Notes under the pieces: model-generated | What the model was told of the DNA's origin: nothing | What the model saw: the letters and a program-made list of their open reading frames with translations, nothing else | The model's database searches: none | Translations under genes and position numbers: made by a program | Part shown: in pieces, positions 1 through 64,000 of the stretch | Layout of the letters: each line of letters starts with the position of its first letter | Position numbering within the stretch: position 1 is the stretch's first letter | Source of the DNA: an uncultured Isosphaeraceae bacterium | GTDB lineage: Bacteria; Planctomycetota; Planctomycetia; Isosphaerales; Isosphaeraceae | DNA length: 64,000 nucleotides | Assembly: GCA_945957605.1 (NCBI GenBank) | Contig: CAMFLR010000002.1 | Location: 62,001 to 126,000 of the forward strand | Direction: 5' to 3'

Positions 1-432
1 TACTGGAAATTCGCACCGGCGGCCATCGCCCTCATCGTGCTCGCCGCCGTCTTTCTCCCCGGCTGGGTCAAAACCCTCAGCGCGACTCAAGGGGCGGTGC
101 GTACCTATTCGGTGCTGATCATGGCGGCTAACACGCAGGACTTGAACCTCGTGCGGGCTGCCTGTTCGAAGGAGTATCTCGCGAATCACAAGATCGTCGC
201 GGCGAAGGAGGGCGGGGTCGTCAACCTGCCGCGGAATATCAACAAGAACTTTCAGGCCTGGCGTGAGGGGGAGGTCGTGTATCTCTGCCCGACTAACCGA
301 GAAGGCCCAGTTTATCAGTTTGTGTATGAAGAGGACGGGTGGAAGTTCGACGGGCCGGCGGGAATCCTCCGCGGACGCGGCGAATTCATCCGTTCAATCT
401 CCGACGCGGAATTGATGACTGACGCACCTTAA
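1..432 (+). CDS. Membrane-anchored hypothetical protein, 5' end missing
   Basis: The reading frame is open from base 1, so the true start lies outside the window; 143 residues are readable before the TAA stop. A hydrophobic stretch near residues 5-22 (APAAIALIVLAAVFLPGW) looks like a transmembrane anchor or signal. It is followed by a roughly 110-residue domain with hydrophilic and aromatic segments that I do not recognise. A GTG at 37 could serve as an internal start but falls inside the hydrophobic stretch, which argues for a longer protein. The 171-base gap to the exbB-like gene leaves open whether they share a transcript. Confidence 0.6.
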   Translation, partial: YWKFAPAAIALIVLAAVFLPGWVKTLSATQGAVRTYSVLIMAANTQDLNLVRAACSKEYLANHKIVAAKEGGVVNLPRNINKNFQAWREGEVVYLCPTNREGPVYQFVYEEDGWKFDGPAGILRGRGEFIRSISDAELMTDAP

Positions 433-603
433 ATTGTTTCAACGTATTGATCTGTGAGCAGCGCACAGCGGGGTTCAATTGACAGAATCCGTGCCATCGC
501 TAGAATCGAATCCACGGTGGATGACCGATTTAGCAGCGCGAATCACGACGCACCAAGCCGAGGCCGAATCGTGCCGGCGGCGTCCACGGAGGAGACTCCC
601 TTG

Positions 604-1494
604 ATGTCAGCCAGGCGATTTGCCTCCCGATCTCTGCTCGTATTCGCGGTAGCGTTCGCCCTCGGCTGGATGAACTCCGCGACGGCCCAGGCCGTCAAAG
701 ACGAAGCGGAAGCTCCCGCCAAGCCCGCGGCCGCTGCTGCAAACGCGCCGACTCCCGCAAACGCCCAAACCCCGGCGAAGACCGCCGCGGGTGGCGTCAA
801 TAAAGACAGCGTGCTCCGGCTCTTCACCGGCTCCAACCCGATGATGTGGCTGCTCGGGCTCTGCTCGATCGTCACTCTCGGCTTTGCACTCGAACGCGTC
901 GTCGCACTCAGGCGGAGCCGCGTCATCCCGCGCGACTTTGTCGAGCGATTCCACGAGCGTCTCTCCGGCGGCAAGCTCGATCGCGACCGCGCCATCGAAC
1001 TCTGTCGCGCCAACGATAGTGCAGCCGCCCGAATCTTCGCACACGTCGTCCGCTACTGGGGCCTTCCCGCCGCCACGATTCGTCAGGCGGTCGAGGCCGA
1101 CGCGGCCGGCGAAATCGTCGACCTCAAGCGGCACATTCGCGTGCTCAACGGCACGTCGACGCTCGCCCCCCTCCTCGGCTTGCTGGGCACTGTTATCGGC
1201 ATGATCGAGTCGTTCGACGCACTCGGTTCCAAGAGCGGCGGGGCCAAGAGCGAAGCACTCGCGCAGGGGATCAGCCTCGCGCTCGTCTCGACGGCCGTCG
1301 GCTTGGGCGTGGCGATCGTTTCGGTCTCGATGTACTACTTTCTGCTCAACAAGGTCGACATCCTGGTGCGCGACCTCGACGAACAGGCCAGGCGAGCGAT
1401 CGACCTCGTTTCGGCCGAGGCGATTCGTCCGCCGGTCGATCGTCGTACGGGCTTCAGTTCAGAACACCCGCGTCATGAGTCTCGGATCCACTAA
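604..1494 (+). CDS. exbB: MotA/TolQ/ExbB-family proton channel protein
   Basis: Inner-membrane subunit of an ExbBD/TolQR-type motor that uses proton flow to energise outer-membrane or envelope processes. From ATG 604 the product is 296 residues, with GGAGG about 10 bases upstream; an in-frame upstream extension to 454 lacks such a site. It opens with a signal-like segment, then an Ala/Pro-rich linker. Three hydrophobic segments follow, near residues 80-100, 185-205 and 220-250. The second and third (TLAPLLGLLGTVIGMIESF and ISLALVSTAVGLGVAI) are the conserved pore helices of the family. The extra N-terminal signal and linker are common in planctomycete ExbB proteins. The exbD-like gene follows after a 165-base gap containing a palindromic repeat. 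Confidence 0.9.
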   Translation: MSARRFASRSLLVFAVAFALGWMNSATAQAVKDEAEAPAKPAAAAANAPTPANAQTPAKTAAGGVNKDSVLRLFTGSNPMMWLLGLCSIVTLGFALERVVALRRSRVIPRDFVERFHERLSGGKLDRDRAIELCRANDSAAARIFAHVVRYWGLPAATIRQAVEADAAGEIVDLKRHIRVLNGTSTLAPLLGLLGTVIGMIESFDALGSKSGGAKSEALAQGISLALVSTAVGLGVAIVSVSMYYFLLNKVDILVRDLDEQARRAIDLVSAEAIRPPVDRRTGFSSEHPRHESRIH

Positions 1495-1532
1495 ACCTTC
1501 TGCGCATTGTGCTTTTTCACAGCGACCGAGTC

Positions 1533-1607
1533 GGGTGCCACTGGCTATGCCAGTGCTTCTCGATGCAAAGACGAAGAGGAAGATCACTGGCAAAGCCAGT
1601 GGCACCC
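1533..1607. repeat. Palindromic repeat pair, family 1 (CACTGGC type)
   Basis: Two 23-base arms at 1533-1555 and 1585-1607 are inverted copies differing at one base. Each arm is itself a small hairpin, CACTGGC then GCCAGTG, so the unit is a palindrome of palindromes, the arrangement of REPIN elements. It lies between exbB and exbD. Such a transcript could fold and alter the exbB:exbD expression ratio, but that is inference. Confidence 0.75.
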
Positions 1608-1659
1608 AACCACAAGATCTCGCTGCGACAATGCACTAGCATCCGAGGATGACGCCGCC

Positions 1660-2106
1660 ATGCTTGCCCGTGCCCACGCCACTGACGACCTGCCACACAT
1701 CAACATGACGCCGATGGTCGACGTCGTGCTTTGCCTGCTCGTCTTCTTCATGGCGGCGACGCGACTCTACAACTGGGACGAGAAGGAATTCGACGTTAGC
1801 GTGCCCGAAGTGGCCGACGCTGCGCCACTCACCTCGGCCCCCGACGACATGACGGTGACGATTCTCGCCCCTGGCAAGGTCGCACTCGGCAGCGAAACGC
1901 TCGACCTTGACTCACTCATCCGCGTGCTCAAGGCGGCCAAGGCCCGCTATTCGGAGCAGGGTGTTTTCGTGCGAGGCGATGCCAAGCTCGGCTATCAGGA
2001 TCTCGCCGACGTCCTCTCCGCCTGCAACACGGCCGGCATTCGCAACGTCCGCCTGCCAGTACGCCCGCGCGAAGATGCGCCCGAACCATCCAAATCGAAG
2101 AAATAG
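1660..2106 (+). CDS. exbD: ExbD/TolR-family biopolymer transport protein
   Basis: Partner of the upstream ExbB-like channel. It is a single-pass membrane protein whose transmembrane aspartate carries the proton. From ATG 1660 the product is 149 residues. A short cytoplasmic leader (PHINMTPMVD) runs into one transmembrane helix, MVDVVLCLLVFFMAATRLY, with the invariant Asp at the start of the helix as in ExbD/TolR. A periplasmic domain with the family pattern of strands and helices follows, ending in LPVRP. The frame stays open upstream to 1507, but that extension would encode the palindromic repeat and is not credible as protein. Which outer-membrane partner it energises is not shown; no TonB or TolA is in the window. 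Confidence 0.9.
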   Translation: MLARAHATDDLPHINMTPMVDVVLCLLVFFMAATRLYNWDEKEFDVSVPEVADAAPLTSAPDDMTVTILAPGKVALGSETLDLDSLIRVLKAAKARYSEQGVFVRGDAKLGYQDLADVLSACNTAGIRNVRLPVRPREDAPEPSKSKK

Positions 2107-2124
2107 ATCATAACCCAATTCATT

Positions 2125-2285
2125 TAGGAGTTGCGCGGTTGGGATAACGCAATGGATCAGGATTGGGAGGCCTGGACAACTTGTTGTCCAGGTGGCGCAG
2201 CCACAAGAGGGTTGGACCGAACAGACTGCGATATCCTCTAATCGCTTCGCGACCGGGACAACGAGTTGTCCCGGCTACCCAACTG
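2125..2285. repeat. Palindromic repeat element, family 2, copy 1
   Basis: An inverted pair of roughly 48-base arms, each holding two hairpins. The first hairpin is TGGACAAC/GTTGTCCA in the left arm and GGGACAAC/GTTGTCCC in the right arm, so pairing is kept while bases change. The second is TGGC-GCA-GCCA versus TCGC-GAA-GCGA. The left flank also carries GGAGTTGCGCGGTTGGGA, which recurs at both ends of copy 2. The element sits between exbD and the DedA gene. Confidence 0.85.
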
Positions 2286-2351
2286 CCCGTTGTATCTCAT
2301 ATCAGATGCTCAGCTTCTAACCATTTTTTCTATCTTCAGAGAGACGTCATC

Positions 2352-3038
2352 GTGCGGGAAATGCTGCAACCGGTTCTTAACCTGATCAACGCCGACTATC
2401 TCGCCCACGCCGGTTATCTGGTGATGACGCTCATCATCTTCACCGAAACTGGCCTGCTTATCGGCTTCTGCCTGCCTGGCGACTCTCTGCTCATCACCGC
2501 CGGGATCTTTGCCGCCAGAGGCGACCTCGACATAGTGACGCTCAACCTCTGCCTCATCCCTGCCGCGATCATCGGCGATACTGTCGGTTACTGGATCGGC
2601 TACAAAACAGGCCCTCATATTTTCAATCGCAAGAAGTCGTTCCTGTTCAATCCCGCACACCTTCAGGAAGCTCACGACTTTTACGAACGCCACGGCGGCA
2701 AAGCGATCGTCTTCGCCCGGTTCGTGCCGATCGTTCGTACGTTCGCCCCGCTCGTCGCCGGCATCGGCCGAATGAACTATCGCAGCTTCCTGCTCTATAA
2801 CGTCTTCGGCGGAATCGGCTGGGTGCTGAGCATGACCGTGACCGGTTTTGTCTTCGGCCGCAAGTTCCCGGGTGCAGTGAATAATCTCGAAAAGATCATC
2901 ATCGTCGTCGCCGTCGTATCCGTCCTCCCTGCAGCGATTCCCATCATCAAGCGAATCCTCCAGCGCAAGCGACAACCGCTTGAAACCGTGCCGGCCGAAA
3001 CCGAATCGTCGACCGTCTCCAGCACCGAATCGGTCTAA
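2352..3038 (+). CDS. DedA-family (VTT domain) membrane protein
   Basis: Inner-membrane DedA/YqjA-type protein. The family is implicated in lipid-carrier flipping and proton-motive-force homeostasis. I chose GTG 2352 (228 residues) because a purine-rich GAGAGA lies just upstream; ATG 2361 is an alternative, and the longer frame from 2163 runs through the repeat element. Family signatures are visible. FTETGLLIGFCLPGDSLL carries the acidic residues that are essential in E. coli YqjA, and RFVPIVRTFAP carries the essential arginines. The GIGRMNYRSFLLYNVFGG motif and a C-terminal transmembrane helix follow. The charged Ser/Thr/Glu-rich tail is variable in the family. A strong bidirectional terminator follows. 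Confidence 0.9.
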   Translation: MREMLQPVLNLINADYLAHAGYLVMTLIIFTETGLLIGFCLPGDSLLITAGIFAARGDLDIVTLNLCLIPAAIIGDTVGYWIGYKTGPHIFNRKKSFLFNPAHLQEAHDFYERHGGKAIVFARFVPIVRTFAPLVAGIGRMNYRSFLLYNVFGGIGWVLSMTVTGFVFGRKFPGAVNNLEKIIIVVAVVSVLPAAIPIIKRILQRKRQPLETVPAETESSTVSSTESV

Positions 3039-3062
3039 ATCTTTCGGCGACGCGCAAAAACG

Positions 3063-3106
3063 AAAACGTCCGCGACCCGAGTATGATCGGGTTTCGGACG
3101 TTTTTC
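3063..3106. terminator. Bidirectional intrinsic terminator
   Basis: AAAACGTCCG at 3063-3072 pairs with CGGACGTTTT at 3095-3104, with an inner ACCCGA/TCGGGT helix. A T-run follows on the plus strand and A's flank the other side. It separates the convergent DedA and Phd genes and can serve both. Confidence 0.85.
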
Positions 3107-3143
3107 ATTTCGAACCGTTCGTCACGTCGTCGGGGGGATTTGC

Positions 3144-3431
3144 CTATTCGCCGAGCGTTTCCTCGAAGCCGTCGATATCGGCAGTGCGGAGGCCGCCACC
3201 CAGCAGCGCGCTCAGTTGCAGGCCGACGAGCGTCTCGCTCGGCGACTTGCGATCGCTTACGAGATTCAGGAACGACTCGGCACCGATCAAAACCGCCTTC
3301 GGCTTACCGTGGACCGTCAGCACAAACCTCACGTCGGCTTTCTGAAGCTCATTCAGAATCGAGGGCAAGTTCTGGTGAAGCTCACGACTGCCTATGATCC
3401 GAACCGGGGACTCGACCGACTTATCGGCCAT
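3144..3431 (-). CDS. Phd/YefM-family antitoxin without an adjacent toxin
   Basis: DNA-binding antitoxin of type II toxin-antitoxin systems; it normally autoregulates its operon and neutralises a Doc, YoeB or PIN toxin through its C-terminus. The 95-residue product has the family N-terminus IIGSRELHQNLPSILNEL followed by FVLTVHGKPKAVLIGAESF, the typical Phd fold. A textbook AGGAGG lies nine bases before ATG 3431. No toxin is adjacent: downstream on the same strand is a terminator and the convergent DedA gene, and upstream is non-coding. It is either a solitary regulator or the remnant of a pair. Confidence 0.85.
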   Translation of the reverse strand: MADKSVESPVRIIGSRELHQNLPSILNELQKADVRFVLTVHGKPKAVLIGAESFLNLVSDRKSPSETLVGLQLSALLGGGLRTADIDGFEETLGE

Positions 3432-3916
3432 GGATCAAGGCCTCCTGATCCAATAACTGTCGCGGACGACGTTCCGTCACGCAGTGGGAAAGGTCATCTG
3501 GGCGAGTGCCCGACCATGGAGAAAGGTGGATTGGTCCAACGAAATCGACCAACCCCAACATCGCAAGACCGGGCCAAGAAAAGCCCGAAGCTGAGATGTG
3601 AAGCGCAGGTTGTCACCCCGCAGCCTCGCGTTCGACCTGGCAAAGCGCCTGTTGCAATCAAGAGAGGACAGGCGCAAAACCCGACCGCCGGGAACGATTG
3701 TACGACTTTCCCCAGGATTATCAAGAGACCTGAAAGCTGATGAATTATATCCAAACGCATTTATCTGACAATCGCCAGCCGCGTTTCGGGCCCAAAATGC
3801 ATGCAGACAATCTAAGCTCCTGAAACGCGGCAAGTTGTGTCCGTGGAAGAGTGAGCGGAACCGCGATACGATGGGGCGAAATTCGACGCTTCGCACTCTC
3901 CAGAGGATCGCCCGCG
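3432..3916. other. Intergenic region between divergent genes
   Basis: About 485 bases separate the Phd antitoxin (minus) and the isomerase-like gene (plus). Open frames here lack ribosome-binding sites and protein-like composition. It presumably holds the two divergent promoters and possibly Phd operator sites, but I could not identify a specific palindrome or promoter with confidence. Confidence 0.5.
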
Positions 3917-4801
3917 ATGACGGCTTCGCGTAGAGAGTTTCTCAAACTTGGCCTGGCTTCAGCATTTACGTCGGCCGTTCCTTTGTTCGCTCGCGCCGCC
4001 GATGACTTGCCCGCACCCAAGTACACGCTGGCGATGAACCTCGAAATCATGTTTCCCGGCGGCATGCCCTACGAGGAACGCCTCGAACGCGCAGCGAAGT
4101 GTGGCGCGACGGCTTATGGCATCTGGTCGTACACGAACAAGAACATTGACGCGTTATTAAAGGTTCAAGCCAAGCACAAGATGGCGTGTGCGTCGATCAG
4201 CGGCAACCCGCTGACAGGCTGGTCAACCGGCCTCACGCAAACAGGCAAGGAAGCGGAGTTTCTCGCTGACTTCGAGAAGACCTGCAAGATTGCCAAGCGC
4301 CTCGGTGCGCCAAATTTGATCACGTTCGTCGGCGCGAAGCAGAAGGATATTCCCTGGGACGTCCAGGAGGCTCAGATCGTTGCCGGACTGAAGAAAGCCG
4401 GGCCTATCGCCGAGTCTTACGACGTGTTTCTCACCCTCGAACCGCTAAACCGCGTCGAGTCGCCGCAGATGACGATGCTCACGGTCGGCGACGCGTATCG
4501 CTACGCCGCCGGCGCGAACCATCCGCGCATCAAGGTCGACTTCGACATCTACCATCGTGCCTTGGGCGAAGGGAACATTCTCAACACGCTCGCCGAGGGA
4601 CTCAAAAAAGGTTTCGTTTCGTTCGTCGAAGTGGGAGACGTCCCCGGTCGCAAGGAACCAGGCTCGGGCGAAACAAACTATCGAAACATCTTCAATTTTC
4701 TACGACGTCAGGGCTATGCCGGCTACATCGGCATGGAGCATGGTACAACCTCGACGCCGCAAGAGGCGTGGGACCGCGTGAAGGAACTCGCCGGACTTTG
4801 A
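3917..4801 (+). CDS. Hydroxypyruvate isomerase-like TIM-barrel protein (Tat-exported)
   Basis: Sugar phosphate isomerase/epimerase-superfamily protein closest in motifs to hydroxypyruvate isomerase (Hyi). The start at ATG 3917 (294 residues) gives a twin-arginine signal, ASRREFLKLGLASAF, with predicted cleavage after ARA. Hyi-like landmarks are NLEIMFPGGMPYEERLERA, then LEPLNR, then VDFDIYHRALGEGNI, then VGDVPGRKEPGSGETNY and GYAGYIGMEH. These hold the Glu, Asp, His and Glu metal and substrate ligands of the family. Tat export of such barrels is frequent in planctomycetes, so the real substrate may be an extracytoplasmic sugar rather than hydroxypyruvate. DoxX follows 37 bases downstream and may be cotranscribed. 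Confidence 0.8.
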   Translation: MTASRREFLKLGLASAFTSAVPLFARAADDLPAPKYTLAMNLEIMFPGGMPYEERLERAAKCGATAYGIWSYTNKNIDALLKVQAKHKMACASISGNPLTGWSTGLTQTGKEAEFLADFEKTCKIAKRLGAPNLITFVGAKQKDIPWDVQEAQIVAGLKKAGPIAESYDVFLTLEPLNRVESPQMTMLTVGDAYRYAAGANHPRIKVDFDIYHRALGEGNILNTLAEGLKKGFVSFVEVGDVPGRKEPGSGETNYRNIFNFLRRQGYAGYIGMEHGTTSTPQEAWDRVKELAGL

Positions 4802-4838
4802 TCGCGGCGTTTCATTCCACTCAACAGGAACCTGAATC

Positions 4839-5237
4839 ATGTCGACCGACGTTACCCCCGCGCAGCCGCCCAAGGCGCTCAAGTGGATCGGCTGGGTTTT
4901 GTCCATCCTGCCGATCCCGCTTTTTGCCATGAGCGCTTTCACGAAGCTTCGTCCGCCTGAAGGCTTTCTCGAACAGTTCGCCGCCAAATCCGGCATGGAC
5001 GCCAACGTCATGGGGCCGCTCGGCGCTGTGGAGTTGGTCTGCGTGATACTCTACGCGATCCCGCAAACGTGCGTCCTCGGCGCGATCTTGCTCACTGGCT
5101 ACCTGGGTGGCGCGATTGCGACTCATGTGCACATGCGCGACTCGTTCATCATGCCTGCGGCCATCGGGGTCGTACTCTGGCTGGGAATTCTCCTGCGAGA
5201 CGCCAGGCTTCGCCAACTGTTGCCGATTCGTCGATGA
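4839..5237 (+). CDS. DoxX-like family membrane protein
   Basis: A 132-residue protein with four hydrophobic segments (around residues 15-32, 55-75, 78-98 and 100-120) matching the small DoxX/DoxX-like fold. The first helix leads into the typical AMSAFTKLRPPEGFLEQF amphipathic region. The GPLGAVELVCVILYAIP and LTGYLGGAIATHVHM segments fit the family pattern, including the conserved GG-x4-H region. DoxX-like proteins are associated with thiol/redox or quinone-linked functions in some bacteria, but the role here is unknown. AGGAA lies about 8 bases before ATG 4839. It lies 37 bases after the isomerase-like gene. Confidence 0.8.
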   Translation: MSTDVTPAQPPKALKWIGWVLSILPIPLFAMSAFTKLRPPEGFLEQFAAKSGMDANVMGPLGAVELVCVILYAIPQTCVLGAILLTGYLGGAIATHVHMRDSFIMPAAIGVVLWLGILLRDARLRQLLPIRR

Positions 5238-5247
5238 TTGAATTGAA

Positions 5248-5447
5248 AAGGAGTTACGCACTCGGTGTTAGACACGATGAGTAGGTGGTAACCGGGACAA
5301 CTTGCTTGTCTTGGTCGCGAAGCGACTGAAGGCCATTGCGATCTTTTACGCTTTGCCCTCTTGTGGCTGCGCGATCTGGACAACGAGTTGTCCAGGCCAC
5401 CGAAGCCAATCCACTGTGTTGTTCCAACCGCGCAATTCCCATCAAAG
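5248..5447. repeat. Palindromic repeat element, family 2, copy 2
   Basis: Same architecture as the element at 2125-2285. Outer arms carry GGAGTTACGCACTCGG on the left and TTCCAACCGCGCAATTCC (inverted) on the right. Inner arms hold CCGGGACAA/TTGTCTTGG, where G-T pairs keep the helix, and CTGGACAAC/GTTGTCCAG. A GTCGC-GAA-GCGAC hairpin lies in the left arm. It occupies the gap between the convergent doxX gene and the 5460 gene. Confidence 0.85.
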
Positions 5448-5450
5448 CAA

Positions 5451-5473
5451 GCGCCGGCATCAATTGCCGGCGC
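5451..5473 (-). terminator. Hairpin overlapping the stop of the 5460 gene
   Basis: A perfect nine-pair stem, GCGCCGGCA at 5451-5459 with TGCCGGCGC at 5465-5473, spans the stop codon of the minus-strand gene. The following minus-strand bases are only moderately T-rich, so terminator function is tentative. Confidence 0.4.
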
Positions 5474-6113
5474 AGCAATTTACGGCCTCAGGCGACGCAA
5501 CCTCGGCGCTCACCGTCTTTGGCGCCGTCGACAATCCCGGCACCTTCGCCGCATCATACTTTGATCCCGCCGAAACCTGCACGACCGTAATCCGCACCTT
5601 CGTCGGGAAGAACTTTTCGTGATCCTTACGCTTGTGCGCATGACCCGAACCGCCGCTGTCATCCTTGATTACCAGGTCCATCTGCTTGATCCCCTCGGAC
5701 CAGATGATCGCGTCGTTTTGCCAGAATGATTTCATCGGCACATCTTTTTCATAAACGCCCGCCTTTGTGAAGACTTGCGTACCGGTGCAGCCGTAACCGT
5801 TGCCTTTTCCCTTGTTGGGGATGTAGCAGATCGTCCAGGTGGTGGGGGCATCGCCGGCCGGCTTGTCGAGCACTTCGAGACGCACGTGCGCGGTGCCGTT
5901 GCGATAGTCGACAGGCGCGGTCCAGTCGCGGGGACGGCCGGCGTTGATCAGATTCCCTTTGACATAATAGTGCGACTTGCTGGGCTTGGCATTGTCGGCG
6001 TCGGCCTTGGTCATCGTGAACGTGACGTCGAACAGCACGAACTGCTCGGCCTGCGCCAGGCTGCAAGCTGCCAGGAAGACTGCCGCCGTAAGAAATGATC
6101 GTGAACGCGTCAC
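5460..6113 (-). CDS. Secreted hypothetical protein
   Basis: A 217-residue protein of unknown function. The start is GTG 6113, with GGAG about 9 bases upstream, giving a clear signal peptide (SFLTAAVFLAACSLAQA, cleavage before EQF). The longer frame from 6182 would bury this signal. The mature part looks like a beta-rich domain (QFVLFDVTFTMTK; YYVKGNLINAGRP; TWTICYIPNKGKGNGYGCTG) with a His/Lys-rich loop (SGHAHKRKDHEKFFP) and a terminal CC. I do not recognise the family. It is divergent from the DUF4198-like gene with a 168-base shared upstream region. Confidence 0.7.
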   Translation of the reverse strand: MTRSRSFLTAAVFLAACSLAQAEQFVLFDVTFTMTKADADNAKPSKSHYYVKGNLINAGRPRDWTAPVDYRNGTAHVRLEVLDKPAGDAPTTWTICYIPNKGKGNGYGCTGTQVFTKAGVYEKDVPMKSFWQNDAIIWSEGIKQMDLVIKDDSGGSGHAHKRKDHEKFFPTKVRITVVQVSAGSKYDAAKVPGLSTAPKTVSAEVASPEAVNCCAGN

Positions 6114-6281
6114 GTGAAAGCTCCGTCGAATCCTGGGAACAACAACGCTCCCAATGATGGTCGAGCCGTGGTTCGGTCTCAATGGGATTCTGGTCGCAAT
6201 TCGGGGCGAACCGGGCTACCTTCGACGTGTCGAATTCCGTGCAGGTTTTTGACGTTTCGTCGTCTCTTTGAGAGCTTACTC

Positions 6282-7640
6282 ATGATCGACCGCTCTTGCG
6301 TTCCCAGCGTCCGCCGACTGGCGATTGCCGTCTTTGCGATCATCACCCTCAACCAGGCCAGCGTGCAGGCGCATTTCTTGTTCGTGCGTATCAGCCCGCT
6401 CGGTGAAGGCGGCCGTCGCGCTGAGGTCTTTTTCAGCGAGAAGGCCGAAGCGGGAGACCCGCGATTCATCGCCAAGCTCACCGGCACGAAGCTGTGGGTT
6501 CAACCGAAGCCCGGCGCGTTCGAAGAACTTCCCGTCAAGCCCGGCATCGATCGCCTCCGCGCCCCCCTGCCAGCGAGCGGCAGCATCGCCGTGATTGGCG
6601 TCTGCGATTACGGCGTGCGTGCCCAGGCGAACAAGCCGTCGTTCCTGCTGCGCTACTATCCCAAAGCGGTCGCAGGATCGCCAAACGACGTGAATGCGTT
6701 CAAGCCCAAGCCCGAAGTGCCCTTTGAAATCGTTCCGCGCTTCGAGGGAGATTCGGCCACGTTCACCGTGCTCGTCGATGGCAAGCCGGCGAGCGGCATC
6801 AAGCTCACCACGGTCGACATCGATCTCACGAACCACACGTTCGTCACCAACGACGCCGGTCAGGCAAGCTGGAAACCGGGCAAGGGCGAGTTCTCGGTTT
6901 ATGCCGAGCGCGTCGTGAAAACGCCGGGCGTGCGTGATGGCGCGAGCTATGTCGAGATTCGCGAGTTCACGACAGTTGCTTTCCGCTATCCGCTCGAGCG
7001 CGATGACGCCGATTCCGAAGCGGTCGCCGAGTTTGAAAAGGCGATCGCGTCGCGGGCGCAGTGGACGAAGTTCCCCGGGTTCTCCGCGAAAATTAGCGGC
7101 GTGATCGAAGGCCGCGACTTCAACGGCACCGTCGAAGTTCCCGCCGATGGCAAGCCGAAGCTCTCGCTCGACGACGACGTCCACGCCGGTTGGATCGCGG
7201 ATCAACTTGGCTCGATCGTCCTGCACAGGAAAGCGGAAGCGACGTCCGATCGTCCCGTCCTGCGGTTTGCTGATGACGATGCAACTCATCCGCTCGGGCG
7301 CTTGCTCGAATTTGAAGGCGGTCGATTCGCGTCGAGCTATCGGATCAAGGATGGCCACATCACGACCGTGAACCGCGACATGGGCTCGTCGAGCCTGACG
7401 ATCGTCAATCTCGACACCGCCAAGAATGCCGAGGGGAAGGAGTTGCCCAAGACCTACCTCGTCCAGGTTTGGGATGCGAAGTCGGGCGCACTTACCCGGT
7501 CGGAGTCGGTCAGCGATGCCTGGAAGCGCGTTGGTGCGTTCGATCTGCCCGAGTCGCACACGGTGGTCACCTCGAACAATCAGGGGGTGATTGTCCGCGA
7601 GTTTCTTCTCAGTGAGATCAAACTCCTGTCGGGCAAGTGA
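6282..7640 (+). CDS. Secreted DUF4198-like plus DUF3386-like two-domain protein
   Basis: A 452-residue exported protein. ATG 6282 gives a signal peptide (LAIAVFAIITLNQASVQA) cleaved just before HFLFV, the usual first strand of DUF4198 proteins. The N-terminal half (to about residue 235) shows the DUF4198 order, ending with an Ig-like repeat (TVLVDGKPASGIKLTTVD, then NDAGQASWKP). The second half (about 245-445) resembles DUF3386: TKFPGFSAKISGVIEG, DQLGSIVLHRK, and repeated strands ending VVTSNNQGVIVREFLLSE. DUF4198 proteins often accompany metal uptake, and DUF3386 is uncharacterised. The domain names rest on remembered motif patterns, so treat them as probable. The original frame extends to 6114 but lacks a start signal there. 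Confidence 0.75.
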   Translation: MIDRSCVPSVRRLAIAVFAIITLNQASVQAHFLFVRISPLGEGGRRAEVFFSEKAEAGDPRFIAKLTGTKLWVQPKPGAFEELPVKPGIDRLRAPLPASGSIAVIGVCDYGVRAQANKPSFLLRYYPKAVAGSPNDVNAFKPKPEVPFEIVPRFEGDSATFTVLVDGKPASGIKLTTVDIDLTNHTFVTNDAGQASWKPGKGEFSVYAERVVKTPGVRDGASYVEIREFTTVAFRYPLERDDADSEAVAEFEKAIASRAQWTKFPGFSAKISGVIEGRDFNGTVEVPADGKPKLSLDDDVHAGWIADQLGSIVLHRKAEATSDRPVLRFADDDATHPLGRLLEFEGGRFASSYRIKDGHITTVNRDMGSSSLTIVNLDTAKNAEGKELPKTYLVQVWDAKSGALTRSESVSDAWKRVGAFDLPESHTVVTSNNQGVIVREFLLSEIKLLSGK

Positions 7641-7706
7641 AAGCGGTGATCTGAATGGCGGCGCTGAGATCATGAGATCGAGCGACGTCGCTCAATCCAA
7701 AGCGCA

Positions 7707-7739
7707 CAAAAACACCAGGCCCCAAACGGGGCCTGGTGT
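7707..7739 (-). terminator. Intrinsic terminator of amt
   Basis: ACACCAGGCCCC at 7712-7723 pairs perfectly with GGGGCCTGGTGT at 7728-7739 across a 4-base loop. On the minus strand it is followed by TTTTTG. It lies 31 bases past the amt stop codon. Confidence 0.9.
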
Positions 7740-7769
7740 CTCATTGCGATCCGATGGTGACCGGCAATC

Positions 7770-9524
7770 TCAGACCTTGACGCCCTCGGGCTTGGCGGCG
7801 GCGGTCTTCTTCATCGCGTCGTTAAGACGGTCAAGCACTTCCTGGCCAGCAAGTTCGACGGCTCGAGTGTCCTCGTCCACGTAACCGAACACGCCCATTT
7901 CTTCGAGGTCAACACCTTCAACTTCGGCCCTGGTCGGCACGCGGTTGCCGATGAGCTTCTCGGTGACGAAGAAGAACAGCAAGGCGCTTGGGAAGACAAG
8001 CAGGATGTTCGTGCCCACGCCGATGAGCTGGGCAGCAAGCTGACCGACTCCGCCACCGTAGAAGAGTCCCTTTGGAGCGGCTGCCACGCCGTTGAGGCCG
8101 CCACCGTACTGGCCGTTAGCGAACAGACCGAGGCAAATGCAACCGAACGCGCCGCAGACTCCGTGAACGCTGATCGCACCAACAGGGTCGTCGACCTTGA
8201 GTGCCTTCTCGACAAACAGCACGCTCCAGATCACCAGGATGCCGGCGACACCGCCGATGACGACCGCCATGATCGGATCGACGAACGCGCATGGAGCGGT
8301 GATCGCAACAAGACCAGCGAGCAGGCCGTTGCAGGCCATTGTCGGGTCTGGCTTCTTGAACGCCATCCACATGTAGAACATCGAGGTCAAGCAACCCGCG
8401 CCACCGGCGAGCATCGTGCAGACGCAAATCGACGCGATGCGGCCGTCCGTACCCGACAGAGTGCTGCCGGCGTTGAATCCGAACCAGCCAAACGCAAGGA
8501 TCAGGGTTCCGAGAACGACCTGTGCGAGGTTGTGAGCGGGAATCGCGTTCGCCGAGCCGTCTTTGTTGAACTTGCCAATACGCGGCCCAACGATGATCGC
8601 CCCTGCGAGTGCCGTAACACCGCCTGTCATGTGCACCACACTGGAACCAGCGAAGTCGAGGTGACCGTTGCCGAGCCCGAAGATCAAGCCGAGGTCAGCA
8701 AGGAAGCCGCCGCCCCACACCAGCGAAGCGTACGCGGGGTAGAGAATCATCGAGATGAACAGGCCGTAGACGACGAAAGACGAGAACTTCCAGCGTTCGG
8801 CGAGGGCACCGGTCGGGATGGTCGCGGTGGTGTCCATAAACACCATCTGGAAAAGGAACAGCACGAGCACCGAGGCGTCGTTTGTGTCGCCGCCAAGGAA
8901 GAAACCCTTGAGACCAATCCACTCGAACGGCTTGCCGTTGATCTCGAAGAGGGTTAAGCCCTTGTTGAGGATGTTCGGACCGTCGAAGGCACCGATCGCT
9001 CCGAAGTTGCCGAACGCAAAAGCGAATCCGCAAATCCAGAAGCCGATCATGCCGAGCGCGTAGACAACGAAATTCATCGCCATGGTGTGAGCCACATTCT
9101 TGCGCCGAATGAGCCCCGTTTCGACCAGAGCGAAGCCGGCTTGCATGAACATGACGAGGAAGCCACCGATGAGCGTCCATACCATGTTAATGCCAATTTT
9201 CAGTGACTTCGTGTCCTGTGCGATGCTGCCAGGGGTGATTTTGTCACCCTCTTTCGTGAGCTGCCCCGTCGTCAACGCGCCGGTATAGGCGCCAGCCGAA
9301 TCCGGCTTGTCGGGCGTTACCGTCATGTCGGGTGCTGCGGCAGGCGCGGCTGCGGCTTCTGACTTCTTCTCTTCCGCCTTGGCGGGCTCAGCCGCAGCTT
9401 TCGCAGCGGGGGGCACGGCGTCCTGGGCTTTGGCTTCGTTCGACACCGTCGCCGAAAACGACAACAGAATCGCCAGGCAACCTACGGCGAAACAGTTCAC
9501 CCGACTCAGCATACGCACCATCAT
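7770..9524 (-). CDS. amt: Ammonium transporter with long N-terminal extension
   Basis: Amt/MEP/Rh channel conducting ammonium across the inner membrane. ATG 9524 lies 8 bases after GAGGAG. The 584-residue product is much longer than the usual 400-450. A signal peptide (AVGCLAILLSFSATVSNEAKA) is followed by an Ala/Lys/Glu-rich stretch of about 80 residues, and only then the 11-helix core begins (WTLIGGFLVMFMQAGFALVE). The paired pore histidines are visible in SSVVHMTGGV and SVHGVCGAFG, and the DTTATIPTGALAERWKF and FGWFGFNAGS motifs are intact. A C-terminal tail with GVFGYVDEDT is present. No glnK (PII) gene is adjacent, though amt and glnK are often linked in other bacteria. Confidence 0.95.
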   Translation of the reverse strand: MMVRMLSRVNCFAVGCLAILLSFSATVSNEAKAQDAVPPAAKAAAEPAKAEEKKSEAAAAPAAAPDMTVTPDKPDSAGAYTGALTTGQLTKEGDKITPGSIAQDTKSLKIGINMVWTLIGGFLVMFMQAGFALVETGLIRRKNVAHTMAMNFVVYALGMIGFWICGFAFAFGNFGAIGAFDGPNILNKGLTLFEINGKPFEWIGLKGFFLGGDTNDASVLVLFLFQMVFMDTTATIPTGALAERWKFSSFVVYGLFISMILYPAYASLVWGGGFLADLGLIFGLGNGHLDFAGSSVVHMTGGVTALAGAIIVGPRIGKFNKDGSANAIPAHNLAQVVLGTLILAFGWFGFNAGSTLSGTDGRIASICVCTMLAGGAGCLTSMFYMWMAFKKPDPTMACNGLLAGLVAITAPCAFVDPIMAVVIGGVAGILVIWSVLFVEKALKVDDPVGAISVHGVCGAFGCICLGLFANGQYGGGLNGVAAAPKGLFYGGGVGQLAAQLIGVGTNILLVFPSALLFFFVTEKLIGNRVPTRAEVEGVDLEEMGVFGYVDEDTRAVELAGQEVLDRLNDAMKKTAAAKPEGVKV

Positions 9525-10069
9525 GTGGAGCACTCCTCGGCAGGACGACTAGAGAGAGCGGACCCCGAAACACTGCGGAGCCCACCGGACACGAAACTCG
9601 GGCGTGACGAAACGTGAAATGGCTTCCGGAGATGAAGCACGGGGATGAGAATGCGAAACCCTTAGGCACGCCCATTAAGAAATTGGCATGCCAAGATCGG
9701 AATTTTTCCAACACCCGAGAGTAAAATCCCTTAACTCACCAGATCAAAAGAGTTTAGACCTATTCTCTGCAGGTCGTATCAAAGTGACGTGAATCGTGAC
9801 CATACGCTGATCTGCTTAGACAATAAGCAGATCTCGTTCGTTTTTGGGCAGACCCGCCTCAGTGATGTGGGCAAGCAGCTTTCAGTAGCGTTCCAAGACC
9901 AGGAACTACAAGTCGGTGCGATGAAAAGAAACGATCGCTTGATTGAAGCGAGCAGCAGCCAAGTCCAATGCGCATCTCAAGCTACAAACGCGAGCATACG
10001 AATAACGGTTGAGCTGGATCCGGGGTGTTCGACTAAGACGCGCCAGCCGACCAGATCCTCTCGCGACGA
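9525..10069. other. Upstream region of amt
   Basis: About 545 bases between the amt start and the end of the ion-transporter gene, both on the minus strand. It presumably holds the amt promoter. The sequence is AT-richer than its surroundings around 9640-9800. I looked for a sigma-54 -24/-12 pair and found only a poor match. Open frames here look fortuitous. Confidence 0.5.
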
Positions 10070-11437
10070 TCACTTTATGAACAACCACGACATCAAAATG
10101 AATACGGGCAGCAAGACACCAACGCTATATGCGACATAACCAAAGAAGCTCGGCATTTTCACGCCGCGAGACTCGGCAATCGATTTAACCATAAGATTTG
10201 GGCCGTTACCGACATACGTCATCGCACCCAAAAAAACTGCCCCCAGCGACATTGCCGCAAGCCGGGCGCTATCGACTGCTCCATCGGCGATCAACGGCAC
10301 CGCTGTGTTGCCCGCCTGAATTGGCATTGTCTTGGCGATTTCCAGAAAAACGAGGTACGTCGGCGCATTGTCGAGGACGCTCGAAAGACTGCCTGACGCC
10401 CAAAAGAATGAAGCGGGCGATTCGAGGCCGAGCTCCGCACCGTGGGCTTGGAGAATCTCAATCGCCGGCTGCATCGTGAGAAAAATTCCCAAGAACAGAC
10501 ATGCGACTTCGATGATCGGCCCATACGAAAATCCTGTCAGCAAACGCAGACCACGTGGGGTTGTTGCCAACGAAAGGCCAGCGAGTGACAGAAGAATTGC
10601 CTCACGGATGTAGTCACGGGGTACGATTCCGGTGCCGGGTATCGGCTGGCCCGGAACAACGAGCGCAACAGTCAGTACAACTCCCAATAGCCAAAAGAGA
10701 TTTCGCTTTCCACCAAGGCGCGGCGCCACGTACGTCGCGTCGTCGAAGGCAATTGATTCCGGCGCTTCATGCCGATATGCAAGTTTGTCCCATACGTAAT
10801 AAATGCCGAGGATCACACTCACAGTGAACAGCCAGGGGAGGACTAGCCGGAGCGTCCAGAGAAATGGCACACCCTGTAGGTAGCCCATGAACAGAGGTGG
10901 ATCACCAAGAGGCAGCAGGCAGCCACCGATGTTTGAAACCAGAAAGATGAAAAACACCATCGTGTGGCGCACATTTTTGCGTTCGCTGTTCGTTTGCAAA
11001 AGCGGGCGAACCAGGATCATCGATGCGCCAGTGGTGCCAACGAAACTGGCCACGAGAGCCCCGAGAGCGAGAAATGCAGTATTCACGGAGGGCAAGGCGC
11101 GAATGTCGCCTTCGATCCACATCCCGCCGGCAATCACATACAGGCTGAACAAGAGAACGAGAAACGGCAAATAGTCCTGCAAGATCGCATGCTCGAGTAC
11201 CGCGACCACCGTCTCCACTCCAGGCTGCGCGTCGTGATAACCCCAACCACGCAACCCGTAATGGGCGAGGACAATTCCCCCTAAGACCAAACTAACAAGA
11301 AGCTTCGAGCGATTTTTTTCCCACCAGTGCGAGGTTACTTCAATAAGGGGCAAGGCAGCTATAGCACCGAGCAGCAGAACGAATGGGATCGCCAACAACG
11401 AGTTCGGTGCCGAGCCAACGTGAGCCGATGTCGTCAT
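10070..11437 (-). CDS. CitMHS-type / sodium:proton antiporter-like transporter
   Basis: A 455-residue polytopic membrane protein with about 11-12 hydrophobic segments. It resembles the ion-transporter superfamily group often annotated as putative citrate transport or sodium:proton antiporter (PF16980-like). Characteristic features are the two inverted half-repeats, each with a discontinuous-helix motif: FVGTTGASMILVRPLLQTN followed by SNIGGCLLPLGDPPLFMGY, and SSVLDNAPTYLVFLE followed by TYVGNGPNLMVKSIAE. The GDPPLF and NGPNL elements correspond to substrate-binding loops. Substrate specificity cannot be read from sequence. It reads toward amt, but with a 545-base gap, so separate transcription is likely. 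Confidence 0.8.
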   Translation of the reverse strand: MTTSAHVGSAPNSLLAIPFVLLLGAIAALPLIEVTSHWWEKNRSKLLVSLVLGGIVLAHYGLRGWGYHDAQPGVETVVAVLEHAILQDYLPFLVLLFSLYVIAGGMWIEGDIRALPSVNTAFLALGALVASFVGTTGASMILVRPLLQTNSERKNVRHTMVFFIFLVSNIGGCLLPLGDPPLFMGYLQGVPFLWTLRLVLPWLFTVSVILGIYYVWDKLAYRHEAPESIAFDDATYVAPRLGGKRNLFWLLGVVLTVALVVPGQPIPGTGIVPRDYIREAILLSLAGLSLATTPRGLRLLTGFSYGPIIEVACLFLGIFLTMQPAIEILQAHGAELGLESPASFFWASGSLSSVLDNAPTYLVFLEIAKTMPIQAGNTAVPLIADGAVDSARLAAMSLGAVFLGAMTYVGNGPNLMVKSIAESRGVKMPSFFGYVAYSVGVLLPVFILMSWLFIK

Positions 11438-11550
11438 GCTAGGTCAGGACCGCCACAAATTTACACAAACATGATCGACCTTACCGATCTGGTAAGGCGA
11501 TTGGCAGAATATGCCGACATCCGCCTAATAATCGCGACCAAGATCAACGA

Positions 11551-11838
11551 TCAGCGGATCGTACTATGAGCCGCGTCTGACTTGACTGGAGTCGCGTCCT
11601 TGTCAGATTCCTTCAGCTCGGGCTTCTCGACATTCTTCAACTCGCCGATTGCCGAGCCGGGACCAACGACCGGCTTCTTCACACTGAGGACCGAAGGACG
11701 AGAGTCGGCACTCACAACAACGAGCGGCTCGGAGTCTTTGGGTTTGGTGTCGTCAGGCAGTCCATTCATGAACGACATAATCACAGTTAAACCCGCTACG
11801 GTTGAACAACCAACCCAAGTCAAAAGCCTGATGATCAT
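11551..11838 (-). CDS. Small exported hypothetical protein
   Basis: A 95-residue protein starting at ATG 11838 with GAGGGG about 10 bases upstream. An N-terminal hydrophobic helix (LLTWVGCSTVAGLTVIMSF) serves as signal or anchor. The rest is a Lys/Glu/Asp/Ser-rich, probably disordered tail (LKNVEKPELKESDKDATP). Nothing identifies a function. Composition and the ribosome-binding site support a real gene, but the short length keeps confidence moderate. Confidence 0.5.
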   Translation of the reverse strand: MIIRLLTWVGCSTVAGLTVIMSFMNGLPDDTKPKDSEPLVVVSADSRPSVLSVKKPVVGPGSAIGELKNVEKPELKESDKDATPVKSDAAHSTIR

Positions 11839-12180
11839 CTTGGAGAGCCCCTCGGCAGATAACAGTGATTCAGCGGGTTCCCTTTGATGCGAGGAACCTG
11901 CTGGGATGAAGCACTTGCAATCGGAATTTCAGGAACGCCCAGCGCACGGGCAAAGATGAGATTGCGCCTCGAGCCCCTCCCTTATGAAACTGTCGTGCCG
12001 ACATAGGACATTTTTTCGGTTCGTCAAATGATCTTTCGCAAATCAAACAAAACAAAAGCTTTAGGTCAAACTGTCTCTTGTGAGTTCAAAGCCAACCCAT
12101 GTCTTGGCTGCTCACATTTGCAGCAAACGCCCTTGAGTTTTGTGCAGCACCAGTCAGCAATGCTTGCAAGCTTTACGCGC
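11839..12180. other. Intergenic region, no gene seen
   Basis: A 342-base AT-richer stretch between the small exported protein and the porin terminator. It presumably holds the promoter of the former. No convincing reading frame, RNA or repeat was found. Confidence 0.45.
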
Positions 12181-12220
12181 AAAAAAACACCCGCCGGCTC
12201 CATGAGTATGGAGCCGGCGG
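12181..12220 (-). terminator. Intrinsic terminator of the porin gene
   Basis: CCGCCGGCTCCA at 12191-12202 pairs perfectly with TGGAGCCGGCGG at 12209-12220 across a six-base loop. On the minus strand it is followed within three bases by seven T's. It lies downstream of the porin stop. Confidence 0.9.
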
Positions 12221-12276
12221 CTGGGAGAGTGGCTGATCGAAGGTGATAGCTCGGGGGGCAAATCTTTGGGCTCAGA

Positions 12277-13878
12277 TCAGAACAGCAAGATGATGTCGAA
12301 CGCGAGCGTGAGCTGGCTGTTCCGCTTGCCGTCGCTGTAGAAGTTGACGAACTGCGAGTAGTCGTAGCGGGCTTCGGGGCGAATCCAGAGCCACGACTTG
12401 GGCTTGTAGATCAAGCCAAGCGTGTGCTCGTAGAAGTTACCGCCCGTCGTGCCGGTGCGAACACCCGAGCCATCGAAGAAGACTTCCGTACGATACACGC
12501 CGGTCAGCTTCTCGTTGAACTGGTAGAGGAACCAGTTACCGAACGAATACCAACCCACGTCCTGACGACGAATCTTGCCGTTCACGAAGGGCAGGTTCTT
12601 TTCCCAGCCCTGGTCGGTTTCGATGAGCTGCGTGAGCTTATCGCTCCACTTGTGGGAGATGACCGTCGTGAACAAGCTGCGCCAGTTGCCGACGTAGCCG
12701 GGGTTGAACTTGCCGGCGAACTGTGCCGGGGTGACCGGGGTACCGGTCGGCTGGATGAGCTGACCTTGGGGAATGAAGCTGGGGAACTGGTTCGGACCGC
12801 CAACGTAGGTGACGGCGATGTTCGTCTTATCTTCGTTGAAGGTGTAGTTGATACCGCCGATGTAGCCATAGGCGTACCGGGCGTCGAATTCGCGATCCCA
12901 CCCGTTGATCGCACCGTTATACACATTCAACTTGTCGGTCACGTGGAGCGTGGTGAGTGCTCCGAAGTGGGTGAACGGTTGACCGTAGTTGAACATGATC
13001 GGCACTGAGAGCAGCGGACGAGCGATGGCTGGCACCTGCTCGTAACCGGCCAGGGTGTACCAACGGCCGACCTTGACGTCGAGGCCGCCCTCGGTGAGCA
13101 CCGGGAAGTGGCCTTCGAGGTAGAACTGGGCCGGGTCATAACCCGCGAACCGGCCGGGGATGTTCATCGTGTCGAAAATACCGCGGGAGTGGTTGAACAC
13201 CCAGTCGTTACCGAACAGGTTGTCAACGCGGAACCCGAAGTTGATTTCGTCGTTCTGTTCGAGCGGGCGTTCGAAGATGAGGTAATACTGATTACCTTGC
13301 CACGAATTGGCGAGGAAGTTCGGGTTAACGCCGGCATTCTGGCCGTTCTTGGGGCGACCGTTCGTGTTGCCGGTGTAGCTGTTCTGGATCCAGCCATAGA
13401 CCTTGAGCTTGGAGTCTTCCATGCCCAGGAACTTGGTCAGAAGACCCGGCTCAGCGGCGGGCGCGGCCGCTTCCTCTTCCTTCGCTTCTTCACCGGTGGG
13501 CTCGCCACCACCTGCCGCACTACCCGCACGGGGAATGCTCAGGTCGGTCGCGTTCTCTTCACCGCGAATCGGCATGTTATCGCCAACCGGCACAGGCAGC
13601 GAGGGAGCCGCAGGCGCGGTGGGTACGGTGGGAACAGGCGCGGTGGGTACGGTGGGAACGGGCGCCGTCGGGACCGAGGGAGCAGCCGGCACGGGCGCGC
13701 TCGGTGCAGGCGGGACCGGCGGAGTCGGCACAGGAACCTGTACCTGACGCAGCGCGGGGTCGCGCGGCGGTGCAAATCCGCGGGAGTAGCTTTGCGCCTG
13801 AGCTTGGGCGCAGAGAACGACAGCCGCGAGGGCCGCCATCGTCTTAAAGGCCCATCCTGGGCCGCTGGTACGCTTCAT
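12277..13878 (-). CDS. BBP2-type outer-membrane beta-barrel porin
   Basis: Predicted outer-membrane barrel of the OmpL-like BBP2 family (PF07642 type), abundant in planctomycetes. ATG 13878 follows GGAGG by 9 bases and begins a signal peptide (FKTMAALAAVVLCAQAQA). The 533-residue product next has a Pro/Ala/Val-rich linker (about residues 40-95), a short acidic stretch, then the barrel from KVYGWIQNSYTGN onward. Family landmarks are QYYLIFERPLEQNDEINFGF, FYLEGHFPVL, VKVGRWYTLAGYEQVPA and LTTLHVTDKLNVYNG. The final strand ends in a hydrophobic-aromatic pattern (LTLAFDIILLF), as expected for BAM insertion. It is probably a general or specific diffusion channel; the substrate is unknown. Confidence 0.85.
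   Translation of the reverse strand: MKRTSGPGWAFKTMAALAAVVLCAQAQAQSYSRGFAPPRDPALRQVQVPVPTPPVPPAPSAPVPAAPSVPTAPVPTVPTAPVPTVPTAPAAPSLPVPVGDNMPIRGEENATDLSIPRAGSAAGGGEPTGEEAKEEEAAAPAAEPGLLTKFLGMEDSKLKVYGWIQNSYTGNTNGRPKNGQNAGVNPNFLANSWQGNQYYLIFERPLEQNDEINFGFRVDNLFGNDWVFNHSRGIFDTMNIPGRFAGYDPAQFYLEGHFPVLTEGGLDVKVGRWYTLAGYEQVPAIARPLLSVPIMFNYGQPFTHFGALTTLHVTDKLNVYNGAINGWDREFDARYAYGYIGGINYTFNEDKTNIAVTYVGGPNQFPSFIPQGQLIQPTGTPVTPAQFAGKFNPGYVGNWRSLFTTVISHKWSDKLTQLIETDQGWEKNLPFVNGKIRRQDVGWYSFGNWFLYQFNEKLTGVYRTEVFFDGSGVRTGTTGGNFYEHTLGLIYKPKSWLWIRPEARYDYSQFVNFYSDGKRNSQLTLAFDIILLF
13613..13660. repeat. Two tandem 24-base repeats in the porin linker
   Basis: Two adjacent 24-base units differ at only the last base and encode APVPTVPT twice within the Pro-rich linker. 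Such near-identical codon use suggests recent slippage and length variation of the periplasmic linker among relatives. Confidence 0.8.
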
Positions 13879-14136
13879 CCTGAAAATCCTCCGTTCCAAT
13901 CCTTCGGAACTCATCCACTCTGCCAGGTGGATTCACTCACATAGATGCGATCCCCACCACCGTGCGAACTTCGTATTGACATAGTTCAGCAACGATTAGG
14001 GAGTCGCAGGTTATATCGGATCTGCCTTCCCTGAACCTGAAACGGGAACGGACGATTTCTCCATTCGCAACGGAAATGAGACAAAGTCCGACTAATTCCA
14101 AATTGACTCATTTAACAATTGGGAAGATAGGCGCAT

Positions 14137-14365
14137 AAAAAAAGCCGATCGGCCAGGTTCCGCCAGTGCCAACCACCTCTCCCATGGCCGCACTGGTTTA
14201 TCTGACCGACCGACTCTGCTCAGGTCGCTCTGCCAATCCCTGTTCAGGATCAGCCGAGCGCCATGTAAGAAGGGCGAGCGGGGGGGTCGTGCGAGGCAAC
14301 CCGCTCGCCCTGTGGCGGTTGGACGGCTGGTTGCCCAGACGACCGTCGCCAGTGGGGTGGCTCCT
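14137..14365 (-). ncRNA. Candidate structured RNA upstream of the porin gene
   Basis: Read on the minus strand, this segment has a -10-like TACATT near 14370. It then has a hairpin whose GACGG/CCGTC stem encloses TGG-GCAA-CCA with a GNRA tetraloop (14322-14346). A perfect 11-pair hairpin GGGCGAGCGGG/CCCGCTCGCCC (14272-14310) and a CCAGTGC/GCACTGG stem (14163-14196) follow. The segment ends in seven T's (14137-14143). CACTGGCG occurs twice, so two segments could compete for the same CCAGTG partner. It may be a small RNA or a switch-like leader of the porin 260 bases downstream. No known RNA family was recognised. Confidence 0.45.
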
Positions 14366-14370
14366 AACAA

Positions 14371-14702
14371 TGTATGATTAAGGATCGCCGCTCGACCAAA
14401 CTCGCCTCTTCGCGACGTCCTTCACTCACCTCTTTGCTTACTCTCGTGTCTTTTGTCGTTCACGCCAGTACCTAGATGCAAGGGCCATGCCAGTTCCAAA
14501 AAACGATTCGAGAACAGACGAACGATTCACCCCCAAATCCTTTGGAGATAACTCTTTACTTTCTTGCTCTAACCGTGGAAAATCTGAAAACCAACGCGGA
14601 CTTCACCAATTCGACCGGCTCCCCAAACCCCGGTCTTGTTGAATCGCACGGCAATCTCGCCTAGTTCTTATGCAGACGAGTTTTCTTCGAGAGGGAAGCC
14701 TG
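14371..14702. other. Intergenic region upstream of the 14703 gene
   Basis: About 330 bases with no credible protein. It is pyrimidine-rich around 14400-14460 and AT-richer thereafter. It presumably contains divergent promoters for the RNA candidate and for the downstream plus-strand gene. Confidence 0.4.
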
Positions 14703-15920
14703 ATGGCGAGGGTGCAGGGTAGTGTCGATGAGGCGCTGGAACGGGCCTGTGCGCGATGGGAAGAGTCGGCCGATTTTTCTGGATTGAAGCGCTGGCTCGA
14801 CCGCGAGCTAACCTCCGAGGGTTGTCCCAAGTCATTGCCGACAACCCTTTGGCTGCCGCATCTCAAGCGAATCCATCGCGCACGCGCACAACGTTCAGAC
14901 GGCTGGCCCAGGATCGAAGCGGCAAAGGTCTCTGGCTGGCTCTGGCGCGTTCTGCACTTCACCCGTCCCGATGGCGCGCCCGTGTTCGGTTCCGTCGAAA
15001 AATCCGCCGCAAACCTCACGACGCTAAAAGCCCTCGCTGCCGAATCGCTCGATCCCGGTCTTTCGAAGGTTGTTGGCGGCTGGAGCCCGAGCGGCAAAGC
15101 AGCCCGAGGAGCCCTCCCCTCGCCGCGACGATCGGAGTCGGGTCAGGTCCTGGCATCGCTCCGTAACGACTGGACCAACGAATCGTCGTGGTGTGCCGTC
15201 GACGCCAGGTTGAAATCCGAGGCCGACGCCATCGAAGTTGCGAGCCTCGGCAAACCGTGGATCTCGGGCGCGTGGCTCACTCCGCCACGTGCGAAGGCAG
15301 CCAAACCGAGCTGCTGGTTCTCGAATTCGCAGGTCGATTGCATTGAATGGACATTCAAGTCGGGCGACACGCGCATCACGCGCACCGTTGTGAATCTGCG
15401 ATTCATGGATGTCGCGATCGTCGCGCAACAAGAAGAGGGACCGGCGACCGCTAGCGGGCTTCATCTCCCCATCGCCCCGGGCATGGCGGCAGCGATGACC
15501 GACGGCCAGCGTTCGGTCACGCTCGGGTCGCCACGAAAAAAGGCGACCGTCATTCCTTTTGGCCTCCCCGCTCTCCCTTATGAGAGTGATAAGGGAAAGC
15601 TCGTACTGGATGACGACAGCATCCAGATCTCAAACGGCTCCGCCGGCCGCCGGCGCTGGTTGCCCAGCCTCATCGCCTGGGGCAAGGCGCCGACTCAGTG
15701 GCGGGTGCTGACAGTCACCGAGAACATGAAAAAGTGCGATGCTTCAGTCGCATTCGGGGCGCGAGTTGCATGGGGTCCGGGCCGCGATGGGTTGCTGATC
15801 TACCGTAGCCTGGCAAAGCCGGGGCTACGTGCCGTTCTCGGTTACCAGACCCGCGCAAGATTCGCAATCGGTCGATTCACGCACGAAGGAAAAGTCGTGC
15901 CATTGCTCACGCTCGACTGA
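14703..15920 (+). CDS. Hypothetical protein, 405 residues
   Basis: ATG 14703 lies just after GAGAGGGAAG; an ATG at 14670 would add 11 residues. The product has no signal peptide or transmembrane helix. The N-terminal third is helical and Arg-rich (DEALERACARWEESADF, WLPHLKRIHRARAQRSDGW). The C-terminal two thirds look beta-rich, resembling a heparinase-C or beta-sandwich layout (CIEWTFKSGDTRITRTVVN, VLTVTENMKKCDASVAFGAR, LLIYRSLAKPGLRAVLGYQ). I cannot assign a family. The next gene starts 139 bases downstream, past a GCGCCCG/CGGGCGC hairpin at 15953-15983. Confidence 0.7.
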   Translation: MARVQGSVDEALERACARWEESADFSGLKRWLDRELTSEGCPKSLPTTLWLPHLKRIHRARAQRSDGWPRIEAAKVSGWLWRVLHFTRPDGAPVFGSVEKSAANLTTLKALAAESLDPGLSKVVGGWSPSGKAARGALPSPRRSESGQVLASLRNDWTNESSWCAVDARLKSEADAIEVASLGKPWISGAWLTPPRAKAAKPSCWFSNSQVDCIEWTFKSGDTRITRTVVNLRFMDVAIVAQQEEGPATASGLHLPIAPGMAAAMTDGQRSVTLGSPRKKATVIPFGLPALPYESDKGKLVLDDDSIQISNGSAGRRRWLPSLIAWGKAPTQWRVLTVTENMKKCDASVAFGARVAWGPGRDGLLIYRSLAKPGLRAVLGYQTRARFAIGRFTHEGKVVPLLTLD

Positions 15921-16059
15921 ACTCAGCCTGAAATCGCGCGAATCGATTCACGGCGCCCGCCTCGCAACGTCGATTTCGGGCGCATGGGCCATCATGGACT
16001 GATGGCTGGCCGCCGGCGTTCGAACCGCTCGCGGCGTTCGATCGGAAGGGAGTAGCGCG

Positions 16060-18048
16060 ATGCGTGCGCGGCACACCGTCGGCGCGGTGGTGGTTGGAAT
16101 CGTGGCGTTCGTCGCCTGTGCGCAGGGACAAACGCGAGGTGCCGAAACCAACCAGGGTTCGGGCACAGCGATCGACTCTGCCAAGCGCGAGCAAAAGCGT
16201 GCGGAACTCGACGTTGCTGCTGCACGCAAGCGCGTGAGCGATGCGTCCGATTATCTGCTGAGCGCGCGAAGACAGCGCGCCGCCCGCGAATCGGCCCTTC
16301 ATGCGACAACCGACGCCAAGGCCGCCGTCGAACGTATGCTCGTTGACGCGACCGAAGCCGCCGATCGTGCATCGAAGGACGAAACGCAATCGACCACCGC
16401 CCGCGACGCCGCAAAGCAGGCTGTTGAACGACTCACAAAACGTGAAGTCGCACAGCCCGCGATTCCCAGCGAATTCGAAGCCTATTCGCTTCACCAAAAC
16501 GGTCTCTTCACACTCAACTTCGCTACCGGCGCGTGGGACGTGCGTCTACAACCTGGTTTTGGTGCAAGCGTGTCGCCCAGCGAACTCGAAAAGATGTTCG
16601 GCGGTTCGACTCCTCGCTCGAAAGTCGACATGATCGACCTCGCCGTCGATGCGCTCGGGATCAAGGTCACGCAGCACTCGAACTACGAGCAAGTCCGCGA
16701 CACGATTCTGAAACAGCATAGCCAGCAGCGTGTTTACGTGATTTCCGAACGGCTCCTGAACTGGGCCGACCCGCAGCGATTCGGCATCGACACCGGCGAG
16801 AATGAGTTGACAGGTCCCGGGAGCATCTCCGGCGAAATGCGCGAGACTGCACATCTCATCCAGCTCGAATATGAAGACGTCATCACCTGGATGAAGTCGC
16901 AAGGCGATCTCGACCTGAGCAACGGTGTCCGCGACGCGCTCATCGAGCTGATCAAAACCGGCCATTCGACAAAGTTTGGCCTGTCGATTCAGCCGGTCGG
17001 ATTCACCGTAACAAAGCGATACGAGCCGGCCGGGTCGTCGAGCATTCCTCTCGAAGTGCTCCGGCAGGTTGGCCTGAAACGTGAAACATCATTCCGCCAC
17101 GGCTCGTTCGAGCTTGATATCCCCCGCACCGGTTTCGCCATTGTTCGCGATAAACCTCTCGGCACGTTCTCGCCTACCAACGCAATCGAACGCACCAGCG
17201 AGAAACTCGTACCGCCAACGTTCGATCTTGCCGGCTTGGGGACAGATTTTACGAAAGGGAACGGCGCAACGCTCGATGCCATTGCCGGCGCATTTCGCCA
17301 GGGGACGGCCGGGCCGATGGACCTCGCTCCCAAAAGCCGCAGCCTTGCCGCGATGGCCGTCGCCCTCAAAAAGGATGAACTGATTCGCCGCGCATCAGGC
17401 GATGCATCAGTTCTGAACGTCATGGGCACTGAACCCGCTCGTCAGGCCGCCGGCTGCCTGCGTTTGCTTGCTCAGGGAAATCAGGGCAAAGCCACAGTAA
17501 ACAAGGCCGAGCTCGATCTGCAAACGCAGCGGCTCACGATCGCGTTCACGCTCGAACACAAACACAAGATTGATTCGCCGAAACGTGCCGTCGCGGAAAT
17601 CCAGGCGACGCGGAAATCGACAAGTCTCACCGTCGCAAGCTTTGAAGAATCGATGAAAAGAGTCGAGGCCGAGCGCATCACACGCTCTCGTGAAAACGCG
17701 ATTCGCACGGCGAGCGATGCTTCCTCTCTCGCAGAATCTGCGCGTGAAAAGGCGCAGGTTGCCCGCGATCGTAAAGCAACGTGGCAACGCGAACTTGTCG
17801 CCGCGACCAACTCAGCAACTCGCGCCACGTCAGAACTCGCCGAGGCGAAACGCGTCGAATCGCTGGCGCAGACCGAGTTCGATGCGGCGATGAAGGAACT
17901 TACTCGCTCGGGTGCGATGTTCACGCAGGCGGGACAGGCGGTTGACGCCGCAACCAAGGCCTTCGCCGACGCTGTGAAGGCGTTTTTCCGCCAGACCAAT
18001 CCCAGCCTGAAGGCGATGCAGGCCGAGGCGAGGCGCGTCTGGCGCTAG
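16060..18048 (+). CDS. Secreted coiled-coil protein
   Basis: A 662-residue exported protein starting at ATG 16060 with GGAAGGGAG upstream. Signal peptide: VGAVVVGIVAFVACAQG. Mature residues about 35-130 form an Ala/Arg/Glu-rich coiled coil (AARKRVSDASDYLLSARRQ). A globular centre (about 135-480) contains a PAIPSEFEAYSLHQNGLFTL start and several helical segments. A second coiled coil covers about 520-640 (EAERITRSRENAIRTASDAS). The two coils could pair in a hairpin across the globular domain. No known domain is recognised and no membrane segment follows the signal, so it is probably periplasmic. Confidence 0.75.
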   Translation: MRARHTVGAVVVGIVAFVACAQGQTRGAETNQGSGTAIDSAKREQKRAELDVAAARKRVSDASDYLLSARRQRAARESALHATTDAKAAVERMLVDATEAADRASKDETQSTTARDAAKQAVERLTKREVAQPAIPSEFEAYSLHQNGLFTLNFATGAWDVRLQPGFGASVSPSELEKMFGGSTPRSKVDMIDLAVDALGIKVTQHSNYEQVRDTILKQHSQQRVYVISERLLNWADPQRFGIDTGENELTGPGSISGEMRETAHLIQLEYEDVITWMKSQGDLDLSNGVRDALIELIKTGHSTKFGLSIQPVGFTVTKRYEPAGSSSIPLEVLRQVGLKRETSFRHGSFELDIPRTGFAIVRDKPLGTFSPTNAIERTSEKLVPPTFDLAGLGTDFTKGNGATLDAIAGAFRQGTAGPMDLAPKSRSLAAMAVALKKDELIRRASGDASVLNVMGTEPARQAAGCLRLLAQGNQGKATVNKAELDLQTQRLTIAFTLEHKHKIDSPKRAVAEIQATRKSTSLTVASFEESMKRVEAERITRSRENAIRTASDASSLAESAREKAQVARDRKATWQRELVAATNSATRATSELAEAKRVESLAQTEFDAAMKELTRSGAMFTQAGQAVDAATKAFADAVKAFFRQTNPSLKAMQAEARRVWR

Positions 18049-18128
18049 TCCACGCGGCTGACTTCGCGGACGAAATGGGGTAAGCTGAGCCCTTCAGAGT
18101 ATTTCCGTCCGCACCGTTTGGAGCAGCC

Positions 18129-18329
18129 ATGAAGATTGCCGTGATCGTCCTCGGCGCCCTTGCCGCATTGCTGATCGTTTCCCAGCTTGTGATGGGTCTC
18201 ATGATCGCCAGCGGCGCCGATCAGAAAATGCGCACCATGCACCAGCATTCCGGTTACCTGACCGTCACAATTTCGCTCATCTACATCGGACTTTCACTCA
18301 GCACCATTCTCTCGAAGAAATCGGCCTGA
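18129..18329 (+). CDS. Small two-helix membrane protein
   Basis: A 66-residue protein. GGAG lies 8 bases before ATG 18129. Two hydrophobic helices, about residues 3-27 (IAVIVLGALAALLIVSQLVM) and 43-60 (LTVTISLIYIGLSLSTIL), are joined by a Met/His/Gln-containing loop. It ends in KKSA, so both termini are probably cytoplasmic. No function is assignable. Confidence 0.65.
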   Translation: MKIAVIVLGALAALLIVSQLVMGLMIASGADQKMRTMHQHSGYLTVTISLIYIGLSLSTILSKKSA

Positions 18330-18505
18330 GCGTCTGTTTCGCGGCGCGATAAACCGCACGGCGATGCCATCTTGGCCCTTGCTGAGATCGCGTCGCCGAT
18401 TTTGTTTTCATCGAAGATCGCGCACAAGATTGCACCGCTGGCGGCGTCAGGTAAAGTCAAGGAACCTCGACTCTCCACAGCGTTTGTATTTTGCGAGGTT
18501 CATCG

Positions 18506-19834
18506 ATGCGCCGAGACGTGTTCCGGACGATCCCCGCGCGCCATGTGTTGGCGCTTTCCGCCGCGCTTCTGCTGGGACTCGCAACGTCCCAGGCCGAGGG
18601 CGGCATGCAAGTCGGCGCTGCAACCCGCAACATCACGCCAAACCCACTGCTACCCGTTTCGGGCGGTATGGGCACGCCCAATCCTGTGAAAGAAAAACGC
18701 GGCGAGCTGACCGCACGGGCGATGGTCTTCCGCAATGGCGATGTCTCAGTCGCCGTCGTGCAGCTTGACCTCCTCGGCTTCCCTGGCGTGCTATGCGACC
18801 GCATCCGCGCCAAGGTCCCTCGCATTCCCGCGAAAAACATCCTCATCGGCTCGACGCACACCCACAGCGCCCCCGATTGCTACGCCTTCCCCGACCCGAA
18901 AAACGGCCACACCGGCGATCTCAAATACATGCAGTCGGTCTGCGACAAGGCCGCTGAAGCGGTGAACGCAGCGATTAACGGTTTGCAGGACGTCACCCTC
19001 AAAATCGCCACTGGCGAGGCGAAAGGGAAGATCGCCTACAACTATTACGCCCCTGACCTTTACGATCGCAGGATGTCCGTCATTCAGGCGATCGGCAAGA
19101 ACGGCAAGCCAGTCGCCACGATGGTGAATTACGCGATTCACCCCGAAGTTCTGGGTAACAACGTCGGCATTTGCAGCCCCGACCTGATTGGCCCGCTCTG
19201 CGACAAACTCGAAGCCGACGCGGGTGGCGTGGCACTTTTCATGAATGGTGCGCAAGGCGGCATGATTACCGCCGACAACCGCGACCTCTCCACCCCGCGC
19301 GATGCCCAACGCGGTGTCTGGAATGATTCGCGACGCTGGGAGGAATGCATCCGCATTGGTCAGCTCATGGCGAGCGAAGCCCAGCGGCTTGTGAAGGATG
19401 TGCCCGTTCAGGCCAACCCAAGCCTGTTTTGCGACGCCATCGAAGTGAAGTTCCCCGTTGAATCGCCGCTGATGTGGGCCGTCATTCTGCTCTCGCCGCT
19501 CAAGTATCCTCACAACGACGACCACACGATCAACGCCCGCGTCAATCTCGTGAATATCGGCAACGCGCAGATTCTGACGATCCCGGGCGAAGCGCTGCCG
19601 AACATCGGCTTCTATCTCAAGCGGAAGATGAAGGGAAACCATCATCTTCTGTTTGGATTAACCAATGAAGCATTTGGTTACATCCTCACAAAAGTCGATT
19701 TCAAGAGCTTCCCCCGCTACGACTATGTCTCGCGCACCTCGCTTGGCGAGATGACGGGCGAAATCCTTATCGAGAAATCACTTGAATTCGTAAACAAGTC
19801 GCCAGTTCCCGACTCCGAGTCAGAAGCAAAATAG
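18506..19834 (+). CDS. Neutral/alkaline ceramidase-like secreted hydrolase
   Basis: A 442-residue exported protein with similarity to the N-terminal domain of neutral/alkaline non-lysosomal ceramidases, a widespread planctomycete family of mostly unknown substrates. ATG 18506 follows GAGG and starts a signal peptide (VLALSAALLLGLATSQAEG). The family order is present: VGAATRNITPNPLLPVSGG, then ILIGSTHTHSAPDCY with the zinc-binding His-x-His, then MVNYAIHPEVLG with another His ligand, then LFMNGAQGGM. A late TIPGEALPNIGFYLKRKM region carries the conserved Glu. True ceramidase activity is not implied. No C-terminal Ig-like domain is present, so the protein is shorter than the eukaryotic or Pseudomonas enzymes. 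Confidence 0.85.
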   Translation: MRRDVFRTIPARHVLALSAALLLGLATSQAEGGMQVGAATRNITPNPLLPVSGGMGTPNPVKEKRGELTARAMVFRNGDVSVAVVQLDLLGFPGVLCDRIRAKVPRIPAKNILIGSTHTHSAPDCYAFPDPKNGHTGDLKYMQSVCDKAAEAVNAAINGLQDVTLKIATGEAKGKIAYNYYAPDLYDRRMSVIQAIGKNGKPVATMVNYAIHPEVLGNNVGICSPDLIGPLCDKLEADAGGVALFMNGAQGGMITADNRDLSTPRDAQRGVWNDSRRWEECIRIGQLMASEAQRLVKDVPVQANPSLFCDAIEVKFPVESPLMWAVILLSPLKYPHNDDHTINARVNLVNIGNAQILTIPGEALPNIGFYLKRKMKGNHHLLFGLTNEAFGYILTKVDFKSFPRYDYVSRTSLGEMTGEILIEKSLEFVNKSPVPDSESEAK

Positions 19835-19934
19835 CCTTGGGGCTCCCCCTCGCGGATTATTGCGTTGGGAGTTACAATAGGCAAACTATGTTCATTTTGG
19901 CTATTTGCAAAACCAAGGCGAAGGACTTGATGTG

Positions 19935-21140
19935 ATGGAGGATGTATCGGTCGGGGGATCGCCCTCCATTCGCGTGCTGCTGATCGACGATATGAAGTTG
20001 ATTGGCAAGGCCGTGGGGCGAATGCTCGAAGGCGAGCCCGACATCGCCTTCCACTATCTCGACGACGGCCTGCGCGCGATCGAAACCGCCGCGAGCTTTG
20101 AGCCGACGGTCATCCTCCAAGACCTGGTGATGCCCGACGTCGACGGCCTGCAATTGATCGATGCCTTCCGCGCCAATCCTTCGACGCGCGACACTCCGTT
20201 GATCATGCTTTCCGCCGAGGAAGACCCCAAAACCAAGGCAGATGCGTTTGCACGCGGGGCGAATGACTACGTCGTCAAACTGCCCGACCGCATTGAGCTG
20301 CTCGCTCGCATCCGCCATCACTCCAAAGGTTTCATCAACCTCAAAGAACGTAACCTCGCCTACCACGAACTTGCGGCGAAGGAGAAAGCGCTCGCCGAAG
20401 ACGTGGCGCATGCGTCAAAGTATGTCTGTTCGCTGCTGCCGCCTCCGCTCAAAAAGGGCGAGATTCGCGCCGACTGGCGGTTCATCCCCTCGGCGACCCT
20501 CGGCGGCGACACCTTCGGCTACCACTGGCTCGATGACGATCACTTCGTCCTCTTCCTGCTCGACGTGAGCGGCCACGGCATTCGGCCGGCGTTGCTCGCG
20601 GTTTCGGCGCTCAACGCCATTCGCTCGAAGTCGCTACCCGACACCGACTTTCGCGATCCGTCGCAGGTTGTCGCCGCGCTCAATCTCGCGTTCCAGATGG
20701 AGCAGCAGAACAACCTCTACTTCACCATCTGGTACGGCGTCTATCACAAGCCAACAGGCCGGCTCGACTTCTCCGGCGGTGGTCATCCCCCTGCTCTGCT
20801 CGTGCGCAACGGCAAGCCGGCCGAGGAGTTGCACCCCAAGGGGCCAATGGTCGGCGCTTTCGAGGACATCGAGTTCGCCGTCAGCACGGTGACACTCGAC
20901 GGCCCTGCCCGCCTGTTTCTCTTCAGCGATGGTGCGTACGAGATCGAGCGAAACGACGAGAAGAAGTCGATGTGGCCGTTCGACGAGTTCGCGAAGTTCG
21001 TCTCCGAAGCAACGCTCGGAGGCAAACCGGTAATGGACGACCTCATCGCGCTGGGGCGTGAGTTGCAGGGGCGCGAGCAATTCGTCGACGACGTTTCGAT
21101 CGTTGACTTCCAGTTCGACGCCCCCGTCGCCAAAACATAG
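19935..21140 (+). CDS. Response regulator fused to SpoIIE-type PP2C phosphatase
   Basis: Likely an RsbU-like signalling phosphatase. A phosphorylatable receiver (about residues 10-130) controls a C-terminal metal-dependent phosphatase (about 175-395). ATG 19935 is 10 bases after GAAGGA. Receiver landmarks are VLLIDDMKL (acidic pocket), ILQDLVMPDVDG (phospho-Asp) and YVVKLPDRIELLARI (conserved Lys). A linker coil follows. Phosphatase landmarks are ATLGGDTFGYHWL, LLDVSGHGIRPALLA and FVDDVSIVDF. The usual GGDYYD motif is altered to GGDTFG, so one acidic metal-region residue is replaced. Its substrate would typically be an anti-sigma-factor antagonist, and none is adjacent. Confidence 0.9.
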   Translation: MEDVSVGGSPSIRVLLIDDMKLIGKAVGRMLEGEPDIAFHYLDDGLRAIETAASFEPTVILQDLVMPDVDGLQLIDAFRANPSTRDTPLIMLSAEEDPKTKADAFARGANDYVVKLPDRIELLARIRHHSKGFINLKERNLAYHELAAKEKALAEDVAHASKYVCSLLPPPLKKGEIRADWRFIPSATLGGDTFGYHWLDDDHFVLFLLDVSGHGIRPALLAVSALNAIRSKSLPDTDFRDPSQVVAALNLAFQMEQQNNLYFTIWYGVYHKPTGRLDFSGGGHPPALLVRNGKPAEELHPKGPMVGAFEDIEFAVSTVTLDGPARLFLFSDGAYEIERNDEKKSMWPFDEFAKFVSEATLGGKPVMDDLIALGRELQGREQFVDDVSIVDFQFDAPVAKT

Positions 21141-21241
21141 GTTCAACTGAGATTCACAAATTGTTGGCAACGCCCCGGGAGCGTACTACCGTTAGTTGAC
21201 ACGGGTAGGCGGTACCTGGGCGTTCGTTTGGAGTTTCCGAA

Positions 21242-21571
21242 ATGTGGTCGATGGCCAGCAATTCGATCCTGATGTTTTATGCGTTTGTCAAACTGGTGTA
21301 CTTGTATTCGATTGTGAAGATTTTCCTCAAGTTTGATAACTTGCGGCAGAACATCTTGTTTCTGTCAATTTTTTACACCCTCGGGATTGCTTTTATCAGC
21401 TTCATTTTCTTCGTGGCGCCGAACCAGAATCCAAATTACCGCGAGTGGGGCATTTTCCTGGCAAAGACGCTGGGGTTGTCCTATGTTTACTTCCGCTTGC
21501 TCGACCGCTTCGACGAGGGATTTCTTCTGATCGTGATGCTTGTGCTCGGGCTGGGGCTGGTTTACTTCTAA
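21242..21571 (+). CDS. Small membrane protein, four helices
   Basis: A 109-residue protein rich in Phe, Leu and Tyr. Hydrophobic segments lie at about residues 8-28, 38-60, 70-85 and 93-109, the last ending LLIVMLVLGLGLVYF. GGAG lies about 8 bases before ATG 21242; ATG 21251 is also possible. There is no recognised family. It is 54 bases upstream of the zinc-ribbon gene and probably cotranscribed with it. Confidence 0.65.
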   Translation: MWSMASNSILMFYAFVKLVYLYSIVKIFLKFDNLRQNILFLSIFYTLGIAFISFIFFVAPNQNPNYREWGIFLAKTLGLSYVYFRLLDRFDEGFLLIVMLVLGLGLVYF

Positions 21572-21625
21572 TGCATATGAGGTGGACGTCGGTGTCCTCC
21601 ATCGAAATCTGATAGGGAGCGAGAC

Positions 21626-22714
21626 ATGGCGATTGTCTTTTTCTGCCAGAGCTGCGGCTCCCGCTTTGAGGTCGACTCCAAGCTGGCCGGCAAGCGCGGT
21701 CATTGCAAAAACTGCGGCCAGATGATGTCGATCCCGCGTGCAGAAGCGCTCGCGTCGATGGTCGCGATGCCTGCCCCTGCGATGGCTGCGGCCGCCGCGG
21801 CACCAGCAAGGCCCGCTGCGCCCGCCGCTCGGCCTTCCGTTGGCACCGGGCCGCGAAGCCCTGGCAACGACTCACTCGGCTGGCTCAAAACTGCTGCGAC
21901 GAACGTCGGCCTCTCGCCGTTGACGATCGAAAACCTATCGCTGCGCAGAAAGCCTCAAACACCGGGCCAACTTGCCGCCGCCGAGTTCGATCGCGAAGAT
22001 TCCAAGCCCTATAACATCGGCGAAATGGCGGCCGCCGAGAAACGCGCCAAGGCCAAGGGCGGCGCGAATCAGATCGCAATGCACTGGCGCCGCGAAGTCG
22101 GCATGATCCAGAAGATCTTCCGCTGGTTCAACAATAGCGCATATTTTGTCTCGATTCCGTTCATCATGATTTTGATTCTTGGCGCCGTCGGCAAAAGCCG
22201 CTCGCTCGCGCTCTTTGGCGCCACGTTCGTTGTGCTGCTGAACATCGGCCGCGGCATCGCCGGTCTTGGCGTGATCTTGCTCGTTCCTCTGCGCGATGGT
22301 CTCGATAGCCGCAAGCTCAAGAAGCCAATGCACCGCGTCGTGGAGCCGGTCCTCACCATCGCCGCAGTCTTCGCGTTGTTCACCTTCCTCCCCTGGCTTT
22401 CCAGCGGAAATCAGAAGGGGTCGATCACCGAGCGTCTCGAGTCGGAAGCCAAGGCGCTGACCACCGAGATGAAGGGCGAGGTTAAGGACACGCTGAACAA
22501 GGCCAAGAACCTCGACGTCAAATCGCTCGAGAAACAGGCCGAATCGGGGCTGAACGACCTGCAAAAGCGTGCGAATGAGACGCTGAAATCCGCGCCTGGC
22601 GCCGGCGAATCGAAGAAGGCCAGCGCGAACTCGGAAGCCGCCATCGACAAGACAATCCGCGACGTGGGCAAGCAGGCCAAGGAAGTGATCGACGCCGCCA
22701 AGGGCCAGCCCTGA
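21626..22714 (+). CDS. Zinc-ribbon membrane protein
   Basis: A 362-residue protein. The N-terminus carries a four-cysteine zinc ribbon, FFCQSCGSRF then GHCKNCGQMMSIP (Cys7, Cys10, Cys27, Cys30), like the MJ0042-type ribbons common in planctomycete signalling and membrane proteins. An Ala/Pro-rich linker follows. A membrane region around residues 170-265 has about three helices (FIMILILGAVG, FVVLLNIGRGIAGLGVILLV, PVLTIAAVFALFTFLPWL). The tail is amphipathic, Lys/Glu/Ala-rich and probably coiled-coil (ESEAKALTTEMKGEVKDTL). It sits 70 bases before the membrane kinase gene, suggesting a joint function, though no direct evidence links them. Confidence 0.75.
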   Translation: MAIVFFCQSCGSRFEVDSKLAGKRGHCKNCGQMMSIPRAEALASMVAMPAPAMAAAAAAPARPAAPAARPSVGTGPRSPGNDSLGWLKTAATNVGLSPLTIENLSLRRKPQTPGQLAAAEFDREDSKPYNIGEMAAAEKRAKAKGGANQIAMHWRREVGMIQKIFRWFNNSAYFVSIPFIMILILGAVGKSRSLALFGATFVVLLNIGRGIAGLGVILLVPLRDGLDSRKLKKPMHRVVEPVLTIAAVFALFTFLPWLSSGNQKGSITERLESEAKALTTEMKGEVKDTLNKAKNLDVKSLEKQAESGLNDLQKRANETLKSAPGAGESKKASANSEAAIDKTIRDVGKQAKEVIDAAKGQP

Positions 22715-22784
22715 CGATCACAACTCGCCCAGCCCCTGTCGCTTTCAACGAGACACCTCGAAATTCCTAATTGAGACGACTTCC

Positions 22785-24461
22785 ATGGCGACGACCGCAC
22801 CGCTTGACGACGAGGTGATCGACCTCGAACCGACGCAGACTCTTTCGCTCAACCAGGACGGCTCGATCGACCCGCTGGAGACCATGGTCGCGCGGCCGGT
22901 TGTGGCGAGAGGCAGCATGTCGAGCCTTTCCGGCGAGCTCGACCTCCTCCGCCGCCGTCGACTCGCGGCTTCGGCACTGCTGCTCGGCGGCATGTACGGG
23001 CTTTTGTTCTTCTGGAATCTCAGGATCGTCACCACCGAGGCGACGTACGTCTGGCTATTGCTCCTCGTTCGGTCACTGCTGGCGTTCGGCATTGCCACAG
23101 CATTGATCAGCCCGATTCAGCTCTCGACCAGGGCGGTTCGCGCTCTCGAAGGCGCGTTGTTCGGCGGGCTCATCCTTTTGCTGATGATCTCGCAATACAA
23201 CATCAATCTCACGCTCATGGAGCGGAACGACGTGGCCGGGGTGATCTCGTTCATCAAGAACGGGGTGATCCAGATGGTTCTGATGATGTTCCTCTATGGC
23301 ACGTTCATCCCGAATAAGCCCGGCACCGCGGCGAAGGTGATCTTCACGATGGCCGCCGTGCCAATGCTCGGCTGGGCGTTCCTTACCGAACGTCCCGACC
23401 TTGCCCGCGCTACCGAAGGACTCTTCTCGGTCGAACAAAAAGGCTCGAACCTCGTCTACATGTCGATCGCCGCGTCGATGGCGGTCTTTGGCGCGATGGT
23501 GCTCAACGGCCTTCGCGTCCAGTTGCACGAAGCCCGCAAGTTCGGCCAGTATCGCTTGCTCCGCAAGATCGGCGCGGGCGGCATGGGCGAGGTACACCTT
23601 GCCGAACACCAGCTTCTCAAACGTCCCTGCGCATTGAAGCTCATTCGCAACGAATCAGGCAGCGACCCCACAGCCGTCGCCCGATTCGCGCGTGAAGTGC
23701 AGGCCGCTGCGCAGCTCGCGCATCCCAACACGATTCAGATCTACGACTACGGCCATACCGACGACGGCACATTTTATTATGTGATGGAATTTCTCCGCGG
23801 ACTGAGCCTGGCCGACCTGATCACCCGCTACGGCGCGCTTTCGGCAGGACGAACGATCTACCTGTTCCGCCAGGTATGCTCCGGTCTCGCCGAGGCACAT
23901 GCTCTGGGGCTCGTCCACCGCGACCTCAAACCCGCGAACGTTTTCGTGGCGATTCAGGGCGGCGAAACCGACGTGGCCAAGGTCCTCGACTTTGGACTCG
24001 TGAAACTCAAAGACGACGCCGGCGGCGAGCAGCTTACGAAGGACTTTACTGTCAGCGGCACGCCGCAGTTCATGTCACCCGAGCAGGTTGAAGGCTCGCG
24101 CACGCTCGACAATCGTTCCGACATCTACTCACTCGGTGTGATGCTCTATCACACGCTGACCGGCCAGCCGCCCTTCGATGGCGACACAGCGTTCGCCGTG
24201 ATGATGTCGCAAGCGCGTGACATCGCTGTTGCTCCATCGAAGATCGTTACGAACATTCCCGCCGATCTCGAACGCGTGGTGATGAAGTGCATGGAGAAGA
24301 AGGCGGCGGATCGCTATCAGGATGTGAAAGAGTTGCGCGACGCGCTCGAACAGTGCGCAAGCGCAGGTGAGTGGAACGGGCACAAGGCCGATGCGTGGTG
24401 GGAAGACAAGAAAATGTTCGCACCGCAAGCGCCCGAGCCTTCAGAGCAAGACGTTGCGTGA
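22785..24461 (+). CDS. Membrane Ser/Thr protein kinase with N-terminal membrane domain
   Basis: A 558-residue Hanks-type kinase. Residues about 62-245 form a six-helix membrane domain of no known family. The kinase follows at about 252-525, with GQYRLLRKIGAGGMGE (P-loop), CALKLIRNE (ATP Lys), HRDLKPANVF (catalytic loop), VLDFGLVK (DFG) and SGTPQFMSPEQVEG (activation segment with APE-equivalent SPE). All catalytic residues are present, so it should be active. The topology is unusual: bacterial PknB-type kinases put the kinase first and the membrane anchor after. The short tail contains WNGHKADAWWEDKK. It follows the zinc-ribbon gene and a bidirectional-looking terminator ends the unit. Confidence 0.92.
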   Translation: MATTAPLDDEVIDLEPTQTLSLNQDGSIDPLETMVARPVVARGSMSSLSGELDLLRRRRLAASALLLGGMYGLLFFWNLRIVTTEATYVWLLLLVRSLLAFGIATALISPIQLSTRAVRALEGALFGGLILLLMISQYNINLTLMERNDVAGVISFIKNGVIQMVLMMFLYGTFIPNKPGTAAKVIFTMAAVPMLGWAFLTERPDLARATEGLFSVEQKGSNLVYMSIAASMAVFGAMVLNGLRVQLHEARKFGQYRLLRKIGAGGMGEVHLAEHQLLKRPCALKLIRNESGSDPTAVARFAREVQAAAQLAHPNTIQIYDYGHTDDGTFYYVMEFLRGLSLADLITRYGALSAGRTIYLFRQVCSGLAEAHALGLVHRDLKPANVFVAIQGGETDVAKVLDFGLVKLKDDAGGEQLTKDFTVSGTPQFMSPEQVEGSRTLDNRSDIYSLGVMLYHTLTGQPPFDGDTAFAVMMSQARDIAVAPSKIVTNIPADLERVVMKCMEKKAADRYQDVKELRDALEQCASAGEWNGHKADAWWEDKKMFAPQAPEPSEQDVA

Positions 24462-24493
24462 CGTGCCTTGCTGACACAACGAGTGAACTAAAG

Positions 24494-24538
24494 AACGCTT
24501 CGCCTCACCCAGCAATTGAGTGAGGCGAAGCGTTTTCC
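24494..24538 (+). terminator. Intrinsic terminator after the kinase gene
   Basis: A perfect 15-pair stem, AACGCTTCGCCTCAC at 24494-24508 with GTGAGGCGAAGCGTT at 24520-24534, followed by TTCC. The T-run is short, but the stem is very stable. It lies between convergent genes. Confidence 0.75.
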
Positions 24539-24550
24539 ATTCCGCATCAA

Positions 24551-25786
24551 TCAAAGCAACGACGTGTTGTAGGTGTCGATTGCCTTGGCGACGGTTTGGT
24601 TGATCGAGAACTCGGCCTGACCGATCACGTTGGCAACCTGCCGCAGGAAGAGGCGAGCGGAGGCGTTGCTACCCGACGTCGGCGCGGCGATGCCAGTGAG
24701 CGCCGCGGTGAGGGCCGAAACCGTCGAATCAACCGTGCTCGTGGGATCGTTCGTGCTACCCGCCAAACCGGTAAGGCTCGAAACCGCAGTATCAAGCGCC
24801 GTCTGCAGGTTCGTCACCGCGGTCGTCACGTCGCTGGTGCTGAGCGTGGTGCCCGAGCTGATCGAAGCCTGTGCGGCCGTGGCGATCGCCGTGTTGAAGG
24901 CCTGGTAGGCGGTTCGCACGGACTGATTGTAGGTCTGGATCGTCGACGCGCTGATCGTACCCGTCGCCGTGTCGCTCAGCACTGCATTCACCGACTGCGA
25001 AACGGCGCTTCGCAAGTAGGTGTTAACTTCCTGATTGAGCGAGCGAACGGCCGAATTCGTCGATCCCGCCAGGCCAGTCGCCGCGCTATCGATTTCGGTT
25101 TGCAGCGTTGAGATGAAACCGTCAATCGTCGTCGCGAGCGTCGAGCCCGTGTTCGTCAAATTGCCGAGGTCAGTCGAAATCGACGACTCGAGCGTATTCA
25201 CGGCAGTCTGAATTGCGCTATCGAACGCCGTCAGCCCGTCGGACGTCGGCGTCCCGCTGGTCGCGGTCAATCGCAGCGCAGCGACGGCTGCGAGATAAGA
25301 ATTCGTGAACGTCTGGAAATCCTTCTGAACGGCCTGTGCATCCTGCCGCAGTGTGGACGAAGTGGTCGTCGTTCCGCCACCACCACCGCCACATCCGCCG
25401 CCACCACCTAAACCAAAACCACTGCCTCCGCCGAGGCTCAAACCGCCGCCAAGACTCAATCCATTGCCACCATTGCTGTTCGAGTTGCCGTCGCTGCTGC
25501 CATTCGACAGGCTGGCGACGATCCGCGAATTTGCGTGGATCGAGCCCATACCATGACCAAACGACGACAGGACAACGCGGTCTTCCAGACCTTCGAGCTT
25601 AAGCGCAAGTTGCCTGGGTTGGCGGCGGGGCGCCATGGAGGCACTCGAGCGCGACGCGGGCAATAATCGGCCCAACAAACCCTTGGGATGTTTCACGATG
25701 TCGAACTCCCGGAAGTGCGTGAACAAGGAAGACGTGAGAAGGGACATTGGTGACATACGCATCGACTTTCGATCGAAACGCGCCAT
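24551..25786 (-). CDS. Secreted helical protein with LEDR-type sorting motif
   Basis: A 411-residue protein. Near residue 65 is LKLEGLEDRVVLSS, the planctomycete N-terminal export-type motif found on many large surface proteins of these bacteria. A Ser/Asn/Gly-rich and then poly-Gly segment (about 80-140, with a single CGG) follows. The remaining 270 residues are Ser/Thr/Ala-rich helices (LNQEVNTYLRSAVSQ, FLRQVANVIGQAEFSINQ) that suggest an extended helical bundle. Several Met codons near the start (25786, 25756-25745 region) make the true start uncertain. The function is unknown; it may be a cell-surface or matrix protein. A T-poor strong hairpin at 24494-24534 lies downstream. Confidence 0.7.
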   Translation of the reverse strand: MARFDRKSMRMSPMSLLTSSLFTHFREFDIVKHPKGLLGRLLPASRSSASMAPRRQPRQLALKLEGLEDRVVLSSFGHGMGSIHANSRIVASLSNGSSDGNSNSNGGNGLSLGGGLSLGGGSGFGLGGGGGCGGGGGGTTTTSSTLRQDAQAVQKDFQTFTNSYLAAVAALRLTATSGTPTSDGLTAFDSAIQTAVNTLESSISTDLGNLTNTGSTLATTIDGFISTLQTEIDSAATGLAGSTNSAVRSLNQEVNTYLRSAVSQSVNAVLSDTATGTISASTIQTYNQSVRTAYQAFNTAIATAAQASISSGTTLSTSDVTTAVTNLQTALDTAVSSLTGLAGSTNDPTSTVDSTVSALTAALTGIAAPTSGSNASARLFLRQVANVIGQAEFSINQTVAKAIDTYNTSLL

Positions 25787-26014
25787 TTCCCAGCTTTTTT
25801 CATGCGACCACGCACACTCGGGATTGACTCTTGTTCAACCTTAAACACAATCCGAATTCGTACGTATTTGTCTGCGACAATTGTTCCGTTTTTGCCACGC
25901 GCAGAGCGTTACACACGCATTTTTCATGCGCGCTTTTCGTGTGAAATTTCGTAGGTACGCACGAGGACCACAACTCTATTGCCCGTGCAATTGAGGAATC
26001 ATACTGCGTCGAAG

Positions 26015-26365
26015 TCAGAGTGCGCGCCAGCGAGTCCATGCCTGGAAGATGAGTGATAACAAGCTCGGACGTTTTGTTGGATTGGACTTCAGTCCAGAGT
26101 CGGAATGAGTAATCAGAATGATATCCTCGATTCTCGATTTCTCGTCGAACCTGTGATCACCCCATGTCACGCCCTCTTTTGCCTCGCGAATCGTCGCCAA
26201 ATGCTCAAGAATCACTGAAGCGAGCGTTGCGTACCCTTCCAAATTGCCGTCAATCATGATCCCAGATCGCGGACCAGTACTGGTGATATCGATGACACCA
26301 CGTCGGTCCGACGTGGTGCCCGCAAGCTTCCGGATGAGATCAACAATCTCTTGCTTGCTATCCAT
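26015..26365 (-). CDS. Small hypothetical protein
   Basis: A 116-residue soluble protein starting at ATG 26365. The N-terminus is helical (MDSKQEIVDLIRKLAGTT), then a beta segment (VIDITSTGPRSGIMIDGN) and a second helix (LASVILEHLATIREAK). It has codon use and AT content somewhat unlike neighbouring genes. The size and layout resemble immunity or SMI1-like accessory proteins, but no family is recognised. It follows the rhodanese gene by 76 bases on the same strand. Confidence 0.5.
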   Translation of the reverse strand: MDSKQEIVDLIRKLAGTTSDRRGVIDITSTGPRSGIMIDGNLEGYATLASVILEHLATIREAKEGVTWGDHRFDEKSRIEDIILITHSDSGLKSNPTKRPSLLSLIFQAWTRWRAL

Positions 26366-26441
26366 CCTGATTAAATCCCGTCAAACCATTGGTGTGCCAA
26401 AAACTGGCACGATTTCCTACGGGTGCTTCAACGGAGTTGCT

Positions 26442-26795
26442 TCAATATCGCGGCGTCCCGCGGTCGACGACGATTGACCATGCGTCAATTCCGCCGTCGA
26501 GATTGATCACGCGCGTCAATCCCTGCATCACCAACCAATTTGAGGCAACCATCGACCGCACACCATGATGACAATAAATGACCAGATCGTCTGAACCAGC
26601 CGTCTGACGAATCTCTTCCAATCGCGCAGGGATTTCGTTCATCGGCACGGCGATTTCGCGGACGGTCGCGGGCAGCTTGATCGTTGCGAGATCACGTTCG
26701 AATCGTTCGCGCACGTCCAAAACGGCAAACGGCTCGACCGAGTCGAGCCGCTGCTTGAACGCCGTGACACTGAGATGACCGACATTCTCAGACAT
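26442..26795 (-). CDS. Single-domain rhodanese-like sulfurtransferase
   Basis: A 117-residue rhodanese (GlpE/PspE type) that transfers sulfane sulfur via an active-site cysteine. AVLDVRERFERDLA is the CH2A region and IYCHHGVRSMVASNWL holds the catalytic Cys in a six-residue loop (CHHGVR). GLTRVINLDGGIDAWS is the conserved C-terminal signature. The whole domain is intact, so activity is expected. It starts 10 bases after the DUF3500 gene stop, so the two are almost certainly cotranscribed. Confidence 0.9.
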   Translation of the reverse strand: MSENVGHLSVTAFKQRLDSVEPFAVLDVRERFERDLATIKLPATVREIAVPMNEIPARLEEIRQTAGSDDLVIYCHHGVRSMVASNWLVMQGLTRVINLDGGIDAWSIVVDRGTPRY

Positions 26796-26804
26796 AAACT
26801 TTGC

Positions 26805-27812
26805 TCACTTCTTCACGGGCACATCAAAGTCGCCGAGGCGATTGCGCCAGTAGCTGTGAATGTGGTTCGCGTTGTTCTGGGTGTTGTTGAACTCGATCAG
26901 GAATGTCGGCCCTTGCACCTTGTAGTGGTGCGGCTGCGTCCGCTCGCCGGATCCAGCCCAGGCAAACTTGATCGAATCAACACCGGCCTTCTCAACCTCA
27001 TCAAGCCACGCCTGGCCGACTTCCGCAGTCATGTCGCCGGCGTACGACTCGATCAGGGCACGCAGCATCGGCCGCTGAGCTTCGGTGAGCTGGTTGAAGG
27101 CAATTCCTTCGGCGGCGTCGAGCGGCGGCTGCGGCTCGTTAGCCGAACGAATTTCCTTGGGCGCTGTCTCGGCGATGACGGCGATCTTCTTCTGAGCATC
27201 GTCGAGCGATTGCAGGAGGCGAAGCGCACGATCTTCGACATCGGCGAGAGTGCGCAGACCGCTGCGAGGACCCGTGCGGACTTCGGCCGGATTGGCGCCG
27301 AAGAATGCGGGGGTGGCGGAGACGATTTTGCCGTTGTTCACGACGAAGTTGAGCGAAAGGTGGTGGCCTTCGACGCGATAGCCCCACTTGCCCGAATCCG
27401 ACGGCGTGCCGAAGATCGAGATGAAGTAGAGCTCAGGGTCGCGAACCGGGCCGCTTCCTTTTTCGATGTCCTTGAGGATCTGCTCAAGGCTCATGATCGT
27501 CGTGGCCTTCAAATAGCCCGTCGATCCCAGGCCGGTCTGGATCAGGCCGAACGCGAGCGCCCGTTGCGCGGGCGTCATTTCCTTGATCGGCAGACCCTTG
27601 CGGGGGCGGGGAATGAAGTGCCAGTTCAGCCGTTCGGGGCTGTCGAATTCGAAGACAGCCTGAGCCTTCGCCTTGTCGTCAAGCGCCGAAAGGAGTCGAT
27701 TGGCGGCCGTGGCAAGCTGGCTGCCCGAGCGATCGATCACTGCGCTGGCGGCAAGTGCCAGGCCGATTACCCCCACCGTCGCCAGGGCCAAACTCGGCTT
27801 GATTCCGCGCAT
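26805..27812 (-). CDS. DUF3500-family secreted protein
   Basis: A 335-residue exported protein of the DUF3500 family, whose function is unknown. The N-terminus (LALATVGVIGLALAASAVI) is a signal or anchor. Family landmarks are NWHFIPRPRKGLPIKEM near residue 65, GYRVEGHHLSLNFVV near 150, TPAFFGANPAEV, and the C-terminal IKFAWAGSGERTQPHHYKV with IEFNNTQNNANHIHSYWR. The repeated His motifs look like a metal or ligand site, but that is inference. The rhodanese gene follows at 10 bases. Confidence 0.85.
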   Translation of the reverse strand: MRGIKPSLALATVGVIGLALAASAVIDRSGSQLATAANRLLSALDDKAKAQAVFEFDSPERLNWHFIPRPRKGLPIKEMTPAQRALAFGLIQTGLGSTGYLKATTIMSLEQILKDIEKGSGPVRDPELYFISIFGTPSDSGKWGYRVEGHHLSLNFVVNNGKIVSATPAFFGANPAEVRTGPRSGLRTLADVEDRALRLLQSLDDAQKKIAVIAETAPKEIRSANEPQPPLDAAEGIAFNQLTEAQRPMLRALIESYAGDMTAEVGQAWLDEVEKAGVDSIKFAWAGSGERTQPHHYKVQGPTFLIEFNNTQNNANHIHSYWRNRLGDFDVPVKK

Positions 27813-27887
27813 GGATTGCCTTCGCTCCTCGGATTGAAATACCGGAATTTCCGCGCGCGGCCGGGCGGCCGCATTCGCCTCGGCCCT

Positions 27888-29234
27888 TCATCCTAACGAG
27901 TCTGGCCCCAAGGTCAACGCAGCGGCACTCGAAGCCATCGGCAGGCTGATCGTCACTTTCAATCCGGGATTATCATTTTCGGCGACGACTTTCCCATGAT
28001 GCAACTTCACCGACCGCTGCACAATCGCCAACCCAAGACCAACCCCACCACTCTCGCGACTGCGGTGCCCCTCAACCCTGAAAAATGGCTGGAAGATGGC
28101 GTCGAGCAATTCACTCGGCACACCGGGACCGCGGTCACGCACAGAAAAAGTCGCTTCTGTGCCTGAGACAGTGAGGCCGATCTGAACCGAAGTCCCCGGC
28201 TCGGTGTGACGGATTGCGTTACGCAGAATATTCTCGAACGCTCGTCTCAAGAGTTCGCGATCGCCAATCACCTCCGCGTTTTCGAGCGCGACAATCTCAA
28301 CCGCGCAATGCTTGGCCTTGGCTTCGAGTGCGGCATCATCGGCAAGATCGCGAATGAGGGCCGTGAGCGAAATCTCTTCGAGATCGAGCGCAGAGAGATC
28401 CCCCTCGGCTCGCGTGAGCTGAACGAGCTCGTTGACAAGCACGGAAAGGCGATGAATATCGCGGCGGATGCGATGGAGCATGTCGTGCGGCGTATCCGAA
28501 GCGAGCGCGAGATCGACTGCGACATCCAGTCGAGTGAGTGGTGATCGCAGCTCGTGCGAAACGTCTTGCAATAGTCGACGCTCGGCCGCGAGCAGCGTTT
28601 CGATCCGGCTCGCCATTTCATCGAATGCGTGTGCCAGCTCGCCGATCTCGTCCTTGCGATTTGATTCCGATCGCGCTGAACGCTCGCCTCGGCCGAAACG
28701 GTCGACAACCCCGCGCAGGCTGCGAATCGGTGCGACGAGATGCCAAGCCAGAATCGCTCCCAATGCCGCGACGACAAGTACAACGATCGTGTAGTAGGGA
28801 AACAGATTGATCGGCTCGAACCACGGTTCAACGAGCGTGATGAAGCGATATTTGCCGCCGTCGCCACGCTTCGGGCTCATCAAAATCATGCGGCCGTCGG
28901 CGAGTCGAGGCGGACCGTTGTGTCGTTTTCCTGGCTTCAGAAGTTCCGCTCGATCGGCACCGGTCACCAGATCGCGACCGGATGTATCGAGCAAAATATG
29001 CTCGCCTGAAAGATATTCGTCGAGCCGCTTGAGCTGGATGTCGAGCTTTTCAGCGCCACCCTCTTCATAAGCGCGGCAGATGTCGTCCTCGACCATCGGC
29101 ATCACGCTCATGAACGGGTTGCGGTCGTGAAACTGGTGCCGCTCGAACAATCGCGGAATCGACCAGAATCCGACGAGCGCGAGGGCGAGCGTCGCAAACA
29201 GCCAGACCATAATCTTGGCGAAAATCGATCGCAC
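27888..29234 (-). CDS. CpxA-like sensor histidine kinase
   Basis: A 448-residue membrane kinase. The start is GTG 29234, two bases after the response-regulator stop. TM1 is at about 9-27, a periplasmic sensor at 28-145, TM2 at about 147-168, then HAMP. LLQDVSHELRSPLTRLD has the phospho-His at residue 227. The ATPase has the N box (FENILRNAIRHTE), VRDRGPGVP and GGVGLGLAIVQRSV. Layout and the CpxR-like partner suggest envelope-stress sensing, possibly through the Spy/CpxP-like protein encoded upstream. The ligand is unknown. Confidence 0.92.
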   Translation of the reverse strand: MRSIFAKIMVWLFATLALALVGFWSIPRLFERHQFHDRNPFMSVMPMVEDDICRAYEEGGAEKLDIQLKRLDEYLSGEHILLDTSGRDLVTGADRAELLKPGKRHNGPPRLADGRMILMSPKRGDGGKYRFITLVEPWFEPINLFPYYTIVVLVVAALGAILAWHLVAPIRSLRGVVDRFGRGERSARSESNRKDEIGELAHAFDEMASRIETLLAAERRLLQDVSHELRSPLTRLDVAVDLALASDTPHDMLHRIRRDIHRLSVLVNELVQLTRAEGDLSALDLEEISLTALIRDLADDAALEAKAKHCAVEIVALENAEVIGDRELLRRAFENILRNAIRHTEPGTSVQIGLTVSGTEATFSVRDRGPGVPSELLDAIFQPFFRVEGHRSRESGGVGLGLAIVQRSVKLHHGKVVAENDNPGLKVTISLPMASSAAALTLGPDSLG

Positions 29235-29236
29235 GA

Positions 29237-29971
29237 TCAGCCGCCTTCCGCAAGCGCGCCGTCGTTGCGAAAGAGATAGCCCACGCCACGCACTGTGCGA
29301 ATCAACTCGCCTTTGTCACCCAGCTTTTTGCGGACGTTGCAAATATGCATGTCGAGCGAGCGATCGAACGGCGAGCTTCTGCGTTGATAAAGAGCGGCCG
29401 TGAGTTCATCGCGTGAAATCACTCGTCCCGCCGCGTGGACCAGGAATTCGAGGATATCGTATTCAACCGTGGTCAGCGGAATCGTCGAACCATCGACGCG
29501 AGCTTCTCGGGCCGACGCGATGAGCTTTACACCACTCGCTTCCATCACCTCGGCTTCGCGGGGAGTCCGCGCGACGCGCCTGAGCACCGCGCGAATTCGT
29601 GCGACCAGTTCGGCCGTGCCAAATGGTTTGGGTAAGTAGTCGTCTGCGCCGGCATCAAGTCCCATAACACGGTCGGCTTGAGTGATTTTGGCCGTCAGCA
29701 TGATGACGGGAACTTGGCTTTGACGACGGAGCAATCGCAGGAGTTCAAAGCCATCGAGGCCAGGCATCATCACGTCGAGCAGAACCAGGTCGTAATTGCC
29801 ATGAAGTGCGCGGGCGAGCCCCTTGCGACCGTCGTTCGCGACGTCGAGCTTGATTCCTCGACGCGCGAAGAATTCGCTCATCAACTCGCAAAGCTCGGCG
29901 TCGTCGTCCACCATCAGGAGCGAAACGCCGAGCAGAGTCGTTTCGGTTTTCTCCTGCGTCGGCTCGGTCAT
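29237..29971 (-). CDS. OmpR/PhoB-family response regulator, CpxR-like
   Basis: A 244-residue DNA-binding regulator. I chose ATG 29971, nine bases after GGCGAG; ATG 29980 is the alternative, and the longer frame runs into the upstream gene. The receiver has LLMVDDDAEL (acidic pocket), LVLLDVMMPGLDG (phospho-Asp66) and YLPKPFGTAELVARI. The winged helix spans about 150-235, with LTTVEYDILEFLVHAAGRV and VRKKLGDKGELIRTVRGVGY. Motifs are those of CpxR-type regulators. It is translationally close to the kinase, with a two-base gap. Confidence 0.93.
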   Translation of the reverse strand: MTEPTQEKTETTLLGVSLLMVDDDAELCELMSEFFARRGIKLDVANDGRKGLARALHGNYDLVLLDVMMPGLDGFELLRLLRRQSQVPVIMLTAKITQADRVMGLDAGADDYLPKPFGTAELVARIRAVLRRVARTPREAEVMEASGVKLIASAREARVDGSTIPLTTVEYDILEFLVHAAGRVISRDELTAALYQRRSSPFDRSLDMHICNVRKKLGDKGELIRTVRGVGYLFRNDGALAEGG

Positions 29972-29990
29972 CAGCGTCATCTCGCCACGC

Positions 29991-30023
29991 AAAAAGAAGG
30001 CCCGGACCAGAGGTCGTCCGGGC
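29991..30023 (-). terminator. Terminator-like hairpin between EF-hand gene and response regulator
   Basis: GCCCGGAC at 30000-30007 pairs with GTCCGGGC at 30016-30023, and the minus strand continues CTTCTTTTT. It could terminate the EF-hand transcript or attenuate readthrough into the two-component genes. Confidence 0.65.
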
Positions 30024-30047
30024 GAACTGCATCCTTCAGTAGACGGC

Positions 30048-30725
30048 TTATCGGTCGTCGCGTCCACCCTGCGGCGGCGGAGGAGCACCTGGACCACCCG
30101 CGCCCGGCGGGCCGCCAGGACCACGACCAGGACCGCGATCGCGCATTTCCTTCAAAATCCCATTTTGTTCCGACGTGAGAATCTTTTCAAGTTTGGAGTC
30201 GACATCTTTTTGAAGCGCGGCGATCTGCTTCGTTTGCTCGTCGGTCAATTCGAGCCGCTGGCTAACGAATTGCGGCAGGATTTCACCGGGACGGAAACGA
30301 GGCATTTGCATCCGTCCGCCAGGGCCACCACCAGGCGGGCCGAATCCAGGTCCGCCACCAGGAGGGCCAAACCCGGGCCCGCCGCCAGGTCCGCCAAAGC
30401 CGCCGCCTTCGGCATGTTCCTTTTCACCGAGGGCAATCAGCTCGGCCTTCGTCACCTTGCCGTCGTTGTTCGCATCGGCCCGACCGTAGAGCCGAACGAG
30501 ACGCTCGTCGGTCACTTCGTCCTTCGTGAGAACGCCATCGCCGTTCTTGTCGAAACCAAGCATGCGAGTGGCGAGGTCTTTGGCGTCAGCTTCCTTGCTC
30601 AGCGAGACACCGCCGTCTCCAGGTCCACCGGGGCCGGGACCACGTCCGGGGCCTTGCGCCAGGGCGATTCCTGTCGCGACGGCCAGCGCTGAGCCGGCTG
30701 TCAAATATTTCAAGGATCGATTCAT
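30048..30725 (-). CDS. EF-hand, Spy/CpxP-like (LTxxQ) exported protein
   Basis: A 225-residue exported protein. ATG 30725 is nine bases after AGGA; two earlier in-frame ATGs lack good sites. Signal peptide: LKYLTAGSALAVATGIALAQ. Two EF-hand calcium loops follow, DKNGDGVLTKDE and DANNDGKVTKAE. A Gly/Pro-rich low-complexity stretch then leads to ELTDEQTKQIAALQKDVDSK, which is the LTxxQ repeat of periplasmic chaperones Spy and CpxP. Placed directly upstream of a CpxR/CpxA-like pair, it may modulate that sensor as CpxP does in enterobacteria (inference). The C-terminus is again Gly/Pro-rich (GPGRGPGGPPGAGGPGA). Confidence 0.8.
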   Translation of the reverse strand: MNRSLKYLTAGSALAVATGIALAQGPGRGPGPGGPGDGGVSLSKEADAKDLATRMLGFDKNGDGVLTKDEVTDERLVRLYGRADANNDGKVTKAELIALGEKEHAEGGGFGGPGGGPGFGPPGGGPGFGPPGGGPGGRMQMPRFRPGEILPQFVSQRLELTDEQTKQIAALQKDVDSKLEKILTSEQNGILKEMRDRGPGRGPGGPPGAGGPGAPPPPQGGRDDR

Positions 30726-30758
30726 ATTCTTCATTCCTGACATGAATTTACGTTGAGT

Positions 30759-30833
30759 GTGGCTGGGTCAGAATGTCCCAGTGTGGAACGGGTGCCAAGT
30801 TCGTTGGGATTTGGGGCATTCTGCCCCAGCCAC
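30759..30833. repeat. Palindromic repeat pair, family 3 (GTGGCTGGG type)
   Basis: Two 22-base arms at 30759-30780 and 30812-30833 are inverted copies with two differences. Each arm has an internal hairpin, GGGxCA-GAA-TGxCCC, perfect in the right arm and with one T-T mismatch in the left. It fills the gap between the EF-hand gene and the dioxygenase gene. Confidence 0.75.
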
Positions 30834-30849
30834 CCGCCGACACTGCGTT

Positions 30850-31548
30850 TCACCGAGTGCGATTGGAAGGACGGTCGCGATCGTCGGGCGTGCGGCCGAT
30901 GATCACGTCGAACTTGGCCGCATATTCGCCGAGCTTGGAATCCTTGATCTTCACGAAATCGGTCTCGAGCAACTCGCGGTCGAATCGCGAAATCCCTTCG
31001 AGCACGACGTGATCGACCTTGTTCCCCGCGTGGCCGGCGATGTTGATCTGCGACGTGAGAATCTCACGATCCCCCTGCTTCACCTTGAAGTGAATGTGGG
31101 GCGCGGGACGACCGGGATAGGGAACCGGCTTGATCGTGCGGAAGCGGTATTCGCCGGTCGAGCTCGTTGTGAACCGGCCGAAACCCTGGAAGTTCTTGTC
31201 GCGCTGTTCCGCTTTTTGATCGCTATCAGCGCTGTGGAGATAAACTTGGTTGGCGTCGCACTGCCAGATTTCGATCGTGGCGTTGCGAATCGGGCTGCCG
31301 CTCGGCGTGAGAATCCGGCCTGAAAGATGCGTGATCTCGCCGACGGCCGGCGTCGTGCTGTCCTTGATCAAGATCAGGTCGTTGTCCTGGTCAAGCGGCA
31401 GCTTGTCGGGATAGAAGGGCCCCTCGGTGCGAGCGGGGGTCAGTGCCAGTTCCTCGGCGAAGAGGCCGGGCGTGGTGAAGAAGGCGATGCCCGCAGCAGT
31501 GGTTCCCAGGAAACGGCGACGGGTTGTCAGGCGATTGAACTCGTTCAT
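30850..31548 (-). CDS. Intradiol ring-cleavage dioxygenase-like protein (Tat signal)
   Basis: A 232-residue protein of the protocatechuate/catechol dioxygenase fold. The N-terminus is a twin-arginine signal, TTRRRFLGTTAAGIAF. The non-heme Fe(III) ligands are visible in order: Tyr in WQCDANQVYLH, Tyr in TGEYRFRTIKP, and His-x-His in PHIHFKV. The TEGPFYPD N-terminal motif and the THLSGRILTPSGSPIRNATI strand fit the family. Exported members like this are common in planctomycetes with no known aromatic pathway around, so the substrate is uncertain. It lies between two Spy-like proteins. Confidence 0.85.
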   Translation of the reverse strand: MNEFNRLTTRRRFLGTTAAGIAFFTTPGLFAEELALTPARTEGPFYPDKLPLDQDNDLILIKDSTTPAVGEITHLSGRILTPSGSPIRNATIEIWQCDANQVYLHSADSDQKAEQRDKNFQGFGRFTTSSTGEYRFRTIKPVPYPGRPAPHIHFKVKQGDREILTSQINIAGHAGNKVDHVVLEGISRFDRELLETDFVKIKDSKLGEYAAKFDVIIGRTPDDRDRPSNRTR

Positions 31549-31706
31549 GAATATTCACTCCATCAAATTTTGATCATATTGAAAACGAGGTGTGGAAGGA
31601 ACGAACCACATCATCGTGATCCGTCCGGTGCACAGCGTCGTGCGAGAGGGCCTGATGCACCCGGTCGCACCAGGTGACGGTTCAGTAGCGAAGGCGACGA
31701 ACTGAA

Positions 31707-32894
31707 TCAGTTGTCGTCGTTCGCGGGTTGGCGGCGCTGCCGCTTGTTTTGCGCATTGTTGGCAGGAGCGTCGCCCTCGGGCGGACCGCCGGGACCACCC
31801 GGTTGCAGGGTGGCCAGGTCGAATGGCTTGCCTTGCAACTTCTCAAAAGCGATGCGCTGATCCTTCGTCAGCAGTTCTTCGATCTGCTCGCTCGCCTTCT
31901 TGCGTGCCTTTTCGACCGTCTCGCGGATCTTGGCGAACTGAGCACGCATTTCAGGATTGTTGAAGTCGGGCGGACCACCACCGGGACCACCGCCGCCGGG
32001 GCCTCCCGGGCCGCCGCCTCCTGGGCCTCCGCCGGGGCCACCCTGGCCGCCGTTGCCGCCAGCCGCGTTCTGGTTCGCGTTGTTCCCACGTTGACGACGT
32101 CCACCACCGGGACCGCCCTGTCCATTGCCACCGGCCTGAGCGGCCTGATTATTTCCACCGCCGCCGGGGCCGTTGAAACCAGCATCACCACCCGGTCCAC
32201 CACCGCCAGGACCACCAAACCCGCCCGGGCCACCACCGCCGGGACCACCAAATCCACCAGGGCCGCCGCCGCCGGGACGTGGCATCGCGCTCGCCAGTGT
32301 TTGCTGGAGTTCAGCGGCGATCTTGCGGACCTGCTTCGTCTGTGCGGTCGTCAGTTTGAGCTTCGTGGAGACTTCCTTGCGATTCGCAATCGCCAGGGCA
32401 CCTTCACGCTGAAGTTCGATCTCGGCGATGCGTGTTTTCTGAGTCTTGTCGAGGACCTTCGTCGTTGCGGCCTCTTGCTGGCGACGCATCGAATTCATCG
32501 TCTCGAACATCGTTTGCGGGTCGAAACTCTCATCGCCAGGACGCGGCATTTCCTGGCGCTTCTTGCGATAGGTTGCTTCGATCGTTTTGAGTTGCGTCTT
32601 CTGCTTGTCGGTCAGCTTGATATCTTCCTGCACCGACTCGATCGACAGCAAATTCGGGCCACCACCAGGACCTCCCGGTCCACCAGGGCCACCAAAGCCG
32701 GGGAAACCACCGCCGGGACCTCCAGGACCACCAAATCCGCCAGGTCCGCCCCCTGGTCCACCGGGGCCACCGAACCCACCCGGGCCGCCGGGCGGTCCAC
32801 CTGGACCTCCTTCGGGGCCTTGCGCCTGGGCAGACACGGCCATCACACCGCCAACCAATCCGACCGCGAGCCACCGCGCGAATTGTTTTTTCAT
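31707..32894 (-). CDS. Gly/Pro-rich exported LTxxQ-like protein
   Basis: A 395-residue protein starting at ATG 32894. Signal peptide: FARWLAVGLVGGVMAVSAQA. It then alternates low-complexity Gly-Gly-Pro/Phe repeats (about residues 20-80 and 200-330) with helical segments. The helices are KLTDKQKTQLKTIEATYRKK, KVLDKTQKTRIAEIELQREG and KLTTAQTKQVRKIAAELQQ, three LTxxQ-like repeats of the Spy/CpxP class. A final helix is KARKKASEQIEELLTKDQRI. The Gly/Pro content is extreme and collagen-like, though without a strict Gly-X-Y period. It probably works in the periplasm; together with the 30048 gene it forms a pair of related proteins flanking the dioxygenase. Confidence 0.8.
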   Translation of the reverse strand: MKKQFARWLAVGLVGGVMAVSAQAQGPEGGPGGPPGGPGGFGGPGGPGGGPGGFGGPGGPGGGFPGFGGPGGPGGPGGGPNLLSIESVQEDIKLTDKQKTQLKTIEATYRKKRQEMPRPGDESFDPQTMFETMNSMRRQQEAATTKVLDKTQKTRIAEIELQREGALAIANRKEVSTKLKLTTAQTKQVRKIAAELQQTLASAMPRPGGGGPGGFGGPGGGGPGGFGGPGGGGPGGDAGFNGPGGGGNNQAAQAGGNGQGGPGGGRRQRGNNANQNAAGGNGGQGGPGGGPGGGGPGGPGGGGPGGGPPDFNNPEMRAQFAKIRETVEKARKKASEQIEELLTKDQRIAFEKLQGKPFDLATLQPGGPGGPPEGDAPANNAQNKRQRRQPANDDN

Positions 32895-33160
32895 TGGATC
32901 GTCCCGTTGAATGAACCCCGGCCGAGTCAGTCTCGGCGTCACTGATAGTAACGCAGCCCCGAACGGCCAGTCCGTATAGATTTGTCAACGACCCTAAGTT
33001 CGTTTCAAACGGTTGACCGGCGCGGCGGCGATCACGATGATGAGAGGCGCGCCCGAACGGGAACGCCATTCATTCGAAAACTACGCAACTTGCGATCCGC
33101 AAATACGAAGAATGCCGGGCTCGACACCGGGTTTTCCACGACTGCCTGAAGGGATGAGTG

Positions 33161-34084
33161 ATGCCACACACGTTTGCGCCTGGGACGACGAAGATCGGCT
33201 GGATTGGGACGGGAGTGATGGGCTCGTCGATGTGCGGGCACCTGATCGCCGCTGGTTACAAGGCGACGGTTTACAACCGCTCGAAGGACAAGCTCGCCCC
33301 GCTCGTCGCCAAGGGCGCAGTGGCTGCCGATAGCCCCAAGGCCGTGGCGGAAGCGTCGGACGTGATTTTCACGATCGTCGGCTACCCCAGCGACGTTCGC
33401 GCAGTCACCCTCGGCCCTGACGGCATTCTCGCCGGCGCTAAGGCTGGTAGCGTGGTTGTCGACATGACGACAAGCAACCCAGAGCTGGCCGTTGAAATTC
33501 ACACCGCAGCCAAGGCGAAGGGAATGAACGCGGTCGACGCCCCCGTTTCGGGCGGAGACATCGGCGCCAAGGAAGCCCGGCTGTCGATCATGATCGGCGG
33601 CGAGCCCGAAGTCGTCGAAGCGCTCAATCCGCTCTTCAGCGCGATGGGTAAAACCATCGTTCACCAGGGCGGCCCGGGAGCCGGTCAGCACACTAAAATG
33701 GTGAACCAGATTCTGATCGCCACGAACATGATCGGCGTGTGCGAAGCCCTGCTCTACGGCTACAAGGCCGGGCTCGACCTGACGACAGTATTGCAGTCAG
33801 TCGGCAGCGGTGCGGCGGGTTCCTGGAGCCTGAATAACCTTGGCCCACGGATGATCGCCGGCAATTTCGAGCCGGGATTTTTCGTCGAGCACTTCCTCAA
33901 AGATATGGGAATTGCTCTCGCCGAAGCGAAGCGAATGAAGCTGGCGCTGCCTGGTTTGGCACTCGCCGAACAGCTTTATCGCGCAGTGGCGGCGCAAGGA
34001 TACGAGCGCAAGGGAACACACGCGCTCTTGCTTGCACTTGCTGATCTGTCTAAAGTTGACTGGAAGGCCAAGCCTTCTGCTTGA
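33161..34084 (+). CDS. Beta-hydroxyacid dehydrogenase (GarR/3-hydroxyisobutyrate type)
   Basis: A 307-residue NAD(P)-dependent dehydrogenase acting on beta-hydroxyacids such as tartronate semialdehyde or 3-hydroxyisobutyrate. The N-terminal Rossmann motif is [18 protein letters not shown]. The family signatures are [17 protein letters not shown] (substrate loop) and [15 protein letters not shown] with the catalytic Lys. The C-terminal all-helical domain with [16 protein letters not shown] is complete. I took ATG 33161 after GAAGG; a GTG at 33158 is adjacent. Exact substrate cannot be told from sequence. Confidence 0.9.
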
Positions 34085-34123
34085 GCAATTCACATCGCTT
34101 AACTTGGCCGGGAAACTTGACGC

Positions 34124-34528
34124 ATGGCCGGTGAAGCTTCGACGCCAAACGCCGCCGCACCGATTCGCATTCTCGTGGTCGACGACCACAAGGAGTCGCG
34201 GAATGCGGTGGCGAAGTATCTAACCGTTTCAGGGTTCTCGGTCACCGAGGCATCGAACGGCGAAACGGCGATCCGCGCCTTGCGCACGGGGCCGCCGTTT
34301 CGCTTCCTGCTGACCGACCTGAATCTTCCCGATGTTGACGGCTTCGAGGTCGCGCGACTTGCGCGCCAGATTACCAAGGGAATCTGGATTGCGCTCGTCA
34401 CCGGCTGGAGCTTTGACACGGAAGACGCGGACGACTACGGCATTGACCAGGTTTTCTTCAAACCACTCAAACTTGCCGACTTGATCACGACTTTGAAGAA
34501 AGAAGTCGAGCGAACGACACCCGCCTGA
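34124..34528 (+). CDS. Stand-alone response regulator receiver
   Basis: A 134-residue single-domain receiver with no output domain. Landmarks are ILVVDDHKESR (acidic pocket), LLTDLNLPDVDGFE (phospho-Asp), ALVTGWS (switch Thr) and VFFKPLKLADL (Lys). It would act by protein-protein contact, for example in a phosphorelay. No histidine kinase is adjacent; the genes on either side are a dehydrogenase and truD. It ends 30 bases before truD. Confidence 0.9.
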   Translation: MAGEASTPNAAAPIRILVVDDHKESRNAVAKYLTVSGFSVTEASNGETAIRALRTGPPFRFLLTDLNLPDVDGFEVARLARQITKGIWIALVTGWSFDTEDADDYGIDQVFFKPLKLADLITTLKKEVERTTPA

Positions 34529-34558
34529 CGCATTTTTTGGGGAAGTTCAGCACCGCCG

Positions 34559-35728
34559 ATGAAGCTCAAACGTCAGCCCGAGGATTTTCAGGTCGAAGAA
34601 CTGCCGATCGTTCGCCCGCTCGATCGCGGCCGCTTCGGTTACTACCGGCTGACGAAGCGCGGGATCGGCACGATCGAGGCGATCGAGCATATCCGCCGGC
34701 GCTGGAATCTTGCGGGAAATCAGATTTCGTACGGCGGACTCAAAGATCGCCACGCCGTGACGATTCAATATCTCACGATTGCCGACGGACCCAACCAGGC
34801 ACTTCGCGAACAGAGCTTTGAGCTGGAGCCAATCGGCCGCCTGGCCGCCCCTTATGGCCCTAACGGCTTCAAGGGGAATCGTTTCGTCGTCACCTTGCGC
34901 GACCTCTCCGCCGAAGCCGCTCAGCGTGCAGCGCAAGCTCTGCTCGAAGTCCCGCACGACGGCTTGCCCAACTATTTCGACGACCAACGATTCGGCTCCG
35001 TCGGTTTCGACTCTGGCTTCATCGGCCACGCCTGGTTACTGGGCAATTACGAGGAAGCGTTTCGCCTGGCCGTCGCCGAGCCAACGCCGATGGATCGCCC
35101 CGATGCACGCGATGAAAAGGCGATTCTCCGCGAGCACTGGGGCAACTGGGCTGCGGCGAAAGAGAATCTACCTCGTTCGCACTCGCGAAGTCTCGTGACC
35201 TATCTCGTCGACCATCCCACTGACTTCCGTGGCGCGTTCGCCCGGATCCGTCGCGAGTTGCGTTCGATCTATTTCTCAGCGTTTCAGAGCCATCTTTGGA
35301 ATCTCATTCTAGCGCGATTTCTCCTCTCGCAAACGGACGAAGATCAGCGCGTCTTGCTCGACTTCAAGGTCGCGCAACTGCCGATCCATCGCCATCTCCG
35401 GCCGGAACAAGCGAAACTGTTCGCCGCGACGCGCCTCCCCCTCCCCGCCTCTCGTACGCCGTTGCCGACTGATCCGCTCATTCAGTCGATCGCAGTCGAG
35501 GTCGTCACCGAAATGGGTTTGAAGTGGGAAGAAATTCGCGTCAAACATCTCAAGGATGTTTTCTTCTCCAAGGGTGAGCGCCCTGGCCTGTTCTTCCCGA
35601 GCGATCCGTCGCACGTCCTCGCGAATGACGATCTCTACCCCGGTCGCAAAAAAGTGACGCTGAACTTCGATCTGCCCAAGGGCGCCTACGCAACGCTGGT
35701 GGTTAAACGCGTGACTGAAGCCGCATGA
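34559..35728 (+). CDS. truD: tRNA pseudouridine(13) synthase TruD
   Basis: TruD isomerises U13 of certain tRNAs. The 389-residue product starts MKLKRQPEDFQVEELP, typical of the family. The catalytic Asp is in YGGLKDRHAVTIQY, and NYFDDQRFGSVG is the other TruD signature. FSAFQSHLWNLILARFL precedes the TRUD insertion region, and a conserved C-terminal NFDLPKGAYATLVVKRVT ends the protein. TruD is less common in bacteria than TruA/TruB, but the motif set makes the call firm. It is encoded 30 bases after the receiver gene. Confidence 0.93.
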   Translation: MKLKRQPEDFQVEELPIVRPLDRGRFGYYRLTKRGIGTIEAIEHIRRRWNLAGNQISYGGLKDRHAVTIQYLTIADGPNQALREQSFELEPIGRLAAPYGPNGFKGNRFVVTLRDLSAEAAQRAAQALLEVPHDGLPNYFDDQRFGSVGFDSGFIGHAWLLGNYEEAFRLAVAEPTPMDRPDARDEKAILREHWGNWAAAKENLPRSHSRSLVTYLVDHPTDFRGAFARIRRELRSIYFSAFQSHLWNLILARFLLSQTDEDQRVLLDFKVAQLPIHRHLRPEQAKLFAATRLPLPASRTPLPTDPLIQSIAVEVVTEMGLKWEEIRVKHLKDVFFSKGERPGLFFPSDPSHVLANDDLYPGRKKVTLNFDLPKGAYATLVVKRVTEAA

Positions 35729-35743
35729 TGCTGAGGACCAGCC

Positions 35744-36277
35744 ATGATCGCGACGAGCCTGTGCTTATTCCTATCGCTTTGCTTCGTCGCGGATGAGCCG
35801 GAAACCGTCGGTGCGAAGGTCGTCGCGTTTGCACAATCGAAGCTGGGCGAAAAGGTTGGCGATGGCGAATGCGCGTCGCTTGCGGCCTCGGCGCTCGCAC
35901 ATGCCGGCGCAGAACGCCAGCGAGGCGAATCACCCTGGGGCACCGAGGTAAAAAAGCTTGCCGACGTTCAACCCGGCGATGTGCTTCAGTTCGAAAACGT
36001 CGTCTTCCAGCAGCGCAGGATTCGAGAAGACGGCAACGTGATTCGCCTGACGTTCAAATCCCCCAAGCACTCGGCGATCGTCGAGACCGCCAGGCGCCAG
36101 GGGAAAGATACGATCATCACCGTGCTGCACCAGAACGCCGGGTTCACGAAAGCGAGCGACGAGAGCAAGAAGGTCGTGCAGGAATGGACGTTCGCGCTCT
36201 CCGAGAAAAAAAGCGGCGTGCTCAAGGCGTTTCGGCCTCAGCGCCCGGCCGGCACACCAAAGCCCGGCTCGCTGTAA
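35744..36277 (+). CDS. Exported CHAP/NlpC-like cysteine hydrolase-type protein
   Basis: A 177-residue protein with a short signal peptide (TSLCLFLSLCFVA). GDGECASLAASALAHAGA looks like the nucleophile Cys region of a CHAP/NlpC-P60-type amidase fold. VQPGDVLQFENV is the typical PGD strand, and KHSAIVE and ITVLHQNAG would supply the His and polar residue. This suggests peptidoglycan-type hydrolysis or a related papain-fold function, inferred from the motif order alone. Its last 40 bases overlap the convergent amidohydrolase gene. Confidence 0.6.
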   Translation: MIATSLCLFLSLCFVADEPETVGAKVVAFAQSKLGEKVGDGECASLAASALAHAGAERQRGESPWGTEVKKLADVQPGDVLQFENVVFQQRRIREDGNVIRLTFKSPKHSAIVETARRQGKDTIITVLHQNAGFTKASDESKKVVQEWTFALSEKKSGVLKAFRPQRPAGTPKPGSL

Positions 36278-39200
36278 ACGACCTCGCCATTGACGATCGT
36301 CGCCACAACTTTCGTATGCAGCACGTCGATCGGCTTGACCTTGAACAGGTCGCGATCGACGACCGTGATATCGGCCTTCATACCAATTTTGAGCACGCCG
36401 ACCTTCGCTTCGTCGAACGACGCAAACGCCGAACCCGCTGTGAAGGCATGCAAGGTTTGTTCGAGCGTCATGATCTGGTCGGGATGCCAGCCACCTTTGG
36501 GTTTGCCCCGCTCGTCTTCGCGAGTAATCCCCGCGTAAATGCCGTAGAACGGGTTCACCACTTCGACGGGAAAATCGCTCCCAAACGCGAGTGGCACGCC
36601 GGCATCGAGGAACCAGTGCCAGGCGTAGGCCCCTTGCACTCGCTCGGGACCGAGACGCGCTTCGGCCCAGCGCATGTCGTCAATCGCATGCGACGGTTGC
36701 ATCGAGGCGATCAATCCCAGCGATTTGAACCGGCTTACGTCGGCCTTACGCACAACCTGAGCATGCTCGACGCGTAAACGCGTATCTTTCGCTTCGGGTA
36801 CCGCCTTTAACGCCTTCTCGTAAGCGTCGAGCACGATCGCATTGCCGCGATCGCCAATCGCGTGTGTGTTCACCTGCCAGCCGTGCTTGAGTGCAGCTAT
36901 CGCCGTTTGTTCAAGCGTGCTTTCGTCGATCAATTGCAGGCCGACGTTCTTGGGATCATCCGAATAAGGCGCAAACAGCAAACCGCCGCGCGACCCCATC
37001 GCACCGTCGATGAACAGTTTGATCGATCGAACGTGAAACCGCTCCCCCTGCCAGGCCTGCGGAACGGGACGGCTCACAAATTCTGCTTCGCCGTGAGCGG
37101 GCGGACTCGCCATGCCATACACGCGGAGTTTGAGCCTGCCATCTCGGTCGAGCATGGTATAGACGTCGATTTCATTCTGCGACACACCTGCGTCATGAAT
37201 CGACGTGATGCCCCACTTGAGCACCTCGCGCTGAGCAGCGAGAAGTCGCCGCGTGTAGTCAGCCTTGGTCGACGACGGCATGGCGTGGTAGATCAGATCC
37301 ATCGCACCATCGATGAAAACTCCGGTCGGGTTGCCGGCCTTGTCGCGAAGGATTTGCCCGTCTGAAGGAGCCTGCGTTGCGGCGTCGACTTTCGCTCGCC
37401 GCATAGCTTCATGGTTCGCCCAGCCGGCGTGGCCGTCGACTCGTTTGAGCCAGACGGGACGATTGGGCGCAATCTTGTCGAGCACGCTCGCGTCGGCAAA
37501 TGCGCCGCCGGGCCAGAGCGACTGGTCGAACGAGTCACCGGTGATCCAGCCATCGCCGGGGGTCGCGTCGATTCGTTCTTTGACGCGTTTCGTGACTTCG
37601 TTGAGATCGGCAACACCACGCAGATTCACTTCTTCAAGGCTTGTTCCCAGGCTATCGAGATGCGCGTGCGCATCAATAATTCCCGGAGTGGCGAAGGCAT
37701 TTTTCGCCTCGATGATCGCCGTCTTGGGACCACGATAGGGCGCTACATCCTGTTCGCTGCCAATCGCGGCGATCGATCCATCGCGGATCGCAATCGCCTC
37801 GGCCCACGGTTGCGCGGGGTTGCCGGTCCAGATGCGGCCGACCTTGAGAATCGTTTGGGCTGGACCATCTTTCGACAGTTTCAAAACCCGTCCCGGACGT
37901 GCCTTAGCGACGAACGCGCCATCGGAAATCACGGCCGTGCCGTTCACGAACAGCCACTTCACCCCTTGCGCGATGCGGGTCGTGTCATCAAACGTCGCCT
38001 GGTCGCGGAACTTCGCCGGATCGAATACGACGACGTCGGCATATAAACCGGGCTTGATCAGGCCGCGGTCGGGCAGCCCAAGTATCGAAGCTGGGAGACC
38101 GCTGCACGAGCGAATCGCGTGTTCGAGCGTGATCACCTTATCGTCGAGGGCGTAGCGGATCTTACGAGGAAAAGTGCCGTAAGCGCGAGGGTGCGGCTTG
38201 TCACCGCCGCCGGCACGGTGGGATGAGGCATCGGACGCGGTGGCGACGAAGTCGTGGGTCATTACTTGCCGGACGTCGTTCTCGCTCATGCCGAAGCTGA
38301 TCGCCTGCGCTCCGCCGTTGCGCTGGATATCGAGCACCACTTCGAGGGGCGTCGTGTTATGACGTTTCGCGATTTCGGCGAGGTCGAGACCGACGATCGA
38401 CTTGTCCTTCTCGTAACGAGCAATTCGCACCGAAGCACCGCCGTCGCGATCTTCGAGTTCAGCCAGGATCTCCGCTCGCAGTTTGGCGCCTCGCACCGGA
38501 TCGTCGGCAATCGCACTGAACTCGGCTGCATTTCCCTGCGCGGCCCAGTGGGGCACAACCATCGCCGCGAGACGTGTGCTTGAAGCAATGTAGGGATATT
38601 GATCCGCCGACACGATTGTGCCGGCCTTACGTGCGGCTTCGATTCGTTCGCACGCCGCCTTCGTTAGCCCCCAGTTCGATCGGCCGGTCGCTTTGAGGTG
38701 CGAAATGTGAACGGGCACACCGCCGATTCGCCCGACTTCGAGCGCCTCGTCGATCGAATCTAGAAGTCCCTTTCCCTCATCGCGAATGTGGCTCGCGTAA
38801 ATGCCGCCGTGCGCACCGACAACCTTGGCCAGTTCGCCGAGTTCGCGGGCGTCGGCGTAGCGGCTGGGGATGTAAATCAGGCCCGACGACATTCCCCACG
38901 CGCCGGCGTTCATCCCCCGTTCCACCAGCCGCCTCATCGACCGAAGTGCAACAGCGTCAGCCTTCACTTCGCGACGGCCTAGTACCGATTCCCGAACGTC
39001 ACCTTGGGGAATCAGATGAATCACGTTCGCGCCGGCGCCGTGTCGGGTAATGTTCTCGAAGTATTTGCCGACATCAAGCGTGCCGCCGCCGCAGTTGCCG
39101 GTGACGATCGTCGTTACGCCTTGAGCCTGAAAGTTGCGATTATCGCGCGTCGCTTCGGTAACGATCGGCGAGTCGGAATGTGTGTGCAGGTCGATGAATC

Positions 39201-39462
39201 CGGGCGTGACGATCAGCCCCTTGGCGTCGATCACGCGAGCCTTCGGATCTGTCTGAAACGCGCCGACTGCGACAATCCGATCTCCTTTGATCGCAACGTC
39301 GGCCACTCGTCCCGGCGATCCTGAGCCATCGACGACCGTACCGCCGCGTAAGACGACGTCTGCGACGATCGGTGTCTGGGCGTATGTGTGCGTGCCAACG
39401 CCTGCAAGGAGACAGGCGATGACGAAGGTTAATCGATTGAAATGCAGGCGTTCGCCGGTCAC
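36238..39462 (-). CDS. Double amidohydrolase: D-aminoacylase plus YtcJ-like
   Basis: A 1074-residue exported fusion of two complete metal hydrolases. GTG 39462 has GGAG seven bases upstream and begins a signal peptide (FVIACLLAGVGTHTYA). Part one (about residues 20-535) is an N-acyl-D-amino-acid deacylase, with GFIDLHTHSD, the Cys ligand in VTGNCGGG, IYASHIRDEG, PVHISHLKAT and the Asp in VATASDASSH. Part two (about 540-1065) is an Amidohydrolase_3/YtcJ-type enzyme, with GIIDAHAHLDS, KRVDGHAGWANHEAM, VNTHAIGDRGN, LRVEHAQVV and LAFGSDFPVE. All metal ligands look intact in both halves. Separate enzymes of each type are common; the fusion is unusual. Confidence 0.88.
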   Translation of the reverse strand: MTGERLHFNRLTFVIACLLAGVGTHTYAQTPIVADVVLRGGTVVDGSGSPGRVADVAIKGDRIVAVGAFQTDPKARVIDAKGLIVTPGFIDLHTHSDSPIVTEATRDNRNFQAQGVTTIVTGNCGGGTLDVGKYFENITRHGAGANVIHLIPQGDVRESVLGRREVKADAVALRSMRRLVERGMNAGAWGMSSGLIYIPSRYADARELGELAKVVGAHGGIYASHIRDEGKGLLDSIDEALEVGRIGGVPVHISHLKATGRSNWGLTKAACERIEAARKAGTIVSADQYPYIASSTRLAAMVVPHWAAQGNAAEFSAIADDPVRGAKLRAEILAELEDRDGGASVRIARYEKDKSIVGLDLAEIAKRHNTTPLEVVLDIQRNGGAQAISFGMSENDVRQVMTHDFVATASDASSHRAGGGDKPHPRAYGTFPRKIRYALDDKVITLEHAIRSCSGLPASILGLPDRGLIKPGLYADVVVFDPAKFRDQATFDDTTRIAQGVKWLFVNGTAVISDGAFVAKARPGRVLKLSKDGPAQTILKVGRIWTGNPAQPWAEAIAIRDGSIAAIGSEQDVAPYRGPKTAIIEAKNAFATPGIIDAHAHLDSLGTSLEEVNLRGVADLNEVTKRVKERIDATPGDGWITGDSFDQSLWPGGAFADASVLDKIAPNRPVWLKRVDGHAGWANHEAMRRAKVDAATQAPSDGQILRDKAGNPTGVFIDGAMDLIYHAMPSSTKADYTRRLLAAQREVLKWGITSIHDAGVSQNEIDVYTMLDRDGRLKLRVYGMASPPAHGEAEFVSRPVPQAWQGERFHVRSIKLFIDGAMGSRGGLLFAPYSDDPKNVGLQLIDESTLEQTAIAALKHGWQVNTHAIGDRGNAIVLDAYEKALKAVPEAKDTRLRVEHAQVVRKADVSRFKSLGLIASMQPSHAIDDMRWAEARLGPERVQGAYAWHWFLDAGVPLAFGSDFPVEVVNPFYGIYAGITREDERGKPKGGWHPDQIMTLEQTLHAFTAGSAFASFDEAKVGVLKIGMKADITVVDRDLFKVKPIDVLHTKVVATIVNGEVVYSEPGFGVPAGR

Positions 39463-39747
39463 AGCGATTCTCCGTTTTTCTGCGTCAGAGCCGTTCCTGG
39501 CAAAAGCGGGTTTCGATGAATCATCGCATATCTTCATCGAGAAATCGCCGTCTTTTACGATGAACTCCATCAGCCTGAGCTACCCTTAGCACCCTGGGTC
39601 AATCTCTGTCGCGGCGAGGTTGCTTCGCGTATGCTCTTGCTCGCGTCGTTGGGATGCGGACTTGACCGAAATACGCGGCTTTCGTTTCGCGCAAGCGATG
39701 TTCATTTTTACTCTCGAGCCCTGTCGACGGCTCAGCGAGGTGATTTC

Positions 39748-40392
39748 ATGCCCAAGGTTCGGTTCCAGTGGCTGGCCGTGCTGGCCGTCGTGGCGATTTC
39801 GACAAGCGTCCAAGGCGAAGAGATTGCCGCGAGCAAGAGCGTGAACGTGATGAAGGCCGGCCCGCGTTCGGGCGAAAACGGCGGCCGTTATTTCAACATT
39901 CAGGGGAAGAACAGCGGCGAAGATGGCAAGTACGCTGCTTTCGGCGTGCTCGATTTCACCTTCCCCAAAACGACGGCCCCGACCAAGCCGACCAAGCTCA
40001 AATCGGCGAAGCTGATGCTGACGCAAAGCGTCGCGCGGTTCGCAAAAGAGGGCCAGGTCAAGTTTCTGTTAAGCGACGATTTCAAGGGCGACACCGCACC
40101 TTTGAAATTCGACGCGGCAAGCCCGAACACGCTGGGAACTCAGCTTCAGCCGACCCACGCGATCGGCGAAGCCGCGTTCAAGGCCGGGACGACCGGGCAG
40201 GTCGACACGGTGACACTCGACCTCAACGGCGCGAGCCGCGAAGCCATCAAGAAAGCGAGCGAAAATGCGGGCACGATTCGGATTGTCGTCGTGCCGGCCG
40301 ATGGCGATGTCGCCGCGACTTACTTTGGCGCGGGAAACGCGACCGAGTCAAATCGTCCCAAATTGAGCCTCGAGTTCGAAATCGCCAAATAA
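39748..40392 (+). CDS. Secreted DNRLRE-like beta-sandwich protein
   Basis: A 214-residue exported protein starting at ATG 39748 with GAGGTG seven bases upstream. Signal: WLAVLAVVAISTSVQG. The mature protein has the strand pattern of DNRLRE-type domains: FGVLDFTFPK near residue 65, KSAKLMLTQ, VTLDLNGASREAIKKA, and a final ESNRPKLSLEFEIAK. Such modules often carry carbohydrate or cell-surface proteins, but here the domain stands alone. The assignment is by pattern only. The 5' gap of 285 bases to the divergent amidohydrolase likely holds both promoters. Confidence 0.65.
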   Translation: MPKVRFQWLAVLAVVAISTSVQGEEIAASKSVNVMKAGPRSGENGGRYFNIQGKNSGEDGKYAAFGVLDFTFPKTTAPTKPTKLKSAKLMLTQSVARFAKEGQVKFLLSDDFKGDTAPLKFDAASPNTLGTQLQPTHAIGEAAFKAGTTGQVDTVTLDLNGASREAIKKASENAGTIRIVVVPADGDVAATYFGAGNATESNRPKLSLEFEIAK

Positions 40393-40423
40393 GCATACTC
40401 ACCAACCTGGCCTGTGCGCTGCT

Positions 40424-40744
40424 TCAAACGGGCGGTGGACAGGCCAGGTACGTTTCTTCCAGCTCATAATCGCGATGAAACTGGCGGTCAGTCTTACCTG
40501 GCTGGTAATGGTAAATCCCAATTGCACCGACGGATTCACCAGGCACGGGCTCATAGTCGAGCCAGCGAATTTCGGCTTCGCTGCAAATGTCGCCAACGTG
40601 GTTGGTGCAGGCGAATCCGTACGTCTTCAACTCGGTAAACCGACCATCGGTCCATCGCGAGGCGACCTTGTGCGTTGCTGGCTCTCCACAGCCGGGGACA
40701 TCGCAAGTTACGATATGCATATCAGTATCCGTAGACGGCTCCAT
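40424..40744 (-). CDS. Small Cys/His-containing protein
   Basis: A 106-residue protein from ATG 40744; ATG 40720 is an equally plausible start and upstream extension is doubtful. MHIVTCDVPGCGEPATHKVA and YGFACTNHVGDICSEAEIRW carry four to five Cys and two His that could bind one zinc. No signal peptide. The family is unrecognised. A DUF-type zinc protein is likely. Confidence 0.6.
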   Translation of the reverse strand: MEPSTDTDMHIVTCDVPGCGEPATHKVASRWTDGRFTELKTYGFACTNHVGDICSEAEIRWLDYEPVPGESVGAIGIYHYQPGKTDRQFHRDYELEETYLACPPPV

Positions 40745-40876
40745 GTCTAAGAAACCGTGTGCGAAGGCGCGGACCGCGACAAACTCGCGGCGCTTCGCAG
40801 CGGGTTGGCACGGGCTGAAACCAGCACGACACGGCCGATTGCATCCGTGACGACCTGAATCTGTCGAGATAAGGTT

Positions 40877-40926
40877 CAAACGGGCGTGGAGGGAGAGGAG
40901 AGCACGTGAGTGTCCACGCCCGTTTG
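40877..40926 (-). terminator. Strong hairpin after the Gfo/Idh/MocA gene
   Basis: CAAACGGGCGTGGA at 40877-40890 and TCCACGCCCGTTTG at 40913-40926 pair perfectly over 14 bases. The minus-strand flank is only weakly T-rich, so it may be a terminator or an RNA-stabilising hairpin. Confidence 0.5.
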
Positions 40927-40980
40927 TCTAATTCATAGCATAGGCGCGCACCACCGCGCCGGACAAGGTGCGGTCGACAC

Positions 40981-42051
40981 TCAATCTTCAGAAAGCGACA
41001 ACTCGACCGCCCGGCTCGTTTGCGACGACTTGTAAATCGCCCGAATGATCTCGACCGACCGCCGCCCTTCACGCCCGTCAACCAGCGCGGGTCCACCGGT
41101 GTCGATCGCGTTCAAGAAATCGGCAAGCTGGTCGCGATGGCCGGCATGATTGATTCCGCGGGGATCGCTTGCACCCGCACTAAAGCCCTTGGCGCCAGCA
41201 AGCTTCGCAGCGATCGCCTCGTCTTGCGGCGTAGGATTGGCAAATGTCCAAAGTGTGACATCATCCTGCTCGACGCGGGCCGAGCCGAACTCGCCGTGAA
41301 TCTCAGTTCGCTTGAGCAAACCCGGAAACGCGCTGGTCGCAGCCTCGATGACGCCGAGCGCTCCGTTCTTGAAGCGAATCGCAGCAACGGCGGTATCTTC
41401 GACTTCAATTCGCTCGTGAACGAGAGTCGCGGTGATCGCCTGAACGCTTGCGACATCCCCCATAAGCCATGTGAGCAAATCGACGTTGTGAATCGCCTGG
41501 TTCATCAAGGCGCCGCCGCCATCGAGATCCCACGTCCCGCGCCAGCCACCCGAATCGTAATATGCCTGAGTGCGCCACCATTTCACGTAGGTATCGCCGA
41601 GCGTGAGCCGGCCGAAGCGGCCTGAATCGATCGCGTGCTTGAGCTGCTGATTCGCCTCGGTGAACCGCGACGGGAAGATCGTGCAAAGACGAACCTTGGC
41701 GTCGTCGCAAGCGTGAATAATGGCATCGCAGCGCGGCAGAGTGATTTCGAGCGGTTTCTCGACGACCACATGCTTGCCGGCCGCGGCGGCTTTGAGCGCA
41801 GGATCAAGGTGCGCGCCGCTCGGCGTGCAGATGCAAACGACGTCGAGATCTGGCCGCGCGAGCATGGCGTCGAGATCGTCGTAGATCTGGCATTCGCCTT
41901 TTTCCGCGGCCAGGCCCGCGATTTTGGCGCCATTCGCCGGATTCCGCGAATATGCCGCAACAACGCGTGCGCCGGGAATTTCGTTGATCGCCTTCGTGTG
42001 ATACTCGGCGATCATCCCACAACCAACGATGCCGATGCCGTGTGTTTTCAT
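40981..42051 (-). CDS. Gfo/Idh/MocA-family oxidoreductase
   Basis: A 356-residue NAD(P)-dependent sugar or inositol oxidoreductase-like enzyme. The N-terminal Rossmann fold has GIGIVGCGMIAEYHTKAI. VCICTPSGAHLDPALKAAAA and HVVVEKPLEIT include the catalytic-region Lys of the EKP motif. GGGALMNQAIHNVDLLTWLM carries the family GG-x4-DxGxHxxDL-like segment, here as NQAIHNVDL. No signal peptide, so it is cytoplasmic. Substrate unknown. Confidence 0.9.
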   Translation of the reverse strand: MKTHGIGIVGCGMIAEYHTKAINEIPGARVVAAYSRNPANGAKIAGLAAEKGECQIYDDLDAMLARPDLDVVCICTPSGAHLDPALKAAAAGKHVVVEKPLEITLPRCDAIIHACDDAKVRLCTIFPSRFTEANQQLKHAIDSGRFGRLTLGDTYVKWWRTQAYYDSGGWRGTWDLDGGGALMNQAIHNVDLLTWLMGDVASVQAITATLVHERIEVEDTAVAAIRFKNGALGVIEAATSAFPGLLKRTEIHGEFGSARVEQDDVTLWTFANPTPQDEAIAAKLAGAKGFSAGASDPRGINHAGHRDQLADFLNAIDTGGPALVDGREGRRSVEIIRAIYKSSQTSRAVELSLSED

Positions 42052-42089
42052 TGAGGTGTATCTGCGTGGTCGAAGGTTAGGTATGGAAG

Positions 42090-42680
42090 TCAGGTCACTG
42101 CGAGCAAGTCACGGACGGCGAGGTCGATGGTTTGTAAATCGTCGATGCGAAGCGGGATTGATTCGTGCAATGCAAATTCATGACGCGCCTTGTAGACAGC
42201 GCCGGATGGCTCGGTATAAACCTCGATACGGCGCTCGCGAATGTTGGCGATCCAGTAGCATACAATTCCTGCTTCGGCGTAAAGGCGGCAGCGGGCGAGG
42301 TCGTCACTGTAACTTGTGTCAGCGACCTCAACTACGAGTGCGAGATCCGTGGGCGAGGGCTTGCGACGGAAATAATCGCTAACCTTTCCTCGAACCACAA
42401 GGACGTCGGGCTCAGGTTCGCTTCGTGCGAGGACAACGGGTGACTCCGTCGCAGCAAACCAGCCATCCGGAAGACGCTTAGTCAGAACTGTATCGATCAA
42501 CCATGTGGTGGCGACGTGAAGTTCATTTTTCGTCATTTTTTCCACCAGGATGCCGTCGATCAGTTCGACACGATCGTTCTTTCCGAGAACGCCTGACTCC
42601 GCGAGTTGATGATACTGCTGAACCGAGAGGCGGTAGGGCTGGCGGGTGCGAACTTCTCGCTCTGGCGTAACGGTCGACAT
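42090..42680 (-). CDS. Uma2-family (DUF820) putative nuclease
   Basis: A 196-residue PD-(D/E)xK-fold protein of the Uma2 family, abundant in cyanobacteria and planctomycetes. RVELIDGILVEKMTKNELH is the N-terminal Glu-containing motif. EPEPDVLVVRGKVSDY and LALVVEVADTSYSDDL supply the Asp and Glu-x-Ala active-site positions. The following Lys usually seen after this strand is replaced by an Arg-containing stretch (ARCRLYAEAGIVCYW). The cellular role of the family is unclear; selfish or regulatory nuclease activity has been proposed. It stands alone here, 38 bases past the Gfo/Idh/MocA gene start. Confidence 0.9.
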   Translation of the reverse strand: MSTVTPEREVRTRQPYRLSVQQYHQLAESGVLGKNDRVELIDGILVEKMTKNELHVATTWLIDTVLTKRLPDGWFAATESPVVLARSEPEPDVLVVRGKVSDYFRRKPSPTDLALVVEVADTSYSDDLARCRLYAEAGIVCYWIANIRERRIEVYTEPSGAVYKARHEFALHESIPLRIDDLQTIDLAVRDLLAVT

Positions 42681-42840
42681 GATTGATCGCTCCCTCCAGC
42701 CAAGTCCAGAGTTAGTGCGTCGTAAGAGCTTGGTCTTCAGGTGGCCAGCGTTGGAGGGGGGAATCGAAACCCTGGGCTTCCTTCGCGTCGATCAGTCCAG
42801 CCCCAGCCACCCAACCTTTACACTCTCAGGCAGTGAAGCC

Positions 42841-44160
42841 CTATTTGCCAGCAACGCCTTGAAACTCCACGCGTGCCATGCGCCGTGGGCCGTATCGCAC
42901 GATAAACGCTTCCAACGGCACGCGATCTTCCTTGCCACTATGCGTGATGATCGCATGCGTAGCATCAAAGGTGAAAGCCGCTTTCACATCCTTGACATTG
43001 ATCTTCTCCGGACCAATCGTCACGCCCCCCTGCTCGATCACCCGTCGCGCGGCCGATGTCGTCTGATCGAACTTGAGCGTGTTCACGATCAACCCCGGCA
43101 ACGTGAGCGGGCCGGTCACTTCGCAGGTCGCCACCGGGATTTCGCTGATCGGCGGGTCTTCCTTGCGAGCGCGGCGACGGAACTCCTCGGCGGCATTGTC
43201 GGCCGCTTCGGCGCCTGAGTACTGGGTGACGATCATCTTGCCCAGTTTTTCCTTGGTGTCGCGCGGATTGACGCCGGACGCGAGCAAGGTGTCGACCTCG
43301 GCGAGCGGCAGGTCGGTGAGTAGCGTGAAATATTGACGCAACGGCTCGTCGGGGATGCTCATGATCTTGCCGAACTGCGTCGATGCATCTTCGGCCACAC
43401 CGATGTAATTGCCCAGGCTCTTGCCCATCCGACGCGTGCCGTCGGTGCCGACGAGAATCGGCATGGTCATCGCGACTTGCGGCGAGATGTTCTGCGAATT
43501 CTGCAAGTCACGCGCGACGAGCAGGCTAAAGAGTTGCTCGGTGCCGCCGAGCTCGACGTCGGCCTTGATCTCGACCGAATCCCACCCTTGCATCAACGGG
43601 TAGAGACATTCGTGCAGGTAAACTGGTTTTTCGGCCTTGAGCCGTTTGGCAAAATCCTCGCGGGCCGACATCTGGCCGAGCGTCATGTGCCGCATCAGGT
43701 CGAGGACGTTGAGGAACGTCCACTTGCCGAACCAGTCGCCGTTGTGATGCACCTCTGCGCGTTCGAGATCGATAATCCGGCCGACCTGGCGTAGGTAGTC
43801 CTTGGCGTTATTAGCCACCTGCTCTTCGGTCAACGCCGAACGCGTTTCGTCGCGGCCGGAGGGGTCGCCGACGAGCGCAGTGTAGTTGCCGATGATGATA
43901 ACGGCGGTGTGGCCTAACTCTTGAAACTGGCGGAGCTTGCGCAGGGGGACGGTGTGACCGAGATGGACGTCGATACCGGTCGGGTCGATGCCGTATTTCA
44001 CACGGAGCGGCACGCCGGTGGCGACCGATTTTTCGAGCTTTTTGAGGAATTCGTTCTCGGGGACGACCGCCTCAACACCGCGCTTGAGGATCTCCCACTG
44101 CTCCGCCGCACTCTTGCCGCTCAAACTGGCCACGCCGCAGTTCTCCGCTATCAGAATCAA
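42841..44160 (-). CDS. tyrS: Tyrosine--tRNA ligase
   Basis: Charges tRNA-Tyr. The 439-residue product has the class I signatures. VKYGIDPTGIDVHLGH is the HIGH region, and RRMGKSLGNYIGVAE is the KMSKS loop, here RMGKS. DADVELGG-type recognition is seen in IKADVELGGTEQLF. A C-terminal S4-like RNA-binding domain starts about residue 355 (TTSAARRVIEQGGVTIG). The start is uncertain; internal GTG and ATG codons near 44127 could also serve. Housekeeping gene with no nearby tRNA gene found. Confidence 0.93.
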   Translation of the reverse strand: MILIAENCGVASLSGKSAAEQWEILKRGVEAVVPENEFLKKLEKSVATGVPLRVKYGIDPTGIDVHLGHTVPLRKLRQFQELGHTAVIIIGNYTALVGDPSGRDETRSALTEEQVANNAKDYLRQVGRIIDLERAEVHHNGDWFGKWTFLNVLDLMRHMTLGQMSAREDFAKRLKAEKPVYLHECLYPLMQGWDSVEIKADVELGGTEQLFSLLVARDLQNSQNISPQVAMTMPILVGTDGTRRMGKSLGNYIGVAEDASTQFGKIMSIPDEPLRQYFTLLTDLPLAEVDTLLASGVNPRDTKEKLGKMIVTQYSGAEAADNAAEEFRRRARKEDPPISEIPVATCEVTGPLTLPGLIVNTLKFDQTTSAARRVIEQGGVTIGPEKINVKDVKAAFTFDATHAIITHSGKEDRVPLEAFIVRYGPRRMARVEFQGVAGK

Positions 44161-44311
44161 ACGCTGGCTCGCTCAATATTCGAGCGCAACAAATTCGGTC
44201 CCGATTCTAGGGTAGAAGCGAGGGCGCCGGCAAGGTGGCCACATTGGAAGACGCACGCTAAGCTAAGAGTGTCAATCACTTTCGACCTCGATCGATTGGA
44301 CTGTGCAACGT

Positions 44312-45406
44312 ATGCCTGGCCAGATCTCGCGAACGCTGTACTTTCTGCTGCCGCTTTGTCTTGTTCTCCTGAGCTGCATAATCGCCGCCTGGGGGTTCGT
44401 CGTTTATCGCGCTTTGTCGGGCAAACGCATTCTCCCCCCTGGGCCGCCGATCGTCGTTCCCTGGAACGGTGCGGCCGTGCTAGGCGTGATGGTCGTCTTT
44501 TTCCTCATGCGGTTCATCATTCCCGACATCTATTTTTATGTGCTGCTGGGAAGGAAGCTGGGAGATCCCATTGCCGTCACGCCGATGGACCGCATCGTGC
44601 TGATGTCGATCATCAACATCATCTTCCTGCCGGTCGCCTGGCTCATCCTCGCCTTGCTCTCACGCGCGAAGTTGGCTGACCTCGGGTTCAAGAAAGGGCA
44701 AATGGGCCTCGATGCCCTTCGCGGTATCATCGCCTGGCCGGTTATTGCGCCGGTGATCTACGGGCTGAACCTGTTCATTCTCATCAGCCTTGGGTTGCAC
44801 AAGGTGCGTCAACCGCATGCACTCGAACAACTCGCGAACGAGCAACCCTCTCCGCTGCTCTGGGTGATGATCTTCTTCAGCGCGGTGGTCGTCGCGCCCG
44901 TCGCCGAAGAGTTTCTCTTTCGTGGAATCCTTCTCGGCTGGTTTGGGAAGCGTCTCAGCGGTGCGACGATCGAAGCCAGGCCCAAGACCGATCCCGCAAC
45001 GATCTGGGAAGATGAATCGACAGCGCCGAATGATTTCGTGGAGCCGCTGACTGAATTCCCCGGTGATGCCCCGCAGCCCACTCCCATCGTCCAGCGACCG
45101 GGACACCCGGTGGGTTGGATTGTGGCCAACGTACTCATCTCGCTTATCTTCGCCGGACTCCATGCCGACGCCTGGCCAGCCCCCATTCCGCTCTTCTTTT
45201 TGGCGCTTGGGCTGGGACTGCTTTATCAAAGAACGCGCGGGATCGTCGCGCCAATTACCTTGCACATGACGTTCAATGGAATTTCGACGGTAATTCTGCT
45301 GATTTCAACGATGAGTGGCGGGCTGGAGGCACTCAAGCGTGGACTGGAAAATCCTGCGGATCCGCAGCCTCCCGCGGTTCAAAAAGAAGCGGATGTCGCG
45401 AAGTAG
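44312..45406 (+). CDS. CPBP-family intramembrane metalloprotease
   Basis: A 364-residue polytopic membrane protein of the CPBP (Abi/CAAX protease) family. The motif pairs are VAPVAEEFLFRG (EExxxR) and IFAGLHADAW followed by IVAPITLHMTFNG, the His-containing motifs that together build the metal site. About eight transmembrane helices are seen. A roughly 50-residue acidic insertion (about residues 225-275, with TIWEDESTAPND) separates motif 1 and motif 2, which is longer than usual. Function may be in prenyl-protein-like or bacteriocin processing, unknown here. A GTG at 44303 is the alternative start. Confidence 0.9.
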   Translation: MPGQISRTLYFLLPLCLVLLSCIIAAWGFVVYRALSGKRILPPGPPIVVPWNGAAVLGVMVVFFLMRFIIPDIYFYVLLGRKLGDPIAVTPMDRIVLMSIINIIFLPVAWLILALLSRAKLADLGFKKGQMGLDALRGIIAWPVIAPVIYGLNLFILISLGLHKVRQPHALEQLANEQPSPLLWVMIFFSAVVVAPVAEEFLFRGILLGWFGKRLSGATIEARPKTDPATIWEDESTAPNDFVEPLTEFPGDAPQPTPIVQRPGHPVGWIVANVLISLIFAGLHADAWPAPIPLFFLALGLGLLYQRTRGIVAPITLHMTFNGISTVILLISTMSGGLEALKRGLENPADPQPPAVQKEADVAK

Positions 45407-46182
45407 CATCACGTGTCGGTTTTGCAGTTGAAAAACTTGAATTCCGCTCGATTTTCGATGGACAGAAAAAGCAAAGACTGATAGATTTCCAGTGGTCTTT
45501 GAGCCAAACATGCGTTTTCAGAGACCTTGCGGGAAAATCGTCGTGCGGAGGCTTCACGACCTCGTGAAGTACCAGGTCGATTTTTCCGATAGTAAGGGGA
45601 CACAAAGCGGCTTGCGCGGGTTCGCGTGGGCCAGCTCAGCGTCCCGGTCGTGAATGGTCGCATTCTTCGCGAATTGCGGAGAACCGGACAGATTGCCACG
45701 ACAGTCCAGCGACCGACCGGCTGAATCCGACTTGATCTGAAAAACGCGGCCGGGTGGTTGCGGTGATGGGGTGTCACCGCGAGCGACTCTGCCGCCGCCG
45801 GAGTCAGGATGACGCCTGGCAGCCGGAGGGATGCGATATCCCCTCGGCGTCTGCGGTCTGGAGCGATCGTCGCCTGGGCCGTTTTCTTTCGGGGAGTTTC
45901 CGTCCGATGAGCGCGTCGAATTCCAAGAAACCCGCACCAATGCACTCGACTTATGAATGGGGCGGCACGGTTGCCCGCCTGAATCGTGGATCACACTCGT
46001 CGCGAGCGGGCCGCCGCTCGGCACTGCTGGGAATCATCACCTCTGTCTACGCCAACTCTTCGCGTGGCAAGACGACCTCGAGCGAAGGTCGAAGTGGCTC
46101 AGATCGAGCCTAATAACCGATTTCAGGCACGCAGCCGAACTCTTCCGGCATACGTCTGAAATTGATGATTGACGGTGAAAAT
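45407..46182. other. Gene-poor stretch of about 780 bases
   Basis: No convincing gene. It has short frames only, such as one at 45907-46113 (68 codons, Ser/Arg-rich, preceded by GGGGAG) and one at 45957-46172. A small CTTCACGA/TCGTGAAG palindrome lies near 45552. Composition wavers between strands. It may hold decayed coding sequence; I cannot reconstruct a parent protein. Confidence 0.4.
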
Positions 46183-46235
46183 AAAACACTCGCCGGCATG
46201 CCAACTCCCGGGCAGGCCGGCTGATGGTGTTTTAC
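46183..46235 (-). terminator. Intrinsic terminator of the DinB gene
   Basis: AAAACAC and GCCGGC at 46183-46197 pair with GCCGGC and GTGTTTT at 46216-46233. On the minus strand TTTTATTTTC follows. It lies just beyond the DinB stop. Confidence 0.7.
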
Positions 46236-46255
46236 CCCTGGGATAAACCATCGCT

Positions 46256-46726
46256 TTACGCGATCCCCAGCGCTCGCCGCTTTTCAACGATAAATGCCAG
46301 GTGGTGCGCCACGTGCCACACGGCCCCTTCCACCATCTGCGTGACTGTCTTGTCTCCGCGATCGCCGACGACCCCAGCACGCTCCCACGCATCAGGTCGA
46401 CTCACTCGCAGAATGCGAGCCATCTGGCTGCGTCCCAACTCAAAAAGGGCGAGTTCCTCCTCGACATCACGATCATGGTACGCGAGCGCTGCCTGCATGA
46501 GGTCGGGTTTGACCCGCTCGAAGACGGGTCGCTCTTCCGAGAGCACGCGTTTCAGCCTGTGGCAGATGTTGGCGTCGGTATCATTCAAATGACAGACGAC
46601 CTCAAGCGTGCTCCACTTGCCAGGGACGGGCCGTGAAATCAATTGCTCGCGACTCATACCGGAAACGGCAGATCGTAAGTTCGTTCCACCGGCGAGATAT
46701 TCAGCGAGCAATGCGTTGAAATCCAT
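46256..46726 (-). CDS. DinB/YfiT-family metal-binding protein
   Basis: A 156-residue four-helix-bundle protein of the DinB superfamily, often thiol-dependent transferases. ATG 46726 has GGAG eight bases upstream. The metal-binding His motifs are WSTLEVVCHLNDTD and GAVWHVAHHLAFI, matching the family His-x(n)-His-x3-His layout. The GMSREQLISRPVPGKWS motif is typical of the N-terminal region. A longer frame to 46804 is unlikely to be used. Substrate unknown. Confidence 0.85.
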   Translation of the reverse strand: MDFNALLAEYLAGGTNLRSAVSGMSREQLISRPVPGKWSTLEVVCHLNDTDANICHRLKRVLSEERPVFERVKPDLMQAALAYHDRDVEEELALFELGRSQMARILRVSRPDAWERAGVVGDRGDKTVTQMVEGAVWHVAHHLAFIVEKRRALGIA

Positions 46727-47144
46727 CGGATCCACTCCGTGTTCGTTAGCCCAGCCGGTAATTTGTCCGCTGCTCGACATTGAGAGCGAAGCAGCGTGGT
46801 GCATGGCGGGACGGGTTCGTCCACCTGCCTGGAAACGAATAAGACGTCGACCAACATCTGAACGATAGACAGACTGTTTTGAATGTCAATTCGCAGCTTC
46901 GAGGCGGCACAAACCCGGCGATGAAAAGGCGGCAACACGCCGAATATGATGTGAGCAAGGTACAATGAAATCTGACAAAGGGCTTGGTGTGACGGCTACA
47001 TTTTTCGCATGGCTAAGACGCCACCGACTCTCAAGATCGCTTGAAGGTCGAGCACGGCCGATTGCGCGAGGTCTGGGCCATTGTCTAAGCTCCCCGCTTC
47101 GAGACAGCCGCTGGGCTACTACCCCGCGATTGGAGACCGGCAAC
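46727..47144. other. Divergent intergenic region
   Basis: About 418 bases between the divergent DinB and Imm10-like genes if the latter starts at 47145. The Imm10 frame stays open upstream to 46965, but that part is Arg-rich and unlike the family. I see no other gene here. Confidence 0.4.
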
Positions 47145-47537
47145 GTGGTCCGATTCCATGCCAACCTCGTGGTTGTCGATGGTTCAGATCCAGAGCTTAT
47201 CATTATTGGATTTGCGGACGAGCAAAATGACGAATATCGCGAAGCGATTCAGTTACAGCGTGCTTATGAGTTCGACGAGCAGGATGTAGAACTTGGCATG
47301 GACCAGATTTACGTCGAACGAAACAGTCAAATGGAAGGCGGTTATGGAGAGGTCGTGCGGATCGGTTTACGACCTGGGCGCGTCCAATTTACGGTCGATA
47401 ACGAACTGGCGAATCATCTTGGTGGCCATGAGTTTGAGATAACATTTGCGTCCGAGCCTGATATTTACGCGCGGCTTGAAGCGGGGATAAAGACGATGCT
47501 TGCGGGATTCAAAACTTCGGTTCGATTCGAGGATTGA
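47145..47537 (+). CDS. Imm10-like immunity protein, no toxin adjacent
   Basis: A 130-residue protein resembling Imm10 (PF15588-type) immunity proteins of polymorphic toxin systems. The start GTG 47145 has GGAG nine bases upstream. Motifs reminiscent of the family are FADEQNDEYREAIQLQRA, FDEQDVELGMDQIYVE and VEFEI-like strands near the C-terminus. It would block a cognate secreted toxin, but none is encoded nearby, so it is an orphan, perhaps acquired for protection from neighbours. The family call comes from remembered motif similarity and should be checked. Confidence 0.65.
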   Translation: MVRFHANLVVVDGSDPELIIIGFADEQNDEYREAIQLQRAYEFDEQDVELGMDQIYVERNSQMEGGYGEVVRIGLRPGRVQFTVDNELANHLGGHEFEITFASEPDIYARLEAGIKTMLAGFKTSVRFED

Positions 47538-47560
47538 GCAGGGATCTTCGAGCTTTCACG

Positions 47561-48070
47561 TCACTTCGAGCCGGCTCTGTTGTTCCGATCCTTTGTAAAA
47601 AGCTCGGGGGTGGCCGATTCGGCTTCATGTTCGCGAACTGTACTGGATTCAACCGGGCTGACCTTAACGCCTATCGATTTGATGGATCGCGCCGGCGTAC
47701 CATATTGCAGGATATTGTTCATGAACCGATTGCAACCCGACAAGAAAAGTAGCGCAAACAGCGACGCAGCCCAACCTGAATAACGCCGGAGTCGTCTCCA
47801 GAATCTGAAATCCAATCTCGTGGGACTGTCAGCCGTAACAATCTTGCCATCCGGCCCCCGACAAATCCGAACGCAAGGTAACGACTGACAATCAGCAAGA
47901 ACTCGAACCGCATCGGCGCTCGTCAGTTCGATCAGGTCAAAAACGTGCTTCTCGCAGACCTCGCACGACTTCATGCCACCGCTTCCCTGCAACTCGTTCC
48001 AGGGGACGCGACAGGGCGTCTCGATCGCGATCTCGTCCAGAATCGTCAGATTGGGCGTCGCGTCGTCCAT
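47561..48070 (-). CDS. CHVPW-like membrane-anchored hypothetical protein
   Basis: A 169-residue protein. ATG 48070 has GGAG eight bases upstream. The N-terminal half carries IETPCRVPWNELQGSGG and SCEVCEKHVFDLIEL, a Cys-rich motif seen in many planctomycete proteins (CHVPW...CxxCxxxVYDL). DFRFWRRLRRYSGWAASLFALLFLSGCN contains a transmembrane helix with a lipobox-like LSGC, then a polar tail. The frame continues further upstream, but the short start fits the family. Function unknown. Confidence 0.75.
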   Translation of the reverse strand: MDDATPNLTILDEIAIETPCRVPWNELQGSGGMKSCEVCEKHVFDLIELTSADAVRVLADCQSLPCVRICRGPDGKIVTADSPTRLDFRFWRRLRRYSGWAASLFALLFLSGCNRFMNNILQYGTPARSIKSIGVKVSPVESSTVREHEAESATPELFTKDRNNRAGSK

Positions 48071-48247
48071 TTGTCGAACTCCGACAAGTTCATAGCAAGG
48101 CGTTGGCGACGGATGCATAACTGAGATCAAAGAACAAGTCAATCCGGTTGTATTCGGCGAGGATGAACCCTGTCTCGCCTTGACCCCCTCCCCGCGGCCG
48201 GATAGCATCGCGCCACCAGCCTTACGCGCCGGTCAAGGAGTGACCCC

Positions 48248-49222
48248 ATGCGCCGTCGCCGACCTGTCGTGGATTACGCAGCCTACCTGGCCGTCCGAAT
48301 CATCGTCTGCCTGGCGCAGATGATGAGCGTCGACGAGTCGTATCAATTTGCGCGGCTGCTTGCGAATTTGCTTTACCGTGTCGACAAGCGGCACCGTAAA
48401 GTCGGTATGGACAACCTGTTACAGGCATTCGGCGACAAATACACCGAGGCCGAACGCGATAAGATCGTGCGCGGAGTTTATCTCCACTTCTGCATGATGC
48501 TGATGGAGATTCTCCACATCCCGCGCAAGCTGCATCCCACCACCTGGCGCGACCGAATCACACTCGTCGGCCACGAAAAAGTGCTCGACCGGCTGATCGG
48601 CGGCGGGCCGCTTGTCATGCTCACGGGCCACTTCGGCAACTGGGAAATGGCGGGCTATCTCTTTGGCGTGTTTGGGTTTCCACCCTATTCCGTCGCGCGT
48701 GCGCTCGATAACCCCCACCTCGATAAGTTCCTGCGTTCCTTCCGCGAGCGAACTGGTCAGAAAATGATCCCCAAGAAAGGGGGATACGACCAGATGCTCG
48801 ACGTCCTCCGAACCGGCGGCGTGCTGTCGTTCCTTGCCGATCAGGACGCGGGCGAACGGGGAATGTTTGTCGACTTTTTTGGCCGGCCGGCTTCGACGCA
48901 CAAAGCCATTGCGCTTCTGGCGATCGAGCACCAGGCGCCGGTTGTTGTCGGATATGCACGGCGGCTGGGGCCCGGCTTCCGCTACGAGGTGGGCTGCGTC
49001 GAGTTGATCGATCCGGCGGAGTTGAGCGGCTCGCCTGATGATGCGCGATTGTTGACTCAGCGTTACACGTCGGCACTCGAAGAAATTATCAGGCGTGACC
49101 CGGATCAATACCTCTGGCTTCATCGCCGCTGGAAGCACCAGCCCAAGCCGAAGAAGGCCCGCGCGAATGCGGTTCCCAAGCCGCATCTGGAGACGACAGA
49201 AGCGCCTGCGCCGGTGGAGTGA
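48248..49222 (+). CDS. LpxL/HtrB-family lysophospholipid/lipid A acyltransferase
   Basis: A 324-residue inner-membrane acyltransferase that adds acyl chains to lipid A-like or phospholipid acceptors. An N-terminal hydrophobic helix is present. The catalytic H-x4-D/E motif is LVMLTGHFGNWEMAGYLF (HFGNWE). The other family features are SVARALDNPHLDKFL, IPKKGGYDQMLDVLRTGG, FLADQDAGERGMFVDFFG and the C-terminal PDQYLWLHRRWKHQ. It may act on the planctomycete outer-membrane lipid. It lies 123 bases upstream of fabI. Confidence 0.9.
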   Translation: MRRRRPVVDYAAYLAVRIIVCLAQMMSVDESYQFARLLANLLYRVDKRHRKVGMDNLLQAFGDKYTEAERDKIVRGVYLHFCMMLMEILHIPRKLHPTTWRDRITLVGHEKVLDRLIGGGPLVMLTGHFGNWEMAGYLFGVFGFPPYSVARALDNPHLDKFLRSFRERTGQKMIPKKGGYDQMLDVLRTGGVLSFLADQDAGERGMFVDFFGRPASTHKAIALLAIEHQAPVVVGYARRLGPGFRYEVGCVELIDPAELSGSPDDARLLTQRYTSALEEIIRRDPDQYLWLHRRWKHQPKPKKARANAVPKPHLETTEAPAPVE

Positions 49223-49345
49223 GGTTGAGGGGCGGCGCGGTGATCGCTATCCTGTTGACTTCGGCCGATGGCGTGTCACGCTTGGGGGATATCGCTTCCG
49301 GGTCGGCGCGAATGAAGGCAGGCAGGTCACGAAAGGATCGGTCCA

Positions 49346-50155
49346 ATGGGACTGTTCACGGGTAAGAAGGGGCTGGTCCTCGGCGTCGCCAACGATTACA
49401 GCATCGCCTGGGCCATCAGCCAGAAGCTGCTGGCCGAAGGGGCAGAGATTGGGTTCACCCACCTCCCCGGTGAGAAAATGGAGCGACGCGTCCGCAAACT
49501 CGTCGACCCCATCGGCGCCAAGCTCGTCACCCCGTGCAACGTTCAGGAAGACGCGGACGTCGCCCGCGTTTTCAAGGAAGCGGGTGAGGTTTACGGCTCG
49601 CTCGACTTCGTCCTGCACTCGATCGCCTTCGCCCCGATCGACGACATCAAGTGCGCATTCGTGAATGCGAGCCGCGAAGGCTTCAAGACCGCGATGGACA
49701 TCTCGGTCTACTCGCTGGCGTGCGTCTCGCGTTACGCCGCCGAACTCATGCCCAACGGCGGGTCGATCGCCACGCTGACCTACCTCGGCGGCGAGAAGGT
49801 CGTCTCGGGCTACAACATGATGGGCGTTTGCAAGGCCGCGCTCGACGCCGCGGTGAAGTACCTTGCCTACGACCTCGGCCCCAAGAACATCCGCGTGAAC
49901 GCCGTCTCGGCAGGTCCGGTCAAGACGCTCGCCGCCTCGGCCGTCGGTGATGCCGACAAGCTCGCCGGTCTCTACGAAGCGGTTTCGCCGCTGCAGCGGA
50001 ACATCTCGCGTGAGGAAGTCGGCTCGGTCGGCATGTTCATCCTTTCCGACCTGGCGACGGGTATCACCGGTGAAATTCTCCACGTTGATGCCGGTTACAA
50101 CGTGATGGGTTCGCCGGGACGGGCGATCGAGGCTGCGCGCGAAGGCAAGGCCTGA
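49346..50155 (+). CDS. fabI: Enoyl-ACP reductase FabI
   Basis: NADH-dependent reductase of the last step of fatty-acid elongation. The 269-residue SDR protein has the FabI-type nucleotide motif GKKGLVLGVANDYSIAWAIS. DFVLHSIAFAP and the catalytic Tyr-x6-Tyr/Lys set in TYLGGEKVVSGYNMMGVCK agree with FabI, as does NIRVNAVSAGPVKTLAASAV. The product is complete. It pairs logically with the acyltransferase upstream and the Nudix gene follows at 6 bases. Confidence 0.95.
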   Translation: MGLFTGKKGLVLGVANDYSIAWAISQKLLAEGAEIGFTHLPGEKMERRVRKLVDPIGAKLVTPCNVQEDADVARVFKEAGEVYGSLDFVLHSIAFAPIDDIKCAFVNASREGFKTAMDISVYSLACVSRYAAELMPNGGSIATLTYLGGEKVVSGYNMMGVCKAALDAAVKYLAYDLGPKNIRVNAVSAGPVKTLAASAVGDADKLAGLYEAVSPLQRNISREEVGSVGMFILSDLATGITGEILHVDAGYNVMGSPGRAIEAAREGKA

Positions 50156-50161
50156 TCCTCG

Positions 50162-50569
50162 ATGGCTGAAGCCGCCGAAACTCCGAAACGCATTGGTATT
50201 GGCCTGATCTCCCGAGAGGGCCGGTACCTCATCCGTCAGCGCCCGCCAGGACAGATCATGGCGGGCGTTTGGGAGTTTCCCGGCGGCAAGTGCGAGCCCG
50301 GCGAAAGCCCTGAAGACGCCACGGTACGTGAGTGTCTTGAAGAAGTTGGGCTGCCAGTTGCCGTGGAGCGACTGCGGTCCCGATTTGAACACCGGTATCC
50401 CCATGGCTGGCTCGAACTGTCATACTATGATTGTCGGTTCGTTGATCCACTCGCCGAGCCAGATCCGGGTTTAGGGTTCGTCTGGGTTGCGGCAGGGGAT
50501 TTGCCGAGATATACCTTTCCAGGCGCGAACGAGCCGATTATTGCGGAGCTCGTTGCCGAATCGGGCTAG
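50162..50569 (+). CDS. MutT-like Nudix hydrolase
   Basis: A 135-residue Nudix pyrophosphohydrolase, MutT/8-oxo-dGTPase type. The Nudix box GGKCEPGESPEDATVREC continuing LEEVGL has the G-x5-E-x7-REUXEExGU pattern. WEFPGGK precedes the box as in MutT. It lies six bases after the fabI stop and is probably cotranscribed. Substrate not proved. Confidence 0.9.
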   Translation: MAEAAETPKRIGIGLISREGRYLIRQRPPGQIMAGVWEFPGGKCEPGESPEDATVRECLEEVGLPVAVERLRSRFEHRYPHGWLELSYYDCRFVDPLAEPDPGLGFVWVAAGDLPRYTFPGANEPIIAELVAESG

Positions 50570-50614
50570 TTGGCGTTCGATCGAGACCCAGTGTGACAGG
50601 ACGAAAGGGCGCTC

Positions 50615-51277
50615 ATGACCCTCCCGTTACAAGTCGCGCTGACCGTTGCTCCCCTCGCCTGCTACTTCTACGTCGTTGGCGTCTGGCAGAGCGGCAACCG
50701 TGCCCGAGTCATCCCGGGGCTGCTCGATTACGCGCTCCTCGCCTTCGGAGTCAGCGGCCTGCTGACTGTCGGCCCCGTCGGTCAGGTCCTCCTCGACCTG
50801 ATCTTCGGCATTCCCACCCTATTCGGCTGGGCCCTCTGGATTCTGTTTCTTCTGTGCTGGGGCTGGATCTTCTCCGGAACCGCCAGGCGTCGGCTCGTGA
50901 TCTACAACGTTGAAGCGTCATCGCTTCGGCAAGCCGTCGCCAACGCCGCAGCCACGCTTCCCGAAATCAGGCTTTTCCCCACGCTCGAAGGTTTTGAAGC
51001 CGCCGAGGCAGGCCTTGCGATCAAGGTCGACGCGTCGAAGCGATTCCGCGTCGGTACCGTCGAGGCGAAGGGGATGGGCGCTGAGGCGTTCATTGCACGC
51101 CTTCGAGGCCCGCTGCGCGACGAAGTCCGCAAGGAAAACGTCGGCCCGACTCGCGTGACGTGGGGAATGTTCGCCCTCTCGTGGCTGACGATGCTCATCC
51201 CCATGGGGTTCTTTCTGCTCACCGAACCCCGCGCACGCGCCGCCCTTCGCGCCTTCCTGATGCGCGTTCGCGGCTGA
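50615..51277 (+). CDS. Hypothetical membrane protein, four helices
   Basis: A 220-residue protein with helices at about residues 4-22, 38-60, 65-90 and 190-205. A 90-residue cytoplasmic domain in between contains VIYNVEASSLRQAVANAA and HAFIARLRGPLRDEV-like segments. ATG 50615. No family is recognised. It lies 45 bases after the Nudix gene in the same direction. Confidence 0.7.
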   Translation: MTLPLQVALTVAPLACYFYVVGVWQSGNRARVIPGLLDYALLAFGVSGLLTVGPVGQVLLDLIFGIPTLFGWALWILFLLCWGWIFSGTARRRLVIYNVEASSLRQAVANAAATLPEIRLFPTLEGFEAAEAGLAIKVDASKRFRVGTVEAKGMGAEAFIARLRGPLRDEVRKENVGPTRVTWGMFALSWLTMLIPMGFFLLTEPRARAALRAFLMRVRG

Positions 51278-51284
51278 TCAAAGA

Positions 51285-51312
51285 CGGATGGAAAGCCGAG
51301 GCTCTCCATCCG
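51285..51312. terminator. Bidirectional hairpin between convergent genes
   Basis: CGGATGGA at 51285-51292 pairs with TCCATCCG at 51305-51312, with inner AGCC/GGCT pairing. It separates the 50615 gene and aspS. T-runs are short on both strands. Confidence 0.6.
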
Positions 51313-51330
51313 CACAAGCTTCCGTCGCCG

Positions 51331-53091
51331 TTACTCGACGACCCGCACATGCAGGTCGCGAAGCTGGCGTCCGTCGACCGTTCCAGGGGCGCCGGTCATC
51401 AGGTCGGTTCCCTTGGCAGTCTTCGGGAACGCGATGCAGTCGCGGATGTTCGTCAGATTGCTGTAGAGCATGACGAGCCGGTCGACACCGAAGGCGATGC
51501 CACCGTGCGGCGGTGCGCCGTTCTTGAGTGCGCTCAGCAAGAAACCGAACTTCTCGTTCGCTTCCTCGGGCGAAAGCCCAAGCAGGCCAAAGACTTTCGC
51601 CTGAATGGCCGAGTCGTGGATTCGGATCGTTCCGCCGCCCGCTTCCTCGCCATTGATGACAAGGTCATAAGCCTGCGCCCGGACCTTCGAGGGGTCGGAA
51701 TCGAGCAGATGCAGGTCTTCGGGCAGAGGCATGGTGAACGGGTGGTGCTCGGCGACGTAGCGATTTTCTTCGGCGTCCCAGGCAAGCAGAGGGAACTTCA
51801 CCACCCACGAGTAGTGGAAAGCCGCCGGATCGTAGAGCTTCAACTCGGCCGCGAGCTTCGTACGTAGGTTCGTAAGCGCCTGGCTGGTCACGGCTTGCGT
51901 ATCGGCCACGATCAGGATCAGGTCACCCGCCTTGGCGTTGAAGCGTTCGCGGAGCTTGGTCGCGACTTCACCCTGGAAGAACTTGGCGGTTGGGCCGGTG
52001 AGGGTTTCTTCTTCAACCTTGATCCAGACGAGCCCCTTCGCGCCGAACGTACCGGCGTATTCGGTGAGGCCGTCGAGGTCCTTGCGGGTGTACTTGGTGC
52101 CGCCGCCGGTCGCGCACAGGCCCCGGATGCGATAGCCATTGTCCTTGGCGATCTGGAAAACCTTGAAATCGGTCTCGGCGGCGATGTCGGCGACGTCGAT
52201 CAGCTCGACGCCGTAACGCAAGTCAGGACGATCGTTGCCGTAGCGTTCCATCGCGTCGTGATATTCAATGCGCGGCAGCGGCAGCGTCAATTCTTCGCCG
52301 CTGAACTCTTTCGCGATCTTCACCACGAGATTTTCCATCGTGGCGAGAACGTCTTCGAACTCGACGAACGACATTTCGACGTCGAGCTGCGTGAACTCGG
52401 GCTGGCGGTTGGCGCGAAGGTCTTCGTCGCGGAAGCAACGGGCGATCTGGAAGTAGCGATCGAAGCCCGAAACCATGAGCAATTGCTTGTACAACTGCGG
52501 CGATTGCGGCAAGGCGTAAAAGTGCCCTGAGTGCACGCGGCTGGGAACGAGGAAGTCACGCGCACCTTCGGGGGTGCTGCGGCCGAGCATCGGGGTTTCG
52601 ACTTCAAGGAACCCCAGGCCCGACAAGGTGTTGCGCATGAGCTGCGACATCTTGTGCCGGAGGATGAAGATCGACTGCATCGCCGGTCGGCGGAGGTCGA
52701 GGAAGCGATACTTGAGCCTCAATTCCTCGTTCGGCTCGGCACCTTGCATTTCAAACGGCGGAGTCGGCGAAGCGTTGAAGACTTCGAGTTCGACCGCGCG
52801 AACCTCGATGGCTCCGGTTTTGAGCTTGGGGTTTTCCTTGCCCGGCAGACGTGCCGCCACAACCCCTTTGATCCCAATCACATACTCACTGCGCAGCTCT
52901 CGAGCGGCGTCTTGCAGTGCGGCCCCTGCTTCGGGCTCGAAAACAACCTGGGTTAGCCCGAAACGGTCGCGCACGTCGATGAAGGCCAGCCCACCAAAGT
53001 CGCGCCAGGCGTCGACCCAGCCATTAAGAACCACCGTCTGGCCGACGTGTTCGAGGGTCAGGTCGCCACAGGTATGAGTCCGTTTCAGCAT
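51331..53091 (-). CDS. aspS: Aspartate--tRNA ligase, bacterial type
   Basis: Class II synthetase charging tRNA-Asp. The 586-residue length, with N-terminal OB fold (VVLNGWVDAWRDFGGLAFID) and the GAD insertion domain near residues 285-410, marks the bacterial form. Class II motifs are RHKMSQLMRNTLS with FLEVETPMLGRSTPEGARDF (motif 1), CFRDEDLRANRQPEFTQLD (motif 2) and GIAFGVDRLVMLYSN (motif 3). ATG 53091. A hairpin followed by a T-run lies in its leader, as noted separately. Confidence 0.96.
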   Translation of the reverse strand: MLKRTHTCGDLTLEHVGQTVVLNGWVDAWRDFGGLAFIDVRDRFGLTQVVFEPEAGAALQDAARELRSEYVIGIKGVVAARLPGKENPKLKTGAIEVRAVELEVFNASPTPPFEMQGAEPNEELRLKYRFLDLRRPAMQSIFILRHKMSQLMRNTLSGLGFLEVETPMLGRSTPEGARDFLVPSRVHSGHFYALPQSPQLYKQLLMVSGFDRYFQIARCFRDEDLRANRQPEFTQLDVEMSFVEFEDVLATMENLVVKIAKEFSGEELTLPLPRIEYHDAMERYGNDRPDLRYGVELIDVADIAAETDFKVFQIAKDNGYRIRGLCATGGGTKYTRKDLDGLTEYAGTFGAKGLVWIKVEEETLTGPTAKFFQGEVATKLRERFNAKAGDLILIVADTQAVTSQALTNLRTKLAAELKLYDPAAFHYSWVVKFPLLAWDAEENRYVAEHHPFTMPLPEDLHLLDSDPSKVRAQAYDLVINGEEAGGGTIRIHDSAIQAKVFGLLGLSPEEANEKFGFLLSALKNGAPPHGGIAFGVDRLVMLYSNLTNIRDCIAFPKTAKGTDLMTGAPGTVDGRQLRDLHVRVVE

Positions 53092-53140
53092 GGTGGAGAG
53101 CCGTTCGTGCGATTCGAGGGGCAGGCAGGGTATTGGGATT

Positions 53141-53205
53141 AAAACAAAAAACGAGAGCCCGCCGAGCTGTTCAGCCCGTGGGCCAACCTAAGCTAACCGG
53201 CGGGC
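53141..53205 (-). promoter_or_regulatory. Possible attenuator in the aspS leader
   Basis: On the minus strand, about 50-110 bases before aspS, a hairpin is followed six bases later by TTTTTTGTTTT. The hairpin pairs GCCC with GGGC and GGGCT with AGCTC over a GAAC loop. An alternative longer pairing CCCGCCG/CGGCGGG would compete with it. No minus-strand gene ends here, so a terminator in this position would act on aspS itself. The canonical T-box sequence is not seen. Confidence 0.4.
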
Positions 53206-53355
53206 GCGGATACCGTCAACCGCGCGGCCGGGTTTGGCGTCGGCTGAACGAGATAATCTCCATTCTTCAGTCAATTTGCGCCAGTGCAGGGTTCGGGATT
53301 CGTCCGCAAGGCGCGTTATGATATCTCGTCTCACTTCCGATCTCTCGAGGTTCGC

Positions 53356-54333
53356 ATGAAGTTCGACGCCGAACGCGCCCTGACCGTAACCACACACGAA
53401 TCTCCGCTCGCATACGTTGAAGAAGCCTGGCGTGAGTCGGGCTGGGATGTCGCACACTCGCAAAAGCGCGCGGCGTTACCGCTTCGGCGTTTAAGCCACT
53501 CGGTGCGTGCTCTGCTGGTCGTGCTCGGGGTGTTGTTCGGGCGTTTCGCCGATGGGTGGGTCGAAGTCGCTGGATTGATCGTCGCCGCGTGGAGCCTGAT
53601 GCAGCTTACACGAGACCGGGGCTTCCAGTTCCGCTTTCCCAGATCGATCGACGTCCTTTCCGCGACGCGGCCGCGAACTCAAGATCGTTGCGTTTTGATC
53701 ATCGTCCGCTCTGCGCGACCGCGCGTAAAGCTCGTCGGCCGCCTGCGGATCGCGTATGCAGTGATGATTTTCGCATCTGCAGTCGGCGTGGTCTTCATGA
53801 CCAAGGATTGGGCCGCGATTCTGGTCACGACATTCGTGGTGATGCTTCAGTTGCTCTATTTCCTCTCGAGCGATTTCGTACCGACCCGAGTGACCACCGA
53901 CAACAAGTCTGGCCTGGCATTTGCCGCAGAATTCGCCCGAACATGGCCGACGACAGGCAAGTCGGCCGATCTCCAATTCGCGGTCATACCCGCGGACGAG
54001 GAAGCGATCGTCGACCTGAACGACGCGATCGACGCCGCAATGGTTGTCGTCGATATTGTCGATCCCGGCGTTTCGCAGCCGTTCAAAATTGCAGGCGACG
54101 ATATCGGCCTGGAGCTCGCCGAAAAGGCGGCGAGCGACCTCTGGATTCCGTTCACGAAGTCGCTCGCCATGCCACAGCCGGGGCTTAATGCCGACAAGCT
54201 CACCGCGTTTGTGCGGCTCGACGCTGGTACCGGTTCAATGACCTCCCGGTTCGAGCCGATCGCGCTCGATCGCACGGCGCAGCTTGTCCGGGAGATGACG
54301 TTACGCTGGGGCAAAAAGAACGATACTGCGTAA
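53356..54333 (+). CDS. Hypothetical membrane protein next to Wzz-like gene
   Basis: A 325-residue protein. ATG 53356 has GAGG eight bases upstream. Two pairs of hydrophobic segments lie around residues 45-85 and 130-175 (MIFASAVGVVFM, ILVTTFVVMLQLLYFL). The C-terminal 150 residues are soluble (DLQFAVIPADEEAIVDLNDA, LVREMTLRWGKK). No family is recognised. Its 3' third has a decayed copy at 55514-55770, generated by the tandem duplication. Confidence 0.65.
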   Translation: MKFDAERALTVTTHESPLAYVEEAWRESGWDVAHSQKRAALPLRRLSHSVRALLVVLGVLFGRFADGWVEVAGLIVAAWSLMQLTRDRGFQFRFPRSIDVLSATRPRTQDRCVLIIVRSARPRVKLVGRLRIAYAVMIFASAVGVVFMTKDWAAILVTTFVVMLQLLYFLSSDFVPTRVTTDNKSGLAFAAEFARTWPTTGKSADLQFAVIPADEEAIVDLNDAIDAAMVVVDIVDPGVSQPFKIAGDDIGLELAEKAASDLWIPFTKSLAMPQPGLNADKLTAFVRLDAGTGSMTSRFEPIALDRTAQLVREMTLRWGKKNDTA

Positions 54334-54343
54334 CAACCGGCGA

Positions 54344-55324
54344 CTATTGGGCGTCGGTGAAAAGCACGACGCGAGGCCGGGCCTGAAGCTCGATATCCAG
54401 CGATTCAATTTCCTGCCCGACCGACCGGGATGTCTTGGTCAAAAGTTCGATATCGTCATGTTCGTTCTTCAAGTCGATTTGGCTCGCGCCGAGTCTCTCG
54501 ATCTCGGCAATCATCCGATCTTCTTCCGCAGTATACACATCGGTTTGGCGTTTCAGGTTGTCGAGATTCTTGGTCATCACATCGATCTGTTCGCTCGTCA
54601 GCGCCTTGTCGGCCTTCGCTCTCGCCAACTGTGATTCGAGCATCGCCTTCTGAAGCCGAGTCCGGCGCAGCTCTTGTCGATTTTCGCGCAAATCTTGGAG
54701 CGTTAAATCGCGACGTGCGTCACGGCCGACGCGCGTCTCATTGCCGACTGAACCATCCAATTGCCGCAAGGAAGCCCGCTTGGTTCGGAGTTCATCCTGG
54801 TATTGATTGTAGAGCTTTCTGAGTTGCTCGAGCCTCGTAATCTTTGTCTGGTGGTCGTATTCCACCACTCTCTCAAGATAGGCAGCTACCACCGCGTTCA
54901 CGATCTTAATCGCGTCGTTTTTGTCCGGCATGGTTAACGAGATACCGATCAGTTCCGACTCGGGTGTCAGGCTAACAACTAGGTTGTCGTGCAACCATTG
55001 CAATGCATTGGGGTTTGATTTGATCGCTGCCAAATTCGCGACCTTGGGATCGCGCAGGGTTGGACCAAGAACCGCATGCGATTTGATCATGTGGTACTGC
55101 GTCTTACGGAATGTTTCCCGATCGGCAGGCGAAATCGTCACCTGCTTCATAACCCCTAAATCTTCGCTTCGCAGATGCACTTGCGCAGTGGCCGTCTTCC
55201 CGCTCGCCGCCGATACCTGAGCGAACGATTTGATTGCCACAAACGACGCGAGTGCAAACACGCCGCACGCAACGCCAATCACTTTAACAAAGAATAAGGG
55301 ACGAGTTCGCAAATTGGCGAGCAT
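54344..55324 (-). CDS. Wzz/GumC-like exported coiled-coil protein, copy 1
   Basis: A 326-residue protein with features of polysaccharide chain-length determinants (Wzz/GumC N-terminal domain). It lacks the second transmembrane segment and kinase normally found there. ATG 55324 has GGAG nine bases upstream; a longer frame from 55369 looks unused. A signal or anchor comes first (VKVIGVACGVFALASFVAI). LRDPKVANLAAIK and NLVVSLTPESELIGISLTMP with IVNAVVAAYLERVVEY are the Wzz-like segment. A long coiled coil (YNQYQDELRTKRASLRQLD onward) ends the protein. It is a tandem paralogue of the 55779 gene. Confidence 0.65.
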   Translation of the reverse strand: MLANLRTRPLFFVKVIGVACGVFALASFVAIKSFAQVSAASGKTATAQVHLRSEDLGVMKQVTISPADRETFRKTQYHMIKSHAVLGPTLRDPKVANLAAIKSNPNALQWLHDNLVVSLTPESELIGISLTMPDKNDAIKIVNAVVAAYLERVVEYDHQTKITRLEQLRKLYNQYQDELRTKRASLRQLDGSVGNETRVGRDARRDLTLQDLRENRQELRRTRLQKAMLESQLARAKADKALTSEQIDVMTKNLDNLKRQTDVYTAEEDRMIAEIERLGASQIDLKNEHDDIELLTKTSRSVGQEIESLDIELQARPRVVLFTDAQ

Positions 55325-55430
55325 GGGGGATTGCTCCAGGAAACAATTGGTGAAGTCGAGAAATGCCAATGCCTCAGGCTAAGCGCCGAATGAAATCCAC
55401 ACAAGAAAAAATGATCGCGTTCTCGCGCTT

Positions 55431-55513
55431 TCAAGGGGCCTGTCGCTTTGCAGGAGCATCTTCGACTGACAGTGCCACATCGGCCAAGTCGCAATCGAGC
55501 ATCGATCGCGCGG
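55431..55513 (-). pseudogene. Fragment: 3' end of the 56866 gene (duplicate)
   Basis: Encodes DCDLADVALSVEDAPAKRQAP, nearly identical to the end of the 56866 protein, together with about 80 bases of downstream flank (55350-55430) at over 90 percent visual identity. It has no start and joins membrane-gene sequence at 55513. It is a scar of the tandem duplication. Confidence 0.85.
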
Positions 55514-55770
55514 GCTTCGCCCCGACATGGCCGAGCACTGGGAGGTCTGCCGACCTCCAATTCGCGATCGTCACCGCAGACGAAGCTTGGTTCTCGAAAT
55601 CGCTGACGATGACGCAGCCGAGACTCAGCGCCGACATACTCACAACCTTTGTGCGGCCCGACGTCGTCCCGGTTCGAGCCGGCCGCGCTGGATTGCACGG
55701 CGCGGCTCGTTCGGGAGATGACATTGCATTGGGGCAAAAAGGCAGATTCACGCGACGCTACCGCATAGCG
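55514..55770 (+). pseudogene. Fragment: 3' end of the 53356 membrane gene (duplicate)
   Basis: Similar to 53930-54330 over two blocks with about 145 bases deleted between them. Block one matches the segment GACATGGCCGA to GACGA; block two carries TTTGTGCGGC and CGGGAGATGAC. It has no start codon and frame damage. It forms the left end of duplication unit 2. Confidence 0.8.
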
Positions 55771-55778
55771 GTCGACGC

Positions 55779-56759
55779 TTATTCGGCGTCGTGGAATCTC
55801 GTGACGCGAGGCACAGCCTGCAGCTCGGCATCAAGCGTTTCAACCTCTCGGCCGATGGCCTGCGCCGTCTTCGTGAGCAACTCGATATCGTCCTGTTCGT
55901 TCTTCAAATCGATTTGGCTCGCACTCTGCTTCTCAATCTCGGCAACCATCCGATCTTCTTCGGCGGTATACACATCAACCTGGCGTTTCACGTTGTCGAG
56001 ATTCTTCGTCAATTCATCGATCTGTTCGCTCGTCAGCACCTTGTCGGCCTTTGCTTTGGCAAGATGCGCTTCAAGCATCGCCTTCTGAAGGCGAGTACGG
56101 CGCAGCTCTTGCCGATTTTCTCGCAAATCCTGGAGCGTTAACTCACGACGCACGTCACGACCGACACGCGGCTCTTTGCCGACAGAACCATCCAATTGTC
56201 GCAATGAAGCCCGCTTGGTTCGAAGTTCATCCTGGTATTGATTGTGGAGCTTTCTGAGTTGCTCGAGCCGGTTGATCCGAGCCTTGAGATCTTGTTCCAC
56301 CACGTTCTCAAGATAGGCTGTTACCACAGCGTTCACGATCGTGACCGCCTCGCTCTTATCGGGCAGCGCAAGTGCGACCTGAATCAGGTTCGAGTCGGGC
56401 GGAATGTTGACTACCAGGTTGTCTTGCAACCACTGCAACGGGTCTGCGTTCGACTTGATCGTCGCCAGTTTGGCGACTTTGGGATCGCGCAGCGCCGGGC
56501 CGAGCACCGCGCGCGATTTGATGAGCGTTGCCTGTGCCTTGCGGAAGAATTCATGGTCGGCGAGCGGGATCGTCACCAGTTTGGTAACCCCTAGTCCTTC
56601 GCGCCGCACAAAGAGCTCCGCCGTAGTCATCTTTCCACGCGTGGCAGGTGCCTGGCCGAACGACGGATTTGCCACAAGCGAGGCGAGTGCAAACGCGCCG
56701 CACGCGGCGCCAATCACCTTAACCATAAATAAGGAACGAGTTCGCAGTTCGGCGAGCAT
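55779..56759 (-). CDS. Wzz/GumC-like exported coiled-coil protein, copy 2
   Basis: A 326-residue paralogue of the 54344 protein, with about 80 percent similarity in the C-terminal coiled coil and less at the N-terminus. ATG 56759 has GGAG nine bases upstream, as in copy 1. The signal is VKVIGAACGAFALASLVA. The Wzz-like segment is LRDPKVAKLATIK with NLVVNIPPDSNLIQVALALP and IVNAVVTAYLENVVEQ. Both copies look intact and translatable, and their differences sit mostly in exposed parts, so they may have diverged in partner or ligand. Confidence 0.65.
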   Translation of the reverse strand: MLAELRTRSLFMVKVIGAACGAFALASLVANPSFGQAPATRGKMTTAELFVRREGLGVTKLVTIPLADHEFFRKAQATLIKSRAVLGPALRDPKVAKLATIKSNADPLQWLQDNLVVNIPPDSNLIQVALALPDKSEAVTIVNAVVTAYLENVVEQDLKARINRLEQLRKLHNQYQDELRTKRASLRQLDGSVGKEPRVGRDVRRELTLQDLRENRQELRRTRLQKAMLEAHLAKAKADKVLTSEQIDELTKNLDNVKRQVDVYTAEEDRMVAEIEKQSASQIDLKNEQDDIELLTKTAQAIGREVETLDAELQAVPRVTRFHDAE

Positions 56760-56865
56760 GGGGAATTGCTCCAGAAAACAAATGGTGAAGTCGAGAAATG
56801 CCAATGCCTCAGGCTAAGCGCCGAATGAAATCCACACAAGCAAAAATGATCGGGCTCTCGCGCTT

Positions 56866-58113
56866 TCAAGGGGCCTGTCGTTTTGCAGGAGCATCTTCGA
56901 GTGACAGTGCCACATCGGCCAGGTCGCGATTGAGCGTCGATCGCGCAGTGCGAAGCGCGCGCTGCGTCGTCGCGCCTACCGCAAGACTCTGCCGCTTCAT
57001 ACTCTCGTTGACCTGAAAAATGCCCGATGACTCAATGAACGAAAACGCCGACTTCACCTGTGGATCTTCGGCGATCGCGTTCACATCACCCGCGGGAACG
57101 TCGTTCGTGGCAAACGTCGCCGCACGCGACGGCCCGCGTGACCAATTGCGACCATTGAAGAGATAAACGCTTGCTTCAATCGTCACGCTTGCAAAATCGG
57201 GACTCATATCGAGGCGGGTGATTAGTGCGCCTGTACGTCCCTTGCCCGAAACGCCATTCAGAATTGGCGGCAGCGGATCGGCTGGCGCTTCGCCGAGAAT
57301 GTCCTTGAGCGCCGACGACAGAATCGCCCCGGCATCAGCAATTTTCGGCGGCTCGCCTGGATTCGGCTCGGGCAGAATCACGCTGCCATAACGAATGAAT
57401 CGCACATCCTGGTCGTAAAGCAATTCCGTCGCCGCCCGGCGCAATGCCCACTGCACATCGGGTTCGGCCTGAAGCGGCACCAGAGGATCGAGCGAAACCG
57501 GCGAGCCGTTTTCCGGATCCAGCCCCCGTCCTTCAATCGCAGCTTTTACCTCATCAATCGGCAACGTCTCAGCGTCGTCGAGGCCAATCGTCCAGGCCTG
57601 CCGCATCATCCGGTTTGCCTGCGGACCGCGCTTCTGCACTAATTTCACCTCGGGCCGCACGAGCTTGACGACCATCAAAGGCGTCGCGCTGGGATCTTCC
57701 GCAGGCTTCGCCAGGCTGCGATCGAGCCAGCCTGTGATCATATCATTGGGCGACGCTGCACCATTCCCGCGATCGCGCCGCCAGGCCTGCAGCCGCTCCT
57801 TGCGCACCGTCGCAGCCCCCGCGTTTGCGGTCTGCTCCGCCTTCTCCCACTTCGCGAACCACTCTGGCAGATTCTTCGACGCCCACGCTCGACGCACCAC
57901 CACCAACGTGCTTCCTCGCTCGCTCACCACTTGCCCAAGCAGCGTTTTGCCGTCCTTGAGCGTGATGGTATCAGCGACGGTTTTATCCTTGGGCGCGGGC
58001 TTCGCCTTCGCCGGGACGCGCGTACGGGTTCGCGTTTGCGCGGGAGCATCACCCACGCAAGCGAAAAGAGCGAGCAGTCCGACGATCCAGCGAGTCACCG
58101 TCTTGCCAGACAT
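56866..58113 (-). CDS. Secreted hypothetical protein
   Basis: A 415-residue exported protein of unknown function. ATG 58113 follows GGAGG by 6 bases. Signal: RWIVGLLALFACVGDAPAQ. A basic linker (TRTRTRVPAKAKPAPKDK) precedes a strand-rich segment (ITLKDGKTLLGQVVSERGST, LVVVRRAW). A second half contains VTIEASVYLFNGRNWSRGPS and conserved helices. The last 27 residues are repeated as the pseudogene fragment at 55431-55513. The gene neighbours the Wzz-like genes on the same strand, but no functional link is shown. Confidence 0.75.
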   Translation of the reverse strand: MSGKTVTRWIVGLLALFACVGDAPAQTRTRTRVPAKAKPAPKDKTVADTITLKDGKTLLGQVVSERGSTLVVVRRAWASKNLPEWFAKWEKAEQTANAGAATVRKERLQAWRRDRGNGAASPNDMITGWLDRSLAKPAEDPSATPLMVVKLVRPEVKLVQKRGPQANRMMRQAWTIGLDDAETLPIDEVKAAIEGRGLDPENGSPVSLDPLVPLQAEPDVQWALRRAATELLYDQDVRFIRYGSVILPEPNPGEPPKIADAGAILSSALKDILGEAPADPLPPILNGVSGKGRTGALITRLDMSPDFASVTIEASVYLFNGRNWSRGPSRAATFATNDVPAGDVNAIAEDPQVKSAFSFIESSGIFQVNESMKRQSLAVGATTQRALRTARSTLNRDLADVALSLEDAPAKRQAP

Positions 58114-58289
58114 CCTCTGCCTCCCCACGCGCTCGGCTGATAAACTCAGGAGGGTCGACACGCACACGAGTCACTGCATGCAGTCGTGCGGTATGCCTCC
58201 ATCATATCCACGAACGGCACGGTGAAGTCCAGACAATTAGAGTCGCCGGCGCATTTCTCAACGACGTCGTTCTCTTAGCGAGCCTGCCG

Positions 58290-58937
58290 ATGCCCGATCT
58301 CATACCGCTCGGAGACCGTGCCTGGCTCGCTCGCTTTGCGACGGAAGCCGACGCACGCCGCTGGGCCAACGAGGTGGGACGCCAAGAGGCAAGCGAAGAT
58401 GTGGTGCTCGCATACCGATCGGTTTCCGTTCATTTCGATCCCGATCGAACCGACGGCCAGGCATTGAAAGATCGACTCGCCGCGATTGCAATCCCGCGCG
58501 GCGAACTCGCCGTGGGCCGAACCGTTGTGGTGCCCGTGCTCTACGATGGCGAAGATCTGGCGGAAGTGTCGAGCACGACGGGCCTGTCGCCGCAGGAAAT
58601 CATCCGACTGCACACCGAATCTCCATTCGACGTGTTCGCGATCGGCTTCCAGCCAGGTTTCCCTTATGCCGGTTACTTGCCAGAACCGCTGCAATCGCTT
58701 CCGCGAAGAACTCGGCCCCGCCTCCGAGTGCCGGCCGGATCGGTCGCCATTGCCGCAGGCCAAACGGGAATCTATCCCAGTGAACTCCCCGGCGGCTGGA
58801 ACTTGCTCGGTCGAACGCCGCTGAAAATCGTCGACATGACGGCCGGCCTCTTTCCGATTCGCCCCGGTGATCGGCTCAAATTTCAAGCGATCGAGCACGA
58901 CGAATTCCAGGAGCGGCTTGGAGAAATGCTCACATGA
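58290..58937 (+). CDS. pxpB: 5-oxoprolinase subunit PxpB
   Basis: Kinase-type subunit of the PxpABC complex that converts 5-oxoproline (pyroglutamate) to glutamate with ATP. The 215-residue product has the KipI/allophanate-hydrolase-subunit-1 fold: LIPLGDRAWLARFATEADAR near the start, FDVFAIGFQPGFPYAGYLP, and VPAGSVAIAAGQTGIYPSE with the GGWNLLGRTP end. The stop overlaps the pxpA start (ATGA). The last 85 bases are repeated before the second pxpA. Confidence 0.92.
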   Translation: MPDLIPLGDRAWLARFATEADARRWANEVGRQEASEDVVLAYRSVSVHFDPDRTDGQALKDRLAAIAIPRGELAVGRTVVVPVLYDGEDLAEVSSTTGLSPQEIIRLHTESPFDVFAIGFQPGFPYAGYLPEPLQSLPRRTRPRLRVPAGSVAIAAGQTGIYPSELPGGWNLLGRTPLKIVDMTAGLFPIRPGDRLKFQAIEHDEFQERLGEMLT

Positions 58938-59710
58938 AAACAATCGACCTTAACGCCGATCTGGGCGAAGGAATGCCCTGGGATTTCGAGCTGTTGAAAC
59001 GCGTTACGTCCGCGAGTGTGAGCTGCGGAGCACACGCGGGCACCGACGACGAGATTCGGGCGACGCTAAATGAGGCGAAGCAACGCGGGGTTGCCGTGGG
59101 AGCGCGTCCGAGTTGGTCGGATCGTGAAGGATTTGTGCAAACCTTTGACACGGCCGAGTGGCTGCGCAGCTTTAACTTGTCTGAGAGTCTAAAGTATTCG
59201 GACATGCTTGCGTTAATGCTTGGGCTTCCCAAGATGATTATTAAGCAGATAACGCATTTAAATTCATTGGCGTGGGAGATCGGACTCAACCTGTGGTACA
59301 TCAAACCGCACGGCGTGCTCTACAGTCAGACCGATGCATACGATCCAGAAGACATCGTTGTCGGCGTGAGCGTCTGTAGTGCGGCTGCAGAACTTGGTCT
59401 GCCAATTATGAGTCTTCCGCACGGACCATTCGAGCGTTCCGCTGCCGCGAGTCATGTTTCGATCATCAGGGAGGCCTTCCCCGATCGCCGATACGATAAA
59501 ATCGGCTGTCTATCGCCTTGCGACCGTCCTGCGGACCTGATTCACGATCGCGCGGAATGCGTCGAGCAAGCGTTGAAGCTGATCGATAGCGGCGTCGAAT
59601 CACTCTGCCCTCATGGCGATTCTCCCACCGCCGTAGAGTTCGCTGACGCACTGCTCGAACGTTTTGCTCGCGAAGAAATCGTCGTCCGCAGCTTTATCGA
59701 TCGAGGCTAA
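58934..59710 (+). CDS. pxpA: PxpA homologue, first copy, with altered conserved residues
   Basis: A 258-residue LamB/YcsF-family protein, the metal-dependent subunit of 5-oxoprolinase. Both termini match the second copy very closely. MKTIDLNADLGEGMPWDFEL and SVSCGAHAGTDD are intact. But the family GAHP motif reads GARPSW, the KPHGALYN motif reads KPHGVLYS, and the middle (about residues 65-165) is unlike copy 2. FDRRY and CPHGDSPTAV remain. It could be a partly degenerate or re-specialised copy. It overlaps pxpB by four bases. Confidence 0.85.
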   Translation: MKTIDLNADLGEGMPWDFELLKRVTSASVSCGAHAGTDDEIRATLNEAKQRGVAVGARPSWSDREGFVQTFDTAEWLRSFNLSESLKYSDMLALMLGLPKMIIKQITHLNSLAWEIGLNLWYIKPHGVLYSQTDAYDPEDIVVGVSVCSAAAELGLPIMSLPHGPFERSAAASHVSIIREAFPDRRYDKIGCLSPCDRPADLIHDRAECVEQALKLIDSGVESLCPHGDSPTAVEFADALLERFAREEIVVRSFIDRG

Positions 59711-59713
59711 TGA

Positions 59714-59820
59714 TCGCGGATTCAGCCTGACTCTATCCGATTCGCCCCGGTGATCGGCTCCAATTTCAAGCGATCGAGCACGACGAATTCCAGGCTCGTC
59801 TTGGAGAAATGCTCACATGA
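59714..59820 (+). pseudogene. Duplication scar: pxpC start plus pxpB end
   Basis: The first 20 bases (59714-59733) resemble the start of pxpC (ATGGCGGATTC). The rest is a nearly exact copy of the last 85 bases of pxpB, ending with the stop that overlaps the second pxpA start. It shows that the duplicated unit was pxpB-end, pxpA and pxpC-start. Confidence 0.88.
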
Positions 59821-60605
59821 GAACAATCGACCTCAATGCCGATCTGGGCGAAGGAATGCCCTGGGATTTCGAGCTGTTGAAACGCGTTACGTCCGCGAGT
59901 GTGAGCTGCGGAGCACACGCGGGCACCGACGACGAGATTCGGGCGACGCTTGCTGAGGCGAAGCAGCGTGGGGTGGTCGTGGGAGCGCATCCGAGTTGGC
60001 CGGATCGTGAGGGGTTTGGGAGAGTACCCCAACCATTCAAATGGGGGTACGCGATCCAAAAATTCGGGGACGAACAGCGCCCCGAATTGCGTCCCAAGTT
60101 TGTTAGTCACATCAAGAATATTGAAACGATGATCATAGAACAGGTTAATCATCTAAAGTTACTCGCCGGCTCACTTGAACTCAATCTCTGGTTCATCAAG
60201 CCGCACGGTGCGCTCTACAATCAGGCCAATTCCAACGACCGAGACGATTTCGGCGTTGGCCTCGGTGTTTGTCGAGCTGCCGTGAAGCTGGAATTGCCGA
60301 TCATGGGCCTCCCTCGCGGGGTGTTTCAAAAGTGGACAGAGTCGAACCACGTCTCATTGATCCGCGAAGGCTTCCCCGATCGCCGATACGGAAAAAACGG
60401 CCGCCTTCTGCCGCGCAGCCATCCTGACGCTTTGATTCACGATCGCGCGGAATGCGTCGAGCAAGCGTTGAAGCTGATCGAAAGCGGCGTCGAATCACTC
60501 TGCCTCCACGGCGATTCTCCCACCGCCGTTGAGTTCGCCGACGCACTGCTCGAGTGTTTCGCGCGCGAAGAAATCGTCGTTCGCAGCTTCATTGATCGAG
60601 GTTAA
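59817..60605 (+). CDS. pxpA: PxpA homologue, second copy
   Basis: A 262-residue LamB/YcsF-family protein. It keeps the conserved motifs better than copy 1: GAHPSWPDREGFGRV, KPHGALYNQA, FPDRRYGKNGRLLPRSHP, and CLHGDSPTAVEFADALLE. The GGAGAA ribosome-binding region was duplicated with the pxpB end, so it should be translated normally. It starts 107 bases after copy 1 and ends four bases before pxpC. It is the likelier active A subunit. Confidence 0.9.
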   Translation: MRTIDLNADLGEGMPWDFELLKRVTSASVSCGAHAGTDDEIRATLAEAKQRGVVVGAHPSWPDREGFGRVPQPFKWGYAIQKFGDEQRPELRPKFVSHIKNIETMIIEQVNHLKLLAGSLELNLWFIKPHGALYNQANSNDRDDFGVGLGVCRAAVKLELPIMGLPRGVFQKWTESNHVSLIREGFPDRRYGKNGRLLPRSHPDALIHDRAECVEQALKLIESGVESLCLHGDSPTAVEFADALLECFAREEIVVRSFIDRG

Positions 60606-60608
60606 ACG

Positions 60609-61538
60609 ATGGCGGATTCCGGGCTCATCGTCGAAAAAGCCGGCCTCGCCACAACGGTGCAAGATCGCGGCCGTCCCGGATATCGCGATCTTGGTGTGCC
60701 AATCGCCGGCGCTGCCGACCGTGGAGCCTTCGACCTCGCAAACGCCCTACTTGGCAACGATCCCAACGCCGCCGCACTCGAACTCGCAATGCTTGCGGGC
60801 GTTTATCGCTCGACGGCCCCCCTGGCCCTGGCTCTCAGCGGTGCGCCGTTTGTGACGTGGCTGCGATCGCCGACGGGAGACCGTTCCCTCACAATTCCGT
60901 GCTCCTTCACACTTCACCCGGACGACCTGCTCATTTTCGGCCCGTCCGATCGCGGCATGCGAGGCTATCTCGCCGTCGCAGGCGGCTGGCAAACGCCTCT
61001 CGTCCTCGGCAGTCGTTCGAGCGAAACGCCGCTCGTTCAGCGGGATCTTTTGCCAGCGCGATCGGCGACGATTGCCAATCGCCGTCCAGTGAATCCTCCA
61101 GTTATCGAAAAATCACTCGAAGCAACGATCCGCGTGCTCGACGGTCCCGACGGCCCCGCACCCGATGGCCTGCTCCTCAACCTCTGGCGCGTCACACCCG
61201 AAAGTAATCGCGTGGGAATGCGGCTGATCGGTCCCGGCCTGCCCGATCTCGTGTCGCCCGACCGTCTTTCCGCTCCTGTTGCTCCCGGAGCGATTCAAAT
61301 TGCTGACGGCCAGCCAATGATCATCGGCGTCGCCGGCGGAACGATGGGTGGTTACCCTCACGTCGCGCACGTCATTTCTGCCGACCTCGACCTGCTGGCG
61401 CAAATCATTCCCGGCGTTCAACTTCGATTCCAACGTGTGTCGCTGGAAGAAGCGATTGAACTTGACTGCCAGCGTCGGCGAGAACTCGCCTTGCGCGATC
61501 GACTGCTTCGTGTGCAATGCGTTCGTAGCGAACTTTGA
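60609..61538 (+). CDS. pxpC: 5-oxoprolinase subunit PxpC
   Basis: Partner of PxpB in the KipA/allophanate-hydrolase-subunit-2 family. The 309-residue product starts with VEKAGLATTVQDRGRPGYR and has DRGAFDLANALLGNDPNAAA, then FGPSDRGMRGYLAVAGGW, then MGGYPHVAHVISADLDLL near the end. All family segments are in order. It completes the pxpBAC operon. Confidence 0.93.
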   Translation: MADSGLIVEKAGLATTVQDRGRPGYRDLGVPIAGAADRGAFDLANALLGNDPNAAALELAMLAGVYRSTAPLALALSGAPFVTWLRSPTGDRSLTIPCSFTLHPDDLLIFGPSDRGMRGYLAVAGGWQTPLVLGSRSSETPLVQRDLLPARSATIANRRPVNPPVIEKSLEATIRVLDGPDGPAPDGLLLNLWRVTPESNRVGMRLIGPGLPDLVSPDRLSAPVAPGAIQIADGQPMIIGVAGGTMGGYPHVAHVISADLDLLAQIIPGVQLRFQRVSLEEAIELDCQRRRELALRDRLLRVQCVRSEL

Positions 61539-61606
61539 CAATGTTTGCTATTGCCGTTACGCTTGAATTTGAAGACGACGTTCCGAATTTGGGGAGGCCG
61601 AGTTCA

Positions 61607-61879
61607 ATGAATGTGTCGCTCACACCCGAACTTGAACAACTGATTCACAAGAAGGTCGAGACCGGAATGTATCTCTCCGCAAGCGAAGTCGTTCGCGAGG
61701 CCCTTCGCCTACTGGAAGAACGAGACAGGGTTCAGGCGTTGCGATTTGAGGAGGTTCGGAAAGAGATTCAGGTAGGAATCGATCAGGCTGACAAAGGAAA
61801 TGTCGCGCCGCTTGATGTCCAAGGGACGCTCGCCAAGGTCCGCAGTCGCCGCCAATCCAGCGGCAGAGAAGCCAAATGA
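61607..61879 (+). CDS. parD: ParD-family antitoxin
   Basis: A 90-residue ribbon-helix-helix antitoxin. ATG 61607 has GGAGG nine bases upstream; the longer frame to 61535 is not used. MNVSLTPELEQLIHKKVETG then YLSASEVVREALRLLEERDR form the RHH domain, with an acidic C-terminal tail that binds toxin. It overlaps parE by four bases. Confidence 0.92.
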   Translation: MNVSLTPELEQLIHKKVETGMYLSASEVVREALRLLEERDRVQALRFEEVRKEIQVGIDQADKGNVAPLDVQGTLAKVRSRRQSSGREAK

Positions 61880-62166
61880 GCCAAGTTGTTCGCTCCGAAC
61901 AGGCTCAGCAAGACTTGGAGAAAATTCTCGAGTATCTCGATCATCAGAGCACACAGGCAGCCGACCGTTTTGTCACCAAATTTGAGCAAACTTGTAACCT
62001 GCACGCCTTGCATCCGCAAATCGGCGAAAGTGCCACAGCATACGCTCCAAACCTCCGCTATTTCGTCATCTGGAACTACGCGATCTTCTATCGGCCCATT
62101 CCCGAGGGCATCGAAATCATCCGCATGATTCACGGTGCGCGAGATATTCCAAAGCTCTTCGGTTAA
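61876..62166 (+). CDS. parE: ParE-family toxin
   Basis: A 96-residue RelE/ParE-superfamily toxin. The order VVRSEQAQQDLEKILEYLDH, HPQIGESATAYAPNLRYF, VIWNYAIFYRPIPEGIEIIR and MIHGARDIPKLF matches ParE. ATG overlaps the parD stop (ATGA), ensuring coupled translation. ParE toxins poison DNA gyrase; a similar effect here is likely but unproved. Confidence 0.92.
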   Translation: MSQVVRSEQAQQDLEKILEYLDHQSTQAADRFVTKFEQTCNLHALHPQIGESATAYAPNLRYFVIWNYAIFYRPIPEGIEIIRMIHGARDIPKLFG

Positions 62167-62326
62167 CACGCAATGGCGAGGATAACATCGCCCAACCACC
62201 AGTCGCGGCGACCGACTGAGCTTGCCCGATTGGAGCGATTCGGGTATCTGAACGGCCAAGGATTTTCGACCCGAGTCTGGGGTCGTGGTCGTCTTTCCGC
62301 AGGCCCGTTCCTTCAAGGGTGATCCG

Positions 62327-63628
62327 ATGGATGTCGGCCGACTCGCACGTCGATATACCAAATTGATCGCCGCGTTTGCCGCGTGTCCTCTCCTCACGCT
62401 CTCCGCTGGCTGCAACGCGGTCCCCGCGTCTGCCCGGATCATCCCTCAAAACACGGATTTCCGCACGCAGGCTACAACCTCGAGCGGGCTTGATAGCAAA
62501 GTCACGTCGATCGACGAAATCGCCCAGGAAACTCCGGGCAAACCAAAGCTTGCATTCGACCAGCTCGACGAAATCTCGCCACTGCCGCCCTCGCTGAAAC
62601 GTCCCGAAGGCGCCAAGCTCGACGAACCGCCGCCCGGAGTCGTAATTACCCCGCGACCCATCGATTTACCACGTCCAGCAAGCACGCCGACGATTCCGGA
62701 ACCTGCGAAAGATCCAAGCGTGCGTCTCGTCGGACTGAACGTCGACGAATCGACAAAGCCGGCGCCGTCAGTCACGCTTACACCGGCCCCTGCTCCTGCC
62801 GAAACGAAGCCAGACACCACTCCTCCCGCGACGCCCACTCCACTTCCTCCGGCCGAGGCCAAAAAAGAACCAGCGCCCAAGGCCGAGCCGCCCGCAGCCG
62901 TCGTCGCGAAGCCCGAACCGGCCCCGACGCCTGAATCAGAGCCCCTTGTGAAGAAAACGCCCGAAGAAATCTGGCGTGAAGAGGTGCAGTCGCTTCGCGC
63001 AGTGGCTCGCGATCGTGCTCAGAGCCCGCAAACCGGCGGACCGAACTGGAATGTCCGCGAGCGGTTGCTGGCGTGGCTCTCGGAGCCCGATATCGACCCT
63101 GATGCTCGTTCGTCAGACGACGTCGCGCAAGGTCGCGCAGTGCTCAAGGGACTCGCCGCCGTTCTCGATCCCAAGGCGACGAACCACGGGTCCGAAATTC
63201 GCGAGGCGATCGCCACGCTCGAGTCGCACGCGCCGCTCGAAGTCACCGACCTCAAGCTCGTGCGCATGGTCCGCGGCTTCGGTGATATCGACCCGCTCGA
63301 ACCGCCGGTCCGCAAGTCGGGCCAGGCCGTTGTGCTCTATTCCGAGCTGAACGGCCTCGCCTATGAGCCGGCGGGAACCGGTTATCGTTCACGAGTTGCC
63401 GCGGAAGTTGAACTACTGCCAGAATCGAGTAACTCACCGGTCTGGAAGCACAGCCTCGGCACGGCCGAAGATGCTTGCCGCAAGCGCCGCCGCGATTTTT
63501 ATGTCGGCCATCGCTTTACGCTGCCTGAATCACTCGAAGCCGGCACTTACCGCCTTCGTCTGACCGAACGCGACCTCGTTGCCGATCATGTGGCGACGAA
63601 GGAAACGAGCATCACGATCCTGAAATAA
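62327..63628 (+). CDS. Pro-rich lipoprotein
   Basis: A 433-residue lipoprotein. ATG 62327 leads to a signal peptide with lipobox LSAGC (CNAVPASARI). The middle is a long Pro/Ala/Glu/Thr-rich linker (about residues 75-215), likely extended. The C-terminal 210 residues are a structured domain (WNVRERLLAWLSEPDIDPD, DLKLVRMVRGFGDIDPLEP, GTYRLRLTERDLVADHVA). No family is recognised. It may be an outer-membrane or surface lipoprotein. Confidence 0.75.
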   Translation: MDVGRLARRYTKLIAAFAACPLLTLSAGCNAVPASARIIPQNTDFRTQATTSSGLDSKVTSIDEIAQETPGKPKLAFDQLDEISPLPPSLKRPEGAKLDEPPPGVVITPRPIDLPRPASTPTIPEPAKDPSVRLVGLNVDESTKPAPSVTLTPAPAPAETKPDTTPPATPTPLPPAEAKKEPAPKAEPPAAVVAKPEPAPTPESEPLVKKTPEEIWREEVQSLRAVARDRAQSPQTGGPNWNVRERLLAWLSEPDIDPDARSSDDVAQGRAVLKGLAAVLDPKATNHGSEIREAIATLESHAPLEVTDLKLVRMVRGFGDIDPLEPPVRKSGQAVVLYSELNGLAYEPAGTGYRSRVAAEVELLPESSNSPVWKHSLGTAEDACRKRRRDFYVGHRFTLPESLEAGTYRLRLTERDLVADHVATKETSITILK

Positions 63629-63747
63629 AAAAACGCACTGGTCGTACTCAACCGGTGTGTTGACCGTCACTTAGGGCACACTTGTGGAATACCGCCAGTG
63701 ACACCCGACGGTCCAATTTCGACCGTGACCCCAAACAGATCAGAAGC

Positions 63748-63786
63748 AAAAAAAACGCCTCGCCCCCAAACGTGGGAACGAGGCGT
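63748..63786 (-). terminator. Intrinsic terminator of clpP
   Basis: ACGCCTCG at 63755-63762 pairs with CGAGGCGT at 63779-63786, with inner CCC/GGG. The minus strand continues with a run of eight T's. It lies 38 bases past the clpP stop. Confidence 0.9.
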
Positions 63787-63823
63787 CTCTTGAAACTCAA
63801 GTCTCAAAGATTGCGGAACGCAA

Positions 63824-64000
63824 TCAGGAGCCGGTGCCCGGCAGGATTGGCTGCCGCTCGATGACGTTGTCGATCAGGCCGTATTCCTTCGCCTCTTCGG
63901 GCGACATGAAGCGGTCGCGATCGGTATCTTCTTCGAGGCGGGCGAGCGTCTGGCCGGTGTGGCGCTGATAGATGCCATTGAGTTGCTTCTTCATGCGGAT
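63824..64000 (-). CDS. clpP: ATP-dependent Clp protease proteolytic subunit, C-terminal part
   Basis: The last 58 residues before a TGA stop, continuing beyond the window. [19 protein letters not shown] followed by [19 protein letters not shown] and LIDNVIERQ is the conserved C-terminal end of ClpP (the DRD and EAKEYGLID motifs). The catalytic Ser and His lie outside the window. Its terminator follows. Confidence 0.93.

Follow-up and report, generated by a model that had tools for sequence, protein, structure and literature searches.

A conserved gene pair for a Tat-type intradiol dioxygenase and an exported EF-hand protein, adjoining a CpxA-core two-component system in an Isosphaeraceae genome

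Judged by gene order across genomes, the conserved unit of the locus described here is a two-gene cassette, which encodes a Tat-type intradiol ring-cleavage dioxygenase (DIOX) and an exported EF-hand protein (EF), and not an assembly of Spy/CpxP-like proteins with CpxRA. The neighboring genes of a response regulator (RR) and a histidine kinase (HK) appear to form a separate transcription unit; the planctomycete family of CpxA-core two-component systems to which they belong adjoins the cassette only in this genome. We consider it probable that the core of the locus is an extracytoplasmic catechol-cleaving enzyme with a calcium-binding accessory protein, and that RR and HK, as a unit of their own, may regulate it. 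The window, i.e. the whole stretch of DNA that was analyzed, comprises 64,000 nucleotides. On its minus strand, the genes follow each other in the order GLY, DIOX, EF, RR, HK, and a DUF3500 gene; gene calls bore out the positions given in the original prediction. The features are:

31707-32894, minus strand: GLY, predicted exported 395-aa Gly/Pro-rich LTXXQ protein (PF07813, 28.1 bits versus a cut-off of 24.3)
30850-31548, minus strand: DIOX, Tat-type intradiol ring-cleavage dioxygenase, 232 aa (Dioxygenase_C, 78.5 bits, 5.8e-22)
30759-30833, inverted repeat: REP-like palindrome between DIOX and EF, 22-nt arms, 31-nt spacer
30048-30743, minus strand: EF, predicted exported 231-aa protein with two EF-hands and an LTxxQ-like hairpin (Pfam EF-hand families above cut-off)
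29990-30023, minus strand: terminator-like hairpin between EF and RR (terminator scan)
29237 to about 29980, minus strand: RR, OmpR/PhoB-type response regulator with CpxR-like core (Response_reg and Trans_reg_C)
27888-29234, minus strand: HK, sensor histidine kinase with CpxA-like HAMP-HisKA-HATPase core
26805-27812, minus strand: DUF3500 gene

The pairing of DIOX and EF was assessed in a set of 45 genomes of the window's family by searches with both proteins and by tblastn on the DNA of the loci. Of the 21 intact members of the DIOX clade, 19 have EF directly downstream and in the same orientation. The two exceptions (G030 and G031) are sisters, which lost EF and kept DIOX; EF is therefore not essential. 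The same order was found in 25 named loci, which overlap in part with the family set and belong to Isosphaeraceae (among them Singulisphaera and Aquisphaera), Schlesneria, Zavarzinella, Fimbriiglobus, and, outside the planctomycetes, one acidobacterial bin (Bryobacterales). The EF-linked DIOX proteins group into a single clade (support 97/96), just two members of which are devoid of EF; this indicates that the pairing arose once. Across planctomycetes of soil and freshwater, a DIOX gene of this kind is nearly always followed by EF. The dioxygenase that precedes EF in G010 is a more distant one (31% identity). A candidate DIOX-EF fusion in G026 (L051) was ruled out as evidence of fusion: it is truncated, has lost its frame, and reads as a decayed remnant. 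No description of the pair was found in the open-access literature, and the role of EF as a partner of DIOX is apparently undescribed. The dioxygenase, which the original prediction had treated as incidental, is thus the conserved partner of EF, whereas the two-component system is not fixed. Several genera carry, upstream of the cassette, the gene of an ECF sigma factor and that of a Ser/Thr kinase containing a Pro-rich segment (L037, L039, L045, L049, L051); as these occur in a minority only (Singulisphaera, G002, G010, G026), they were dropped as candidates for the cassette core.

DIOX passed the cut-off of PF00775 (Dioxygenase_C; 78.5 versus 27.3 bits), and its N-terminus contains the Tat-like start RRRFLG. 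The four Fe ligands Tyr103, Tyr144, His151, and His153 are invariant in all 63 homologous dioxygenases compared. Its best match among solved structures is the beta subunit of protocatechuate 3,4-dioxygenase (2.3e-17); the intradiol enzymes 4ilv and 6bdj were matched as well. The equivalog cut-offs for the alpha and beta subunits of protocatechuate 3,4-dioxygenase were missed by a wide margin (79.7 versus 296 and 70.9 versus 126 bits). The structures 4ilt/4ilv are of secreted intradiol dioxygenases of Streptomyces, and 6bdj is of the secreted intradiol dioxygenase Tetur07g02040 of the spider mite. DIOX has the Dioxygenase_C fold and the Tyr/Tyr/His/His iron ligands in common with all of these, and an export signal in common with the secreted enzymes. 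It differs in the Tat type of its signal, in its EF-hand protein partner, and in that no carbohydrate-binding domain was found in it. At L237-L250, L268, and L270, dioxygenases of Bryobacterales are encoded by long frames of about 430-530 aa, which corresponds to a C-terminal extension past the dioxygenase domain.

EF consists of a signal peptide, the EF-hands (about residues 50-112), a Gly/Pro linker, a hairpin (158-202), and a Gly-rich tail. The loops DKNGDGVLTKDE and DANNDGKVTKAE are canonical 12-residue EF-hand loops, which are conserved in 15 of 15 relatives in the family alignment. AlphaFold2 modeled both EF-hands with a pLDDT of about 90 or more and the C-terminal helical hairpin with values of 80-93; confidence was low in the Gly/Pro linkers. 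The best structure matches in the PDB are EF-hand proteins, and EF thus presents canonical loops in a paired fold, from which binding of Ca2+ is predicted. The EF-hands announced for one of the two LTxxQ-type proteins were in this way confirmed. The claim that two LTxxQ proteins flank the dioxygenase was borne out for GLY, which belongs by the Pfam cut-off to the Spy/CpxP/ZraP family (PF07813), but not for EF, which missed this cut-off (11.7 versus 24.3 bits). Among 15 relatives, six gave an LTXXQ match at E<1, the best one at 0.0027, and EF is thus assigned to the LTxxQ type only weakly. What EF shares with the Spy/CpxP/ZraP family is a helical hairpin containing a single LTxEQ motif; it differs by its paired EF-hands and Gly/Pro linkers, and GLY by long Gly-rich linkers. 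A profile comparison of EF and GLY yielded a probability of 98%, the alignment resting largely on the Gly-rich linkers. GLY precedes DIOX-EF only in this genome and in two Singulisphaera genomes; as it adjoins DIOX elsewhere only in Singulisphaera, it was ruled out as a core member and is an optional third member of the cassette.

Between EF and RR, the terminator scan detected a perfect, GC-rich stem of 8 bp (GCCCGGAC and GTCCGGGC, separated by 8 nt), followed by CTTCTTTTTG. This stem is kept in the centroid fold, and the spacer as a whole is not unusually stable (z -1.1). Because the whole region contains no more terminator-like sites than shuffles do (6 versus 6.0), the hairpin was judged on form and position: it has the canonical shape of a terminator and, being terminator-like, would separate EF from RR. 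In 19 relatives, no terminator of similar quality follows EF. EF does lie next to RR, as had been stated, with this hairpin in between; due to the hairpin and the lack of conservation, a single EF-RR-HK operon was rejected as the default, and read-through from EF into RR-HK is possible. Only 2 nt separate the stop of RR from the start of HK, and both genes very probably form one transcription unit. An arm of the REP-like palindrome has 42 matches in the genome, compared with 0 for a reversed-pattern control. Since this palindrome lies between DIOX and EF, co-transcription of the two genes is uncertain in this genome. Upstream of GLY, DIOX, EF, and RR, neither direct repeats nor CpxR boxes exceeded chance.

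The original prediction had proposed gene-neighborhood conservation as a check on the association of EF with RR-HK. This check was run and came out against it: in none of the 20 other genomes carrying DIOX-EF do RR and HK adjoin the cassette. Orthologues of HK were found in 20 loci, all away from the cassette. In six of these (L123, L130, L131, L133, L135, L140; five from one genus and one from another), the orthologous pair adjoins genes for a DUF4956 protein and an EF-hand CotH protein; the latter is encoded upstream, in most cases with the DUF4956 membrane protein in between. In a seventh locus, the neighbor is a membrane protein that carries a single EF-hand-like motif; further neighbors of the orthologues are glycosyltransferase, acyltransferase or esterase genes. 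In total, 8 EF-hand genes occur in 224 kb of the RR-HK orthologue loci versus 1 non-anchor gene in 306 kb of the DIOX loci, an enrichment which stems mostly from one genus.

Which role, then, does the adjacent two-component system play? It might stand beside DIOX-EF by pure chance, without any regulatory link. In line with this explanation, only one of the family's 22 cassettes has the system next to it, and about 0.06 such cases are expected by density (P about 0.06). On the other hand, OmpR-type regulators are rare in this genome (six strong ones and one weak one), yet of its three DIOX genes, two have such a regulator alongside, namely in the window and on contig C15 (Poisson P about 2e-4). 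In the family, at least 6 OmpR-type regulators were counted at a distance of up to 5 kb from a DIOX gene, compared with 0.37 expected from 209 regulators in about 320 Mb and 53 DIOX genes. Note that five of these six cases share a single layout, with another RR-HK pair running divergently from DIOX or from the cluster containing it (some of them including methyltransferase and EF-hand genes). Since these five do not count as independent cases, the Poisson figures make the evidence look stronger than it is. Besides the family found in the window, two further families of two-component systems occur beside DIOX. In Bryobacterales, where two-component genes stand beside DIOX of two clades, a third RR-HK family adjoins DIOX in 5 of 20 loci examined. 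In one Bryobacterales locus (L161), the genes DIOX, EF, HK, and RR follow each other with the end of each overlapping the start of the next. This locus is a contig of 6 kb from a metagenome bin; mis-binning is argued against by its RR, which shares 61-67% identity with regulators that adjoin DIOX in other genomes of Bryobacterales. We regard chance adjacency as rather unlikely. The proposed link of the exported proteins to a sensor is not supported for this particular system, which is not conserved, and in a broader form finds some support in the enrichment of OmpR-type regulators near DIOX, in the overlapping genes of L161, and in the EF-hand CotH genes; this comparison suggests a broader dioxygenase/EF-hand/sensor association, which is real enough to test. 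A separate, recurring association was seen in proteobacteria (Methylobacterium, Sphingomonas, Hyphomonadaceae, and others), where small EF-hand proteins adjoin OmpR-type RR and HK genes (L167, L183, L184, L186, L194, L196, L198, L202, L209, L211, L212).

A second type of cluster was found at L171, L214, and L215 (contigs C15 and C10 of this genome, and G019). It combines a divergent RR-HK pair, an EF-hand protein, ApbE-DUF2271, a catechol-O-methyltransferase-like protein, and a DIOX paralogue. L171 joins all of these, its methyltransferase-like protein being fused to an EF-hand; in this genome, L215 contains an EF-hand-ApbE-PepSY trio and L214 a DIOX-OMT pair beside RR-HK. The EF-hand-ApbE-PepSY trio was also observed in Verrucomicrobia and Akkermansiaceae (L169, L203) and in a bin labeled Kuenenia (L187). 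In PMC8238504, PepSY/ApbE clusters are tied to iron reduction; paralogues of the EF-hand and DIOX genes in the window's family lie in or near such flavinylated ApbE-DUF2271-PepSY clusters, for which the part of that paper considered here contains no mention of EF-hand, methyltransferase or dioxygenase partners. The dioxygenase and EF-hand genes could belong to a module for extracytosolic handling of iron or catecholates. It is the paralogue clusters alone that point to extracytosolic iron handling; the cassette of the window has neither ApbE nor PepSY nor an iron transporter as a neighbor, and we consider this explanation unlikely.

The CpxRA-like system of the original prediction proved to be Cpx-like in its cores and not beyond. 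For the catalytic core of HK, CpxA is by far the best match among solved structures (4.2e-40; next protein 2e-25), and the full-length RR is closest to CpxR. CpxA and CpxR are also the best NCBIfam matches, but scores are far below the equivalog cut-offs (HK: 227 versus 800 and 225 versus 486 bits; RR: 193 versus 341 bits), and the CpxA match of HK spans only residues 149-433, with the periplasmic sensor outside. Neither a match to the CpxA sensor in HK nor a true CpxP at the locus was found; the neighbors differ from those of Cpx, and RR-HK is adjoined only by the weakly similar EF. CpxR boxes (GTAAA-N5-GTAAA, at most 2 mismatches) occur at chance level (16 in the window versus 14.6 expected). 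Because of the scores below cut-off, the unmatched sensor, the CpxR boxes at chance, and the position of EF below the LTXXQ cut-off, HK is a CpxA-core kinase and not a shown Cpx system. A role of EF (and GLY) as CpxP/Spy-like regulators that act on the neighboring kinase in a Ca2+-modulated manner would fit the adjacency of EF to RR-HK, the kinship of the cores, the EF-hand CotH and EF-hand-like neighbors of the orthologues, and the overlapping genes of L161, yet we judge it very unlikely, as EF occurs without this system and the system without EF, the sensor region of HK is conserved in orthologues having no EF neighbor, EF and RR have a terminator-like hairpin between them, EF scores under the LTXXQ cut-off, and CpxR boxes are not enriched.

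In the reading that we favor, an enzyme with its accessory protein, DIOX would fold with Fe(III) in the cytoplasm, be exported in the folded state by Tat, and cleave catechol-type rings outside the cytoplasm. EF would be exported by Sec, load its paired EF-hands with Ca2+ or a similar cation, and serve DIOX via its Gly/Pro linkers and LTxxQ-like hairpin as a stabilizer, tether or envelope chaperone; contact between the two proteins is proposed from gene adjacency alone, which does not prove it. GLY would be an optional extra LTXXQ protein. RR-HK may have come to regulate the cassette, and other OmpR-type two-component systems probably regulate related dioxygenases. A bolder generalization, which we think quite unlikely, is that exported EF-hand proteins are Ca-dependent accessories of extracytoplasmic catechol dioxygenases and at the same time report the state of these enzymes to adjacent OmpR-type kinases, a scheme that would have been assembled repeatedly, from unrelated kinases, in Planctomycetota and Acidobacteriota. 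The analysis assigns a conserved partner to a widespread family of Tat-type intradiol dioxygenases of planctomycetes and offers a testable role for exported EF-hand and Gly-rich proteins, which are usually annotated as hypothetical. It also suggests that planctomycetes may cleave catechols outside the cytoplasm under the control of sensors.
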